NCBI GenBank assembly: GCA_025024175.1
Contig: QCXZ01000137.1
Location: 26,651,327 to 26,715,326, forward strand
Reading direction: 5' to 3'
DNA from: Rhyzopertha dominica
Taxonomy: Eukaryota; Arthropoda; Insecta; Coleoptera; Bostrichidae
Length of the DNA: 64,000 nucleotides
Of this stretch, positions 1 to 64,000 are shown in pieces (the first letter of the stretch is position 1; the number at the start of each line of letters is the position of its first letter). The position numbers and the translations under genes were made by a program. The notes under the pieces were generated by a model, which did no database searches, was not told the origin of the DNA, and saw only the letters and a list, made by a program, of their open reading frames with translations.

Positions 1-1613
1 TATACGGACGTGCTCTTTCCTGATGCCAGATTTTTTGAGGATTTAAAACGAGCACTGCAATTGACAAGATAGTAATCGAAGAGCAGTAATTTAAAATTTC
101 TCTTGATAAAATACGGTTCAATCTATAGAAGTTAAAATTCACCATAATTTTTTAAGCAAAATTATATTTCTAAATTGTTACAGTTATCAGTTATTTTTTT
201 TAAATCAGTGATGATTATTTCGCTTCAATTGAAAAAAAGAATAATTACAATCTGTTATACACTGCTGCAAATTTAAGGTTTTAGTTCACCACGCCTCTTA
301 AAGTTTTATTGTGTGAATTGCAGGTTTTGCTGTTTGACATAAATGTATATAATATTATCTAACATCAACAAATACATACTTGTCCTTTAACTTCATATCT
401 TAGGATGTTTAAAACCATTATCTTTTAAAACTGAACATGTTATTATCTATAAAGCGTGTAGGTAATTATCTGGATGTATCTCTTATATTTATCTATAATC
501 TGACTTATTTTTTGTACAGTTTTATTGCGGAACAAGCTAATAAGTGATGCTCTCTATATTAGGATTTGCAATACTTGCATCATTCTTGAGATTGAGCGGT
601 AACTTAAAATATGTTCGTTGAATATAACTGAAGTACTTTAACAAGTAGATAAATTAATTAAAATATATGTATGCAGCTATAATGACACTATACTTTTTTT
701 ATTGCACCTAATTAATTCAACATTGTAAATTAAATGTAATTAAGCAATTCGTCCAAATAATGTAAAAGTTAAGGTTAAAGATATACATTTCCTTTAGATC
801 TAAACGAGGATCTAAACCAGGGTTGATCCAAAACTCTTTGGCAGTAAGGAGTAAAGAGTATGCCTCAAAGGGGTTAAAAGGCTTGGAGGCCTGAATGAAT
901 AAAATAAACATTAATGAGAAATAGAATTGGAAAGTAATTCAAATTTATAATGCAATGAAATACCTTTGCTAATATATATGTTGTCTCTTGAAGACCGATT
1001 GCTGTTATTGTAAGCGCATTCGGTATCTAATCTATCAACATACAGAAGTACAGTTTACGTTGAAATACTTTTAGTAGGCAATTTTATAATAAAAAAAAAT
1101 CTGCCAAACCATTTTCAAGGTAGGTACCTACAAGGTGTGGGTGGGTACGCGTGTAATGAACTGTACCTTTATATCGTATTCATACCTAGATTTACACTAA
1201 ACGTTGCTGTCTTTTTTCTGCTTACACAACTCAAAGTGTGAACTATATAAAACACGGCATTGGCAAGCGTTAATATCTGGTATCGTGATGTCGCTGTTCT
1301 CGGTATAATTGATTGAAATGGATTTCTTGTCACATATTACGAGTTTACTTTTTTCAATTTAATTTCACTGGCTTGAGAAACGAGGTGGGTTACGTTTCTA
1401 AACAACACTAGTAACCCGAACAATCAAAACTCCTACCTGCAAAAAGAATGCGAGTCCGTCGGTTAACTCGAGAGTATTATCGATGCATTATCTGGTAGGT
1501 AAAGGCAATAATGTTTTGATCACTGAAACTGAAATGCATCAGAGAGAAAAAAATCACATTATCCTACAACTCTTTCTTTATTAATATATATAATATAATT
1601 TAATATCAACCAG
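1..1613. other. A+T-rich sequence, no feature recognised
   Basis: Read on both strands. There are only short chance reading frames, homopolymer runs and no repeat that I could match elsewhere in the window. The last 50 bases end in a pyrimidine/A+T tract and a CAG that may be the splice acceptor of the exon described next. Confidence 0.5.
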
Positions 1614-1756
1614 GTCGAGAGTGTTCCATCCAGCAACAATCTCCTCCGACAATAACGTATGACCCCGGCGAAGAAATATCCAAGAAGCTGCTCAGTTTGT
1701 AAGGTAGTGCAATACCCTCATAATCTATATGCAAGAAACTGTACAAATAAAATAAA
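1614..1756 (+). CDS. possible 3'-terminal coding exon, product unknown
   Basis: A CAG acceptor at 1611-1613 is followed by an open frame from 1616 that runs 28 codons to a TAA at 1700-1702. The peptide begins RECSIQQQSPP, continues with an acidic YDPGEE segment and ends SKKLLSL. Its codon and residue mix looks like protein rather than A+T-rich noise. Two overlapping AATAAA signals follow at 1746 and 1751, 44 bases after the stop, as expected for a short 3' UTR. The family is not recognised. No upstream exon of the same gene could be identified, and the intron upstream would have to be long. It could instead be a chance frame. The acceptor, frame and polyadenylation signal are seen directly; that they form an exon is inference. 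Confidence 0.38.
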
Positions 1757-3296
1757 AGTAGTAGAAGAAACAAAAAACCTACCTTTTCTTTCTCGGATGG
1801 TCGAGGGTAGTTGCATGAAAACTATGAACATGTATTAGCGAGGTGGTAGAATCCAGCTAAGCGGAATAAATAAGCTCTTCAAAAGAATCAAAACTTATCC
1901 ATAAAACTAATCGAAAATCGAGCACGCACTTTAATTTACCTGAATAACTCCGGCTTAGCCAATATTCCAAATTTTACGAAAATTTTAAGCGACTCTTTAC
2001 CTCTGCATGTGCGATGGAAAATTAAAGTATTTTGTGCCCGATAAAAGGAAATTCGAAGAAAAAGGCGGCACAAGAAATGCCAAACGACTGACGGACAGAA
2101 AACACGTCTATACAAAGAGGCAACCAACTATAACTAGCGGCAACGATGCTAATTGATAAACCACTGCACCCCTTTCTAAACATTAAATTCACAAACGCAA
2201 GTTTTAATTGTTAAAAGTGCTCATTAAAATTAACCATTTTCCGAAATGTTGAACTATAACTCTTATTCATTTTACACGTAATGACTAAAACGAATATTAC
2301 AGAACATTCTAAAATTCGGGGTTGGGTACCTGAGTATCTGCTTAAAAGATCGGTAAATAAGGTTGCCATAGTGTAGGTGTTATTATTAGAACATTATAGA
2401 TNAATTGTGCTAGCTTTAATTTAGCCTTTTTAGGAGAATTATAGAAAGTATTGGCACTTAGCATAAACGGGTGAAATATTGCTCTGGTAAGGGGAAGTCT
2501 GATTACACTTATATACGTATATCAGCTTTGTTCCGGTTTATAGTGAGAATTTCAGAAGTGTTAAGCCCAAAACCATATTTTGCACTTCTGTAGGTGCCTC
2601 TGAATAATTTCCTCTGATTGAATAATAATGGAAATAAACAAAACAACTATAGCCCAAAACATGGAACAAGCCAGAGGCTAAAACGTAAATGGCGGATTAG
2701 AGAATTTGGAATTCGAAGACTCACTATTTTTTAATCGTTGCTAGGCTTTAAACAGCAAAACTCATTTGACATTGCCACTTGTTTTACTGCTTCGGAAAGT
2801 ATAAATGGAAGAAATATTGCATTTAAGCGGTAAATGGGAAATTTAATTTTAATTTAAATATTAGTTGTTTTTAAGCTCATTTTAGAGCAAGTGCTTGCTT
2901 GGTTTTAAGGAACATTTGCCGTCCTAATTAGACACACCGTCAAAGATGAAAGGACTTCGCTTTGAGATATAGGATAGTTGGTAACTTATAACTTAGAGCT
3001 GACTTTTCAGCCATCTAGGAGCCCGTTGACAGTGCTTGTGGGAGTTTACGAAACGTTAATATGACAATTCAACGAACTGAATTCAGTTATTTCTTTCGAA
3101 ACACTGTACCTATGCTTAAACAGGTGCATTTAAAACATCATCCGTTGAAGCAGCGTTTCTCCGTGGAAGACTTACAAAAACATTCTTCGAAGACACTACT
3201 TTATAATCTAAATGACTAAATTCTAAAAGAATGTAGTCTAGGAAATTTTTATAGAATTACGCTGTACAAGTCATGTGTAATAGTAATGTAAAAATT
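1757..3296. other. no feature recognised
   Basis: A+T-rich sequence with one N at 2402. A minus-strand frame at 1936-2127 has no recognisable motif and is not supported as a gene. Confidence 0.4.
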
Positions 3297-3390
3297 ATAA
3301 AAAAATATTTACAAAAAATCACATTATTTGTGAAATATTTTAGTTTAAAAAAAACCTCCAGCTTGACATATCACTTAAGGTAATTGACCA
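3297..3390 (+). repeat. decayed fragment of the family A TIR element
   Basis: The text around AAAAATATTTACAAAAAATC and the later CTTGACATATCACTTAAGGT matches, with drift, the right arm of the foldback elements at 14348-15316 and 59371-60390 (AATTTGACATTTAACTTAAGG there). Only about 90 bases survive and no terminus is present, so it is a relic of one arm. Confidence 0.4.
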
Positions 3391-4129
3391 ACACCCATTT
3401 CTATTTTATGGTAGTAAGAATTTTTATTTGTGATGTAATGGTGTATATGTGTGGGCAAAATTTAGTACAAGAATCTGCAAATGTTGTAACAGTCGTGACT
3501 TAAACAAAAGTATTAATAGTTAAATAACGTATACATCCACAAATTATGGAGAGCTCAAAGTAAATAAGAGGAAATGCATACAACGTACTATCGCGGATTT
3601 TGAAAATGAAACGACCAAGGCGTTTTTTTCCGCTTTAGAAGCAAGACTTCTTATAAATTTAGGCAACATATTTACCACAGGATGGCACTATTACTGGGCA
3701 ACAATATGTGTTCGGTTAATAGTTATATATTTTTTACCAGGAAATAAATTATCTCGCGTACACAACCCTCTTAGATCGTATCATTTTCAAAGTCCATCTC
3801 TGTACACCTTAGCCAGCTAACTCAGTGGACTGCAAAATGGCGGGCGATTAAGCTTTGGTATTTGATAATAGTAAATAGTAAAGGGCTGAAACGGGTGCGA
3901 CCTCACACCAATAGCACAGCGTTCTTATTGCACGTGATTATTTAGACCATCATTTATCACTTTTAAATAATTACGCGTTGTTTTTTTTGCCGTCCTTACT
4001 GCATGTAGTTCTAACAAAATAGAACACGTAATATCGTATACTATTGTTTTACATTTTAAAATTATGTGGTGATCGAACTAGCAGCTGATGGTGTATATAG
4101 CCATAGATGTTATTTTGTCGGCTATTAAA
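3391..4129. other. no feature recognised
   Basis: A+T-rich sequence without a supported frame, repeat or structured element. Confidence 0.4.
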
Positions 4130-4830
4130 TCATCGCACCTGGTTGTATCAGATTTGACCGGAGATAGCATCTGGCTGATATGACGGAACGCTTGTATATC
4201 TTATTATTGATTTGTCTTCCCGCCTTGCCGAAACGCTGTGCCCTGACATTACATTTGGCTTTTGTTTGAGCGTTTGAGCTATTCCGACGTCGTTTTATCA
4301 CATCGGCGGTTAAACGTTCTGTTTTATTGTCGGCTTTAATGGTTTGCTGGCCTATCGATACATTATTGTTGTTGACTGCACGTTCGCTGTAAAGTTTAAT
4401 CTAAATTTTGACTGCTTCCGTTGCGCGTCCCATGAGAACCGCACTGCAATAATAAACGGTGCATATTTGTTTGTACTGTTTTTAATGTGTTGGCGTACGC
4501 GCCTAATGAAAATAAACCGTCTATTAATTGAATTGCCGCTTCCAAATTTAGTTTGTTTTTTTTTTTATTGCCGTGTATTTTCTCCTGCACTCATTCTGCT
4601 GGTGGTTATTAGCTGTAACGGGAGGTACGCGAAACGCAATTTCCAGGGGCATGCTAATTGCGCCTAATAAGGTCCGTATTAAGTGCTTGGTAGTTTAATG
4701 GCCATTCAGATTTGCGAACATGGGCGCAACTTTCGGGTAATTGTTTCACAGAATCGCGTGCCCAAGTTCTGATATCGGTTCTTGCGTTATTTTGCCGCAT
4801 ACTTGTGGAACGAACACCTAATATTACTAA
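4130..4830. other. CpG-richer non-repetitive island
   Basis: Compared with its flanks this stretch has more G+C and many intact CpG dinucleotides (for example GACGTCG, GGCGTACGCG and CCGTTGCGCG), and it matches no repeat in the window. A 107-codon plus-strand frame (4344-4667) and a minus-strand frame overlap here, but neither shows a domain and both are rich in hydrophobic and aromatic runs typical of A+T-driven frames. Preserved CpG in a repeat-laden region may mark a conserved noncoding or regulatory element. That is inference from composition only. Confidence 0.28.
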
Positions 4831-7800
4831 GTTAGAACCGTAAGAAATTGCTTAGAATTATTAATGTATGTTTTAGGTGTTAGGTGATCATGTTGTCTCC
4901 AGGTGAATTAACAATTAAGTCGCACTTCTATTATGAACAAAGACCTTGCTTTAAATTAAATAATAATTGTAAAAAAAACTTGCAACTAGGAAGTTTATGG
5001 TATTAATAGGACTTGATATAATACGGCGTAATCAATTGATTGATTAATTCGGTAATAATCAATTTATGAATATGTAAAGCAAAACACACAATTTTTATTG
5101 CGTAAATTATTTCCTGAAAATGCAATAGTGTTACAATTAATTTTAAATACTCCTAGGTGGAAATGAATAGTATTTTATTATTTTTACCCTTTACTAACGA
5201 CGCGACGGGCTCTGAGTCTTATTGTGTGCCAGTATGAGTGCCCTAATTCCCAGTTTTATCAAGTTCAGGCACATGCATTGAGCGCAATATACTTAAAAGT
5301 ATTAGGTTTGTAATGTAACATGTCATTGTCTATACAGATTTGAATTGAAATGTGATCTTCTGATACTTGCCTATGTTTTGTTATTTTAAATTAAACTTAA
5401 CTCGGATGAACTGGTTATTAGCGTAAATAGGAAGCTTTGATGTAATCTTAATAATAATAGGAAACAATCTGAAAACACCCAATTTATTAACAAACAAAAT
5501 TCAAACTTAGGCTAGGCCTGTGTTATATACCACTCTCACTCGCAAGACTCAAAGCTAAAGTGATTTTTTTTTGCTATAGCCGACTGCGGGTACTGTGGCC
5601 TTTTGCGGGAGGCAACTTAGCTAAATGTGCAAAAATATTATTTTGTTTACCAGATACTTGGGCAGATACAGGAGAAAATATTACTGTAGCATAATACTTT
5701 TACAACGCACCGCGTATACCTAACTGTTGTTGAGACGATACAGCTAACGAAGTATGTCCCAGAAGACGAAGAAAATCACAGGTTACTATGGAAACAACAA
5801 TTTGTTTAACATCTTGTTTTAATGAGTATACGAGGCGATAATTAATTTAAGTTTGGCAGTTTTTTTTTATTTGTTTACATCGGTATGGCTTATGGCACAC
5901 AAACTAATAGAAACTGGAATAAGTTTTTGAAAATCAGAATATATCGTATGTATTCCTATCAAAGAGTGGAAGACCCAAAGTTTTTAATAGAGCAAGATCT
6001 GAAAGCACTAGTAAGAAGACCGAAAAATACACTTGGTACTGTAGTACGGTACTATCCAGAATCCCGTAATCTTGTTTTGTACTAAGAAGGTCATGATTAT
6101 GGATGACGAAAAGTAAAATGAAGAGAAATAACGTTTTATATAGCGACAATATTGTAGATATCTTTAAAAATGACAAATACTTATAAACAAAAAGCCGATT
6201 GTTGGTATGGTGCGCAATTTTCATGATGGGCATATTCAAACATTTTGTTAGTCGATAAAGAGTTGATTCCCTGAATCGATCGATAACTGTCTTATAAAAA
6301 TTAATTTTATTGAAGAAGGGTGATTTTACGTTTTAGTCAGATCTTGTTTTCCGTCACTATGCGAGACAAACTCAAAATTGGCTGGTTGACCACAACTTAT
6401 TCGAAACGACAATCATCTCCCCTAACCTTCCCCAGGCTCGCCCCGTAGAAGATTTTTGGGTACTCGTACCACGAAAAGTTTAAGATGGAGGGTGGAAAGG
6501 AAACTTAATACTAGGTGTCCGTCAAAAGTTGCGCACAGTGTAAGATCAAGATTTTTTTTTTTTAGTTTAAGTTTATAATTTTGTTGCTTATACAACAATT
6601 AATGAAATTTAAAAAGTGCTTTTGAGATTTGTGCCAAAACTTATGAGATTTAGGCATACGAACGCAGAGCTAAGAAAATAACAAAGAGTTCGAAAAACAA
6701 TTTCGACAGCATATATTAAGAATTCTTGATTAGGTTATTATTTTGCTTAAAAAATTAAGCTGATGCTCGCTTTAAATCTACGTACATAATTTAATTGAAT
6801 TGAATGCCTGTATGCATGAAATAATGTTTGTGTTCACTATGGTGATGGNTTTTGTAATTGTAAATAAAGAGAATTGANATTGTAATGAAGTTGTATTTAG
6901 ACTAAACTTCCTTTAAAAAGCGAATCATTGCGTAATTTTCTGCTATATATGTTTGTTTTTCATTTTTTGCCATGTTGCTGCCACTGTAGTTTTTTCATCA
7001 AGTTTGCTTCAGATTATGTTAGTTGTAGGGCTTTACGATGTATAAACATAATTATAATTTGATTACCCATTTTTAGCTTATACATATATCTCGCGTGATA
7101 TGCTATAATATGGATTCTTCACAGAATATCGTTGGATATGCATAATAATGTTAATAATATTAGCCTTCCTATAATGTTACATATGTATAATAGCGAATTG
7201 TGGCATTTGCGATAAAAAAGTATTTCATTAGGAAGTATGAAGAAACTATTTTGTNTCTCATGGTTAATAATTGTCTTTCTCCAACTTAACATCGACATCA
7301 TTCCGTGCTGCATAAAAATTCTCTAAAGCTCTAGTTTATAAGCAAGTAGCTTATGTGCAGAAAATTTGAAATGTACGAATTCCACAAGTAGAACGGTTGT
7401 GTGGAAGAGCACTGAAAACAAATGGTCTACACGTAAAATCTGGTAACTGCTTTATAGTAGATATTATGTTGTTCAAAACACTTTACCATTTTGAAGTTGA
7501 ATTACAAAAACTAAAACATATTTTTACAGAAGGTCTAAAAAATCTATGAAAGGGGCTTATCAAAACTTCATGCCGCCATTTTCAAACAACTGAAGCAGCT
7601 CTCTGTAGTTTATTAGTAAATTTCGTATCAACTTGTATCGATCCATCGCGTCACAAAGTAAAAACGGCACTTGCTTTCGTTTAAAATGTCTTTTTTTCTG
7701 AATTTTCGTGGAATGTTTAGTTCAAATTCCTATATTAAATATTATGTCCTTACTGCATGTTTTTGGCTAGTCATGTTGGACTTAAGAAAACTTGCTTTAA

Positions 7801-9531
7801 GAATACATCATAAAGTTTGCTTCTGGAAAGTAATCTTAGATTATAAATGATGTTTTATTTTGCAGTAACAGATAGGTAGGTACGACAATCAACATGTATA
7901 TTATTTTAGCATAATCAGATAACGATACTCTGCAAATATAGAAGTCAACTCTTTTGGAATTAAAAATTGATTGAAACTGTTCCTTCCGTACCAAATAGCT
8001 AAAGACCTTTTTACCTAAAATATGAGCACATGCCTCTTTTTCAGCTTAACTATACATATCTGCAGATTGAACTTGATGCGAAGGCAATTCCACGTTCTAC
8101 ACGACACGTTACTAAAACAGTGGATTTTAAAATATTTTAAACTTCTTTGGACTAGAAAATATTTTTACAACTCCGTTTCCTGAGCAGTTCCCTACAATAT
8201 CTGCAATATTGTGAAAAATTTCGCTAAAAATTTGCGTTCCTATTTCGCTTACAGTGTACACAGTTAAAAGAAATGCAAACGTTTTTTTGGCGCATCAGGT
8301 GACATCGAACCGCATAGATATAAACGAATCAGTCCATTCTTGTGTCCGTGTAGGTAGTATCCACTCCTTATTTACCCATCCAAATGCCCCGCAAACGGGC
8401 TACAAAGAAAGAACTTGTGTTACATAGGAAGATGGGAAACTTTCCACAAATTTGTCGATGGGTAAGTAGGTTTTTGTTGTTTACATTTAGCCACCCAGAC
8501 TAACAATGGCGGCTCCTGAATGAACGTCGCCCTCCCAAAGATAATTGAATTCAATTATATGTACTAACTACGTCGTATATTGATTTTATTTTTCTTACTG
8601 GAACTATTTTTTTATTTCTTTGCAAGTATAGGAAACCAAGTTTCAATGAGCGCAAGCCTTTACCTCCAATGGTTTTATACAGTTGCTGCCATGGTTAACC
8701 GTACCATTCCATTCGAACAAATATTTGCTTGCATATGTCCATTTTGGACTCAGCTGAACGTCCACAGCGTATATGTACTTATTAACTAAAAGTATATGGT
8801 CCATAGTCAGTGTTGCCGTGTTAGTACATTTGCATCAAACGCAGTAGGTTGCAGAATTGCCTTGTGGGTTTGTTACGACGGTATGCAAGAAATAGATTAG
8901 AAGTTAGAACCAGCAGTGCAAACAAACTTTTTTCTTCCCAGAAGCATGAAAATTGCGATAATCAAACAAATATTCGTTATATTTGTACATCACTTGCAAT
9001 CAAAATATCGATACTTTTTCATCTTACATAAATTCTTGGTAAAGGTTTGATTTCTAAATTATTCCGAACAAGACTAAACTAAAACAAATTTGCTTCTATC
9101 TGACAGTATTTTCTGAGCACTCCAGTAGCTTTAGAGCGTTTGTATAAATTCTTTGAATCCAACATTTTTGAAATCTGTTATATGAATAGATGAACAAGGA
9201 CTTAAGTGTAACCAGGTTTAGAGCCACTGGTTTCAAAGGAAACGGAACACTTATCTCGAAACCCAACCCCTAACAAGTAACTGCAGAATTGATCCTTATT
9301 TATGGTGCGTTAAGGGTCGTTGGCACAATGTAGCAAATTATACTACGGTAGATCTTTCTCGGAGAGCGGCTATTGTAGTTTCGCAGAATATTTCTTGAAA
9401 ACGTATTTCTAACGGCACTACCTTTGCGCTTATTTAAAAATGTTTATCGTATATTATATAAGCTCGTATTATAAAGCCGTCCCCATTTTATTGCTTGATC
9501 ACTCAAAGTCAAGTACAAATTTATGAGAATA
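4831..9531. other. long A+T-rich stretch, no feature recognised
   Basis: Nearly 5 kb in which I see no protein motif, no paired inverted arms and no match to the other repeats. A short plus-strand frame at 5885-6085 (66 codons, in a fair translation-start context) has a non-random residue mix, but no family is recognised and no splice context supports it. Single Ns occur at 6849, 6877 and 7255. Confidence 0.4.
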
Positions 9532-9548
9532 AGTGGCGGCTCGTGACC
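9532..9548 (+). repeat. hAT-like transposon terminus (left)
   Basis: AGTGGCGGCTCGTGACC is a typical hAT-style end (CAGTGGCGGCTCGT type), followed by an AAATTGGAGG-like subterminal segment. The inverted partner is at 17417-17434. The 8-bp flanks of the two ends do not match, so they are probably ends of different copies rather than one intact element. Confidence 0.4.
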
Positions 9549-11006
9549 CTCCAAATTGGAGGCGCTCAGTAGTATTCCTCGCACCCTAAACATAACAATT
9601 TATGCCTTCAAAATATTAATTTTTTAAAAATTTTTTACACCCTAAGAATACAATATACAACAGCTATATATTTTATTAAATTCTGGGATACTGTCCACCA
9701 AGCTCTTGGTTTATACACATTTTCCTCTTAAATTCACCCGTACCTAGCAACGTTGCTGCTAAATTTTCTTTCATTTAATAAACTACCACTACCACAGATT
9801 GCGATATTTTGTCTCTTAACAAATCTATTCATTTATTTAAACTATTTGGTTGCATTGAGCATTGTTCTACTGGATCAGTTATTAATATCGCAAGGAACCG
9901 CTTTGGGACCGCTTCAGTTTTGATAAATACAGCTCACAAGCATGTGTAAAAGAACATCAGAAGCGCACTTTTTGGTGCTAACCGTGTTACATTTCAGAAT
10001 ACAGGAAACTTAGTAAACCTTTTTGTCCATATTTATATAAATATCTCGTTTATATACTTACATATAATCCTTGGTTGTTGTAAAGGTATTAAAGTATTTA
10101 ACTTGAGCAATCGAGAAACAACTTGTTATTTGTTATTTTTAGTTTCTTGTAGCTATCCGTATTACACACAGTTTCATTTTTAGTAACATTATTAGACAGC
10201 ACTTGTTACGCAGGATTTTAACGTCATTCGGCTTTGGTGAAAAATCGCCGGTCTAAGGTGGCGTCGGAAGCAGGTTCAAAGCGCACTTTGCAGTGACAAA
10301 AAGTTGTAAAATATAACCCGGTCGTGACGTTGTCTAAATTGCATAGTTTTTGCAGTATGAATGTGCTCTCTATCATTCAACATGCACGTCTGAAAGCGTC
10401 TATATTGCCGCACAGCATTTTAAGCAGCGGACCATATACTTGGCAGATAGGACGACGTGAATATAATAATACGTGCAGGTAATGGAATCCTTTTTCCCGC
10501 TTATTCTTGATTGGGCTATGTACCACTTATAGTTTTAACGAGAAATATCAGCTGGCTTGGTACAATAAAGATTACTAGAAATTAGAGCGAAGTGCTGTTG
10601 AGATGCTACTCGAATAATATGCTAAGTCAGGGCGAAGATATCATATAGGATTGTAGGTAGTATTCAAAGCTGGTATAGAAGAAAATTAATTGATGACGTA
10701 GGTTTTCACAAACAACCCTAGTACAGGGGGTGTTCCATGGTACATCAAGAAGCTGTTGAAGTATCCTTGGCTACAAGCACCCGACAAATAGTGCAAGAAC
10801 AATCACGATGGACAATAATAATAAGAGGTTACTTGATTAAGCTAGGCATGGTTAATAAATGATACACAGAAGTGTAATGCACAGTGTTAGTGTACTTATA
10901 AGCAGTTGCTTGATAATCTCGAATTGTTCGATTATTTCAGCGAATTATTCCTTGGCTGATTTACTGCCTCAATCAAACTAGTTCGGAGTTTTGGAACCAA
11001 AAAATA
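9549..11006. other. no gene recognised; possible hAT remnant at left
   Basis: The first few hundred bases may be hAT interior, but no transposase frame survives. Near 10725 a short GTACAGGGGGTG motif resembles a TIR end without a partner. Nothing else is supported. Confidence 0.35.
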
Positions 11007-11033
11007 TAGGTAGTGTTTCATTTTTAGTTGATC
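11007..11033 (+). repeat. 27-bp direct repeat, left copy
   Basis: The sequence beginning TAGGTAGTG and ending AGTTGATC recurs at 11437-11463 with one mismatch. The two copies bracket the first family C repeat (11040-11384). The pair could be an unusually long target duplication or part of a larger repeat unit. Confidence 0.6.
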
Positions 11034-11039
11034 TTTGCA

Positions 11040-11384
11040 GTAGGCTGCTATATAAATGTAGGAAAATTTATAAACAGAATCGGAATTATACCATGAGAAC
11101 AACCAACTAACAAAAAATTGTTGTCATGTTATCTAAGTTTATCGAAAAGTGTACAGAAACTTCCTTCCGAGTGCAGTAGAGTCAACAGAGGGTGTACCCA
11201 GTACTGTCGATATTTTTATATTTTGCGGGTGTGTGTGAAAACGCCCTTTATGGAGAAGACTGACGACGTGCTGACTCCAGGTACTTATTTTTTTTATATT
11301 TTATTTTTTTTTCAAGACAGCGTGCTTGACCTAACCCACTGGCAGCTGGTCAGGTGCGGCAAGTGAGGCACAACCTCACGATAA
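11040..11384 (+). repeat. dispersed repeat family C, short copy
   Basis: This aligns closely with 16059-16596: both start GTAGGCTGCTATATAAATG, share CCATGAGAACAACCAACTAA and AGAGTCAACAGAGGGTGTAC, and end GGCAAGTGAGGCACAACCTC plus A(C/T)GATAA. The 3' end forms a GTGAGG/CCTCAC hairpin. This copy lacks about 190 internal bases present in the other. No coding motif is visible, and the 60-80 codon frames inside it differ between copies and are not conserved as protein. The element class is unknown; it could be a nonautonomous element or a satellite-like unit. Confidence 0.75.
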
Positions 11385-11436
11385 GTTCCATACCATATTT
11401 CAATTTAATAAAAATATTTGCTTGTATTAGAATTAC

Positions 11437-11463
11437 TAGGTAGTGATTCATTTTTAGTTGATC
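11437..11463 (+). repeat. 27-bp direct repeat, right copy
   Basis: Second copy of the 11007-11033 repeat (26 of 27 bases identical), 53 bases beyond the end of family C copy 1. Confidence 0.6.
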
Positions 11464-11700
11464 CGTGAGGCCGATTTAAAAGAATGAATGCTGCCTATAT
11501 AACTATATCTAACCTTTACGATCAGTCCAAGTCTAGTGTTGCTAATTTTTTTAATCAATTTTATAAATTTAAATTAACTATTTTTTTAAATTTGACGAAC
11601 TCTTTAATAACACGTAGAGTAATTGGACACACAATTACTCATCTATCGCATTCGAAATAAAAATTTCGTCTTTGAAACTTGGTGTCAACCATCGTCTTNA

Positions 11701-12327
11701 GCTGAAATACAATGCAGAGGCCGTATTCGGCACTCTATCTAAAAAAATCTGTTACGTACATATTTAACCAGTGATTCTAGAGTTCTAGCCATTGAAAAGA
11801 TCTTTTTTGCAATTTGAATTTTTTTCATATTAATTTAATTGCTAACTAAATGTGGGCTTAGTCAAAAGTATGAAATAACCAATTTATTTCTCTAAATAAT
11901 TATTTTACTTTTATTCAAATAAACAACGAAAATCGTAGAAGCTACTAATAAGTCGCGACAATGAATGATTTCCCCAGTCAGAGTCCTTCTGAAGAAGCCG
12001 ACAGTATGATCGGCGAAACGTCAAGAGCAAATTCTACGACCACGGCATCAAACCCGGAAGAACCTTCTTTTTTGTTTATTTGAATAAAATTAAAATTCAT
12101 ATTTAGAGAAATAAATTGGTTATTTCATACCTTTGACTAAGCCCACATTTAGTTAGCAATTATATTAATATGAAAAAAATTTACATTACAAAAATATGTT
12201 TCTCTGATGATGGTACATGGTAAAGATCTTTTCAATGGCCAGAACTCTAGAATCACTGGTTAAATTTGTACGTAATAGATTTTTTAAGATAGAGTGCCAA
12301 ATAAGACCTTCTGCGTTGCATTTCAGT
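11701..12327. mobile_element. Penelope-like foldback element relic
   Basis: Two arms of about 200-230 bases are inverted copies of each other. The left arm contains GGCACTCTATCT, CCAGTGATTCTAGAG, AAAAGATCTTTT and TGTGGGCTTAGTCAAAAG, and the right arm carries the complements in reverse order. The central loop (about 11935-12070) holds a hairpin, GCCGA/TCGGC, preceded by CTGAAGA and followed by GAAACGTC, then AACCCGGAAGAACC. That core-plus-trailer arrangement is characteristic of the ends of Penelope-like retroelements. No GIY-YIG or reverse transcriptase sequence is present, so only the structured terminal portion in inverted duplication remains. Confidence 0.6.
11989..12022 (+). ncRNA. hammerhead-like motif of Penelope-type end
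   Basis: CTGAAGA at 11989-11995 fits the CUGANGA core. Stem II is 11997-12001 paired with 12010-12014, followed by GAAAC and GTC at 12015-12022. ACGT is self-complementary, as in minimal dimer-type hammerheads. One extra A (11996) lies between the core and stem II, and stem I has only about three pairs (CTT/AAG), so self-cleavage by this copy is doubtful. Confidence 0.45.
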
Positions 12328-12354
12328 TCAACTTTGCATTTCAATCAGTTTCAG

Positions 12355-12475
12355 CTTTATTAACACACCAATTATATACTAACATATTGATAATCATGAC
12401 ACGCATGCCCTAGTAGGGGCTCGAACCCGCGAGGCCTCCAGTCCCAGAAGCCGATGTGCAATGTACAGGGTGAGC
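12355..12475 (-). mobile_element. tRNA-derived SINE, distal part (interrupted)
   Basis: On the minus strand this carries a B box, GGGTTCGAGCCC (12417-12428 on the plus strand). Its A-box half, TGGTTCAGTAC, lies about 1 kb away at 13433-13456. The two halves are separated by the family B element. Joining the halves gives a continuous tRNA-like head with an A+T-rich tail ending near an AATAAA, typical of an insect SINE. Confidence 0.6.
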
Positions 12476-13424
12476 AAATAAGAGAGGTGGCCGGTCACGT
12501 CTCATAAACCAGTAACCCCTTNGAGGTAAAAAAATTTTAAAGTAAAGTGGCCAAGGCTGGAAAATATTTTGGAGTTTGTAAAGTGACCGCTAGAAGGCTC
12601 TGTGGTACCTCCAAATTACAAAATTAATGTTTATGTCACTTTTAGCCTAATACCTGTCTGCGGTATTAAACATTTTAAGATTGTTTAGACTAAAATCTAC
12701 CATTTTTGTTTAGAACATTTTTTTGTTAAATGTTAAATAAAGGAGTGGGGGGCGGGTGAATATTAATATAGAAGATCGCTAATATTTCAGGTTTGGCTTG
12801 ACCGATTTCAACCAACGAGGTGTCATTTTCAAGAGCTTATGTGCCTTTATAAAAAGTAATTTTAAGTGTATGAACATAGTTTAGTTTGTTTGTTGACCGC
12901 AAGAGAGCGTTTTCTGAAATTACTACCTAAAATCGATTTTTCTCGAAATTTTTAAATGGTGCGGTTTTCACCATTTTAGTCTATATTCAATTGTTCTTTT
13001 AATGAAGTAAATAGCCCAAACAATTTCTGACACTTGAAATTGTTTTTTATAAGGGCACATAAGCTCTTGAAATCGGTCAAACCAAACCTGAAATATTAGC
13101 GATTTTCTATATTAATATTCACCCGCCCCCCACTCCGTTATTTGACATTTGACAAAAAAATGTTCTCAACAAAAATGGTAGATTTTAGTCTAAACAATTT
13201 TAAAATGTTTAATACCGCAGACATTTATTAGGCTAAAAATGACACAGACATTAATTTTGTAATTTTGAGGTACCACAGCGTCATTTAGCGGTCACTTTAC
13301 AAACTCGAAAATATTTTCCAGCAATTTCTCTTGGCCCCTTTACTTTAAAAAATTTTTACCTCTAAGCTCTAGGGCTACTGGTTTATGAGATATGACCGGC
13401 CACCTCTCTTATTTGCTCACCCTG
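12476..13424. mobile_element. TIR/foldback element family B, copy 1 (nonautonomous)
   Basis: The ends are CAGGGTGAGCAAATAAGAGA and its complement, next to TA on both sides, and the inverted similarity extends hundreds of bases inward. Internal landmarks present in both arms include GGTGGCCGGTC, the polypurine/C-rich CACCCGCC tract and CGCTAGA. A second copy lies at 30031-31062. No transposase frame is present. The CAGGG ends with TA flanks suggest mobilisation by a Tc1/mariner-like transposase. The insertion sits inside a SINE. Confidence 0.8.
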
Positions 13425-13480
13425 TACAAATGTACTGAACCACCGAGGCCGGCTACGTAACAGATGTGCTTAGTAAGTCA
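13425..13480 (-). mobile_element. tRNA-derived SINE, A-box part (interrupted)
   Basis: The minus strand reads GTAGCCGGCCTCGGTGGTTC, an A-box-like segment that continues the B-box part at 12355-12475. ATGTAC occurs on both sides of the inserted element, which fixes the empty site. The exact duplication is ambiguous (TA, ATG or AATG). Confidence 0.55.
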
Positions 13481-14347
13481 CTTTACCGAGACTAATCGGA
13501 CCTTTGACATTATTTGTTTATAACCAATTGATGGTATGATGTAGCAAGTGAATATAACCAGTTGTATTTTACACGTTTCCACGGTTCACTTACAGGATGT
13601 GAGAGGACATTGTCGTTTATTTTTTGCCCTTTCGTTTCACTTGATTTACCAAGTATAGTAGAACGTGTACCTTTTATTTGTTTATGTTTCGTATTAGAAA
13701 ATCGGATTTTAATTGATTGGCTTGTGCATTCACGATAAACTTACCGACAGGCAAATATCTTTTTGACGTATTTAGTATTTCGCCAGCAAATTAAATAGTT
13801 ATATGATGGGAGCTATTTGGTTTAAAGAAGTAACTGGTAAGGTGATAAGTTGTGTCGTATACTCTCTTGAGTTCTATTCATATACAGTGTATTTTTTTAC
13901 GTTGTACTTACAGTTGAGTGTTTTATAGCCACATTTACATAAAGTTCCCTATGCATGTAATCCCACCATTAACAAATGCATTGTTTTAAGGTATTGTTTG
14001 TCACTTGTTTCCTGCCCGTACGATTAGTACACCGCTTGTCACTTAAAACGCTAATGGGTGTTGTCTAATGAAGTATGGCGATTATTAGTTGTCGGAAAGC
14101 TAGGAAAAATAACGTGGTTTATAAAGTAGGGGAGGGACCGGATTGATTGAGTATTGATTGAATATTAAATTGAGGGCACAGTGTGATTCAGCGTCAATTT
14201 AGTGTAATTGCACCTTTTGTATTTGAATCCGTATTGATTTCTTCCTAACCAACATTTTAGTAGCCCGTGACAAAAATGATGGATTAAAGAATTCATTGGA
14301 TAAAGTAAGTGGTCTGTATTTATTCAGGGATAAATTTTTTGATTATA
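13481..14347. other. no feature recognised
   Basis: A+T-rich spacer between elements. The last four bases, TATA, abut the family A element and are repeated on its other side. Confidence 0.4.
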
Positions 14348-15316
14348 CAGGGTCCGCCACTTAAAACTCCTCAGGCTCGCATTTTCGCTATTTTTTTAGG
14401 TACAACCTTAAGTTATATATGAAATCGTAGGTCCTTTTAAACTCTTTAAAAATAGAATATTGGGTATACAAACATTTTTTGTTAATTATCATATTTTGCA
14501 ANTAANGTTAATTTTTATAAATATTTTTTAACCTTACCCCGTATAATAAATATTGCTTTATAGTTGGATGCCGCCATTTTGTTAATAGGGTTGTTCAGAA
14601 TTTTTTTAGTGTTATTTTAGTAGCTTATTACGGTACAAATTATGCCTACATACCCATCGCTGCCTACAAAACCCCAAAATTTGAAGTAACTTTTTAATAA
14701 ATAAAGTACAAAGTTCGTTCTACAGAGAGAGAGAGAGAGAGAGAAAGAGGCTAGAAAACGAAACCCTGCGATGAGGCTAGTTTGGTTTTCTACATTACGC
14801 ACTAGACTCATCGCAGGGTTTCGTCCTCTCTCTTTCTCTCTCTCTCTCTCTCTGTAGAACGAACTTTGTACTTTACTTATTTAAAAGTTACTCCAAATTT
14901 TGGGGTTTTGTCTGCAGCGATGAGTATGTAGGCATAATTTGTACCGTAATAAGCTACTAAAGTAACACAAAAAATTCTGTACAACCCTGTTAACAAAAAT
15001 GGCGGCGACAAGTTTTTCTTGTTTTTCACTAAGAAGGTGTAAAAATTACGCATACATTGTAAAGACACAAATTGAAGAAAATAAAAGCCGGCATCCAACC
15101 ATAAAGCAATACTTATTATACGGGGTAAGGTTAAAAAATATTTACAAAAATTAACTTTATTTGCGAAATATGATAATCTGCAAAAAAAAAATTTGGACAC
15201 CCAATATTCTATTTTTAAAGAGTTTAAAAAGACCTACAATTTGACATTTAACTTAAGGTTGTACCTAAAAAAATAAAGAAAATGCGAGTCTGGGGAGTTT
15301 TAGGTGGCGGACCCTG
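14348..15316. mobile_element. foldback element family A, copy 1 (TA flanks)
   Basis: A 969-bp element with inverted arms of about 450 bases. The ends are CAGGGTCCGCCACTTAAAAC and CTAAAACC-type complements, bounded by TATA on both sides, so the target duplication is TA or TATA. Near the centre each arm carries a (GA)n/(CT)n tract and a CCCTGCGATGAGGCTAGT hairpin segment around a roughly 20-base spacer. The minus-strand frames inside (14617-14811, 14877-15200) are byproducts of the arms and are not genes. TA flanks and CAGGGT ends point to a Tc1/mariner-mobilised nonautonomous element. Ns occur at 14502 and 14506. Confidence 0.85.
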
Positions 15317-16058
15317 TATATCTTCATTAAGAGAATATAAAGCACAGAAGTTTTAAACTTTTCTTCACTGGTCAACCCATTTTATTAACTTCGGGATATT
15401 ATAGTGAACAAACATTCTCAGTGTTTATAAGAAGAGGTTATTAAATTAATAAATGTGTGCACAAGCGAATTTTAATATTTATAGTGAATATTAACTTACC
15501 CGTTGGAAAAATGCCCTAGCGGCTAACAAATTGTTGTCAATCTTAATTCGCTACCATGCAGTGATGCGGATTCGTGTTTGCTTGTGGACTTTCTCTTCTT
15601 ACTGCGCTGGCTTTTGATCTGGTGTATAAGTAAATGTGAAGCCATTATTATAAAGTAGCTGACGATGTTGACAAGTACTCGTTAGAAAGTAACATGTTAC
15701 GGATAAGGTGCATGGTATAATACAAGCGATGTTAGAATTGAAAATTACCCATAAGGCAATCAGCTTTTATCCAAGGAAGGTAACCTTTATCTATATCTAT
15801 ATCGTTATGGTTGATTGTAGTCATTGGCATTGTACCAGTCGTATAAGTAAATGTTATAAATTTTAATATTGCTATTTTTATAGCGGGTGTTCAATGAAAA
15901 CGAGGCACCCTCATATTGAAGGGGTTGGGTAGTACCACATTTTGAAGGCATTTTAAAGTTCTTTTTGCATAAGAAAAAAACGATCAATTTCTAGTCTTAT
16001 TTTCTTTTAAAAGCCGTTAAATAAAACGGTCGAGATACGGGTGGATCACAATTTTTAC

Positions 16059-16596
16059 GTAGGCTGCTATATAAATGTAGGTAAATTTATAGTCAGAATC
16101 GGAATTATGCCATGAGAACAACCAACTAACAAAAATGATTGTCATGTTATCTAAATTTATCGAAAAGTGTGCAGATACTTCCTTCCGAGTACAGTAGAGT
16201 CAACAGAGGGTGTACCCAGTACTGTCAATATTTTTATATTTTCTATTTTTTTTTTCTAAAATATATGCACAAGAAGATAACGTCTGTTGAAAGCAGAATA
16301 TATCTTTTTTTCCATCAAAGCTACAAAGGTGTTAAAAAGGGCATTGAAGACACCGTCACTGGCGGTTTTGTAGGTCTGTGTGTAAATGCCTTTTAGCCGG
16401 AAACGGCAATAGTGCCCTCACCGGCTCCGTTTTGCCGGCGTGTGTGAAAACGCCCTTTATGGAGAATACTGATGACGTGCTGACTCCAGGTACTTATTTT
16501 TTATTTTTTTTGTATTTTTTTTATCAAGATAGTGTACTTGACCTAACCCGGTGGCGGCTGGTTAGGTGCGGCAAGTGAGGCACAACCTCATGATAA
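16059..16596 (+). repeat. dispersed repeat family C, long copy
   Basis: Full-length counterpart of 11040-11384. It has an extra block at about 16240-16436 that contains two related tandem units of about 60 bases (GGCGGTTTTG...GTGTGT...GCC and CCGTTTTGCCGG...GTGTGTG...CGCC). The short copy keeps only one of these, which suggests it lost the interval between the direct units. The two copies lie in the same orientation 5 kb apart. Confidence 0.75.
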
Positions 16597-17129
16597 TATT
16601 TAATAAAGTGAAAACAAAAGAACTTAAGTTGTAATTGGCACTTACATAACACATATTTAAGAACTAGGCATCCCTTAAATATAGACATGTTACCAGTATA
16701 CTTCTACCCGCTCTGGCCACTTATAAGCTTAGAAAATTGAGCCTATATTTACGAGCCCACCAGCCAATACGAATTTAGCGCGGATTATATTGTGATAACC
16801 GAGGCTCTAGTCTGAGAGCTTCATAGCTAGGACGTAACTCTGTCGACTCGAATCGGTAATTATCTGTTTCTACGGTACTACGTGACGTGTCAAGTTTGTG
16901 ACAATATATTTTCTATCTTAACATGGAGTCTACTGGCATCTCAATCCCTTTAATTAAAGTTTCGGACAGGGTTGCTAGTGTTATTACTACGGTAATAACA
17001 GTGCCTTCTCAATATGATTGTCATTTTAATGTCTTTCAACAGCTAACATAGCAATCCATTGCTCACTAAGTATTTTTTTTATAATCAAAGCTAGCACTAC
17101 CTACCATACTTCGAAGCTTATATATCCTT

Positions 17130-17260
17130 ATTTAGCCGGCTTCCGTAGTCCGGAGTGTAGCATGTCTGCCTCTGGGGTGAAAGGTTGCAGGTTTGAGTAC
17201 CGCCTATGGAATGTATATGTATACAATTTAACAACACAATAAAATACATACCTACTAAGT
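17130..17260 (+). mobile_element. tRNA-derived SINE relic
   Basis: GCCGGCTTCCGTAGTCCGGA and the following GTAGCATG form an A-box-like head. GGTTTGAGTACC at 17190-17201 matches a B box (GGTTCRANNCC) with drift. An A+T-rich tail with AATAAAATAC follows. The spacing of about 45 bases between boxes is tRNA-like. Confidence 0.5.
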
Positions 17261-17416
17261 TACTTAATTGCCATAAGTCGGAAGGGTCATTAATTGAAAA
17301 AATTAAAGTGTAAAGCTTGAGAGTTGAAAATTGAATAAGTAAATTTTATGCCCGTGATGGATTCCCCTATAAGAATTAATCATGCAAGTAACCCATTGAG
17401 CCTCACCCTTGCAATA

Positions 17417-17434
17417 GGTCACGAGCCGCCACTG
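17417..17434 (-). repeat. hAT-like transposon terminus (right)
   Basis: GGTCACGAGCCGCCACTG is the inverted counterpart of the end at 9532-9548 and reads CAGTGGCGGCTCGTGACC on the minus strand. The inner sequence differs from the left end after the TIR. Confidence 0.45.
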
Positions 17435-18357
17435 ACTTAACCTGACCGAAAACTGCAACATCGGTAGCTTCATGAGCAACAATGGACTACTAGCACAAAA
17501 AATTTTATGTGCTTAATTTTATCATTAAGGTCATATAATTACGTGTGCAAAGTATTTTTGAATTGTCTTTGTTAATACGCTATTTATTTTGTGTTAAAAT
17601 TCGAACCCCTTATCTGCGCTAAAACGATCACTGAACCGTTGTGACGTCAGAATTATCCAAATAAACAAGTTAAAGGGAACGGCGCGCGGCCCTCTGCTTT
17701 TAGAGGTCATTGCCACTCGTCACTCGCTGTTTATTTATCTTTTGCGGGCGCGGAGTATGCGCATAACAGACTCGATAATAGTGACGTGGACATCGTTTTG
17801 ATGTCACGTGAAATTTAAAGGACCAAATGCAATTTGTATCCCATTTGAGCAGGTTTATGTTTCTGATTATGAATGGATACAATCTGATCAAATTTTCCCG
17901 TAAGTTCCAACACGTGTTTGTGATAAACATGCTTATCCGGATGCAACTGAAGCTGCGAGTAGCAGCTTTAGCACAATTGCTATTTTTATATAATAAAGAC
18001 TATTTTCGCACATTTCTGGAGGGTAAACAGCATTTTTGTTCCGTAACTTCAGCGTCAGGTATAGTAATAAAAAATAATTCAGGAATGTAAAAAACACTGA
18101 CTGCATTGTCATAGCTTTTAATGCATTAGAGATGCAGTGCGTGATGTTTTCTCTTTTCTAAAAACAAAATCTGCTTGTCAGTTGCACCTACAAAAAAAAA
18201 CAAATGGAAAATCTGTATTTTTTACGCATTTGCTTTGTTAACTTCGAATGTTACACCACAATATGTCTATCTCCGAAATAAAATCGACTTGTTAAGAATT
18301 TTACTTGAATTTGTCTCCTATTAAGTAATGGTTGATCGTTTTCATTGAAACACCCGG

Positions 18358-20689
18358 TATATAAGGAAATCTTTCATTATAAAATCGGTTTCATCAAACA
18401 AAATTTTGTGTGATTGATTAGGGTTCATTTACTAGAATGTTCTAGTACATTTTGCATATATCACGTGGTTTTTATCGTGAAACAACTTCCGAGGGGTCCA
18501 CTGAATGCTTTGAAAACTTATTTGTGTTATTCGATTGAAATTTGGGATGCTTATTACATAATAAGTTTGTCTACATCTACGTACAATGTTAACAGATAGC
18601 AAAGCACTACTAAACATTTTACAACTACTGTTTCGCTCGAAATAGGTATATTATGTTCTGCACAGTAAAATAAAAATTCTAATTCAATATTAAGGAAAGC
18701 TAAACTTGCGTAACTTTGAAAATAAACGTTCTTAACATGTCACCTCTGGCTGTAGAAGTTTTGCTTATTTATCTTTAAATGCCTGAGAGTCTATGTCGCT
18801 GTGTTTAACTGATGATAAATATAGATTTGGTATGGTTAGAGAACCCAGCGTATCCAAGTATCAAATACAACTATATTTTTAAAATGTCGTCAACTACGTC
18901 ATGTAAATGGATTCATACCCACATATCCATTAAGTGCAGCTGGGGGTTGTAAAGTTAACTTGCAACGATTTAAGAACTATATGTGCATCATAACTATTAC
19001 CGACAAATGGAAGTTTATTGGCATAATTTAAAAATGACAATGTGACAACCTCTTTTCTTTCTCTATGCGTCAGGAATAAATTACACGAATCTCTGGAAGA
19101 CATTTTAGTTGGTGAAATTATCATAACATTTTCTGTATGATAGAATGTTTTTTTCTTAACTGTATTTACGGCTTTTATTAAATAGAATTGTCACGACTAA
19201 ATATGTCATATTCAATAAAGGTAAGCGGTAGGCGTCCGACATACTTTCATCCGTGGTAACAGGCACATGCCTAAAGCTAATATTAGCTAATTAGTTGAAT
19301 TTTGTGATGGCCCAGCGACACGCGCTAATTTTTGTATTGTTCTGGCAGTTAAATATTGACATACATTCCCGCTTTTGTAGCATCGTATGCCAAATTTTAC
19401 AAGCCGCATGTTGTCCTAGACGTATTATAAAATGTCGCGGGAACTAGAGATTGCTCCTATGAATTGGTCGTTGTGCGAAACAACAAAAATTTACGATGCC
19501 GTAAAGTGTTTTAAGGCTAAACCCATGAATTTGAAAGGCGAGAACATAACCTGCATTTCCTTTTAAGTTTGTATGGATTTGTTCTTTGCGTTTTATATTT
19601 TAACTAGATACAAATTCTGAACATATCTTTTTGAATAATGCGTATAGGGTGTCTGTCAAAGAAGGGCAGAAAACGCAACTTACAGTCCGATTTCCTTTTT
19701 AAAGTTCCCGCGCGAAACGCGCATGTCGCTCGTGCCATCCGAATGTGAACATAATTCCACGCAGTATGTTAAACGCAGTTAAAGAGGCGTATGCATTCCA
19801 TAAATAATACCCTCAGAGAGGTTTCTAGATGAAAACAGAAGAATTGTAACGTCGATTATTTCTTGCATTGTATTTTGTGGGTCCACGACTTATTTGTGAT
19901 GCGAGGTAGACGTGATGGTGATGGAATTACCGGAAACTTACATAAGATGCGAATACGCTATACGAGTACTGGTATTGACGTACGTGTCGGCCATTTTTCT
20001 GTGCTGGATCGAACAAGCCGAGCTACATACGGTGCGTAAGGTAAGCTCACTGTTCGGAACAAAATTATAGTTTAAAAAAATATTAAAGTGTTACTGTGTG
20101 TATGTTTGATTAGTTTACATTCCTTCGTATTGTTTAGTATTATAAATCGAAATTACATTTAGTTGCAATTTATTATTGAGTACAACAGCTGCGCGCTGTA
20201 AAGCTTAGGTACATGTGTTTCTCTTTCATTATAATGAGAACATCTAGGGGCCCAACACGTTACCAGTTCCCAGTACAAGGTGTAAATTGCTATTGTAGGT
20301 TAAGCTTCTCAACAATACATTGTAACTTAATGGAATTTCAAATTGTAATACTTCCTAAGTAAAACGAATCAGGTACTGAAACATACACAGTAACACTTTA
20401 AAATATTCTTTTAAAACTAAAATTCCACCGAATACTGAGCTTCCTTGAATCCAAGACCTTGACTCACCGCAGGCAAATGGTCGACATCTACGTGACACTA
20501 ATATAACGTATTGACGCTGAAGATGAGAAAATTGCAAGCCATCGATCGATTGATATCCAAAATTAATAACCATTAATAACCAGCATTTGTGAGGATGTGC
20601 TTTAGGAAGATATTGTTGCGAAATCAGCGCCATCTGTGGACGGGAGTCGCAGGCGTGTAGATGCGATGTAGTAGGACACTGCAAGTAGT
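18358..20689. other. no feature recognised
   Basis: A+T-rich, non-repetitive as far as I can see. Short frames occur on both strands at 18414-18617, each a shadow of the other, without motifs. Confidence 0.4.
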
Positions 20690-20725
20690 GATCCTAGTGA
20701 CAGACAGATGGCAGAAATGTCGGGA

Positions 20726-20845
20726 CTCTAGAGCAAAGCTCTAGAGAGTGTTATCAATCGAGCCTTCACGAAACGCCTGGAAGTGTCGCTTCTGGAATTT
20801 CGATGGGGGTATAAATAGCCCGACGGAGAAGAGCGCGGGTAGTTG
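20726..20845 (+). promoter_or_regulatory. heat-shock-like TATA promoter
   Basis: TATAAATAG at 20810-20818 lies in a G+C-rich setting (GGGGG before, CCCGACGG after). About 30 bases downstream is AGTTGTGAATT, a plausible start region. Upstream, TTCTGGAA (20790-20797) is a paired heat-shock half-site, with nearby GAA/TTC triplets only partly in 5-base register. Further up, CTCTAGAGC and GCTCTAGAG form a 9-base inverted repeat around AAA at 20726-20746. The arrangement resembles insect hsp70-type promoters, but the following sequence is not Hsp70. The function is inferred from these elements alone. Confidence 0.45.
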
Positions 20846-21029
20846 TGAATTACTGAAACAGATGTTTTTAGTGCAAGTGTGTACAGTATAGTGGTTTAGT
20901 GAATTAGTGGTGTTAAAACAGCAGTGTTTTGAACTAGTGGAGTAGAGACTTAGTGTATTTGATACTAGTCTTTTAAATAGGAGGACTTTAGTCAGAAATC
21001 GCAGTTTTCGATCCCGTACTCGCAGCAAT

Positions 21030-21690
21030 ATGAATAAATTGAAAGCAGGAGAAGGGTTTAATGCATTCGCAGGTAAAACAGTTGGCACTTTTGGAACAAA
21101 ACAATTATTGATTGAACTGCATACTTCTATGCGTAAAACAACTAAGACCAAGAAGAGTTTGTCGAATTTGTCGCGCTAAAATGTCTGGATGGGATATTTG
21201 TCGCACAGGCTATTGATGAGTTTTTGACTAAAACTCTTAAAGAAGAATTTCAGCCAGATAAATTCGTTAGATTGGGATGTCCGGAAGAAACTGTGGTGTA
21301 CAAGTAATTTTGCGCAAAACAAGGTGAAGCAAACGCAAAATCATTAGAGTTTTAAAAGATAATTTTGCTCTTATATTGGAGGACTTAGAAACGCAATCGA
21401 GTAACGGAAATAGTGGTACTCTAAAACATGCCTTTCAGCTCTACACCGCTGCTTCCAGAGCCTTATATCGATAACCAAAAAAACTTGGTCATGTTGGAAC
21501 CCCTGGTAAATGTGCTGCAGTCAGTAGCTTTGGACACACCTCGCAGCACATAATTATTCTGCAGTTGTCTAAAAGCCACCACCGTGATGATTCCGAAAAA
21601 GCCACAAATGAAACTTTAGAATGTTACTGTCGTCAGCCCTTACGGATAGACTAGGGCTGGAGGACGACAAGATTATCGTTCATTGTTGAG
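21030..21690 (+). pseudogene. decayed coding region, family not recognised
   Basis: An ATG at 21030 opens 49 codons (start MNKLKAGEGFNAFAGKTVG). From about 21146 a different frame takes over with DQEEFVEFVALKCLDG, IDEFLTKTLKEEF and LGCPEETVVYK to a TAA at 21305. A third segment (21346-21474) gives RVLKDNFALILEDLE and AFQLYTAASRALYR. A further frame gives MLEPLVNVLQSVALDTPRS near 21490-21550. Together they read as one protein broken by at least two frame changes and several stops. The residue mix is protein-like, but no domain is recognised. The promoter-like segment at 20726-20845 lies about 190 bases upstream in the same orientation, so this may be a dead copy of a heat-inducible gene or of a mobile element using such a promoter. 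The alternative minus-strand frame at 20741-21151 is a shadow. Confidence 0.42.
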
Positions 21691-22319
21691 AGACAACGTC
21701 ATTGATGCAACCTTCCAGCACAAAACCTTTCAGAATTTGGAATAATAATAGGTACCATATATCGACTGCATTATTACTTTTTTTGATGAACCGTTTTCTG
21801 TAGAATTATTATATATATATCTGTAATATTATTGGGAAGCCTCACGGAAACTTGTGGATTTTACGATTTGCCAAACATAAAAAATGAAATCGAACTTTGG
21901 TAACAATTATGGCAGGGCAACTCAGTGCAACTCAGCTGATTGTTGTTGATGTTCTAGAAGACACAAAAGCCTTCTTTTCCGAAACGTGTAAAGCATCAAA
22001 AATTTTGATAGCTCTACCGTGCATAACCTGTCATATTTTTGCTAATTATTTTTCATTCCTGAGCCTTCTTTTGTTTTCATGTCAGCGCACTTCCAAGGCA
22101 GCATATTATTTTTATATGACAACCAAGTGATTCTTTGTGGATTGGTATTGCTCTTTTTATCCTTGATATGTGCTGCTGATTATTTTGTATGGTTGTTTTT
22201 TTTTAAATAAATAACAAAAAGCGTTATCAAAGCAGGTTCTGCAGGTGTAATTACTGGTTTTTATTCATTTGATGATAATCTTAATGCTTGTAATGCTTAA
22301 TTCACTAAACAAGTCTTTA
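21691..22319. other. no feature recognised
   Basis: A+T-rich stretch with a short TA-repeat tract near 21810. A 77-codon frame (21897-22130) shows no motif. Confidence 0.4.
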
Positions 22320-22770
22320 CATAAAATTAAATGTTCAAACTGAAGACCTCGTACAGCTTGATAACCTAGTCTCTCACAGAAATTGCGCAAGGTATTTTGT
22401 AGCCAGTTGGGCAGTATTTCTGGAATTACGTGCCTGACTCTGACTTTTAGCTCTTGAAAATTTCGTGGTTTTTTTTTTGTACATCGGTCCTTTGAATGCC
22501 CCCAGAAGAGAAAATCTAATGGGCTTGAATCAGGGACCTACTATGGCATTCAATAGATGCCTGACGTCCTATCCACCGACCAGGGAAGCCGTTATCCAGA
22601 TAAAGCCGAACATTAACTTCAGAATGTGGTCGTGCGCCTTCTTGTTGAAACCAAACATTGCACCACAATGCACAGTGTCAGGTGCAATATTATCACGCCG
22701 TAGCGTAGGTTCAGGTTGATATCTGCTGTTGCATTTCCAGTTATTAAGCATGTGTTGTCTAGTTATACCA
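22320..22770 (-). pseudogene. IS630/mariner-type transposase, C-terminal relic
   Basis: Minus-strand translation reads VWFQQEGARPHSEVNVRLYL, then DNGFPGRWIGRQASIE, then after a frame change PDSSPLDFLFWGHSKDR, followed by KPRNFQELKVRVRHVIPEI. These match the conserved C-terminal block of insect IS630/Tc1/mariner-like DDE transposases, usually written QQDGAPPH...FPxRWIGR...SPDLTPLDFFLWG. The aspartate normally in QQDGA is Glu here, and at least one frameshift breaks the chain, so it is inactive. Only the C-terminal third of the protein is visible and no TIRs were identified. Text near 22400 on the plus strand encodes the tail. The 84- and 60-codon frames overlapping it are partial or shadow frames. 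Confidence 0.8.
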
Positions 22771-23211
22771 CATTTATAGTTTCTGAGTATAGTGTAAATA
22801 CTGTTTCATCATTCAGTGAGAATTTTCACTAGACCAGTAGTGGCAGTTATGTCTGTTTACAAAACCAATATCTTCGTCAGAAAATAAAATGCATCATTAT
22901 CATCATCACACAAAACTGTATTCTTCTGTCAGGATCATTTCAACGGAGAAGGTGTACTTTGTAAGGCTTGTATGTGGCCTTTTTTAATATTCAAATAACC
23001 AACGATTGACTATTATTATTGTCCGAGTCATTTTGCTTGGTTGAAGTTATCCGTAACGCTAACTAATACATCAAAGCTTGATCTTCACTTGTAGCCGATT
23101 TCGGCCGTCCGAATCTTGGGATATATACTAAATCAACCTTTTAATTACTGAAAAATACTTCAAACTGGATGAAAAAAAATTAAAAACCGGGAGTCACTTT
23201 ATCTTTTTATA

Positions 23212-23233
23212 AAATCATCATCATCATCATCAT
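23212..23233 (+). repeat. (ATC)n microsatellite
   Basis: Six tandem ATC units. A looser CATCAT run occurs at about 22891. Confidence 0.8.
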
Positions 23234-23626
23234 ATACGTACCATCCGAGTGGTCTATTTTTTAACTTACCTATTTTGTATTTCAGAATCAATCTTTGTAT
23301 ATTTTCTAGTTTATTTTGTTGTTATTTATATTTGTTCTCATTGTTGATGCAGATATCTTTTTCAGTTTGGAATAGAAGGTTGACTTCGTTTGTGTTTCTG
23401 GTTAGCGCATAAATACTTTTTGTAGATATTGTTGGTCCACTATATATTGTTGTATAGTTGTATACGACGTTCTATATCCATTTGTTGTATACTGCAGCTC
23501 TTATTGTTTATTTTACTATAAATGTTATTTTTCCAAATTTTTGCTCACTTTAGTAGTGTTTTAATATTCTGCCCTTCCTAACGAAAAAAAAAATCTTTTG
23601 ATTTTATATTTTAGGTAGATACTCAT

Positions 23627-24115
23627 TTATTTGCTCCCTTTTTGTTTCTTAGCTTGCGTTTCTTGTATCTTCCGTTTGGCATTGAGTATTTTCAGTTGTC
23701 GAATATAATGGCCGATGGTAATTTTGCAAAATCTCTCCTCGAGTTCTAATCCAAATGTGTCTTTCAACAAGCCGCACGTATCATGATCCGTTGGCTGCGG
23801 CGGATTTGTAATATACCGCTGTGAACAATTGAACGGCGGTGGGCACACAATGTCTTCTAATTAGACATCGCGTTTTCGATCGCGCGTATCGTATAATTGC
23901 TGTGCATTCTACAGGCGTTGTAATAAGTGTCCGTGGGACGAAGCAAGAACCGAACCGCCAGGCGAGTTCTTCGCATTTGGCGTTTCTCCATCGTGACCAT
24001 TAAGCAGCGTTCTTTTAAGTTGTTCATCGCTGGGTGTAATTTAGCCTTTAATACGGTTCGTAGTAACGTAGCCGACTTAATAATGTGTGCGAAACTCGTG
24101 GAAAATTTTTAAGTG
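23627..24115 (-). pseudogene. minus-strand coding relic, product unknown
   Basis: One minus-strand frame stays protein-like for about 160 codons but is interrupted by three stops. In order it reads ITPSDEQLKRTLLNGHDGET, NAKNSPGGSVLASSHGHLLQ, stop, NAQQLYDTRDRKRDV, stop, LEDIVCPPPFNCSQRYITN, PQPTDHDTCGLLKDTFGLEL, EERFCKITIGHYIRQLKIL, and ends in a lysine/glutamine-rich tail before a TAA at 23627-23629 that overlaps an AATAAA. The last 73 codons are uninterrupted from an ATG at 23848. A TTCAATTGTTCACAG acceptor-like site sits at 23819, so the 3' part could also be a terminal exon. No family is recognised. It could be a dead gene, an exon, or an old transposon ORF. Confidence 0.4.
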
Positions 24116-24341
24116 AAAGGTGCATTGGGTATTTTATGGGATTTTGTATAAGTCTAAATTGGTTGGTTAGAAATGAGGACGGTCTAATTGTCTTGATGTT
24201 CGTGTTATTTTTAAAAATAAAGCTTGCTCTTCAAAATTGTGGGTTAACTGTTATTACGTATCCGGCGTATTTGCTCACCTTTACATACAGTAGTCCATCA
24301 TCATTAGAAATGTTTAAATTTTTTTATCGTTCAAAATAAAC

Positions 24342-25140
24342 TTGAACGCAACATTATTAGAGCGCTGGAAAGAACTTCCTGTATTACTCGTATGGGCATA
24401 TACATATATAGACGACAAATTCCTTACTTTACTTTTCGCTGACGACCAAGTCATAGCAGATCATGACGATATGATGAGCAAATTAGAGAAAGAATACCGG
24501 AAGTGGGGACTCTTAGTCAATACAGATAGAACAGACTATTTGATGGTAGGCGGAGAAGTTGATGATATACAACTCAGAAATGGAGTTATAAAAAATGACT
24601 GTTGTAAATATATCGCGAGTGAAGATTACAAAACAGGGGATATGCGAAAAGGAAATAAAAAGCCGAATTGAACAAGGAAGAATTGTCACAAGGAAACTTA
24701 ATTCGGTACTGTGGAATAAGCATATAAAGAATAACACGAGACGAATATACAAATCAATTATCGAAAGCATCTTATTCATAGCATATGCAGTTGAAACATG
24801 GACTACACCATCCGTACTCGAGAAAAAGCTATTATCGACAGAAATGAACTATTGGAGAAGGGCGTGCGGACTAATACTTAAAAACAGATTAAGAAACGAG
24901 CAAATAAGAGAAGAATAGGTGTCCGAATCACTATATTCATTAGAATAAAAGCCAAAGGTTAAAGGTGGTATGGACATGTAACACGCATGAGTCCCAAGAG
25001 ATGCCCAAAGAAGATAATAAATAGATTGGAAACCAAGGCGAAGAAGTAAACGGAACAAGCGAACAGAAGATGTAGGAATGATGTAGAAGATGTTATGAAA
25101 AGAAGAAACTTAAATGAAGAAGACTAGAGAGATAGAAAAA
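24342..25140 (+). pseudogene. non-LTR retrotransposon reverse transcriptase relic
   Basis: Frame 1 (24342-24671) carries LLFADDQVIADHDDMMSKLE, the catalytic F/Y-A-D-D box of the RT palm, then WGLLVNTDRTDYLMVGGE of the following RT block. After a frameshift the next segment (24595-24918) gives KEIKSRIEQGRIVTRKLNSV and RRIYKSIIESILFIAYAVET, then LLSTEMNYWRRACGL, matching the post-RT region of RTE/jockey-like elements found in many insects. A third frame gives RWYGHVTRMSPKRCPKK, the usual C-terminal signature, before stops. The endonuclease and N-terminal RT are missing. It is 5'-truncated and frameshifted, as expected for an old LINE copy. Confidence 0.85.
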
Positions 25141-25919
25141 GATGTTAGGATGCGGAATACAGTTATTGCAAACTGTAAAAACCCGCAAATATATATAAAA
25201 TTCTTCATTGTACTCCCTTGGACATGTACACCCTTTTGCCAGCGCCTTTTCATGCACCATATTATGCACTCTGGAAAGCGTTGATGTGAACCTCGTTTTT
25301 ATCATGTCATTTTCAATCCTTTTAATAGTTCTATATCGGATTCAGATCACTTACAGTCAATATCAATAGCTATGATATGGTTACTACGTATAAATCGCAT
25401 TAATAACCCAAGTATAGCATTAAAAAATGTAATGGAATGCGCTTGTAGAAAAGTAGTGAAGCCATTTTTAATTGCTTGATTTTAGTGTTAACAAAAAGAA
25501 TGCAAATAATAATCCGTCAGCCCTGACAGAAATCCATTGTTTAAACAATCGAAAGGTACGTTTCTTTCGGTTTTTCAAATATCTCGTACAATACAGTGCT
25601 GAGAATAAAAAAAGGCCTTCCTAATTTGAACAATATTAAATATCTAATAAAAAGGGCCTCTACACTTTTTTCTTCGATTCATGTTATTAGAGACAAATGC
25701 GTGGAAACGATAGTTTTGTGACATTATTGTCTATTGCATTATGTTAAAATCTACCTACATACGCCATAGATTAAAAATAAATAAAATAAATAATTTTAAA
25801 AATGTCTTTAACATGTGATAATGAACCAGACAGAATTGCAAATGCAACGCATGGTATGTTTTCAAAGACAGTGTAGTTATGTAGTTATTTTATTTAAAAA
25901 TTATCATAATTTCTGGTGA

Positions 25920-26290
25920 AAGGAATAAACATTCATCAGCTAGCTGCTGTCCGTTTATACAGGGAACGTTTTCCTAATAGGAGAGCACATAATTTTTAAA
26001 AGGTGAAATAACTTGAGCGACAGATTAACCGCCACTGAAATAGTTAAGAGAATAACTGCAACAGGCCCGAACAATGATTGTAGAGTTTTGGAAATGATCG
26101 ATGAAAATCCTCATATGGTTCAAAGGATAGTCTTAAGAGCAACCGGTCTCTTTTCACTACACTGAATAATGAGAGGCAATAAATTTCATAGAGTATTGCG
26201 AAATCATCTTGATTTCATTTTAATATCTAACCAATGTATAAGAAGAGATTCAGTTCATCCTTAATCCTATGTTTTATTTTCTTTCGGGAA
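25920..26290 (+). pseudogene. IS630/mariner-type transposase, N-terminal relic
   Basis: Plus-strand frames give LYRERFPNRRAHNF, matching the RYxERFPNRR helix of the N-terminal DNA-binding region. Farther on come EMIDENPHMVQRIVLRATGL and IMRGNKFHRVLRNHLDF, corresponding to the usual ENPHxSTRxIA...SxSTVxRIL...HPY block. Several frameshifts and stops separate them. No DDE catalytic part follows, so it is a 5' fragment unrelated in position to the C-terminal relic at 22320-22770. Confidence 0.6.
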
Positions 26291-26534
26291 AGGTAGTGTA
26301 TCAAACACCAATTGAAAGTGTAGAACATTTAAACAATAAGGTGCATGCAGATTTTTCTCTCCAGGAATGTTAATAGATACGTGTTAAAAGGTCCTTTTGG
26401 ACAGGAAATCAAGCTTGTCAATACAGTGGGGGTAACCTTTTCAACATTTGTTACATTAATGTTATTGAGTAAACATTATCCAAAAATAATATTTCTTTTA
26501 CAATCTCAATTTAATCAAATCATCCAAATTTTAT

Positions 26535-26675
26535 AATGCATGTCTATGCTGTGCTGTCTACACCTCAACCAACTGCAGATAGAACTATTTCGCTGTCATT
26601 ACAGCTCATCAGTGCAGTTTAGGTCTAGTGTAGACAACACGGCATAGAACTGGTTTTGCTTATATACCAAAGCAG
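26535..26675 (-). repeat. hammerhead-bearing dispersed repeat, copy 1
   Basis: About 140 bases align with 45727-45873: both contain CAACCAACT, AGATAG, ATTTCGCTGTCATTACAGC, TCATCAG, TTTAGGTCTA, GGCATAGA and CTGGTTTTGC. The minus strand contains a complete hammerhead ribozyme fold (see the ncRNA entry). No coding capacity, TIR or tRNA boxes are visible. The size and single ribozyme resemble small nonautonomous ribozyme-bearing retroelements (retrozymes or ribozyme satellites), which are transcribed and circularised. That assignment is inference. Confidence 0.75.
26551..26640 (-). ncRNA. type I hammerhead ribozyme
   Basis: On the minus strand the catalytic core is CUGAUGA (26606-26612) and GAA (26589-26591). 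Stem II is GCUGU/ACAGC (26601-26605 with 26592-26596), capped by AAUG. Stem III is AUAG/CUAU (26579-26588) and ends at a U followed by C (26578), giving an AUC cleavage triplet. Stem I is open-ended, as in type I. Its core-proximal part pairs AACTGCA with TGCAGTT (26571-26577 with 26613-26619). After an internal loop, a distal 13-pair helix joins 26551-26563 with 26628-26640, with one G-U wobble. All the universally conserved core bases are present. Cleavage is predicted between plus-strand positions 26578 and 26577. Activity and transcription are not shown by sequence. Confidence 0.85.
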
Positions 26676-27239
26676 CTAGGTGGCTTTGTCATCATGTCAG
26701 TGTAATGCTGACAGATGGCATTGCCATTCTAATTTCTTACTTTCATCCAAATTTTATGTTTCATATTTTTAAGACGAAAAACAATTACCATGTTACCGCT
26801 GCCAATATATTTTGGGTTGCATTTTCAATCTCGTCAGNCCCATTATCATTCGTGAAAGAACCTGTATATTTGAATCAGTCATTTATTAGTAATCCAATAT
26901 ATTTAAAGTAATCGACATCGTTTTTTTCTCTTGTTTTCAGCAATTTGCATCTAAATTGTCAGTTTCGTCCAGCGGAGCTAGCTCAATCCTATAATATCTT
27001 TTGTTGAGAAGTAAGGGTGAAAAGGGATTTTGTCAATGTTTCTATTTGTTCCTAGAGGATTATTTGATCCTGTGTGGTGTAGGGAGTGTCGTTATTTTAG
27101 TCGACTTCTCGTTCGATAGCTCATCTTGATGTGATGCATAAGGCCGACTCGCCGGGTTCCGAAAGTCGCGCGTAAAATATATTATAACGTTAAAATATTT
27201 TGAAAATAAGAAAAACTTCCAGAGGCAAAGTTATGCAGG

Positions 27240-27242
27240 AAA

Positions 27243-27304
<62 letters not shown>

Positions 27305-27347
27305 TTATTATTATTATTATTAATTATTAATTAAAATATTATTAATC
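27240..27347. repeat. (ATT)n/(AAT)n inverted microsatellite
   Basis: An ATT run switches near 27276 to an AAT run and back to ATT, so the tract can fold on itself. It is a simple-sequence repeat with no other function visible. Confidence 0.9.
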
Positions 27348-27690
27348 CGCAGTTTTAGTTCTGACTCGAAAACTTCATTAGCGATTATATCAAAATTTCT
27401 GCCGACCATTTGCCTGTAACAGCCAAATCTATATTCCAAATTATAGGTCTGCACATACTAACTAGTGCAAGGAGTACAGGTATTAATCCATTCAATTTAA
27501 ACCGAACCGGCCTTGCGAGCGCTGTTGCCAAATTGATGCGGCTGCGACCTTCTTAAAGGTGGCCATGGTGGCACAGGTCTGCTCGGAAGTTTGCAAACAA
27601 CGAGCGACAAGTAAGTTAGCTACAAAAGCGCTAGATGGCGTTTGGTAGCTTTACATTTCGTAACTTTGATGTATATATGCCGCTTTGACC
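27348..27690. other. G+C-richer segment with possible start codon and donor
   Basis: 27490-27620 is richer in G+C than its surroundings. An ATG in a strong context (GGCCATGG, A at 27565) opens 15 codons and meets GTAAGT at 27611. It could be a first coding exon, but nothing else supports it. Confidence 0.22.
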
Positions 27691-27830
27691 AGAAATTTCA
27701 TTAGGACCCTGATGGTTCAGTGGCAGCATGTTTGACTAGTAATCAAAAGGTCCCGTTTTAAATTTTGTTCAGAGCTGGCAATACTTGTTCATTAATAAAT
27801 AAATCTATCTGCAAAATACACAATTAACTT
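27670..27830 (+). mobile_element. tRNA-Thr-like SINE relic
   Basis: TGGTTCAGTGGCAGCATG is an A box. TTGA/TCAA (27732-27735 with 27743-27746) encloses CTAGTAA, the anticodon loop of tRNA-Thr(AGU). The B-box region TCCCGTTTTAAATTTT is worn. It shares its leader TATATATGCC(G/A)CTTTGACC with the copy at 42130-42240. A tail with AATAAATAAATC follows. Confidence 0.6.
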
Positions 27831-28530
27831 TCTTATAATCATTACGTATCATACAGGTGAAAATAACTGTGTTATTTTAATTTTTATGCTGTAAACTGTG
27901 TAAAGTTGCTCCCCAATCTTTCCTAGCTTCGTTTAAAAGATAAATCTGATTGGGCCAGAGATGTCCATCAAAACTAAAATATCAATATCTGCTACAGCAA
28001 TTACCACATATTCATAATCACCTGTCATTCCTATGGCTGCGGGGGCAATGAATGTATCAGTGTGTTTGTGTAAATGAGTACGGTTGCGGTCAATTCCTTG
28101 CTAACAAATTCAGTTTAGTATGTTCTAGTGTCGATCATTGTTTATATTAGAGATCCAAGGGGAGCGCAGGTAGACAAAAAAGGAAAAAGGTTTCTGAGTT
28201 CTGAATTTTTCTTGTGTACAAAATATGTATATGTAGTCTAAAATATAGTAAAAATACTTTAAAAAGTTTGTTGGGGAATATTCGATATGGGATTACCTTA
28301 TATAGTTGTACTTNCATGCNTGTCAGAAAGTATAGATCGGAGGGAAAAAGCTAATTTAATGGTCAGAACCGTATTTTGCAAGGTATTTGCTAAAAACGAT
28401 GGGTTCCGGTCGAAGTTTGATGATTATTTTTTATATTATTATTCTTACCATAAGAATGAAACTATTAAAATGGTTTAATTAGAATTATTACCACCATTTG
28501 CCCCCTTTTCGTCTCTGATACTTAGATTAA
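27831..28530. other. no feature recognised
   Basis: A+T-rich sequence. A plus-strand frame at 28287-28478, with two Ns, shows no motif. Confidence 0.35.
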
Positions 28531-28707
28531 AGCAGTTATAAGAGCGAGTTTCTGAAACACCTCTGCCAAGCCCGATCAGAGAGATTTATTTTACAAACAG
28601 GTGACATCTATGATCCATGTAACGGCTGTAACCTCGACTTCCACCGTGCTCATCGAGGTAGATATCTTCGGCAAATCCGTACTCATTATTACACTTGCAG
28701 TAGATAA
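28531..28707 (+). CDS. open frame or exon, product unknown
   Basis: A plus-strand frame of 58 codons lies between two stops with no ATG-led family match. It reads SSYKSEFLKHLCQARSERF, then GDIYDPCNGCNLDFHRAHR, then GRYLRQIRTHYYTCSR and TAA. It contains a CNGC pair and is not A+T-driven in composition. A good polypyrimidine tract and AG precede it (28500-28525, and AG at 28533-28534), and another TTTTACAAACAG acceptor lies at 28600 with a possible GAG/GTAGAT donor at 28657, which would define a 57-base phase-1 exon. The exon interpretation is inference and no neighbouring exon was found. Confidence 0.25.
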   Translation, partial: SSYKSEFLKHLCQARSERFILQTGDIYDPCNGCNLDFHRAHRGRYLRQIRTHYYTCSR

Positions 28708-30030
28708 TTTAAAATCTTTCAAAATAACTGAATCTTTGCTAATGAATAAAAAAATAAGCAAACCATTTGTTGTTTTTAAGTACGTTAAAAATATATTACA
28801 CTCGATGATATAATTAGTTCATAGAATTAATGACAAAGATATAGTAAAACAGAGGCTCTGGATTTGGAGTAAATCTCTGAGAGTTGGGAATGCAAATCTG
28901 AATTTCAAAATACTACCGTTTGCAATTTTCTAACTTAAACTATTTTCAATAAAAACGATTTAAACGAATAACTTTAATTTTACCGAATGAGATCCTAAAC
29001 CGACGTAATGTAAATTTTAGTATACCTATCTAAATAAGTAAAAGTTTCATTACATTTAAACGACCACACTCTTTACCCTTCCTTGCCAAACTTACTACGA
29101 GGAATTAAGGCCCTCCGGCTTTCCCTCATTAACGCACGGGTTTGATTCAAGATCTGGATATTATTAATATGAACCCTAACTTAACCTCTTTGTTTTCAGA
29201 TTTCAAAATTTGTATTTGATACTAAACCAAACCATATCTGCTTAAAAAAAGATTATTCTCATATCTCTGTAACGCTGTATGAAGCCAGAAGAACAAAATC
29301 AGCCAGTTCTTCTATAATAAACTTCTTTTATCGAACCCTGCGGGGGTAGAAGAATAAATTGCGATCGAAGCAAATTTCTGCTCTAATTTTAATGTTAAAT
29401 GCACATTTACCATATGAAAATCACGCCTTCGGTGATAACGATAGTAATTAAAAGTGACTGCTAAAAGTATGTTCTTAAGAAACTATATTTAAGATGATAA
29501 GTCAATGTATATTTTTTCTTGTTAAAGGTATAAAAGTAGCCTGATATTATATTCTTTAAAAAATAATATTGACATGAATCTTGAAAAGTGTGAAAACTAA
29601 AATAAAAGTCTTTTGTTTTCTATTTACAAAAAGAAATTGGCCGTCACCTTTATTCTATCGGGAGTTTATTCCACAGTGAACATTTGTCTGTAATTTGTAA
29701 TCACTACATATTATAAAACAAACTATTCATCGGATTTTCATGCAATTTTCACCAATAGATAAAATGATTGATGAGAAAGGTTTAGGTATATAATTTGTTA
29801 AGGTTTTTGGTAAATTAGCTGAAATATAACGATTGAAGGAGTCGGGAACAGTCAAGCTCTTGGGAGCTTTCATCGGAAACGCTGCCTAATCCATTTGAGA
29901 TATAACAAAATTATGCATGGTGATGTATTCTTGTTTTATAGATCTAAAAAAAAAATTCGCGATGATATATATATCTATCTTTTAAGGATAGATTACTATA
30001 CCCATTCTTTCTTTAAAAAATGGTCATGTA
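28708..30030. other. no feature recognised
   Basis: A+T-rich, unpaired, no protein motif seen. Confidence 0.4.
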
Positions 30031-31062
30031 CAGGGTGAGCAAATAAGAGAGGTGGCCGGTCATATCTCATAAACCAGTAGACCTAGAGCTTNGAGGTAAA
30101 AAATTTATTAAGTAAAGTGGCCAAGAGAAATTGCTGGAAAATATTTTCGAGTTTGTAAAGTGACCGCTAGAGGGCGCTGTGGTACCTGCAAATTACAAAA
30201 TTAATGTTTGTGTCATTTTTAGCCTAATAAATGTCTGCGGTATTAAACATTTTAAGACTGTTTGGACTACCATTTTTGTTTAGAACATTTTTTTTTGTTA
30301 AATGTCAAATAAAGAAGTGGGGGCCGGGTGAATATTAATATAGAAAATCGCTAACATTTCAGGTTTGGCTTGACTGATTTCAACCAACGAGGTGTCATTT
30401 TCAAGAGCTTATGTGTCTTTATAATTTGTGTGTTGACCGCAAGAGGGTGTTTTCTGAAATAACTACCTAAAATCGATTTTTCTCTAAATTTTTAAATGGT
30501 TTGGTTTTCACCATTTTAGTCTATATTCAATTGTTCTTTTAATAAAGCAAATAACCTTATATCTTTGCATTAAATTTTTTTTTTTATATTTAGGTAGTAA
30601 CTTCAGAAAACGACCTCTTGCGGTCAACACACAAATAATGTTCTGACACTTAAAATTGCTTTTTATAAGGGCACATAAGCTCTTGAAAACAGCACCTTGT
30701 TGGGTGAAATCGGTCAAGCCAAACCTGAAATATCAGCGATTTTCTATATTAAGATTCACCCGCCTCCCACTCCTTTATTTGACATTTAACAAAAAAATGT
30801 TCTAAACAAAAAAAGGTAGATTTTAGTCCAAACAATCTTAAAATGTTTAATACCGCAGACATTTATTAGGCTAAAAATCACACAAACATTAAATTTGTAA
30901 TTTGGAGGTACCACAGCGCCCTCTAGCGATCACTTTACAAACTCGAAAATATTTTCCAGCAATTTTTCTTGGCCACTTTACTTAATAAATTTTTTACCTC
31001 AAAGCTTTAGTGCTACTGGTTTATGGGATATGACCGGTCATCTCTCTTATTTCCTCACCCTG
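30031..31062. mobile_element. TIR/foldback element family B, copy 2
   Basis: CAGGGTGAGCAAATAAGAGA at the left and the complement ending CTCACCCTG at the right, both next to TA and within ATG(TA)...(TACA)ATG. The interior corresponds along its whole length to copy 1 at 12476-13424 and is about 80 bases longer, mostly because copy 1 lost or this copy gained sequence around the central TTTCTGAAAT block. The 69-codon minus-strand frame inside is a shadow. Nonautonomous. Confidence 0.8.
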
Positions 31063-32904
31063 TACAATGCGGTAATTGGAAAGCTATTTAGACGGATACG
31101 GATACATAATTTATTTTATAAGCATCTTTATCAACGTAAATACGCTAGTTAGCTTAAGCTTTTCATGCACATTATTATAATATTTTACAACATATAATTT
31201 AAATGACTATCTTAGGAGTTATCGCAAAAAGTTAACTCGCACGAAAATAAATTCAAAGGCGTTTTTCATACTGATGACGGGACTCGCTTGATGCTATCAC
31301 TTCCGCGCCACGCTGCGCCCCCGGCTGTCGCCCATTCTTTCTATACATTATATAAGCCGATCGATACTCGCGTGCTCTTATGGAATGGAGGTGACGACTG
31401 GAAGGTATTCGTTGTACGTATAATACCGCGTGTAATAATTTACAACCAACATGTCGTTGTGTATATCTGACAATTATTTATGCAACCATATAAAAACGAA
31501 CACTAATCCGATAAACATAAATACATGCGACCTTAGACGTTAATATTATTTTTATACCGTGGGTTTATTATTAGTAGTATCAAGTGAATGTAATATCAGT
31601 TTTCGTTTATGTTTTAATTTTTAGAGCTAATAAGTATCGTTTCATATTTATCAACATTTCACCATAGTTTTTGTATTGCGCTTAGCTAAACAACAAATAC
31701 TACAATTATTAAAGTAATCAACGTACCACACTGTTCAACAAACAATTAAACTGCAAATAGCAATTTCATCGTATAATTGCGATAATAATAGAGGTTGTTA
31801 CTGGCCGTTTTTATAGGTTCTTGTGCGCGAAAGAAAATGCATCGTTATTTCCATATAATGTTAATGAGAGAAATTACCTCCAATAACCAACACGGAGTTA
31901 TTGTTTGTTAATTAAACATTCGATTACTCATTCGGTTGCTACATGTGTAAAACACACTAATAGCCTATATCAAACAAATTTAAAATTTTTCCGTTGATAT
32001 CGCATTTGAACGCTATTATTGAAGCTGGCGCTTACATTACATATTTATTCTAATAATGTAATCCACTTACGTGTAAATGTGTATCATGCAGCTCTAATGA
32101 GCGTGTACTGCCGTGTTCTCTGTGAAGGCTAATTTTGTAACTACTGCTACATCGTTGTCGCTTTCGGTGGACCGTTTAATCAGGAGGTTAAATAGTTTGA
32201 ACTTTTCATTAGGTGAATTGTAACACTGATAATAGTTTGCTGGCGAGCGGTGTACCCTATTAAACTGTTGTGAAACGTGCTTAAACATGTTATGTTGTTA
32301 ACATTGGGATCGTGCTTCTTATTTTTTTAGCGATTGGGTTAATTAAGATTATGTTAGTACTGAGCTCCCGAGATGTACGCGTACTGCTGCTAGGCATAGC
32401 AGGTTTATTTCCCATATGAATTTCTTGGCTTTCTGTTTAATTTAATTTATTACTAGTAGTAGGCAAAAATAATTGTTTTGTTGTAATATTGTTTATGANA
32501 TATTTGTACCGTTTTCGCTATTTTTATGGAATTGTAGGTCCTTGTATGTAAGCATTTAGCAACATTTGATGATATAAAGTGTGCCTTGTAACTTCTTTTT
32601 TATTGTTATTTGGAAAATTGTCAGAAGGCAGATGACATAAAATTTTGCACAATGACAGAAGACGCTTAAAAATAGATCGACTTGTTTTCATATGTAATCT
32701 GACATTAATGAAATGATATTTTCCCATAGGTGACAGTAACTCCGATAGTTGCTAATGAAATTCTAAATTATTTGCTCTAATAATGATCGTTCACTTGGAT
32801 GGATAAAACTTGCCTACACATTCCCTCAATGGACAAAAGATCGTCCTGAATCGTTAGACCAGCTTAATTACTTAACGTACACCAAAAGTTAAGCTGGTTC
32901 TATT
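31063..32904. other. no gene recognised; small CpG-bearing patch at left
   Basis: 31260-31400 keeps several CpGs and a 60-codon frame (31288-31470) without motif. The remainder is A+T-rich. Nothing is repeated elsewhere, and an N is at 32499. Confidence 0.35.
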
Positions 32905-34690
32905 TGACAAACAGTGTGTCTAAACTTAAGCCTGCTTTACGAGTATTTTAAGAAAATGGAAAATGAGTTGCTATTCATTTGAAAATTTGTAAGGGTGCCT
33001 CATTGTACAGGCGAGTAGAATGAAAATATTTTCGGATTAATTTCAGTTCCGGTTATACCGGAAGTAGACGCTAACTTTTATTTAAAATGGCTGATGGCAT
33101 GTAGTAGTTTGTGTAAAAAAATATAAGTTTGCAGACATTAGTATCCGAACAACTACATCCAACGAACTATTATTATTGGTACAGAGAAAGGTACTTGTTA
33201 TGTGCTTTTTAAAATTGCTACAATTTAGTCAAATGTATTCAAGGTGTTTAAAAATTGTTGCAAAATTTACCAAATTTCAAAGATTATAATTTTTTAATTT
33301 CAAATAGAATGACTCATTTTAATGAGTTTTTAACTAGAACCAGCAGTTTTAATTTTTGAAGAAATAAAAGGTTTTGATGTACCCGGTACCCGATGCAGAG
33401 GGCCATGACAAAATAACAATAATTGTTGACATTTAACTTACTTACCTGAAGGTATGTGAAAACTGTTTTGAAATGAATCCGTTCTAATAAGTCTAAACAA
33501 ATGCGTGGAACTAAATGTAAATATTCTTGAACGTTTAACTCATTGAGTAGTATTTCTTATCTGTAAATATTTCATCATTATTTCGTGTTGATTTCTGTAA
33601 TATGTTGTTAATTTTCCTTGTTTTGAGCAAGGTTATTTATTACAGATGCAATTTGTTCAAGCGTATGAATTTGTAACATTAAATCCGAATATGGAATGAA
33701 AATGGGGTCGTCCACACCTGTTGAAATAACGCATATCGATAAAACACATCGAATCTTTACCACATTTTATGCATATAACAAGGGTTGGTGCGATATAATT
33801 TATTTGTGCTGCGTTATAATAAATTATTATTATTGCGATTTAAAAATGCTTAAAGCGATACGTCACTAAGCGTAGCCAATGAACGGCAAAGAACGCTAGA
33901 GTTCGCTGTAGTTCTAAGTTATTGTGTTGGCATTCCGTACCAGCTCTGACAAAAGTTCCTATTTTGACTCCGAACTAAACACTAAACATGCATAACGTGT
34001 GAAGTTGCGCTGTTTGTATCAGGGTAACGGCAGGCAACACAATAAATGATTGAAATATGAAAATCGTGGACGATCGAAGACTTGTTGTGGGGGCTGCATT
34101 CTGACGTCACAATGAAATTCTTATTTTTCAATAATTTTTTTCTGGCTTAATATGTATCGTACAAAAAACAGAAAAATACGGGTCTCTTTATTTTCTATGC
34201 AGANTCATATTCCGAATTAAGAAAACAATAGGGAGAACGACCCCATTGTGCAATATTTTTTAAATACCCTACATACATTGTGACACAAATTGTAACAGTT
34301 TTGGAAAGCACAGAACAAGTACTTTGTCTTACATAAATGCTAATAGCTCGTTAAAGATATTAAGTTTTTTGACAATGTCTGCGAGTCTGCGACAAAAATG
34401 AAGATATGTTTGGAACCAATAAGAATAGAAAAATATTTTTATACAAAATGGTTCAGGAATTTATTTAAGTATTAAAAATGCAAAAAAAAATACTACATGC
34501 CCTTTAAAATAATGAAGTTAACACGTTCTTCCGGTATAACCGGAAATGATACAAACACAACAATATTTTACTTCAATTCGCCCCTGCATTTGCGATACCG
34601 TTACAAATTTTCAAATGAATACGGTCTCAATCTCCTAAAATACTCATAACGTAAGCTTAACTTTAGCCGACGTGTACTAAAGTCAAACAA
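32905..34690. mobile_element. large foldback element with about 250-base arms
   Basis: The left arm (about 32915-33180) and right arm (about 34440-34680) are diverged inverted copies. Paired landmarks are CTAAACTTAAGC, GAGTATTTTA, CATTTGAAAATTTGTAA, TTCCGGTTATACCGGAAG and GGCATGTAGTA. A second, inner pair, AATGGGGTCGT and ACGACCCCATT, lies at 33700 and 34236. No transposase frame was found in the 1.25-kb centre, which is A+T-rich. The termini are too worn to read a target duplication. Confidence 0.6.
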
Positions 34691-35400
34691 AAAGTTTTCG
34701 AATAGCATTAGATTTTCATTTGTCATTCGACTCCAACTGCATTAAGAAGAGTAGGTAATTGATGAATTTTGAGAAATTCGGTAGTTTCAATTTCAATCAA
34801 CTCTTTAAGAAGGTTAAATAATTTATTCATATAATCAATCGTACAACATATTATTTTATGAGTTCCGCTTAAATGGCACTGAGGGCATCTGTCTTCCTAT
34901 TCTCCCATGCCTATGTACTATCGTTCAAAAGAGCATCTTACCTGAACTGCTGTTTCCTGTGAATCACATAATCTGTTAATATTTTCTTTCAAAGAAGTGA
35001 TACTGCACTGCATAATTTAGATGTTCGATGATGCATGAAAATTCATCACGTTCCATAAAATATCTGTGTTGGTTTTGTGCACATACATTCGATCTTATAG
35101 TGAAACTGCAACGGTGTGCTTTGTCACGACCCAACCAAATGATGGTTATTGTAACTTAAGACAGTTTTAGCGTAGAGAAATACCATTATAATGAAGAATG
35201 TTCCACAATAATACCACCAACATGTTGCATTTTGATGCATAAACTTGAGATTCGCTAGTTTTGTATTTTTTTTTCTTAATATCCGGCTAGGATGTATCCT
35301 TAAAAATGCTTGGTGCGCTTTCAGTAACCCGTGATACAACAAAGCAAGAGATTTGTAATAAAATTCGTCTCTGAATTATCTTTAACATTTACCGTGTAAG
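34691..35400. other. no feature recognised
   Basis: A+T-rich. A minus-strand frame at 35124-35342 has no motif. Confidence 0.4.
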
Positions 35401-35429
35401 TTAGTGGTAGTCTTGGTTAGCTGGTCGCG

Positions 35430-35535
35430 GTCGGGCGATCTCGCCTTCACTGATGTTTCACCCACCGCTGTGTTGAGTATATGAACTTACTTCTGAAGAT
35501 GCTCGCTACAACAGCGGGTGAAACATCAGCGAATA
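35430..35535 (+). mobile_element. Penelope-like terminal hairpin relic
   Basis: CTGAAGA (35493-35499) is followed, after one base, by GCTCGCT/AGCGGGT pairing (35501-35507 with 35513-35519) and GAAACATC (35520-35527). An inverted partial copy, CACTGATGTTTCACCC...CAGCGGTG on the complement, occupies 35444-35475. Core, hairpin and GAAAC trailer match the motif at 11989-12022, so both are probably ends of Penelope-like elements. As there, one extra base sits between the core and stem II. Confidence 0.5.
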
Positions 35536-36397
35536 AAAAAAATGTGTTTATGAATCGTAATTGTTTTGTTTTTGTTGCAGGTATGTATATTCAGCGAGCT
35601 GCTTACATATTTCTTCTATAGACGGTAGGATAAAGTTTATTCTTAGCATGTAAGTAATGCTATCTGAGCTATTGTTTATAAAGCACTAATGCATTTAAAC
35701 ACAGCATCGCCTTTCTGGGAATATTACATTTGAATGTTCGAATGCGTGCCTTATCGTGGTAGCGATCGAGTTACAATTATTAGCACTGTTGAATAAGGCA
35801 TTTTTTTAACTATCCGTTTATGGAGTAAAGAGATCTCGCTTCTTATCATCAGAAATAAAACGCCTAAGCGGATGTGGAATTTTATTTGGATTGGTGAAGC
35901 ATGACGATCGGTGTTTTTACCTTATATGATTATCGTGTTTGTTTACTGGCAAAAAAAAACCGTTTTCCCGTCTTAGAAAGTATGACTTTTATTAAGTATT
36001 CACGAAAGTGTGTTTTAGTTGAGTTGCATATGTTTGTTGGCGTAGGTGCTTGTATTTGATTAATTGCATATTTAACATTTGTAGTCCAAGATGTGCTTTG
36101 AAGAATTTACTAATTTGTTGTCTTTTGTATGGTGTTTTATATATTAATTTGCCGTCGCGATAATAAATTTGAAATGGTATTCAAAATAACATTTTTAGTA
36201 TGTTTTTATATTTTGTGTTTGTGGATATTACACATTCGACAGTAACATAAACGGCGAAGTAAATTTTGGTAATTAAATTTTTAGTGTAGTGGTTTAGGAA
36301 AAAGAAATGTTGAACTTAATAGAATCAGTTTATGAATGTTTACAGAAAGTGACCAGCAATAACTGAAATGTCTTTTTAAATTGCTAAACTGTCTTTA
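35536..36397. other. no feature recognised
   Basis: A+T-rich sequence without repeats matched elsewhere in the window. Confidence 0.4.
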
Positions 36398-36640
36398 CCG
36401 GGTATTTCAACGAAAACGAGCCACTGTCGATAATTCCTATGACGAAAAAATTCGAGTAAAATCCTGAAACAAGTCGATTTTATTCGGAGGGAGACAACTT
36501 GCAAGTTGTCAGAACAGCAAGTAATATCTACCTCATTTTGAGTTTCTTCCAAAGCCCGTTTTCAAATGCGTAGTAGAAAAACGATCAACTTTTTTTTTGA
36601 AAAATTTATTTATTTTAAAAAGGTGTTTATGAAATTACTT
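36398..36640 (+). repeat. TIR element family D fragment
   Basis: Starts CCGGGTATTTCAACGAAAAC after TA and shares AACAAGTCGATTTTATTCGG and other text with the complement of 18180-18357. The ACGATCAA and poly-T portion near 36580 resembles 15975-16000. No right end is found. Confidence 0.5.
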
Positions 36641-36689
36641 CAAGCTTGAACTGATTAAATTTTCAAGACGGTTCCTATCCACCTTCACA

Positions 36690-37510
36690 CAATAGTTGAG
36701 TTGCAACTCATTTGCTTGCCTGACATTTCCAAAAGATCTCTGGAGTCAACTGCTGGAAATCAGACACATTGTGTAAGTCCCCTGAAAATTCTCACCAATG
36801 AATTCTCAGAAGCAGCGCATTGCTTGATAAATAATGACTTGAATTCGTTGTTGCTTGCTTCCAGTAAACATTTAGTACAAATTAATCGTGCTAAGTCTTA
36901 AGCATTAATATTTGGTGGCGATGAACAAAGAAACTACACAAAATCATTGATGGACGTCCGTATGATGCTGCAAAACATTTAGGCTTGATTTAGACCTCTT
37001 TTCTTAGATTCCACGAACACATCAATAATGTGATTAAAAACTGCTATTCTATGTTGACAATTATTTACAGCTTTCGGGAATATTTATCTGCAACAAAAAA
37101 TTATTATGTTCTCTCTAGATTTAATTACTTTCATGCAGTTAATGGTTCCTGTCTTTTAAGTACCGATACTCCTCGAATTCAAAATGTTAAAAATTTCTGC
37201 TTAAGGCTTATCACGGCTATGAGATGAAACCAGAGAATTAGGCGTAGTACATTGCATTGCGTTGTATTTTTTTTACAAGATAATTAGGTTTCAGACTCCA
37301 CCGTATCTATAACGTTCATAACATAAACACTAGACGCAGGTGTGTGTTGGATGTCTCTTTTCATCGCAAAGAACTTATTTAAAAGATCTTTTTCTTACAT
37401 GATAGCTAATTTGGTAAATTTATTAACTACTCAGAACTTCAAATTATCCCACAATAGCTATAAAGTTAACATTAGAATGCAGCTGCTTGCTTGTCTGTGA
37501 TGAATTACTT
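36690..37510 (+). pseudogene. jockey/CR1-like RT, 3' end relic
   Basis: Successive plus-strand frames give ASSKHLVQINRAKS and ALIFGGDEQRNYTKSLMDV, then HINNVIKNCYSMLTIIYSFR and EYLSATKNYYVLSRFNYFHA, then NGSCLLSTDTPRIQNVKNFC and LRLITAMR. A tail follows with LFKRSFSYMIANLVNLLTT. These are the thumb and post-RT region of jockey/CR1-clade non-LTR retrotransposons. Frameshifts and stops occur about every 60 codons. The FADD box and N-terminal RT are missing, so it is a 5'-truncated dead copy. Confidence 0.8.
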
Positions 37511-39169
37511 CCTATATTTATTTATTTTTTACTCATGGTCATGACCTGTTTTTCTTCTTTATTCTCCGTTCCTCTTGTGCCTGATTCTCCCCTGAATTTC
37601 TGCNTTTTCTTGTGTTTTTCTNCTTCTTCTTTATCATAGTGATTTATTTTAGTTTTAATATAGGGTGATGATACGAGTAAATACCTGTTCCTTAAAAATT
37701 AACATTTCCTATTTACTTACTTTTTATTACAGTGACTCATTGCAGTGACAATAGCGAAATACGCAATTTTTTAAAAGCAGCTTTTAAATGGTTTTTCATT
37801 GCAAAATTGTGGGGTTTTGAAATATCTATAAGAAGTTTAATAGCAATGTTACGAATAAATACGAATTACTCTCATAATAAAACATTTTAATTTAGTGGTA
37901 ACATTAATTTAACAATCTTAAGTACTGGACAATAGATAGTGTAAATTCTTTTATGATTATTTATCCTTAAATTTGAAAACAGAAAGGTTTAAGTTATTGT
38001 ACCGGAAACTAGATAATATTTAATTATCATAAATTAATAATTTATAAAGAGTTTCCAATTCCAATAATTAAAATCTTTTATACTGACTATACAGTATAGC
38101 AATGTTTCACTTTGTTTGAAGACGAGGAACTATAATTTATAAACACAACTTACGCAACCTGCGCGCGCTGTACTTGTGTATTGTTAGTTCACATCGTTAC
38201 GATTGTCTTCAAAAAGAATAATTAGTTGATGTGTCGCGAAACAAGTTGACAAAGCACAATATCTAATTTGCCACGACTTGTGGTCGTTTTCTAGTTTGAT
38301 TGCGGGAAGTGGGCAATTATTCGTATGTACTTCCTGATTGTCTTAATAGTCGCTGTTGTGAGATGGTATCACTGGATTGATCCCGTTACCATTCTTCGGT
38401 ATCCCCTGACAAAAACCTGTTTTCTTATTGTCTTATTTTTAGTTTTTGAATACAGAAAATTGACCTAGCCCTAGCTTTGCAGTTTGCTGTCACAAAAAGG
38501 CGAAAAAAGTAAATTTGATCTAATAATTTTTGTTTCTTAAATCAAACCATGTTATTTAATATGAGAGCGTGGTTTGATTGAATCTTATTAGTTTACGTCT
38601 TTATTAGATATTGCATAGTTATTTGCCAGGTAGATAGGCAACTAGCCTTACACCCGCATGGAATACCTGTATTGCAGTCGTTTGCATACTGGCAGTTTAA
38701 TTTTGATTGTCCATTTTTATTTTAAATTAATAGCCATTTCACTATCGTCCCAATGAAACCAGTCTTCACTTCTCGAACCAAAGTAGATTAAATCGAAAAA
38801 CTAAATGAGTTTATAGGAATTTGGAAATATGAATGATCTGCGTTCTGAATTTAATGGACAATTGTTTTCTAGTAAGAACCAATGTCACTCTTGCAACAAT
38901 TTTTTCGTTATTATGTCAACCACATGCATCCTTGTTAAGACTCATAAAAAAATCCGTAAGAAATGTTAAAAATTAGCTCTGTTACAAGTAGAAATGTAGT
39001 ACATTTGTTTACCAAACTCAATTTTATTTTCACCACTACTTCGGGCATTTACAGAAGTCGTTAATTTTATGTGATTTTTTATTTCTTTAATTATTTCTGA
39101 AAATCAGTATGACCTTACCGCTGGCAAACCGGTTGTTACCAATTTAGACAACGGTATCTTTTATATAAC
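37511..39169. other. no feature recognised
   Basis: A+T-rich, with a pyrimidine-rich patch at 37540-37640 (Ns at 37604 and 37622). No paired arms or motif. Confidence 0.4.
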
Positions 39170-39740
39170 GGGGTTGATGAAGGCTATGATTCCGCGTCAT
39201 TTATACAAATTTCTGAAAAGCATTCAATAATACACACTAATATACTAAGGCGGTTGGCAAGTTAATTTTCATATAGAAAATGCTTAGTTACACTTGTAAC
39301 TACTTTAAAAGCCCGTTAATATTCAGATCTTCTTAAGGGTTCTCATTCCACACCTTCACTGTTTGTAGAAATTATGAATGACTTACGTAAACGCCGTTAC
39401 AAATTTTCATTGATGATTTTAAAATTTGCTGAAAATGTTCTGATACTCCTAATCCTTCGACTTTGCAAGAAGATCTCAACCGTTGATTGACGTATACGTC
39501 AATCAACGTCTCAACTGCCTAAGTCTTTGGTGCTAAAAAGTGTGTTTTGTGTTTTCTATCAAACTGAAGCTTTCTTTGTTTCTTTAAACATTTACAATAT
39601 AAATGTATGTCTCGACTCGCTATGAGCCATTAAAGATTTGGATCTCATTAGGTACGAATTTGGAGATCACAGCAGTTTCATAATTTTGAAGCTCAAATTA
39701 TACTGGAGCTCAGAAGAAATACAGCATCCAGCAGGAAAAA
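39170..39740 (+). pseudogene. jockey/CR1-like RT, palm-region relic
   Basis: Plus-strand fragments read GSHSTPSLFVEIMNDL (the block normally GVPQGSxLGPLLFxxxINDL), then YKFSLMILKFAENVLIL (the F-A-D-D box, degraded to FAEN), then TLQEDLNR and, after a 28-base palindrome, LVLKSVFCVF (normally LNxxKCxxxSF). Still later comes IKDLDLIRYEFGDH (normally KDLGVxFDxxL). The order and spacing match the RT palm of CR1/jockey elements. Many stops and frameshifts; inactive. Confidence 0.65.
39481..39508. repeat. perfect 28-bp palindrome
   Basis: The 14 bases CGTTGATTGACGTA are followed without spacer by their exact complement. The palindrome lies inside the RT relic exactly where DLNRLIDxC would be encoded, and CTCAAC occurs on both sides. 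Confidence 0.9.
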
Positions 39741-39789
39741 TGTTTTGAATGTTTTTGTATTATTTTTTTCTTTAGTTTTTTTGTTACCA

Positions 39790-40430
39790 CAAACCAATAA
39801 AATTTGAGGGTAGCACAAATATTTGAGAATATGTTGCTCCGCCACGATTATTACATCATACCCCCTAACTCGGCGAGGCATAGAAACATAATCAAGTGGT
39901 CGATTTCTTCTTGTGGTAAGCGGTCTCGGACCTGTTCAACACATATTCGCAAATGGTTCCCTACTGACTGTGGTGGCAATAGCTGAGTGTTCTGCTGATG
40001 CTATCCCACATATGTTCTTTTGGGGATAAGTTGGTGGTTCCTGTAGGCCTGTCCAAAATCAAATAAAAAAATTCATGATTTAGAGTTGGCTGTTTACTAC
40101 CCAGCGTTGCTTTATTGTANTGTAAGAAGTTTTAGATATTCAAGCGATACATTGGGGGCTATTAAAGTACCCTTGACTAACTCCAGGGGAGATCTGGCTG
40201 GGTTTGTTGGGGGTAGACATATAGCGCTCCATACATGGTGGTGGATGTATCTATTGACTGTGTGATATTCTAAAGCCAACTCTGCGATTTTCTTTTCATA
40301 GCAATTCGTCTGACACGTCTACCATCATGGAACCCTAAGCATAAACTTGAATCATCTTTGAAGCATTGAAATTCCAATCTACGTCCCATTTTAGCCTTTA
40401 AAATTAGTAGTAGCACCTGCAATGAATGGT
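39790..40430 (-). pseudogene. Tc1-like transposase relic
   Basis: Minus-strand frames in order: LCLGFHDGRRVRRIA (normally FCLGxxDGRxRVRR, around the first catalytic Asp block), RSPLELVKGTLIAPNV, LSPKEHMWDSISRTLSYCH (normally SPDLSPIEHVWDxxGRxL, catalytic Glu block), then EQVRDRLPQEEIDHLIMF and MPRRVRGYDVIIVAEQHI at the C terminus. The QDNARPH block is not readable. Several frameshifts and stops, and an N at 40120. Related FCLGFHD text at 62820-63200 shows that a second copy of this family is in the window. Length and order fit the C-terminal two-thirds of a roughly 340-residue Tc1-family enzyme. Confidence 0.8.
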
Positions 40431-42054
40431 ATGCATAAAGGGCTATGACATGAACCCTTTGATTAACCTTTAGGTTTGTTGCTGGAATTGTTGCATTTCG
40501 ATTATAGCGTCGATTACATAACGCATGCAGTTCTGAGACACAACACTGGCGTTCAGCATTATTAAATTTAATTAATTTTTGTCCTAAATGTGAAAATCAG
40601 GCTTCCAAAAAAATGAGATAAAACAGTAAAAACGTTATTACTTCTTCCTGAATAAACGTTTATATTATTTTGTTGACGGATTACACCACATCTACCAGGT
40701 GTTGAGCTCCAATATTCTCAGACATTGCGCTGACTTCTCTATTTTTCCTCTTGCACCTTTATATTTACAGATTGAACTGAAAAAAAAACAATTTATATTC
40801 AGTTAAAAATCTACTTATAGGTGAGCTCTTTTTTACTTTGTTCTATAAGCTCAAATACGTTTCTGGTGCTTGGGGCAAGTTACTTTGAAATACCCTGGTA
40901 TGAACTGTGTAACTACTAGGAGTCTGTAATGACGTTTCTTATGAGTCGGCGGCAGAGATAGGCCTGTTTCTACCCGAAAATTGCTTTCTTTCGACAGAGA
41001 GGTCATTTACCTATAAATAAATTTTATTTCAAACGCTGAACTGATGTAAAACTGAGACCGCAGTTTTTATTCGCCCGCAACCGCAGTTTGTAATAAAACT
41101 TCCAGAATCTGTTTGAATGAGGGACGTATGTTTATACTAATCTTTGCGTTTAGCTAATGACTTTGTTTTTACTCTGCAAGGTGCCTTTGTAATTACATGT
41201 AGGTATTTACGTTGTTTTAGTAAGCTATCACAATTTGTTGTCGATCTACTAATAATAAAACATATATCCACGCGTCCATTTGTTAGTGATTAAAATATTA
41301 ATGTAACAACCAATGTATAACCACTTCTTATATTTTATGCGTATTTTCTATATAAATCAGCATTTTATAAATATCTCCGGCGCGATTTTTTTATGGCTTA
41401 GTAAACTAATTGCAAAATTTTGCTGAGTTACTGTCCTACATAGTTTACTGCAATATCTTGGCTTGTAAAACATAATTTAAAAAAATGAACCTGTTCAATT
41501 AGTTGATCTTAAATTTAGAAGTTGCAAAATTGTCCGCTGTTTGGCATGCCATTAAAGTTTACGGAATTACAGGACATCACATTTAAGATGGTATTAAAGC
41601 TAAACATAAACATAGTTACTGCGTCTCTTTTTTACGCTAAGGATCGTTAGTATGTTTAAAAACACATTCAAGCACACTATATTTATATAACAATAGCATC
41701 CTTGTAGTATTTGTTAGCATGGTCAAGCAGTGTTATAATATTGACCTAATAGTAAAAAATAAGTACATTGCCCGAGTACAATAGCAGCATAATCAAGTTA
41801 AGCAACTTATGTTCTATACACAAGTTTCTAAACACAATTTACGACGCGTATATTCAGAAATTACTTTTAACTACTTTTGAACATATACTCGTATGCACAA
41901 AAATTGTAAGTATAAATTTGTATATAATAAAATCAAAACGTTTTTTATTAAAGATCAAAGATAATAATCAACTGAATGTATTTTAAACGTAGATAAGTGA
42001 CATTGATTGGGGTAATAGGCATACCTATATGCGTATTGAAAGGGATTGTCAGTT
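40431..42054. other. no gene recognised
   Basis: The left few hundred bases may include the worn N-terminal part of the Tc1-like relic, without readable motifs. The rest is A+T-rich. A 72-codon frame at 41768-41986 has no motif. Confidence 0.35.
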
Positions 42055-42118
42055 TTGACCAGGTTTGAACCCGGGACTTTTTGATTAGGTACTGGTTAAA
42101 CGTGCTAATCACTAAATA
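42055..42118 (-). mobile_element. tRNA-like SINE head (minus copy)
   Basis: The minus strand reads GTGATTAGCACGTTTAACC (A-box region), then AGTCCCGGGTTCAAACC with a B box at 42062-42072. It is inverted relative to the next copy; the two A-box ends face each other. Confidence 0.65.
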
Positions 42119-42129
42119 CAAAACCGTAT

Positions 42130-42240
42130 ATATGCCACTTTGACCTGGATTTTGAATAGGGCTTTGATGGGACCGTGGTTAGCACATTTGACTGGTAAAA
42201 GGTCCCGGGTTCAAATCCTGGTCAAAGATTACTTATTACT
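42130..42240 (+). mobile_element. tRNA-like SINE head (plus copy)
   Basis: CTTTGAT (from 42162) and GTCAAAG (ending at about 42227) form a 7-pair acceptor-like stem. GTGGTTAGCACA is an A box and GGTTCAAATCC (42209-42219) an intact B box with a five-pair T arm. The anticodon arm is three bases short compared with the 27732 copy, so it is not a functional tRNA. The leader is shared with the 27670-27830 SINE. Confidence 0.7.
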
Positions 42241-45200
42241 TATGTAAGTTCTTGATTAACCACAACAATTCTTATTTATTCGTTTTATTACCTACATTGT
42301 GTTGTAAAAAGTTTGGGATCAAATTTTTAGTAAAGAAAGCAGTTCTCCAAAAAATTAACTTGTTTCAACAATTCTTTATTTCATTGTAAAAATTTTTTCC
42401 ATTTGCCTTGTATATTATATTATTATATCAGTAGTGAAAAAGATGCATTTGAACACCTACTTATTATACTCATATACTTACTATTAGGATGAATAGATTT
42501 CGGAAAGCGTATGAAAATACTACAGAGATACAACACTACAATTTTTGCATGATTTTTAGCTACTCTGTAATATTGAATTTACTTTTTCAGTACTTTAATT
42601 AACATTTCATATTCTGATTATTTCTACAGGAAAAAAATGTAAGTAAAGTTGGTATAACTGCGCCATTAAATTTAGAGGAATTATTAACTGTCTGAACGTT
42701 CCTGAAGATGTTGGATTTTTGTGTAGATCGGTATAGACCAACAATCTGCGAGGCTTTATACCACAATGACAAATGCTGACGCTAATAATTTACCTACTTT
42801 TGTAGTAATTTTTGACGTGTTACACCGCACTTGGGGGGCATTTGGTAGGGTCTGTTATTACAGAGACCTACATTGCCATTTGTCCAATCATTTTGTGATT
42901 GTCCATGTGTCCATGTCATTTTTTGGTTTGGTTTTACGAACTATGAAGTATTACGGTACGTAAGTACAAGTACAGGACAAGCCGAGCAAAAAGAGTCCAG
43001 TGAAATAAAATTACTTTGTCTACGTCATAATTATTTTAGTTCAAAGATAACTTCTTTCTCTACCACCTATTTAAGATATGTTCAGTTAAATTTATGGGTG
43101 TATTAAATGTACAGCCAACCAAGTTTTTTTACGAGAGTATGAACATTGTGTTGATATTCGTTTTGACTTATATGTCAGTGTTAAAACTAGTTAATTCTTG
43201 TTTTTGGCAGCTAAAATACACACATGAGTGCCAAAGGTACTTACATCACATTATGATTCATATACTTTATACGAATTAAGAAGCAGTGATATTCCATTCA
43301 AATTTAAATGGAAGTACGCCTTTCGGGCATTTCTGTAATTCACGAAAGTGAGATCCATTATTGCCGTTTTAATTATCTTTGTAGTTTATACAAGAGCATG
43401 GCTACACGTTTTCCACAAAGAATAAGCGTGGGGAGTAAAAATGCACGCATTTTAATTAGCGATAAGCAGACGTAATTATTTGCCGCTTTTTAAGATAATA
43501 GCCTTTTTTATCTTGCGGCCAAAGTTACCCCTGTTTGCTTGGAAATCGTTTGAAGGGAGGTAGCTGTTTTACCTCTCATTTTTTCCTACGGTCTTTAAGC
43601 CCGGTGTAGAAATGGATTTTTATTAGTTCTCTTCTTATTTACTTATCTCGTTCTCTTCAAACACAAGTTTGTGCAGTAAAATTGAGGGCGAGCCACTAGG
43701 TCTGAACTTCTGTTTACTCAGGATGTGTAATAAAAGTTGAAATAGAACAAACACCGAGACAGTCTAATCAGGATGTTAAGTTTGTACAACGGAAGTAACA
43801 CTAGCATTCTGCAGGATTAAATGGTAACATTTATAGTCGGTGTTTATTTTGATAGACAGGATGGATCGAAAATGTAGATTGTTCTTTGTTCAGTTTCCAT
43901 CAGTTATATGCGGGCACATCATTCAATATTTGTCTAAACTTCGTAGGTCTAATTAATGCCAGATAAGCTTATAACCGTTATTTGTACGACTGTTACATAG
44001 TTTTAAGCAAGTGGGATATCTAACACCACCATAAGTTTAAAAAGATGTTTTTAGGTGCATAATTGGTATTCAACATTTTTTCTGTAGTAATAACGTATTT
44101 TTTTTCAGGCATAGGGGTTAGGGGTAATTACTTCGAAATTTTTGTACCATTATGCCACACAAAAAATGAGGTGGATATAATATATTTAGTTTTCCGTTAT
44201 TTGCTCAATTATGTCGAGTTGTATTTTCAGATTTTCTTACTACTTGATAGTGAGTATAAAAATGGTAAAATCTTCAGCACTCATCCCTTGCTTTATTTCC
44301 TGAAAATCTTTTGGTTGTACAGGGTGGACGCTATTGGAATTGCAACACTTTTCTCATGTTATCTTTTAGCAAACCAAGAATTTTTAAATTATTGTGGACC
44401 AATTGAAGAGTTTAAAGATATCGATAATGTTACAACAAATTCTTCGTTAGCTAACTATTGTTATATAAATACAATGCCATTTTAATAATTTAAATGCTTT
44501 ACATTTTTTCAAGTAAATCATGAGAATGGAATAATTAGAAGAAATTTGTAATATTTTAATGGGGTAAAACTTTACTATCTTGAATTTTTGTAATTTCAGC
44601 TGCCCAATACTAAATTATTTACTTGATCATTGATATGATTGTGTCGCTCGCATCTAGCTATAGGTTCTTTAAAAGTCAAATCTACTTGCTTTTATTTTTT
44701 ATTTGAAAACGTTAGAATTAATGGTAGAAGTATCGATTTCCTCTTTTTTTCGAGATTTATTTTTTGAAGATAACGATTATTATTATTATTTTTGTTTTCG
44801 GTATAATTTATACCACTTAGCCAAAACCTGAGGAGATACTGTAAATGACGAAATAGAGTAGAAACCTTTTGAAATTTGACATATGGGAAGTTGTAAGTTT
44901 GTCGCGAACTGTTGCAGATTTATTTTAATAACAAAAAATAACCATGTTAGCATATTATCTCCAGATAAACGGACACGTATTCTCCCAAAGAAATTCGTCA
45001 ATTATTTCGAAAGCACTTATTATCCTTCCACAAAGGAAACAGGTTTACTTTTAATGCCATTAACTTCTTCGACATTACTTTTTATTTATTTTATTTTTCA
45101 TGAAGATTGTACCGTTTGAAGGATATATGTATAAGTATAGTTATAAACAGAAAATGAGAGAAGAGAATCAGCGCGGTTTGAGATGAAGTATAATAAGTGT

Positions 45201-45726
45201 GTTCGACTCCTCTCTTCATACCCGATCCGACGATATGTCACACGGTTAATCTATCATTGCGTAAGAAAATCACCCCCAACAACCCCTCAAACAATTGAAC
45301 ATCAGAAGGAAAATCGAATACAATGTAGCATTCTTTCGCGTTCTCAAACGTTTATTCATGTGTATTCACAAAGTGTGTACTCATAGAGGGTCGTTCGCAG
45401 TAATTTAAAAAAGTATAAAAATTACAGGTAAATGCGAACCATGAATGATTGCGAGTGTTTTGCACTCGTGGTATGTGGACGTGATGACGATGATTTGCAG
45501 TAGTTCGCTAAAATTTGTCGATAAAGGGTTTTTCTGTTTTGTTTGTTTTTTGGGAAATTAAAAAAATATCAATAATATGAACAAGAATCGCCTAGATGTA
45601 GCCAGTGCCTCGTATATTTTAAGGAATAAAATTATTTTTCATAAAAAGTGTCCAAATTGCTTACTTACCACATTACCATTCAATTTATTGAATACCAAAT
45701 AATATGTTTCACGAAATTACATAATA
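42241..45726. other. no supported gene; long A+T-rich stretch
   Basis: The longest frame, 44063-44485 (140 codons), is dominated by Phe/Leu/Ile/Tyr codons and contains a CAGGGTGGACGC TIR-like motif at 44342, so it is unlikely to be coding. 43270-43620 is somewhat richer in CpG and non-repetitive. A CGAGTG/CACTCG hairpin lies at 45451-45467. Confidence 0.35.
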
Positions 45727-45873
45727 TAAAAAATGCTTGTCTGTGCTGTNCTGTCTGCTTTGCAACCAACTACAGATAGATCTATTTCGCTGTCATTACA
45801 GCTCATCAGTTGTTTAGGTCTAATGCAGATAGCATGGCATAGAGCTGGTTTTGCCTATATACTAAAGACTTGG
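45727..45873 (-). repeat. hammerhead-bearing dispersed repeat, copy 2
   Basis: Aligns with 26535-26675 over its whole length with scattered substitutions and small indels. Flanking DNA differs between the copies, so they are independent insertions. No target duplication can be read. An N lies at 45750. Confidence 0.75.
45742..45842 (-). ncRNA. hammerhead ribozyme, decayed stem I
   Basis: The minus-strand core is the same as in copy 1: CUGAUGA (45803-45809), stem II GCUGU/ACAGC (45798-45802 with 45789-45793), GAAA (45785-45788), stem III AUAG/CUAU ending in an AUC triplet (C at 45775). The core-proximal part of stem I is damaged by a two-base loss (AACAA against UGUAGUU), and the distal helix has one mismatch. 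The catalytic core is intact, so slow or no activity is predicted. Confidence 0.7.
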
Positions 45874-47689
45874 TATGATATTAGTAGAAAAATAGATGCC
45901 AGTGCAATACATTAGTATTTAGCTTTGTAGCCATCTTAATGGCGTTGTGACTTGAAAACAACTGAGTTACGAATGGCCGAATTTAACGAGAATGCTAGCT
46001 AATGTAAATATTGCAAGTTATTCGCTAGATGTGTCCGTCTGTCTACCTACTCGTATTCCGAGAAACATCGAGGACGTCTGCTAACGAGCTGGAATATGCT
46101 CAACGCAAATCAAGGCGAACAAATAGAAAAGTGCGTCAGACGTATCCCAGGATTGAAGAACACTCAGTACAGCAACCACTGCATTCAAGGTGTAATAATA
46201 CACAAAAGACCTTTTTTTTACCTTCTCCACAGAAAACTGAAACATTGTTATTATGCAAAGCATGTAAAACGATCAACCTCAGAACTAATAATGAACAAGC
46301 CACTTCGTTTCTCATTTGGCCTTCCCTACAATATCTGCATGTGGTACCTACCAAGTTATATTCTCGACGTAAACAAACACTAATATCAAATATTGTTGGT
46401 CGGTATGTCTGATAAAAGCAATAAATTCAATTATTTAATCACATAGGTAAAGGACAAACACTGGTAAATGGATTGCGTAGTTATTTTGTTGTTTCTCTTT
46501 GCTTCAGATAATAACATATACTGGATAAATGCTCAGCGCTTAATAACTTCATTACTTCAATATACTGGGTTCAATTCAATTTTGGTCGTAAGTCTGTTAG
46601 TTAAGTTTTGACAGAGCTCTGTCCATCATCAGCTGCAATTAAACATTTATTAAAAAAATCCGAGAAACTGCATATCACTGCCATAAACATCACTTACGAA
46701 TACGTCTGAGATGAGAAATATTTTCAATATTAAAAAAAATCTGTGGTGGCTGTATCTTTAATGCATCCGTGAATTGGACACGTCTCTCTTAAATACGTGG
46801 TAGAGGAGGTAGGCTAAAATGAATATGACAAAGATTAATTCATTCAAAGTATAATTATCGTATAATCTTACCAACACAAGATTATCTTATTGGTAGGATT
46901 TCCTTTCCTTGAGAGTCTGCATTGTTGTTACACAGTTATATTAATTATTTGGTAATCAATAAAGGAGCGGCCCAACACAAGATATTTGTTTTGGATCGCA
47001 TTCCATCTCTACTTGATTGCGCAATAACAAATCAGTAGAATTGTTAAGCTACGTTTTTGGCGAATTTAACATTTATTTAATTCTATTGAATGAAATATTA
47101 TGTACATATTTGTCAAGTATTATGTATTATTTTTAAATGATTCCAATGTAAGTTGTAAATGGGGAGATTGATTATAATAAATAAATAAATAATTCTTTTT
47201 CACTTTCGCTGATATTTTACTGTTGGTTCAAACCAACAAAGCCAACCATAGTACCAACTTATGTCGTAGGTCCCAAACCTACCATCAGATAACACATTAC
47301 CGATTTTAATAAATACGTCAGTTGATCATAGAATCATCGAAATATCGTATATTGCTTACTGCTTATTTAGAGACTTTATTTGTAAATAACGTGCATTAAT
47401 TACAGTTTATACTGTTTCTACGTTTACGTAAGTACTTAGAGAGGCATATCTGTGTTTGTTGGTATCCTTCGTCTGATGAGCTGAAAAAACAACTCAACTC
47501 AACTCAACTCATGAGTCACAAGCATTATTTGCTGTTCTTTTAATTGGCATACTCCTTCCAAATTACAAATGTGAAGCGAGCATCAGTGGTACATCTAAGA
47601 CCAACAAAGTTTAATTTGCTAAATAGGATTAGCAGTAATATAAAGTCTAATCTCTATTAAAATTTGGAAACCGTACACTGTACCCATTT
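45874..47689. other. no supported gene; simple repeats
   Basis: 46029-46412 contains two overlapping plus-strand frames (127 and 95 codons) with polar, Arg/Lys-rich composition, but no motif recognised. (AATA)n at 47178-47193. (CAACT)n, about four units, at 47487-47511. A weak hammerhead-like core is at 46605-46632 on the minus strand. Confidence 0.35.
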
Positions 47690-47960
47690 TATTGCCTCCT
47701 CGGGTATCTTCTTATTGATCCAGCTTTGTCCAATCTGAACTATTGGAAGGTAGTTGTTACCTCTCGTTTCCCACATGTTCAAGCCTTTCTTGATCGTCTT
47801 GGTTCATCAACCAACTCTCTGGACCATATGTCACTGTTAAACGGACGACTATCTCAGGGCTCCAGGTTTCCAAGGTTCTGTCTCCTTCCACCAGTCTCGA
47901 TTGTATTCTTTGGGTGTTGTTGCTATCCTCTGTCATGAATTTTCCATTAGAAACAATGCT
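47690..47960 (-). pseudogene. non-LTR retrotransposon C-terminal relic
   Basis: The minus strand reads RIQSRLVEGDRTLET, then IVVRLTVTYGPESWLMNQDD and QERLEHVGNER before a stop. This matches the post-RT segment of insect non-LTR elements (usually VIRPVVTYGSETWxMxxxDQERLxxxERKxLR). Only about 55 codons are readable and no catalytic box is present. The plus-strand frame at 47726-47938 is the shadow. Confidence 0.65.
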
Positions 47961-48629
47961 AGCGAGTGCGTGGTTTTGCTGACTCTTAACTCAATGATTT
48001 TGTAATTGGAACGCTACTGATTCGCTCGTTTTTCCAATTAATATGTTCAAACTACATACATACCATTATTAACTATTTTTTTATTACATAACAGGTTAAT
48101 TAAGATTACCATCACAGGCGTACAAAGTGGTGAGGGCGGGGACAATAATTTCATGTACCATCCTTTTCTCGAATCCATTCACCCCATGTGACTTCGTTGT
48201 TGATAAACTACTAGTTTGAATTTTCACTGACCGAGAGGGCATACTATAACTAACTATATTTCGAAATTATATACTATTTATTGCTGTAGTATTCTAACTA
48301 TTGCCACCGACTCACTCACTCACTCACCGNTCATCAAAATTCTAAGGTATTTCTAACGGACACAACTTCAAATTTTCTATTCAGTTGTTGTTAAGCCTAT
48401 AAAGGAAAAACCCAAACATCTCAAAATTTCAGTCCCATTTTCTAAATTTGAGTCCTGTTTTCTGATCGCTGAATATAATCGACTTAGAAGCATTTAGCGT
48501 CCAGACTTGTCTAAATTTGTTCCATCTAAACCTCTAAGAAAAACGCACTTCAAGAAAATATATAACTGACGTAGAGGAAATATTACTCGAAAAAAGGACT
48601 ACTTACAAAAAAAATGAGATTCCATAAAA
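47961..48629. other. no feature recognised
   Basis: A+T-rich with a short (ACTC)n tract at 48309-48327 and an N at 48330. Confidence 0.4.
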
Positions 48630-49110
48630 AATATAAAATGTACAGAAATGCGAAAAACTTCTGAGATCTCATGTAAAACCAATTCAGTTATTTTATAGTA
48701 TCTATGGAAAGCACATATTCAACAACTTTGTCGTCATAAATAGTTTCCTAATTAGTTACCTACCAACATTTATAGTGACCCTATCAATTTTAGACATCTT
48801 TATTTCTGTAGTAAATATAATGACTTGGCAGTAGCACGGCAACATAATATAGTAGATTATTCTTATGTGATTATGTTGCCGTGCGATTGCCAAGTCATTA
48901 TATTTATTATAGAAATAAAGATCTATAATATTGATACGGTCACTATAAATGTTGGTAGGTAACTAATTAGGAAGCAATTTTAAAAACAAAGTTGTTGAAT
49001 AGGTGTTTTCATAGATACTAACTAAAATAACTGATTTTGTTAACATGATATCTCAGAACTTTTTACGGTGAAAGGACTGCGTTGCCAAACTTTATATACA
49101 TTTTATGTTT
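48630..49110. mobile_element. foldback (MITE-like) element
   Basis: Two arms of about 220-240 bases are inverted copies. Paired landmarks are ATAAAATGTA, TTCTGAGAT(C/A)TCATG, CAACTTTGT, AGTTACCTACCAAC, TTTATTTCT and GCACGGCAACATAAT. The centre is near 48858. No coding sequence. The ends are worn and no clear target duplication is visible. Confidence 0.75.
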
Positions 49111-50018
49111 TTGACTTAATTGTTTATTTCAAAAGTGAAGTTGATTTCCATTTAAAACAACTTTTGTGAAGGAATCAAACTGTTTGCATGATTTTTATGT
49201 ACATTTAGCAATGAGCATGTTTAGTCTCTTTTTAATTGCCCCAAAGTTTAACAAAAGTTGAGTTGATAAATTTTATTTCGAAGAATGAAGATCCGTGGTC
49301 CATTAAAACTTCATTGTAGAAACTTATTAAAACACTCTTTAGCTTTGTGTATGCTTCAAAAACTTAACACACCACCTAACACACATTTACGCCTCGTTTA
49401 AACAAACTGTAAAATGGTTTGTCGGATTGTATATAACCTTTGTATACTGGCATTTTTAACAACACATCACCATGTTTTTATTGGTTCTGATAATGCTTTT
49501 TACTTGTCCTTTTTTGGATTTTTAAAACTTATGTTAATAGATTGACTTATAAAGCTGTTAGTGATATATTTCATACAACTGGTGAACATATTAGAAGAAT
49601 TGTACAAGGCAGAAATCATGTTAAGACTCCTGATTAATACAACAGCCTACGTAGGCTGAGGCACATAATTAAACACTTAAATCTATATGAGGCAGGAAGG
49701 GCCCGGAGGTGGCAGTTCAGGCTCAAAAGAAACAGCTGCCCTCGTGGGTCCTGCGTACGCCCATGTTTACCATTATCTGTTCTTCTCCAAAAATGAGTTA
49801 AACAACAAAAACAAGGCAATATAGTTCATTATTATTTTCTTAGGTATTTATTTGCCTTTCCTTCTGTAGTTGATTGGGATGCAAACAGCATAGCACATAC
49901 ATGCATTGTACATTGCTTCATTTTTGCAGGTAATATTACTAGTAATGGTGTGAAAATAATAATGACATAAATATAGTTGTGCATAACTCACTTCATAAAA
50001 AAATTGTTGCAATTTACA
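49111..50018. other. no feature recognised
   Basis: Mostly A+T-rich. A G+C-richer patch at 49640-49790 has a 61-codon minus-strand frame without motif. Confidence 0.35.
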
Positions 50019-50025
50019 TGATGAA

Positions 50026-50406
50026 TAGAAATCCTACGATGCCACTGAGCTGCGACGAGCGGCTTTGCTAATTGGATCTGCACGTTTGCCAGACGCTGAT
50101 AAAATTATTTGGTGTAGCGAGCCCATTAAAAATATGGAACGAAATGCATTTGCATACGCATCGAATGCAAAACCCGAACGCGCTAAATTTTTATGTACGG
50201 ACTGCAAAGGTATGCAAATCGACGCTCTCGCGCTATACACCATCACCGACGTCGATAATATTTTAAATTGTATTTCCCATCCCGACACGTTTAGATTGTG
50301 TGCCCTGTGTTGCAGCTGCCGAACGGAAAAATGGGACCAGAGCTGCAAAAAATTTAATAAAGTGCCAATGTGTGCCCACTCTTTGTGTAGCGCAGTTTTC
50401 ATTTAA
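50026..50406 (+). other. G+C-richer island open on both strands, Cys-rich frame
   Basis: The plus strand is open for about 126 codons up to a TAA at 50404, after an in-frame TAG near 50026. The translation includes LIGSARLPDADKIIWCSEP, FLCTDCKGMQIDALALY and FRLCALCCSCRTEKWDQSC, ending CAHSLCSAVFI, with several C-x2-C pairs. The opposite strand is also open for 122 codons (50034-50402). CpGs are well kept and homeodomain/POU-like A+T words such as ATTTGCAT occur. It may be a small Cys-rich exon, a conserved noncoding element, or chance. No family is recognised and no splice site is convincing. Confidence 0.3.
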
Positions 50407-51927
50407 AATTAATTTTGTCGTACTTGCTGTTGGAAAAACTGATTTAATTGAACATTCCTTTTTAATTGCGCTCGTTTGCCATGTTGGTTTTCTTTGGCAG
50501 CTTTTGATGTGCTATAGTTTTTTTTTTAGTAGATTTAACAAGTAATATAAAAATATAGTAAACAATGTAATAACATTATTAAATAAAAATTCACAATGGA
50601 TTTTCTTTGTTTCAAAATTAAAAGTCTTTGGCGCTATGATATTCAGCCACACGTTTAGTGGAAATTCAATACAAAAGTAAAAATAGTATGATAAATATTG
50701 TTAAGTAGATCTCAATTTCCTACAAATACAGTCTGTTTTTTTTTACCTATCAAAAATGCAAAAATCATAATTTATTCCTGTATATTTGAAATTACAAGGA
50801 AACAGTATGAAGTATTCAGGATTACATAGGTCAGGGTGACATAAGAATAAAACAAACTTAGAAATACGCTCATAGTAGCTCTTTCAGCTTGACATTTGAC
50901 TTAAACGTATTTACACTATTTTCAGTCTGTTTCTCAATAGCGATCTTTTTTGCAGGTCAATAAATAGAGATGTCAGGTGGTGGTGGGAATGGACGCATTG
51001 TTAATTATACAGCGCACGGCATAATCCTATTTTACCGGAACTGTACTGAATAGCCAATAGTATAGAATCCAGCAACTGTCTCTTGACCATTTGATGTTAG
51101 TGCATACTTTTTTTGTAGTTAGCTGCTGCTATTTCCTTCATCCTTACTAATGCATTATAGTCGATTCTCACAGAAGGAAGGTGTGTGACTAAATTTATAA
51201 TTTGATTGTACATTCTTTTATGCTATGTATTTTGGACGATTATGATCCATGAAACGCTTGTTGCTAGTGGGCTCTCACATAGCGCATGTTAAGGGAAGCC
51301 ACGGATTGGAACGGGAAGTTTGCAGGGTGCACCCGGTTGGGTGAATGCTTTCCTTAGATGTTTCTGTGTTTGTGAGCTACAGTTTGGAGTTGAGTACAAA
51401 TTTAGGACCTCTTTATTTATTATTTATAGTACTTCTTCGTTTGTGGATTTGGGTTCCAATTAAATCCTATTTTGACCACGTTTCGATTTTATTTTTAAGT
51501 CTATATCAAATATATACGCTGGACAAATAGCACTATATTTGAAAAGCAGAGTACAACAATACCAAAATCAATGCATTAAAAAACTGCCAGAACAAACAAA
51601 TCGCACTTTGGTTTTGATAACACCAAATTTAATAGCACAGAGCAACATAGTTACATAAATGACAGAACAGATATACCGGGGCTAAGTAACACCTACAACA
51701 CTTTCATTTGAAAAAAAAATACAGTACACACCCTCACCCTATTGCACAAAATCAGCCTACCTCTCACCCAACTAATATTAACGTACACCTATAAATTCCA
51801 TATTTTGATATTTAATAATAAAAAGCAATGAAACGAACTCACAGGTACAATAAAATAAAATTTAAGTATACCAAGTAAATTAATTGTCAACGCGTATGTC
51901 AATTATGACTTTGATGCGTATTTTTAT
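50407..51927. other. no feature recognised
   Basis: A+T-rich. CTTGACATTTGACTTAA near 50888 may be a remnant of a family A arm. Confidence 0.35.
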
Positions 51928-51928
51928 A

Positions 51929-52805
51929 TAAGGTTTCTCCAAATGATTCATGCAACGCAGGCGGCTTGATTTCTGAATTCTTAGTGCCGCCTTTTTATAA
52001 CTGCTGCCAAGCTACAATATGCATGGCGATCACTGAACATCAATAAGCACGATAGTACTGAAGGTTGTAGATCAAGTTACAGGTTACAGTCACGAAATTG
52101 GTGGCTTTATAAAGATTTTTCAACAATTTATGGTTCTATTTTTCTTTCAAACGTAAGAAATAACAATAATTATTGGTATAGTATAGTAGGCTTGTGGTAA
52201 CCTCTACAGTCTACACCCTTGCACTGTGGAAGCTTTGTGTAGTGCAGCTAACGTTAATATCACTTAGTTTATGAATGTTACCATTGCGGCAGGCTAAAAA
52301 TATCTTTCAGTTTATCATAATACAATTATTTAACAGGCTTACTGCAGCCACAACCTCACAAATACGATACATAACCTAAAAGTTATTAGCCTATCCAAAA
52401 TGGCGGCTGGATGACAAACATAATCTAAATTACGTAGCGGTGGGTCAGTCGCGAACGAACTGTTAAAAAGAATGGCTCTCGGGTGAGAACTGCGCGAACT
52501 GGTTCGTGACATTGAAGGCGCGCCGTTCGCAAACAAACAGCTGTTGTTTCAGTTCGCGAACGAACTATTGAAACGAATAACAGCTCAGTTCGCGCGAACT
52601 GGCTCTGCAAAACGAACTGTTTTTCCGACAGACTCTCACGCGTTTACCCATATTAAAATATATCAAATAATTTGACAATCGACGAATGACAAGTATAGGC
52701 CAAAGAAATTGTTGTGTTCACCTTCCTGAGAGGAGCCAAACTGATTTAATCGTCAATTTCCATAAGCGTCCTGGATGCATGAATCATTCATAGAAACCCT
52801 GTATA
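51929..52805. mobile_element. TIR element with TA flanks and internal palindrome array
   Basis: The left end TATAAGGTTTCTCC...AATGATTCATGCA mirrors the right end TGCATGAATCATTCATAGAAACCCTGTATA (read in parts) over about 30 bases, with TATA outside both. The interior of about 820 bases has no transposase frame but encloses the tandem palindromic block at 52447-52620. TA flanks suggest Tc1/mariner-type mobilisation. Confidence 0.5.
52447..52620. repeat. tandem TTCGCGAA-type palindromic units
   Basis: Two units about 104 bases apart start GTCGCGAACGAACT and GTTCGCGAACGAACT and end (A)CTGCGCGAACTGG and GTTCGCGCGAACTGG. Within them GTTCGCGAAC, CAGTTCGCGCGAACTG and AACGAACTG recur in both orientations. 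The CpG density is far above the surroundings. Confidence 0.75.
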
Positions 52806-54399
52806 ATACACATGTTTAAAAATTCACATAGTCTCATTTACGATGTTACTGCAATATCAAATTCATGCTACATAAAATAAAGATTTGATAAAGACAAGAC
52901 CTAAAAATAAGGCCAATACGTCAACAAAGTAGTATTTTTTGAAACCAGGAACCCACGAACGAAGAAATAATATAAATTAAACAAGGATTACACAAAATAC
53001 AATAATCTAGTTAATTGTTATTATCTTGTCAATTGCAAATGGCAATTACGATTCAGTATCTTGCTCTTGCATAATTGTGTTGTATGTCGATGCTTCATAG
53101 GATGATTTCGCATGTGTTTATTCCGTTCGCTTGCTGGAGCGCTAGATGGGATGATGATGCTCTACTGGATATTCCTGATACTTGTGCCTTCTTCTTTACG
53201 GTTACCCCGATTTTTTTCTGGCTTTTCTTTCTAGTTTCTGTGTAATACTATCGCACTGGTTTCTACTGCTCCTTGAAGTCTCTAGACAATGTTAGTTATT
53301 TCTTTAATATCATTCGCCTCCGCCCGTTAGAATTTTATTGTGCCCCCCTATTCCACGTGGAAATATTTTTTCTATGCAACATTTCTGCTATAACTTCTTC
53401 TACCTAGAAACCATCTTGTTCGAAGTCGTTTAGAAGTCTCAGGATTATTTTGGCTCTATCCGTTATATTATATTTTGGTTGTTGTTCTTTAACACAGTTT
53501 CTTTCTAGCTATTTCTGAACTTCAATATGTTTTGTCTAATGTGATTTTCAGCTTTTCTTCTTATTTCTCTTCTATGTTCCTTTTGGGAAAGCTTCTTCCC
53601 TTGTATTTGGTGAGTCAGTGTGCTTAGAAGGCAGTTTCCGTCTACCGATATTTTATGCACTACCTATATGTGAATTCTTGTATACACTGTTTCAAACATT
53701 TTTCTTTGTCTTTCGGATGTGTTGAGTTCTTGCTGCTATAAGTAAACCTTTTGGCCGAAAGAACACCTAAAAGAACGAGAATTATACTTATTGTTTGTTG
53801 ATTAATTGTTGTTCTGCTGATTGATACTGCGGTGGTGGTATTGTTATTTACGTATTTTTAGCCTCCTGAATTCTTAGGGTTTTTTACTAGTGATTTATTT
53901 TTGTTGTTGTTTTTTTATTGCGATTGAACGGGTTAAAAATATACATAGTAAGAAACGATAAAAGGGAATAAGAGATGGTCTTTCATTTGTAACAGTGTGC
54001 ATAGAGTGAGATTTTTAAACGTCCTGGTTTTACTGAATTTTGGGGTTTAACGTTAAATCCTGTTCTAGTGGGTCTATTTACTGTCTACCCACGTATTTTG
54101 GATTCTATTTTCTGGCTATAAGTTTGATTTTAAAGTTTATCCTAGCTTTACTGTGTTTATTTTAAATAATGCCGATGTTTGTTACTCAGGAAAACCCTAT
54201 TCTTAATCGTGCAGTTGCAACATGCGTAATAATTATGTTAGTGAAGGATTTTGCTACTATCTCATCCTTTTTTTTGCTGTTGGTGACCTGTGCTATCTGC
54301 TAGGGTATATCGGTTTAACACAGCCACAACATCAGCCACCTGTTCACTGGCACAAAACTGCGGGTTGCGGTTGCGTGCGTTCACTACGACGGTCGGCAA
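52806..54399. other. no supported gene; pyrimidine-rich segment
   Basis: 53150-53760 is pyrimidine-rich. Its minus strand has A-rich, Lys/Arg/Glu-rich frames with many stops that could be a very old retroelement ORF, but no diagnostic block is readable. Confidence 0.3.
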
Positions 54400-55235
54400 C
54401 TAACTTTTTAATTTGTTTGTTACAAAATTAAAAGCATGTTTTGTGCGCGCTTTAATATTATAATTGAGATGTCATATTTGTCGAAATTTCATTTACAAAT
54501 TCTGATAATCCCGGTCTTTCCCGGCGGAAACTGAGCCGTAGACGACAGTCCAGTTGAATTTTGTTTGTCTGTGTTTACGGAATAGATTATAGAAATTTCT
54601 GACGGTCCTTTATTAGGGTATACTTCAGAAAAGCACAATTCCATAAACGTGTTATATTTTATTATTTGCTGAAGATGTATGCTATATTTACCACGAATTA
54701 TTATTTTCGACCTCATTAGCGAAACTGTTTTAGAAAGGCACGACTTGCGGTTAAAATATGCGTATTATTTTTAATGCTTTTTTAATTAAGCTTAAGGGCG
54801 TCAGATCAGAAGCGGCGCTCACAATAAAAGTATTTTTTAGTAAGCTCAAGGGAGCGTCATTTACGATGGTAGGCAGCCGTGCGGAGAAAGAATAATTCCT
54901 CCCTTATGGTCCCGGTTAATTTATATGTTGTTCCCATTCCTAAACGGCGGTAGTTTACAGCCGAAGCTGTGGCCCTTGTTCCTTTATCCCGGCTTCATTA
55001 GCAAGTCTAAACGCGTGCCTTTGCCAGTTTAACATCACTCGTTAATTCCTTACCCTGCCGACCACAATTAGAATTTAATTCTAATTTTATGATTTCACCC
55101 AGAGCTGTTTTATGTCTTAATTAACACGAACGCTGACACATGTGTGCACGTTGCGACCCCTTTTTATTGTCGTGAATTATTTCGGGCGTTCTTATGCAGA
55201 TTTATCAAAATTAAAAGAGATGCGTTATCTGGCAT
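54400..55235. other. non-repetitive island, candidate conserved noncoding DNA
   Basis: This stretch is richer in G+C and CpG (for example GGCGTCAG, GCGGCGCTC, AACGCGTGCC) and matches no repeat here. It alternates G+C-rich words with TTAATTAA and TTTAATTCTAATT homeodomain-like words, with no long frame. Such composition is common for insect developmental enhancers. That is inference only; an alternative is simply unmethylated older sequence. Confidence 0.3.
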
Positions 55236-57751
55236 AGGCGGTGAAGTAACTTAACGTTTCTTCTTGAATAAATTAGTGTCCTGTGGGATGCACTGGTTAT
55301 ACAGCATGCTTAGACTACTGAGATAAGAGATAAGCTTGAAAACAACGATTATTCTCAAGAATGGCAGTTTATGCCGAAGCTATCGTCGAGTAATTCAATT
55401 AATATCGTGAAACAAAGTATGTACCATCAAAATCTGTTACGATGCTCCGTCTAATTGTTAAATGATGTAGTACATCATTTCTTAAGGTTAAAGAATCACT
55501 TACCGGAAATCTAGTTTGTGCGGGTGCGTTGCTGGAAACTGATTGATGTAAATTCTTAAGGCTAACGAATTTCCTCGCCGTACCATTCTAAGAAATATTG
55601 ATGACTAAATCTGTAAATCTTCTTAACAATGGGGCCGCAATTACCCATCTAGACTATTGTGCCATAAAAACATTTATGCGATAATCACTGCAAACTTATA
55701 CAAGAGGTCGACCATCTGGAGAAACAATCAAATAGCCAGACCGTACCCCTAGTCAATATTTCTTAAAACGGTACGGCGACACACTTGGGTTTAAAACAAT
55801 AGATATTGCTTAAATACAAGTGAATATCGACTAGGGGCGTTAGCGTGATTTCTTGATTTTTTTTATTTTGCATTTTTTCACCATTTTATTTAGAATAATT
55901 AAGTTATGTACTTTGGAAAAGGGTCCCGTCATATTGAGATCAATCTTCGGAATAAATCTTATCCTCAATTTTTAACCGGTATAGATTATCAATTTACCTG
56001 CATCGTTGCGAATAATGCCCAAAAAGTTCGTGATGATACTGGGTTTGTTTCATTGTCGTTTTGGAATTACACGTTTTAAAAATAAATATTTCGCTTCCTA
56101 TTGGTTGAATTTGCAGATATCAATTTTTTTTCTCCAAAAACTTATGCATTTTTTTCGTACAACACGCCGTTCTCGGATGCAATTACCACTTCAGCCTTCT
56201 TCTATAAAAGGAAGCTAAATGGAATGAAAATGTCGTTCTTACTTACATCAATCGACTGAAGTGTTCCAGCAGAAAAATTGTTCTCCACAAAACTTGAAAA
56301 TGGAACAGTTTTTGTTCTAGACATGTATGGGCAGCTAATGTCAGATAAATCCATTAATTATAATTATCGATATTTAAGTTCTTCGAAATCAACCAGAGCT
56401 TGCAGAGCAGTAGAATAATAAGTCTCTTTCATCTACATCTGCAGCCATTCAACAACACCTGTACCGTGCCTATTATCAAGTTCAGGTCTGGATAGGCAAA
56501 GATGTAGATCCACAATGGTGGGTATGAGTTTTAAAAAATAATTGGTTAGAGCCCACCAAAACAATACTACCACTTGCGCCTATAATTCTACTAGATTCGA
56601 TATTTTGCAAATGCGCAAAGGATTGTTGTCCCTAGTGTAGATGCAGAAAAATTGGACTGCAGTGCTTCATAGTTTGTGGCAGTTGTCATGGCCAGTCTTG
56701 CATCAGTGGTGTAATTTACCACGAAGTTGAGGAGCAAGAGATAGAAGTACTTGCAAATCATCTACAAGTGGAAATAGACTCCGATATCGTTAACGCTATC
56801 GATCGGTTTGAATGCAGCATGATGAAGGAAGCTGAAGACAATGAGAGAAGCAGGAGGCCATAATAAAAAAAAAGATGTATTAATCTACATATTCCATAAT
56901 AACGCAAAATTGTCTCGGTCCAATATCTAGCGAGATATTTGCAACAGGTTTGAACCCCAAAACGATAGTAAAGTAAACGTAATATCAACTCGAATTTCTT
57001 GGGGATTATTCACAGTGTTAAAATAATGATGAAAACATTAAAGCTGGGATTTCTTCCGAAGATCAGCTATACTTTGACGTAACGTCACTCAATTAAAATT
57101 ACAAATATGAAAGGCATATATTTTTTCAGTCAGATGTATTTCTTTTTCTATTGGCTGTAGCATCCAAAAGGTATTGGTATAAAACAGTTTTCTTTTTTTT
57201 TTAATGATTATGGAGTTACTTTGGTTTTCCATGGACGGGAATTACCAACCAATATTTTGATTTACTTTTTATGTATTAGGTAAAGGTTTTAATAATTGTA
57301 TATTGATAGTTCAGCTATTTTGGAAGCAATCTCGATGCGTGGTGCGGTATATGCTGTGAAGGATCCATCTCTTTTCCACTTCCCGTCCCCTTTATGAAGA
57401 GAATATGCAGCTAATTCATTTGTTGCGGAAGTGTGATGCGGCCCTCAATTCATTCAAAAATGAACTCGTTGGGGTTCTCAAGTTGTATAGATTTAATGCA
57501 TAGTATTCTAATGTCTTATTACTTGTGTTGGCCGTTAATAAAGTATCAGCATAATCGAAAAAATCTTCTTGTCTCTGGAATCTCACCCCGGAAGTTTCTA
57601 ACACACGTATCTTACACCACAAGTATGAAGCTTCTAAAGGCCAAAGTGTTTTTAAGTTATTTGGACAGGACTAATTATAACATTCATCACGAGAGTATCA
57701 CATTAGGCAGCCGGAAATAGTTGCGGATGAAGGGGCAGCCACAAAAATTCG
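55236..57751. other. no supported gene
   Basis: A+T-rich. A 10-base inverted repeat around one base lies at 55459-55479 (AAATGATGTA/TACATCATTT), and short inverted repeats (CCCCTAGTC/GACTAGGGG) lie at 55746 and 55839. Frames at 57416-57720 on both strands overlap and lack motifs. Confidence 0.35.
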
Positions 57752-57997
57752 ATGAACCAGTTGCATCATGTGAATGTAGTAACACGTCGGTCGGTGAGCT
57801 CTGCAGACCTTCTGCAGGGTAAAAAAGTGTCAGTTTTTATTGATTCGCATGTTGTGCGCGGCGACTCCACCCCCGCAACCCCCCACCGAGCACTTTTTGT
57901 CACTGTTTATCCTGTATCTGGTACAATAATTGGTTGCGCAGAGCTCTTCAATGCTCGTACAGTTCGCTTTATACTCCCGCTACCTCGGAAACGGTGA
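57752..57997 (+). pseudogene. possible LINE ORF1 esterase-like fragment
   Basis: An 81-codon plus-strand frame contains LLQGKKVSVFIDSHVVRGD, which resembles the GDSHxRG block of the SGNH/esterase-like domain carried in ORF1 of some CR1/jockey elements (the first Asp is preceded by Ile instead of Gly). It lies about 400 bases upstream of, and in the same orientation as, the RT relic at 58395-59060, which fits an ORF1-ORF2 order with most of the endonuclease lost. The similarity is short and the call tentative. Confidence 0.3.
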
Positions 57998-58394
57998 GGC
58001 CTTTGCTGTCTGGAATTGCACAGGGGAATTTTATTAAAAGGGGTGACTGTTATCTGATTTTAAAAGTGCTGTTTCCTCGAATAATAACGGGAACGGATGA
58101 CTGCCTTCTCACAGATTCCCTAGCATGACTGCGGTGGTATATCTGATTAGGGCTGACGCCATCGGTGATTTGTTTTGTCTAATTGGATAATATTAATTAA
58201 TAGATCTGTCAGCTGTTTAAGTTTGCCAAGAACGTACTGCAAACAAAGCACACTTTGGAACCACGTCTTTTGTTGACTAATAAAACATACCTAATATTTC
58301 GCTGGGAACAGCAACTTATGATATTCTTTTTTGGTGAGAAGATACTTTGGAACAGCTGTCTGCGACATATAAATTGTTCATTGTCGGTAGGCCG

Positions 58395-59060
58395 GTTCAT
58401 AACATTTGGAAACAGGCTAAAGTAATTGTTTTACCAAAGAAGGCGGATAGAACAGGCTGTGTGTGTTTGTGTGTATGCCTTATGCTTATGAAATGTTATA
58501 TCGAAAATTGTTCATAAGCAGTTGGTGGAATACTCTGAATAATCGTGAGCTATGTCTAGTCCTGATTTCGTCAATCCTACGGTATTCGCATTGCATTGAC
58601 TAAGATAAACGATGACATTGTTTAAGAACATATAAAAATAAAACAACAGTCCTGGTCTTACTAGACCTCTCAAAAGCTGCTGTCCAAATTTCTTTCCTAC
58701 CTAAGCTGTGGCACTCAATGGGTTTTATTAAAGCAAAACATATGACAGGGCGTGCCGCAGGGATCCATTTGCGGCCCATTATTGTTCAAAGCTTTTATTG
58801 CTGATTTAATCGCTACTTTTAAGCATTGTAGATGCACCTTTATATTGATAATGTGCACATTATGCTCGGTTTTGACTCTCAAGCCAAAGAATACGCAGAC
58901 CTTTTCTATGACTTGAAATCCATTTAATCGTGGATTAAAGCTCAGTACGCAAAAACAGTGCGAAACTACAGGTAGTAATTTGCATCTATGTCTAAATGAA
59001 CATGCCATTCCGTTCAGTAAAGAAGTGAAAAACTTAGGTGTTATAATGGAGAGGAAGCCA
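58395..59060 (+). pseudogene. jockey/CR1-like reverse transcriptase relic
   Basis: Plus-strand fragments in RT order: NIWKQAKVIVLPKKADRTG (normally WKxAxVxPxPK), SKIVHKQLVEYS (normally KVLEKIVHxQLxxYL), TVLVLLDLSKA (RT block with catalytic D in LDLSKAFD), GVPQGSICGPLLFKAFIADL (diagnostic RT block), LYIDNVHIMLGFDSQAKEYA (catalytic YADD degraded to YIDN), and HAIPFSKEVKNLGVIME (post-catalytic block). The YRPIS segment is deleted and stops and frameshifts are frequent, so it is dead. This is the clearest RT of the three jockey/CR1 relics, all on the plus strand. Confidence 0.87.
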
Positions 59061-59370
59061 AGATATGCACTTCAAGCATATAATGTCTGCTCTATTTGAA
59101 TCTTAAAAATGTTAGCCACCTGAAAATGTAAGATATCCTACTATCTGCTGTAAAACTAATGTAGTATGATTAACTAATGTTACCTAAACTAATTTTTTTT
59201 TTACAATTTATGGCAGTTTCTTAAAATTATCAGAACTAAATAGGATATAAAAAAGTACAAAACAGTTGCTTGCTCTATTCACTAAAGTTACCGTTCTATA
59301 TCCACATATCACCTATTTTGAAAGACATTCCTATGATTTCTTTGAATCTTTTTCTGTTACAGTAGAGTAA
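59061..59370. other. no feature recognised
   Basis: A+T-rich spacer between the RT relic and the family A element. It may include worn 3' sequence of the LINE. Confidence 0.35.
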
Positions 59371-60390
59371 CAGGGTCCGCCACCTAAAACTCCCCAGGCT
59401 AGTATTTTCTTTATTTTTTAGATACATCCTTAAGTTATATCTCAAATTGTAGTTTTTTTTTAATTTCTTTAAAAATAGCATAGTGGGTGTCTCAAAAATT
59501 TTTTGCAGTTTCTCATATTTTGCAAATAAAGTTAATTTTTGTAGCCTTACCGCGTATAATAAATATTGCTTCATAGTCGAATGCCGACTTTTGTCTTCTT
59601 CAATTTGTGTTATTACCATATATGCGTAATTTTTACTCATTCTTAGTGAATAACAAGAAAAACTAGTCGCCGCCATGTTCTGTTAATAGGGTTGTTCAGA
59701 ATGTTTAAGTGTTTTTTTAGTATATTATTACGATACAAATTATGCCTACATACCCATTGCTGCACACAAAACTTTAAAATTTGGAACAACTTTTAAATAA
59801 ATCAAGTACAAAGTTTGTTCTATAGAGAGGGAGGCTAGAAAATGAAACCCTGCGATGAGGCTAGTGCGTGATGTAGAAAACCAAACTAGCCTCATCGCAG
59901 GGTTTCGTTTTCTAGCCTCTCTCTCTTTAGAACAAAACTTATACTTATTTATTTAAAAGTTACTCCACATTTTGGGGTTTTGTGTGCAGCGATGGGTATG
60001 TAGGCATAATTTGTACCATAATAAACCGTTAAACTAACACTTAAAAAATTGTGAACAGCCCTATTAACAGAACATGGCGGCGGCGAGTTTTTCTTGTTTT
60101 TCATTAAGAAGGAATAAAAATTACGCATATTTGTAATGACACAAATTGAAGGAGACAAAAGTCGGCATCCAACTATAAAGCAATATTTATTATACGGGGT
60201 AAGGTTAAAAAATATTTACAAAAATTAACCTTATTTACAAAATATCATAATTTGCAAAAAAAAATTGGACACTCACTATGTTATTTTGAAAGAGTTCAAA
60301 AAGACCTACAATTTGACATATAACTTAAGGTTGTACCTAAAAAAAGATAAATAAAGTACGAGTCTGGGGAGTTTTAGGTGGCAGACCCAT
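59371..60390. mobile_element. foldback element family A, copy 2
   Basis: Starts CAGGGTCCGCCACCTAAAAC and ends with the worn complement GTGGCAGACCCA. The arms and the central CCTGCGATGAGGCTAGT hairpin match copy 1 at 14348-15316. The central spacer is the reverse complement of that in copy 1, so the two elements sit in opposite orientation. The long minus-strand frame at 59296-59676 is an arm byproduct. Flanks no longer show a clear TA duplication. Confidence 0.82.
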
Positions 60391-61389
60391 ACAAACGAAT
60401 ACAAACGGATAAACATAATCAACATAAGCATGCATATAATCAAAACAACTGCTAATAATTATACTGAATTGAAAAGTGTGTATACACAAACAAATAGTAA
60501 TTTGTACAGATTTGCAACAACAATTTTTGCGGTTTGACTTTATTGTCTTTTACATGTAAAAATTAAATAAAACCCAAACACATGTGTGTTGCCAGTGCAA
60601 TCCAACTTCACAGCTTATCATCTTCGTTTGTCGTTCTGCGACACCTTTGTCATAGCCGTAATCAAAATTTGACATGTATAAAGTCGACTTTAGTGATCAT
60701 AATATTNACTATGAAGCCGATTCTACCACATGGACAAGGAGAAAGAGGCGGGAAGTTGGCAACCTGCTACGTCTGTCAACCGCCAACACGTCAGTTTTTA
60801 GTGTTTCTGTATGGGTTTTCATATGGTTCAGATTTGGCCAAATGGAAGTAATTTATTAGATAGAAACTGAGCCCTGGACCGTTTAATAGCTAATCATTTG
60901 TTGATAGACTTCAACATAACACCACTTTACGACAACAAAAAGACAAGACGTGAATTGTAATTGACGGTAGGTATGTTAGATTTGAGACCACCCATTTTCG
61001 CTTCGTCTTCCTCAGTCAAGAAATCATAAGCTACCTTGGTGACTTTTTAAAATAAATACCCAAATATTAATGTAATGAAAAACATTATACAAAACAAATT
61101 GGCACATTTGGTGATAATTTTATAAGGAACGCTTTACACATATCAAAATTTTACCCCATATGCAGCTGTGCCTGCATATTCTGTTACTCTGAAGGGTAAT
61201 AGTGTATACAAGGTGGGGAAGAGGAACCAAATGCTTTTTAAATAATCATTAGTTTTAGCTCTACAAACATTTGTTGTTATAGAATATCGTACCAAGTACA
61301 ATGCGTTTTAAAATATTCATTAATGGAAAATTACATCAGGCATTTGATGTCCATTTTCGTTGATGCATTATTGAAGTTATTTACGATAA
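60391..61389. other. no feature recognised
   Basis: A+T-rich. Two overlapping frames near 60582-60859 (N at 60706) lack motifs. Confidence 0.35.
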
Positions 61390-61880
61390 TTGCCCTCTAC
61401 TCTTTCCAATAGGTCTTTGTTGATTCGAGTTATTTCTTTTAGTTCATCGAAGGTTTTGGTTTGGCCTCATAAACATGTGACTTTAGGTTCTCCAACACAA
61501 AAAAAAAACCCTGAAATTAGAAATTAGTTAGGAAACAGGCGGCGAAGAACAGCCGGTGTGTACGGCACATCTCTCGGCTCCATCTTGCTGAAACCACAAA
61601 TCTTGAAGATTCACACCTCTTCTTTGTAAATGAGGTATAAAAAAGGTGTTAACCATATTAGTGTAACGCTCAGATGTTACAGTTTTTAAATAGTTGCAAA
61701 TCATTCCAAATTTTCATACCGCGCCACGTTTCAAACTGTTACCTTAGGGCTATGCAGCGGTTTTTTATGTAATTCTTGCCACCCAATCCTGACAATTTTG
61801 CCTGTTGATGATCGGATTAAGGTGGAGATGGACTGCATCATTCACTATCAGTAACATGTTTTNATTCTGTTGCGCAGTAA
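61390..61880 (-). pseudogene. IS630/mariner-type transposase relic
   Basis: The minus strand reads NDAVHLHLNPIINRQNCQDW (normally SDExHFHLxGxVNKQNCRxW, with the first catalytic Asp lying just upstream of this block), then KPLHSPKVTV, VTSERYTNMVNTFF, LQDLWFQQDGA (second catalytic Asp present) and SHVYEAKPKTFDELK near the C terminus. The order matches the DDE domain of insect IS630/mariner-like transposases. Numerous frameshifts and stops, plus Ns at 61863, 61889 and 61902. It is related in type to 22320-22770 but not obviously the same family. No TIRs identified. Confidence 0.72.
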
Positions 61881-62819
61881 CCGACTGGNTACTCCTAACA
61901 ANACAATCGTATGTTGCTCTAACGTCCACGGCTTCGTGATGACACTGAAAGTAAAATGCTGTGAGTCAAGGAATGGCTCGTGACACACCGCATGCTCATC
62001 ACATTTTTTATAGCCGGGTACTACCCGATTAAAAAGCACTTGGTTCCTATGCCCCACCATGTATAAAGAAAATTAGCGTGGCGTATATTTGGGCTGCGCT
62101 CCGGGCTTAGGTAAATATTAAGCTTTGTCAGATGATACCGGTAACACCTATTCTTTGAAGGGACAAATCAAATATTTACCTTGAAGTTAGGAGCAAGAGA
62201 TGCATTTAGTTTTTAGGAGTACTCACCGCTTCAGGTTTTTAAAATTAATAAAATTGCCGTGTCACCTTATACATATATGTCTACCGGTATTTTTGTTGGT
62301 ATATGCACTTCATCGATTTCTTAATGTTTCTATCGGGCTTCAAGCCATGGAAAATACTGTTTGATTACTTTTACTACAACCTTTATCGCCGCTAATGGAG
62401 CTGTCTCTAGATCTCAATAAAGTATTACAAAAATACACACGTGACATGATTCTCACTTCACTTGATATCATTTGGCTTTCATGTGCAATTTACCATTCCT
62501 ATTTTCATCAAATTTAGTGTATGTTTGATTATGAATTAGTTACGAAATATGGTGAAGTCCTGCAATTAATGTGTTCATAATCCAATTTTATTATACATAT
62601 GCGGATAAAGGTTTATATAGTATAGTACTTTTTGTTTATAGTGCATATGTGAAAAATTATTTGATAATGTCATGGATTTTGGAAGCTGTGTAGTACTAAT
62701 GGATCTTCAAACGGAATTTTCGTATTAATTGCTCTGCATCCTATATACAACTACTGAGATCGTTTAAAGAGTGTGGCATCATTTTGAATTCTTTCTTGAA
62801 ATACTGTTTTGCATCTTAT
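61881..62819. other. no supported gene
   Basis: May contain the degraded N-terminal part of the upstream transposase on the minus strand (frame 61848-62060), without readable motifs. Otherwise A+T-rich. Confidence 0.3.
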
Positions 62820-63200
62820 TTAAACACTGAACGTTTTGACTGAAATGATCTTTCTGGCGGGAGAATTGAACCTTAGGCTGGTAGCGCTCCATGATGTTTG
62901 GTTTATTAATTGTGTCCAAGGTAAAGCCACATTTTGCCTTTGAGCGCAAGATTGCCTGAGGAGTCTACGTAAATCATGGAACCCTAAGCAGAACTTGACG
63001 ATCACTAATATGCCAATGCCGATGACAAAACTTTTCGATTAACTTCTTGTCGAAAAAGCACACGTTCTGTTGCTGTAACAAACGCTCATTACTTATCGCA
63101 AGCAGACTTAGGTTCCATTTTTGAACACCATGATCATCCTAGACTGACCAGAACGTGTCGCTAATAATCATTTTCTGCATACAGTCTTCTCCCTACTTGC
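62820..63200 (-). pseudogene. Tc1-like transposase fragment
   Basis: Minus-strand frames read FCLGFHDLRRLLRQSCAQR, preceded by EVNRKVLSSALAY (normally WxxVLFSDESRF). The nucleotide text CATGGAACCCTAAGCA is shared with 40324-40339 in the other Tc1-like relic, so both derive from one family. Only the region around the first catalytic Asp is readable, and the Asp itself is lost. Confidence 0.6.
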
Positions 63201-64000
63201 ATTATTGCCCAGGATCTTGGCTATTTCCATAAATCTATACAAGCCGCTTCCATCCTAATAATGTGCAATACATTGAAGGTCTAGCATACTGTTCTAAAAT
63301 GGTTAGGATTTAAGTTTTTAGTATTTTTACACTTTTTAGGATATAACTTATTCTGCTTATTCTGTGCTGGGTTGAATTATTGCGAATTCCCGACTTAACC
63401 AAACGACGTATTTAATGGCAGCAAATTTGATGTAGGCTAACATTAATTACATAACTACTTAAGTATCAAAAATTAGGAACACTTTATGTACATCAAAGGA
63501 TCCTAGTAAGTAAGGTTTTGCTAATGCTCAGCTCTTTCGTTTAAGTTTTCGAGTTGAAAGTTTGTCTGAAATTTAATTAAATCATTTGAATGTCGCTTGG
63601 AGCGCGTAATGTCTAATATAATTGTTTCATTACCGAGTCCATTTTATAATATAGGGCTTATGACATTAATCAAAATTGTTTCGTAATTGTACACCAGCGG
63701 ATACTAAAGGTTTCTTTGTTTCATTTAGCATTTATCTTACATATCCATTCTTTAAAGTTATTTGAAAAGCATTGGGTTCGCAAAAGTTGAAGGGTCCGTT
63801 GCTAAGCTCAGCTCAAACACATACTTAACTTCAATCATCAATCGTTGCCTTCATCACCAAACTGTCAATGACCTTCGTTCAATTATTCTAAATTGTAGTT
63901 TTGAAGTATACTGCGATTAAATGTTCTTAGGGTTTTTTCGAACTTACTAATGGTGTTATTTTCATGGGTTGTACCACTTTAATATGAACTTTTGTATGCA
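63201..64000. other. no feature recognised
   Basis: A+T-rich to the window end. Possibly includes worn N-terminal sequence of the Tc1-like copy near 63200-63260. Confidence 0.35.

What the first reader, a model, noticed from the sequence alone, without database searches (positions are those of the whole stretch)
26551..26640. Nearly textbook type I hammerhead ribozyme in a small dispersed repeat
The minus strand has every conserved core base (CUGAUGA, GAA, A15.1-U16.1), a perfect 5-pair stem II with a 4-base loop, a short stem III with an AUC cleavage triplet, and an open stem I of 7 pairs plus a 13-pair distal helix separated by an internal loop suited to tertiary contacts. Such preservation in an otherwise decayed region suggests recent mobility or selection. 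Ribozyme-bearing small retroelements (retrozymes, Dolichopoda and newt satellites) are established; this specific family is not one I can name.
Basis: partly seen in the sequence, partly recalled or inferred. Interest (0 to 1): 0.9.

Follow-up and report, generated by a model that had tools for sequence, protein, structure and literature searches.

The report
Ribozyme retroelement with Penelope-style insertions
The window holds one copy of a large, young family of tiny non-coding jumping elements that carry a self-cutting RNA, and the way the copies sit in the chromosomes suggests that they borrow the copying enzyme of Penelope-type retrotransposons, a link so far only proposed.

Summary
The hammerhead is real: core and stems read as described, with cleavage expected between 26578 and 26577. 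It is not a two-copy curiosity: the exact 28-nt core occurs 2,522 times in the window's own 479-Mb genome (reversed control 0). The full unit is a 351-nt monomer found in tandem, like known animal non-LTR retrozymes, and its stem pairs covary (40 double-changed cells, shuffle mean 9.6, 0 of 500 as high). New is the insertion architecture. Of 70 sampled blocks 44 are head-to-head, none tail-to-tail; of the 44, 32 have one arm ending at site A and one at site B, none two A or two B ends; 28 of the 32 are flanked as a whole by 10-17 bp duplications. Penelope-like elements of this genome show the same layout; one LINE control does not (0 of 30 places), but a tRNA SINE does (6 of 39). Best reading: a retrozyme copied from circular or multimeric RNA and inserted by Penelope-type machinery primed on both DNA strands. 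Cleavage, circles and the enzyme are inferred.

The parts
26520..26534 (.). target-site duplication, left copy (TCATCCAAATTTTAT)
   Evidence: exact 15-bp match with the right copy; score 15, while none of 2000 mismatched flank pairs reached 12
26531..26674 (-). arm A of the insertion: monomer positions M255-351 then M1-47, carrying the hammerhead; outer end at site A
   Evidence: 97% identity to the 351-nt monomer L003:1597-1947
26606..26612 (-). hammerhead core box CUGAUGA
26592..26605 (-). stem II, 5 pairs, loop AAUG
   Evidence: its fourth pair is G-C or A-U among copies
26578..26591 (-). GAA, stem III (3 pairs, loop GUUC) with A15.1-U16.1, and C17; expected cleavage 26578|26577
26571..26619 (-). 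proximal stem I AACUGCA/UGCAGUU enclosing the ribozyme
26543..26648 (-). distal extension of stem I: 13-pair and 7-pair helices
   Evidence: one A-U/G-C pair covaries
26669..26747 (+). arm B of the insertion: monomer positions M169-247, inverted relative to arm A; outer end at site B
   Evidence: 96% identity; A/B head-to-head layout in 32 of 44 head-to-head blocks
26743..26757 (.). target-site duplication, right copy
45730..45908 (-). older copy, M215-351 then M1-45 (80%), core intact, two bases missing in stem I
49863..49910 (+). old fragment, M350-351 then M1-46 (79%), begins within 2 nt of the expected cleavage site
   Evidence: such starts are not clearly enriched in the sample

Best explanation
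This is a copy of a young, abundant, non-coding, non-autonomous retroelement of the animal non-LTR retrozyme kind. Shown from sequence: a 351-nt monomer with one type I hammerhead, tandem and partial copies, target-site duplications, and head-to-head arms with two different, fixed outer ends. Inferred: transcripts cut themselves at the hammerhead, the monomers become circles (or stay as multimers), and a Penelope-like reverse transcriptase with GIY-YIG endonuclease makes a staggered break and lets both broken DNA strands prime on the same RNA, one at site A (M46-50 in 44 of 59 A arms) and one at site B (M237-247 in 36 of 40 B arms; counts), on either side of the ribozyme hairpin. The two cDNAs run along the template for varying distances, sometimes more than one monomer, and join, often with a few bases of overlap, leaving a head-to-head composite between duplications of about 10-17 bp.
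For: Ribozyme; covariation 40 double-changed cells, shuffle mean 9.6, 0 of 500 as high. Family: 2,522 exact cores, reversed control 0; 1,427 candidate places for the monomer, 40 scored, 176 matches, many tandem at 350-353 nt. Architecture (70 blocks): 44 head-to-head, 0 tail-to-tail, 26 direct; of the 44, 32 A/B, 12 with one unclassified end, 0 A/A, 0 B/B; duplication score of 10 or more in 28 of the 32 and in 34 of all 70, against 5 of 2000 mismatched flank pairs. Among the first 100 exact cores listed on contig C1, neighbours within 1 kb are 8 head-to-head, 8 direct, 0 tail-to-tail (within 3 kb 11, 8 and 2). 39 of 99 A- or B-ended arms exceed one monomer, the longest 1,742 nt. Units of one insertion differ by a median 0.86% (75 pairs), units of different insertions by 2.15% (2,335 pairs); 0 of 2000 label shuffles as low (74 units of the loci). 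Arm joints have a gap of 5 nt or less in 35 of 44. Same genome: one natural frame with RVT_1 and GIY-YIG (L079); among 144 GIY-YIG matches, neighbours within 6 kb are 20 head-to-head, 1 direct, 0 tail-to-tail; 7 of 7 composites examined have one short end and one about 35 nt longer, with TSD-like repeats of 10-18 bp. LINE control: 0 head-to-head at 30 places. Published PLEs: inverted pseudo-LTRs, TSD, optional 31-bp tail on one (PMC3846280, passages); a purified PLE protein cuts and extends both strands (PMC11167929, passages and part 1 of the main text).
Against: No RNA data and no cleavage assay. cDNA 5' ends are not clearly enriched at the cleavage site (3 of 99 arms within M349-M3, about 1.7 expected). 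Circular and tandem-locus templates are not separated: homogeneous arrays would give similar units. No similarity between Penelope and retrozyme ends was seen; blastn of the monomer against 22 loci (20 GIY-YIG loci plus two fetched pairs) hit only retrozyme pieces outside the composites in L091 and L093 and a chance-level 23 nt in L079 (E 0.85). A and B are 157 or 194 nt apart on the circle, not the ~35 nt of the Penelope tail. Rfam found no hammerhead in 14 GIY-YIG loci, though most may lack the 5' region. L090, listed for GIY-YIG, gave no Pfam hit as translated, unexplained. A tRNA SINE is also head-to-head with TSD-like repeats, so the layout is not specific to ribozyme elements and could reflect a general feature of this genome. 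The LINE control is one old family and one internal segment. Only 5 of 26 direct blocks have a clear duplication. The 70 blocks come from best matches and are not a random sample. Minimum-energy folds hide the core.
Confidence: 0.7

Rival explanations
1. The same retrozyme, but moved by a LINE; the head-to-head copies are ordinary twin-priming inversions.
For: TSD lengths would fit LINEs too, and overlaps at the joints are also known for LINE inversions (both recalled). The tRNA SINE, a class usually moved by LINEs (recalled), shows the same layout.
Against: Both outer ends are fixed and different (32 A/B, 0 A/A, 0 B/B), whereas twin priming has no fixed second site (recalled). The LINE of this window has 0 head-to-head pairs at 30 places; GIY-YIG elements have 20 and no tail-to-tail. 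In two of the three SINE composites whose ends were printed, one arm has an extra ~33 nt, as Penelope arms do.
Confidence: 0.16
2. The element is a piece of a Penelope element itself (solo pseudo-LTR), not an independent retrozyme.
For: Penelope pseudo-LTRs carry type I hammerheads (PMC7761336, passages) and can lie inverted with a TSD (PMC3846280, passages).
Against: In three same-strand frames over about 3 kb downstream of each of the three window copies, no Pfam match reaches its cut-off (best E 0.17). The unit repeats as 351-nt monomers up to nearly five in a row with no stop-free stretch above 90 aa. The Penelope family found here has other ends. Penelope hammerheads are described as minimal, lacking helix III or the loop contacts; this one has stem II of 5, stem I of 7 and stem III of 3 pairs.
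Confidence: 0.08
3. A foldback DNA transposon or satellite that happens to contain a hammerhead.
For: Head-to-head arms give terminal inverted sequence.
Against: The outer ends are two different sites, arm lengths and inner joints differ between places, and 5'-truncated direct copies with a duplication exist (L025, L028).
Confidence: 0.03

Closest known systems
Animal non-LTR retrozymes (Cervera and de la Pena 2020, PMC7229834; parts 1-4 of 6 of the text read)
   Same: Type I hammerhead, monomer of ~170-400 nt in tandem, GC below 50%, no coding capacity, TSD longer than 4 bp, self-paired predicted circle.
   Different: Head-to-head two-ended composites are not mentioned in the parts read; that paper calls PLEs a strong candidate helper without insertion evidence in those parts. 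Circles are not shown here.
Penelope-like elements with inverted pseudo-LTR and tail (PMC3846280 and PMC11167929, passages and one section)
   Same: Head-to-head arms, TSD, two unequal outer ends, tandem or partial tandem structure.
   Different: The retrozyme has no ORF; its two ends lie 157 or 194 nt apart on the monomer instead of about 31-35 nt.
Hammerhead HH9 of amniotes (Rfam RF02275)
   Same: Best Rfam match, 28.5 bits; CUGCA/UGCAG in stem I and GCU/AGC in stem II are shared.
   Different: Below the gathering score; HH9 is a conserved single intronic copy (recalled), this is a mobile repeat.
Hammerhead repeats of Dolichopoda, newts, Schistosoma and Aedes (PMC3088659, passages)
   Same: Type I hammerhead in a repeated element; a stem-loop III that is palindromic and could pair in a dimer (ATAGTACTAT in 70 of 114 aligned copies; Aedes figure legend).
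   Different: Sequences were not compared; here dispersed short arrays and head-to-head composites, not a long satellite.

Membership tests
Type I hammerhead ribozyme | Conserved core, three stems, stem I open | tested here: met
Type I hammerhead ribozyme | Covariance-model hit over the curated threshold | tested here: not met
   window copy: HH9 28.5 bits, gathering 52. Elsewhere in this genome 22 of 25 listed places pass RF00163, not compared with this family
Type I hammerhead ribozyme | Stems kept by compensatory change | tested here: met
   72 distinct sequences; the alignment was fitted to the structure and relatedness inflates the counts
Type I hammerhead ribozyme | Self-cleavage | not testable with these tools
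   needs a transcription assay
Animal non-LTR retrozyme | Short tandem monomers (about 150-450 bp), each with one type I hammerhead | tested here: met
   tandem units of about 351 nt
Animal non-LTR retrozyme | No coding capacity, GC below 50% | tested here: met
   GC 43.9%, longest stop-free stretch of the tiled monomer 90 aa
Animal non-LTR retrozyme | No LTR, primer binding site or polypurine tract | not tested
   no specific search made
Animal non-LTR retrozyme | TSD longer than 4 bp when present | tested here: met
   10-17 bp in the 34 of 70 blocks that score 10 or more
Animal non-LTR retrozyme | Circular RNA in tissue | not testable with these tools
   no RNA data held
Penelope-like element | RT plus GIY-YIG ORF in the element | tested here: not met
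   none in the monomer nor downstream of the three window copies; such an ORF exists elsewhere in the genome (L079)
Penelope-style insertion | Head-to-head arms, two unequal ends, TSD around the whole | tested here: met

The most novel reading that the evidence does not exclude
Retrozyme circles are natural two-primer rolling-circle templates for Penelope enzymes: both broken strands of one staggered cut prime at two fixed unpaired sites on either side of the ribozyme hairpin, giving head-to-head concatemers, and the same enzyme also moves a tRNA SINE in this genome. A Penelope element would then be a general helper for small non-coding RNAs, as LINEs are.
Probability: 0.45. Interest if true: 0.86.

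Novelty: new variant of a known kind. Interest (0 to 1): 0.72.

Why it matters
Which enzyme moves the animal retrozymes was still a proposal in the papers seen here (PMC7761336 of 2020, PMC8969392 of 2022, PMC11722881 of 2024; passages). Insertions with a Penelope signature make it testable with a purified protein and a 351-nt RNA, and would explain why copies are tandem and inverted. In library searches, judged from listings and from the passages opened, no paper was seen to report two-ended head-to-head retrozyme insertions; subscription papers, preprints and supplements were not searched.

Tried and rejected
Copy 3 (49863-49910) begins at the cleavage site and first looked like an integrated cleavage product; among 99 arms 3 start within M349-M3, about 1.7 expected, so it is no proof. 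Reading the 138-bp shared stretch as the whole element, with a TATA-like motif as promoter, was dropped once the monomer proved to be 351 nt. A MITE reading was dropped because inner joints vary. Two scans of viral contigs found nothing. With two sequences only, pair counts were uninformative (123 of 500 shuffles as high). Paper searches were too broad to use; one gave PMC3088659.

Full report
OBSERVATION. The minus strand at 26571-26619 reads as a type I hammerhead with no core mismatch. A descriptor with stem II of at least 4, stem III of at least 2 and stem I of at least 5 pairs finds it once and never in 400 shuffles. Rfam's best overlapping family is HH9 at 28.5 bits, E 0.0053 for the window and 3.3e-5 for 401 bases, below the gathering score of 52. 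The hairpin goes on for 13 and then 7 pairs. The minimum-energy fold of 150 nt is far more stable than shuffles (z -6.4), but it keeps the long stem and hides the core.

FROM HAIRPIN TO ELEMENT. Two further pieces lie in the window. The own genome (479 Mb, 138 contigs, unnamed; the window is C136:26651327-26715326) gave 45 matches to the 138-bp shared stretch, 40 of 53 candidates scored. L003 holds two copies in line; from cleavage site to cleavage site the monomer M is L003:1597-1947, 351 nt. A search with M had 1,427 candidate places, scored 40 and gave 176 matches, many at 96-98% in tandem. The exact 28-nt core is present 2,522 times, and 0 times read backwards.

INSERTION ARCHITECTURE. I mapped 40 loci (41 held, L020 a duplicate) and 30; without duplicates 70 blocks remain. 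I classed outer RNA-3' ends as A (M36-58) or B (M226-258). 44 blocks are head-to-head, 26 direct, none tail-to-tail. Of the 44, 32 are A/B, 7 A/other, 5 B/other, none A/A or B/B. Of the direct ones 20 end at A, 3 at B, 3 elsewhere. A duplication score of 10 or more is seen in 29 of 44 head-to-head blocks (28 of the 32 A/B) and 5 of 26 direct blocks; mismatched flank pairs reach it in 5 of 2000. So the duplication flanks the whole composite, and the two arms entered in one event. Inner joints vary; 35 of 44 have a gap of 5 nt or less and 28 overlap. In the window the A end is at 26531, the B end at 26747, the duplications at 26520-26534 and 26743-26757.

TEMPLATE. 25 of 59 A arms and 14 of 40 B arms exceed 351 nt; the longest is 1,742 nt, nearly five monomers. 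Units of one insertion are more alike (median 0.86%) than units of different insertions (2.15%); no label shuffle of 2000 reaches that (74 units of at least 200 nt from 27 places). Choosing places close to M should make the second value small, so I take the contrast as conservative (inference). Circle and homogeneous array remain undecided. In the predicted circular fold A falls in a hairpin loop (M43-46) and B in the unpaired stretch M232-247, a prediction for one monomer.

SELECTION. In 72 distinct ribozyme sequences 96.6% of cells pair; 40 cells change on both sides, shuffle mean 9.6, none of 500 as high. Most come from the fourth pair of stem II (G-C 56, A-U 13) and one distal stem I pair (A-U 51, G-C 18). 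A few ancestral events can explain many cells, so this is support, not a probability.

HELPER. GIY-YIG gave 144 matches, 150 of 2,080 candidates scored. Neighbours within 6 kb are 20 head-to-head, 1 direct, 0 tail-to-tail. L079 has RVT_1 and GIY-YIG in one natural frame of 556 aa; L085 has both with X at stops, L090 neither. In 7 of 7 composites read, one arm ends near ...ATAAGAAAAAT and the other about 35 nt further; TSD-like repeats are 10-18 bp, scores 9 to 15, some running into element ends. This is the published Penelope layout: inverted pseudo-LTR, TSD, a 31-bp tail on one (PMC3846280, passages), with both strands cut and extended by a purified protein (PMC11167929). LINE control: 36 matches at 30 places, none head-to-head or tail-to-tail. 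tRNA SINE: 6 head-to-head, 0 tail-to-tail at 39 places; of four composites fetched, L094, L095 and L096 have TSD-like repeats (score 10, 11, 14), L097 a weak one (8), searched in wide stretches without a null; L095 and L096 have a one-sided tail of about 33 nt. Either Penelope also moves this SINE, or the layout has another cause; only wider controls can tell.

VERDICT. A new family of a known kind (animal non-LTR retrozyme) whose insertions bear a Penelope signature. I hold the first part at about 0.93 and the Penelope helper at about 0.7. No call names the organism; retroelement make-up and genome size suggest an animal, probably an arthropod (inference).

Noticed in passing
27705-27825 (+): Decayed copy of a tRNA-derived SINE whose genomic copies also occur head-to-head, with TSD-like repeats and, in two composites, a one-sided tail: possibly a Penelope-moved SINE.
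   Followed up: partly
own genome, e.g. G000:C1:24990961-24991003: 25 places listed for Rfam RF00163, 22 over the cut-off (74 of 57,767 candidates scored); not compared with this family, so other hammerhead families may be present.
   Followed up: no
14344-15320 and 59338-60354; 12461-13429 and 30026-31067; 48738-48980: Foldback or MITE-like elements, two of them in two copies; weak miRNA-family hits at two of these places fall on their hairpins.
   Followed up: no
24318-24915 (+): Decayed LINE-like reverse transcriptase fragment (RVT_1 E 0.046, below cut-off); relatives at 70-84% identity, 30 places including itself.
   Followed up: partly
L043 (C41:43107477-43109223): Array of nearly five monomers whose units differ from each other by at most 2 substitutions.
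   Followed up: no
monomer positions 73, 149, 169-173: cDNA 5' ends recur at a few positions (149 four times in A arms; 73 four times and 169-173 eight times in B arms); the sample is biased and two of the loci may share ancestry.
   Followed up: no
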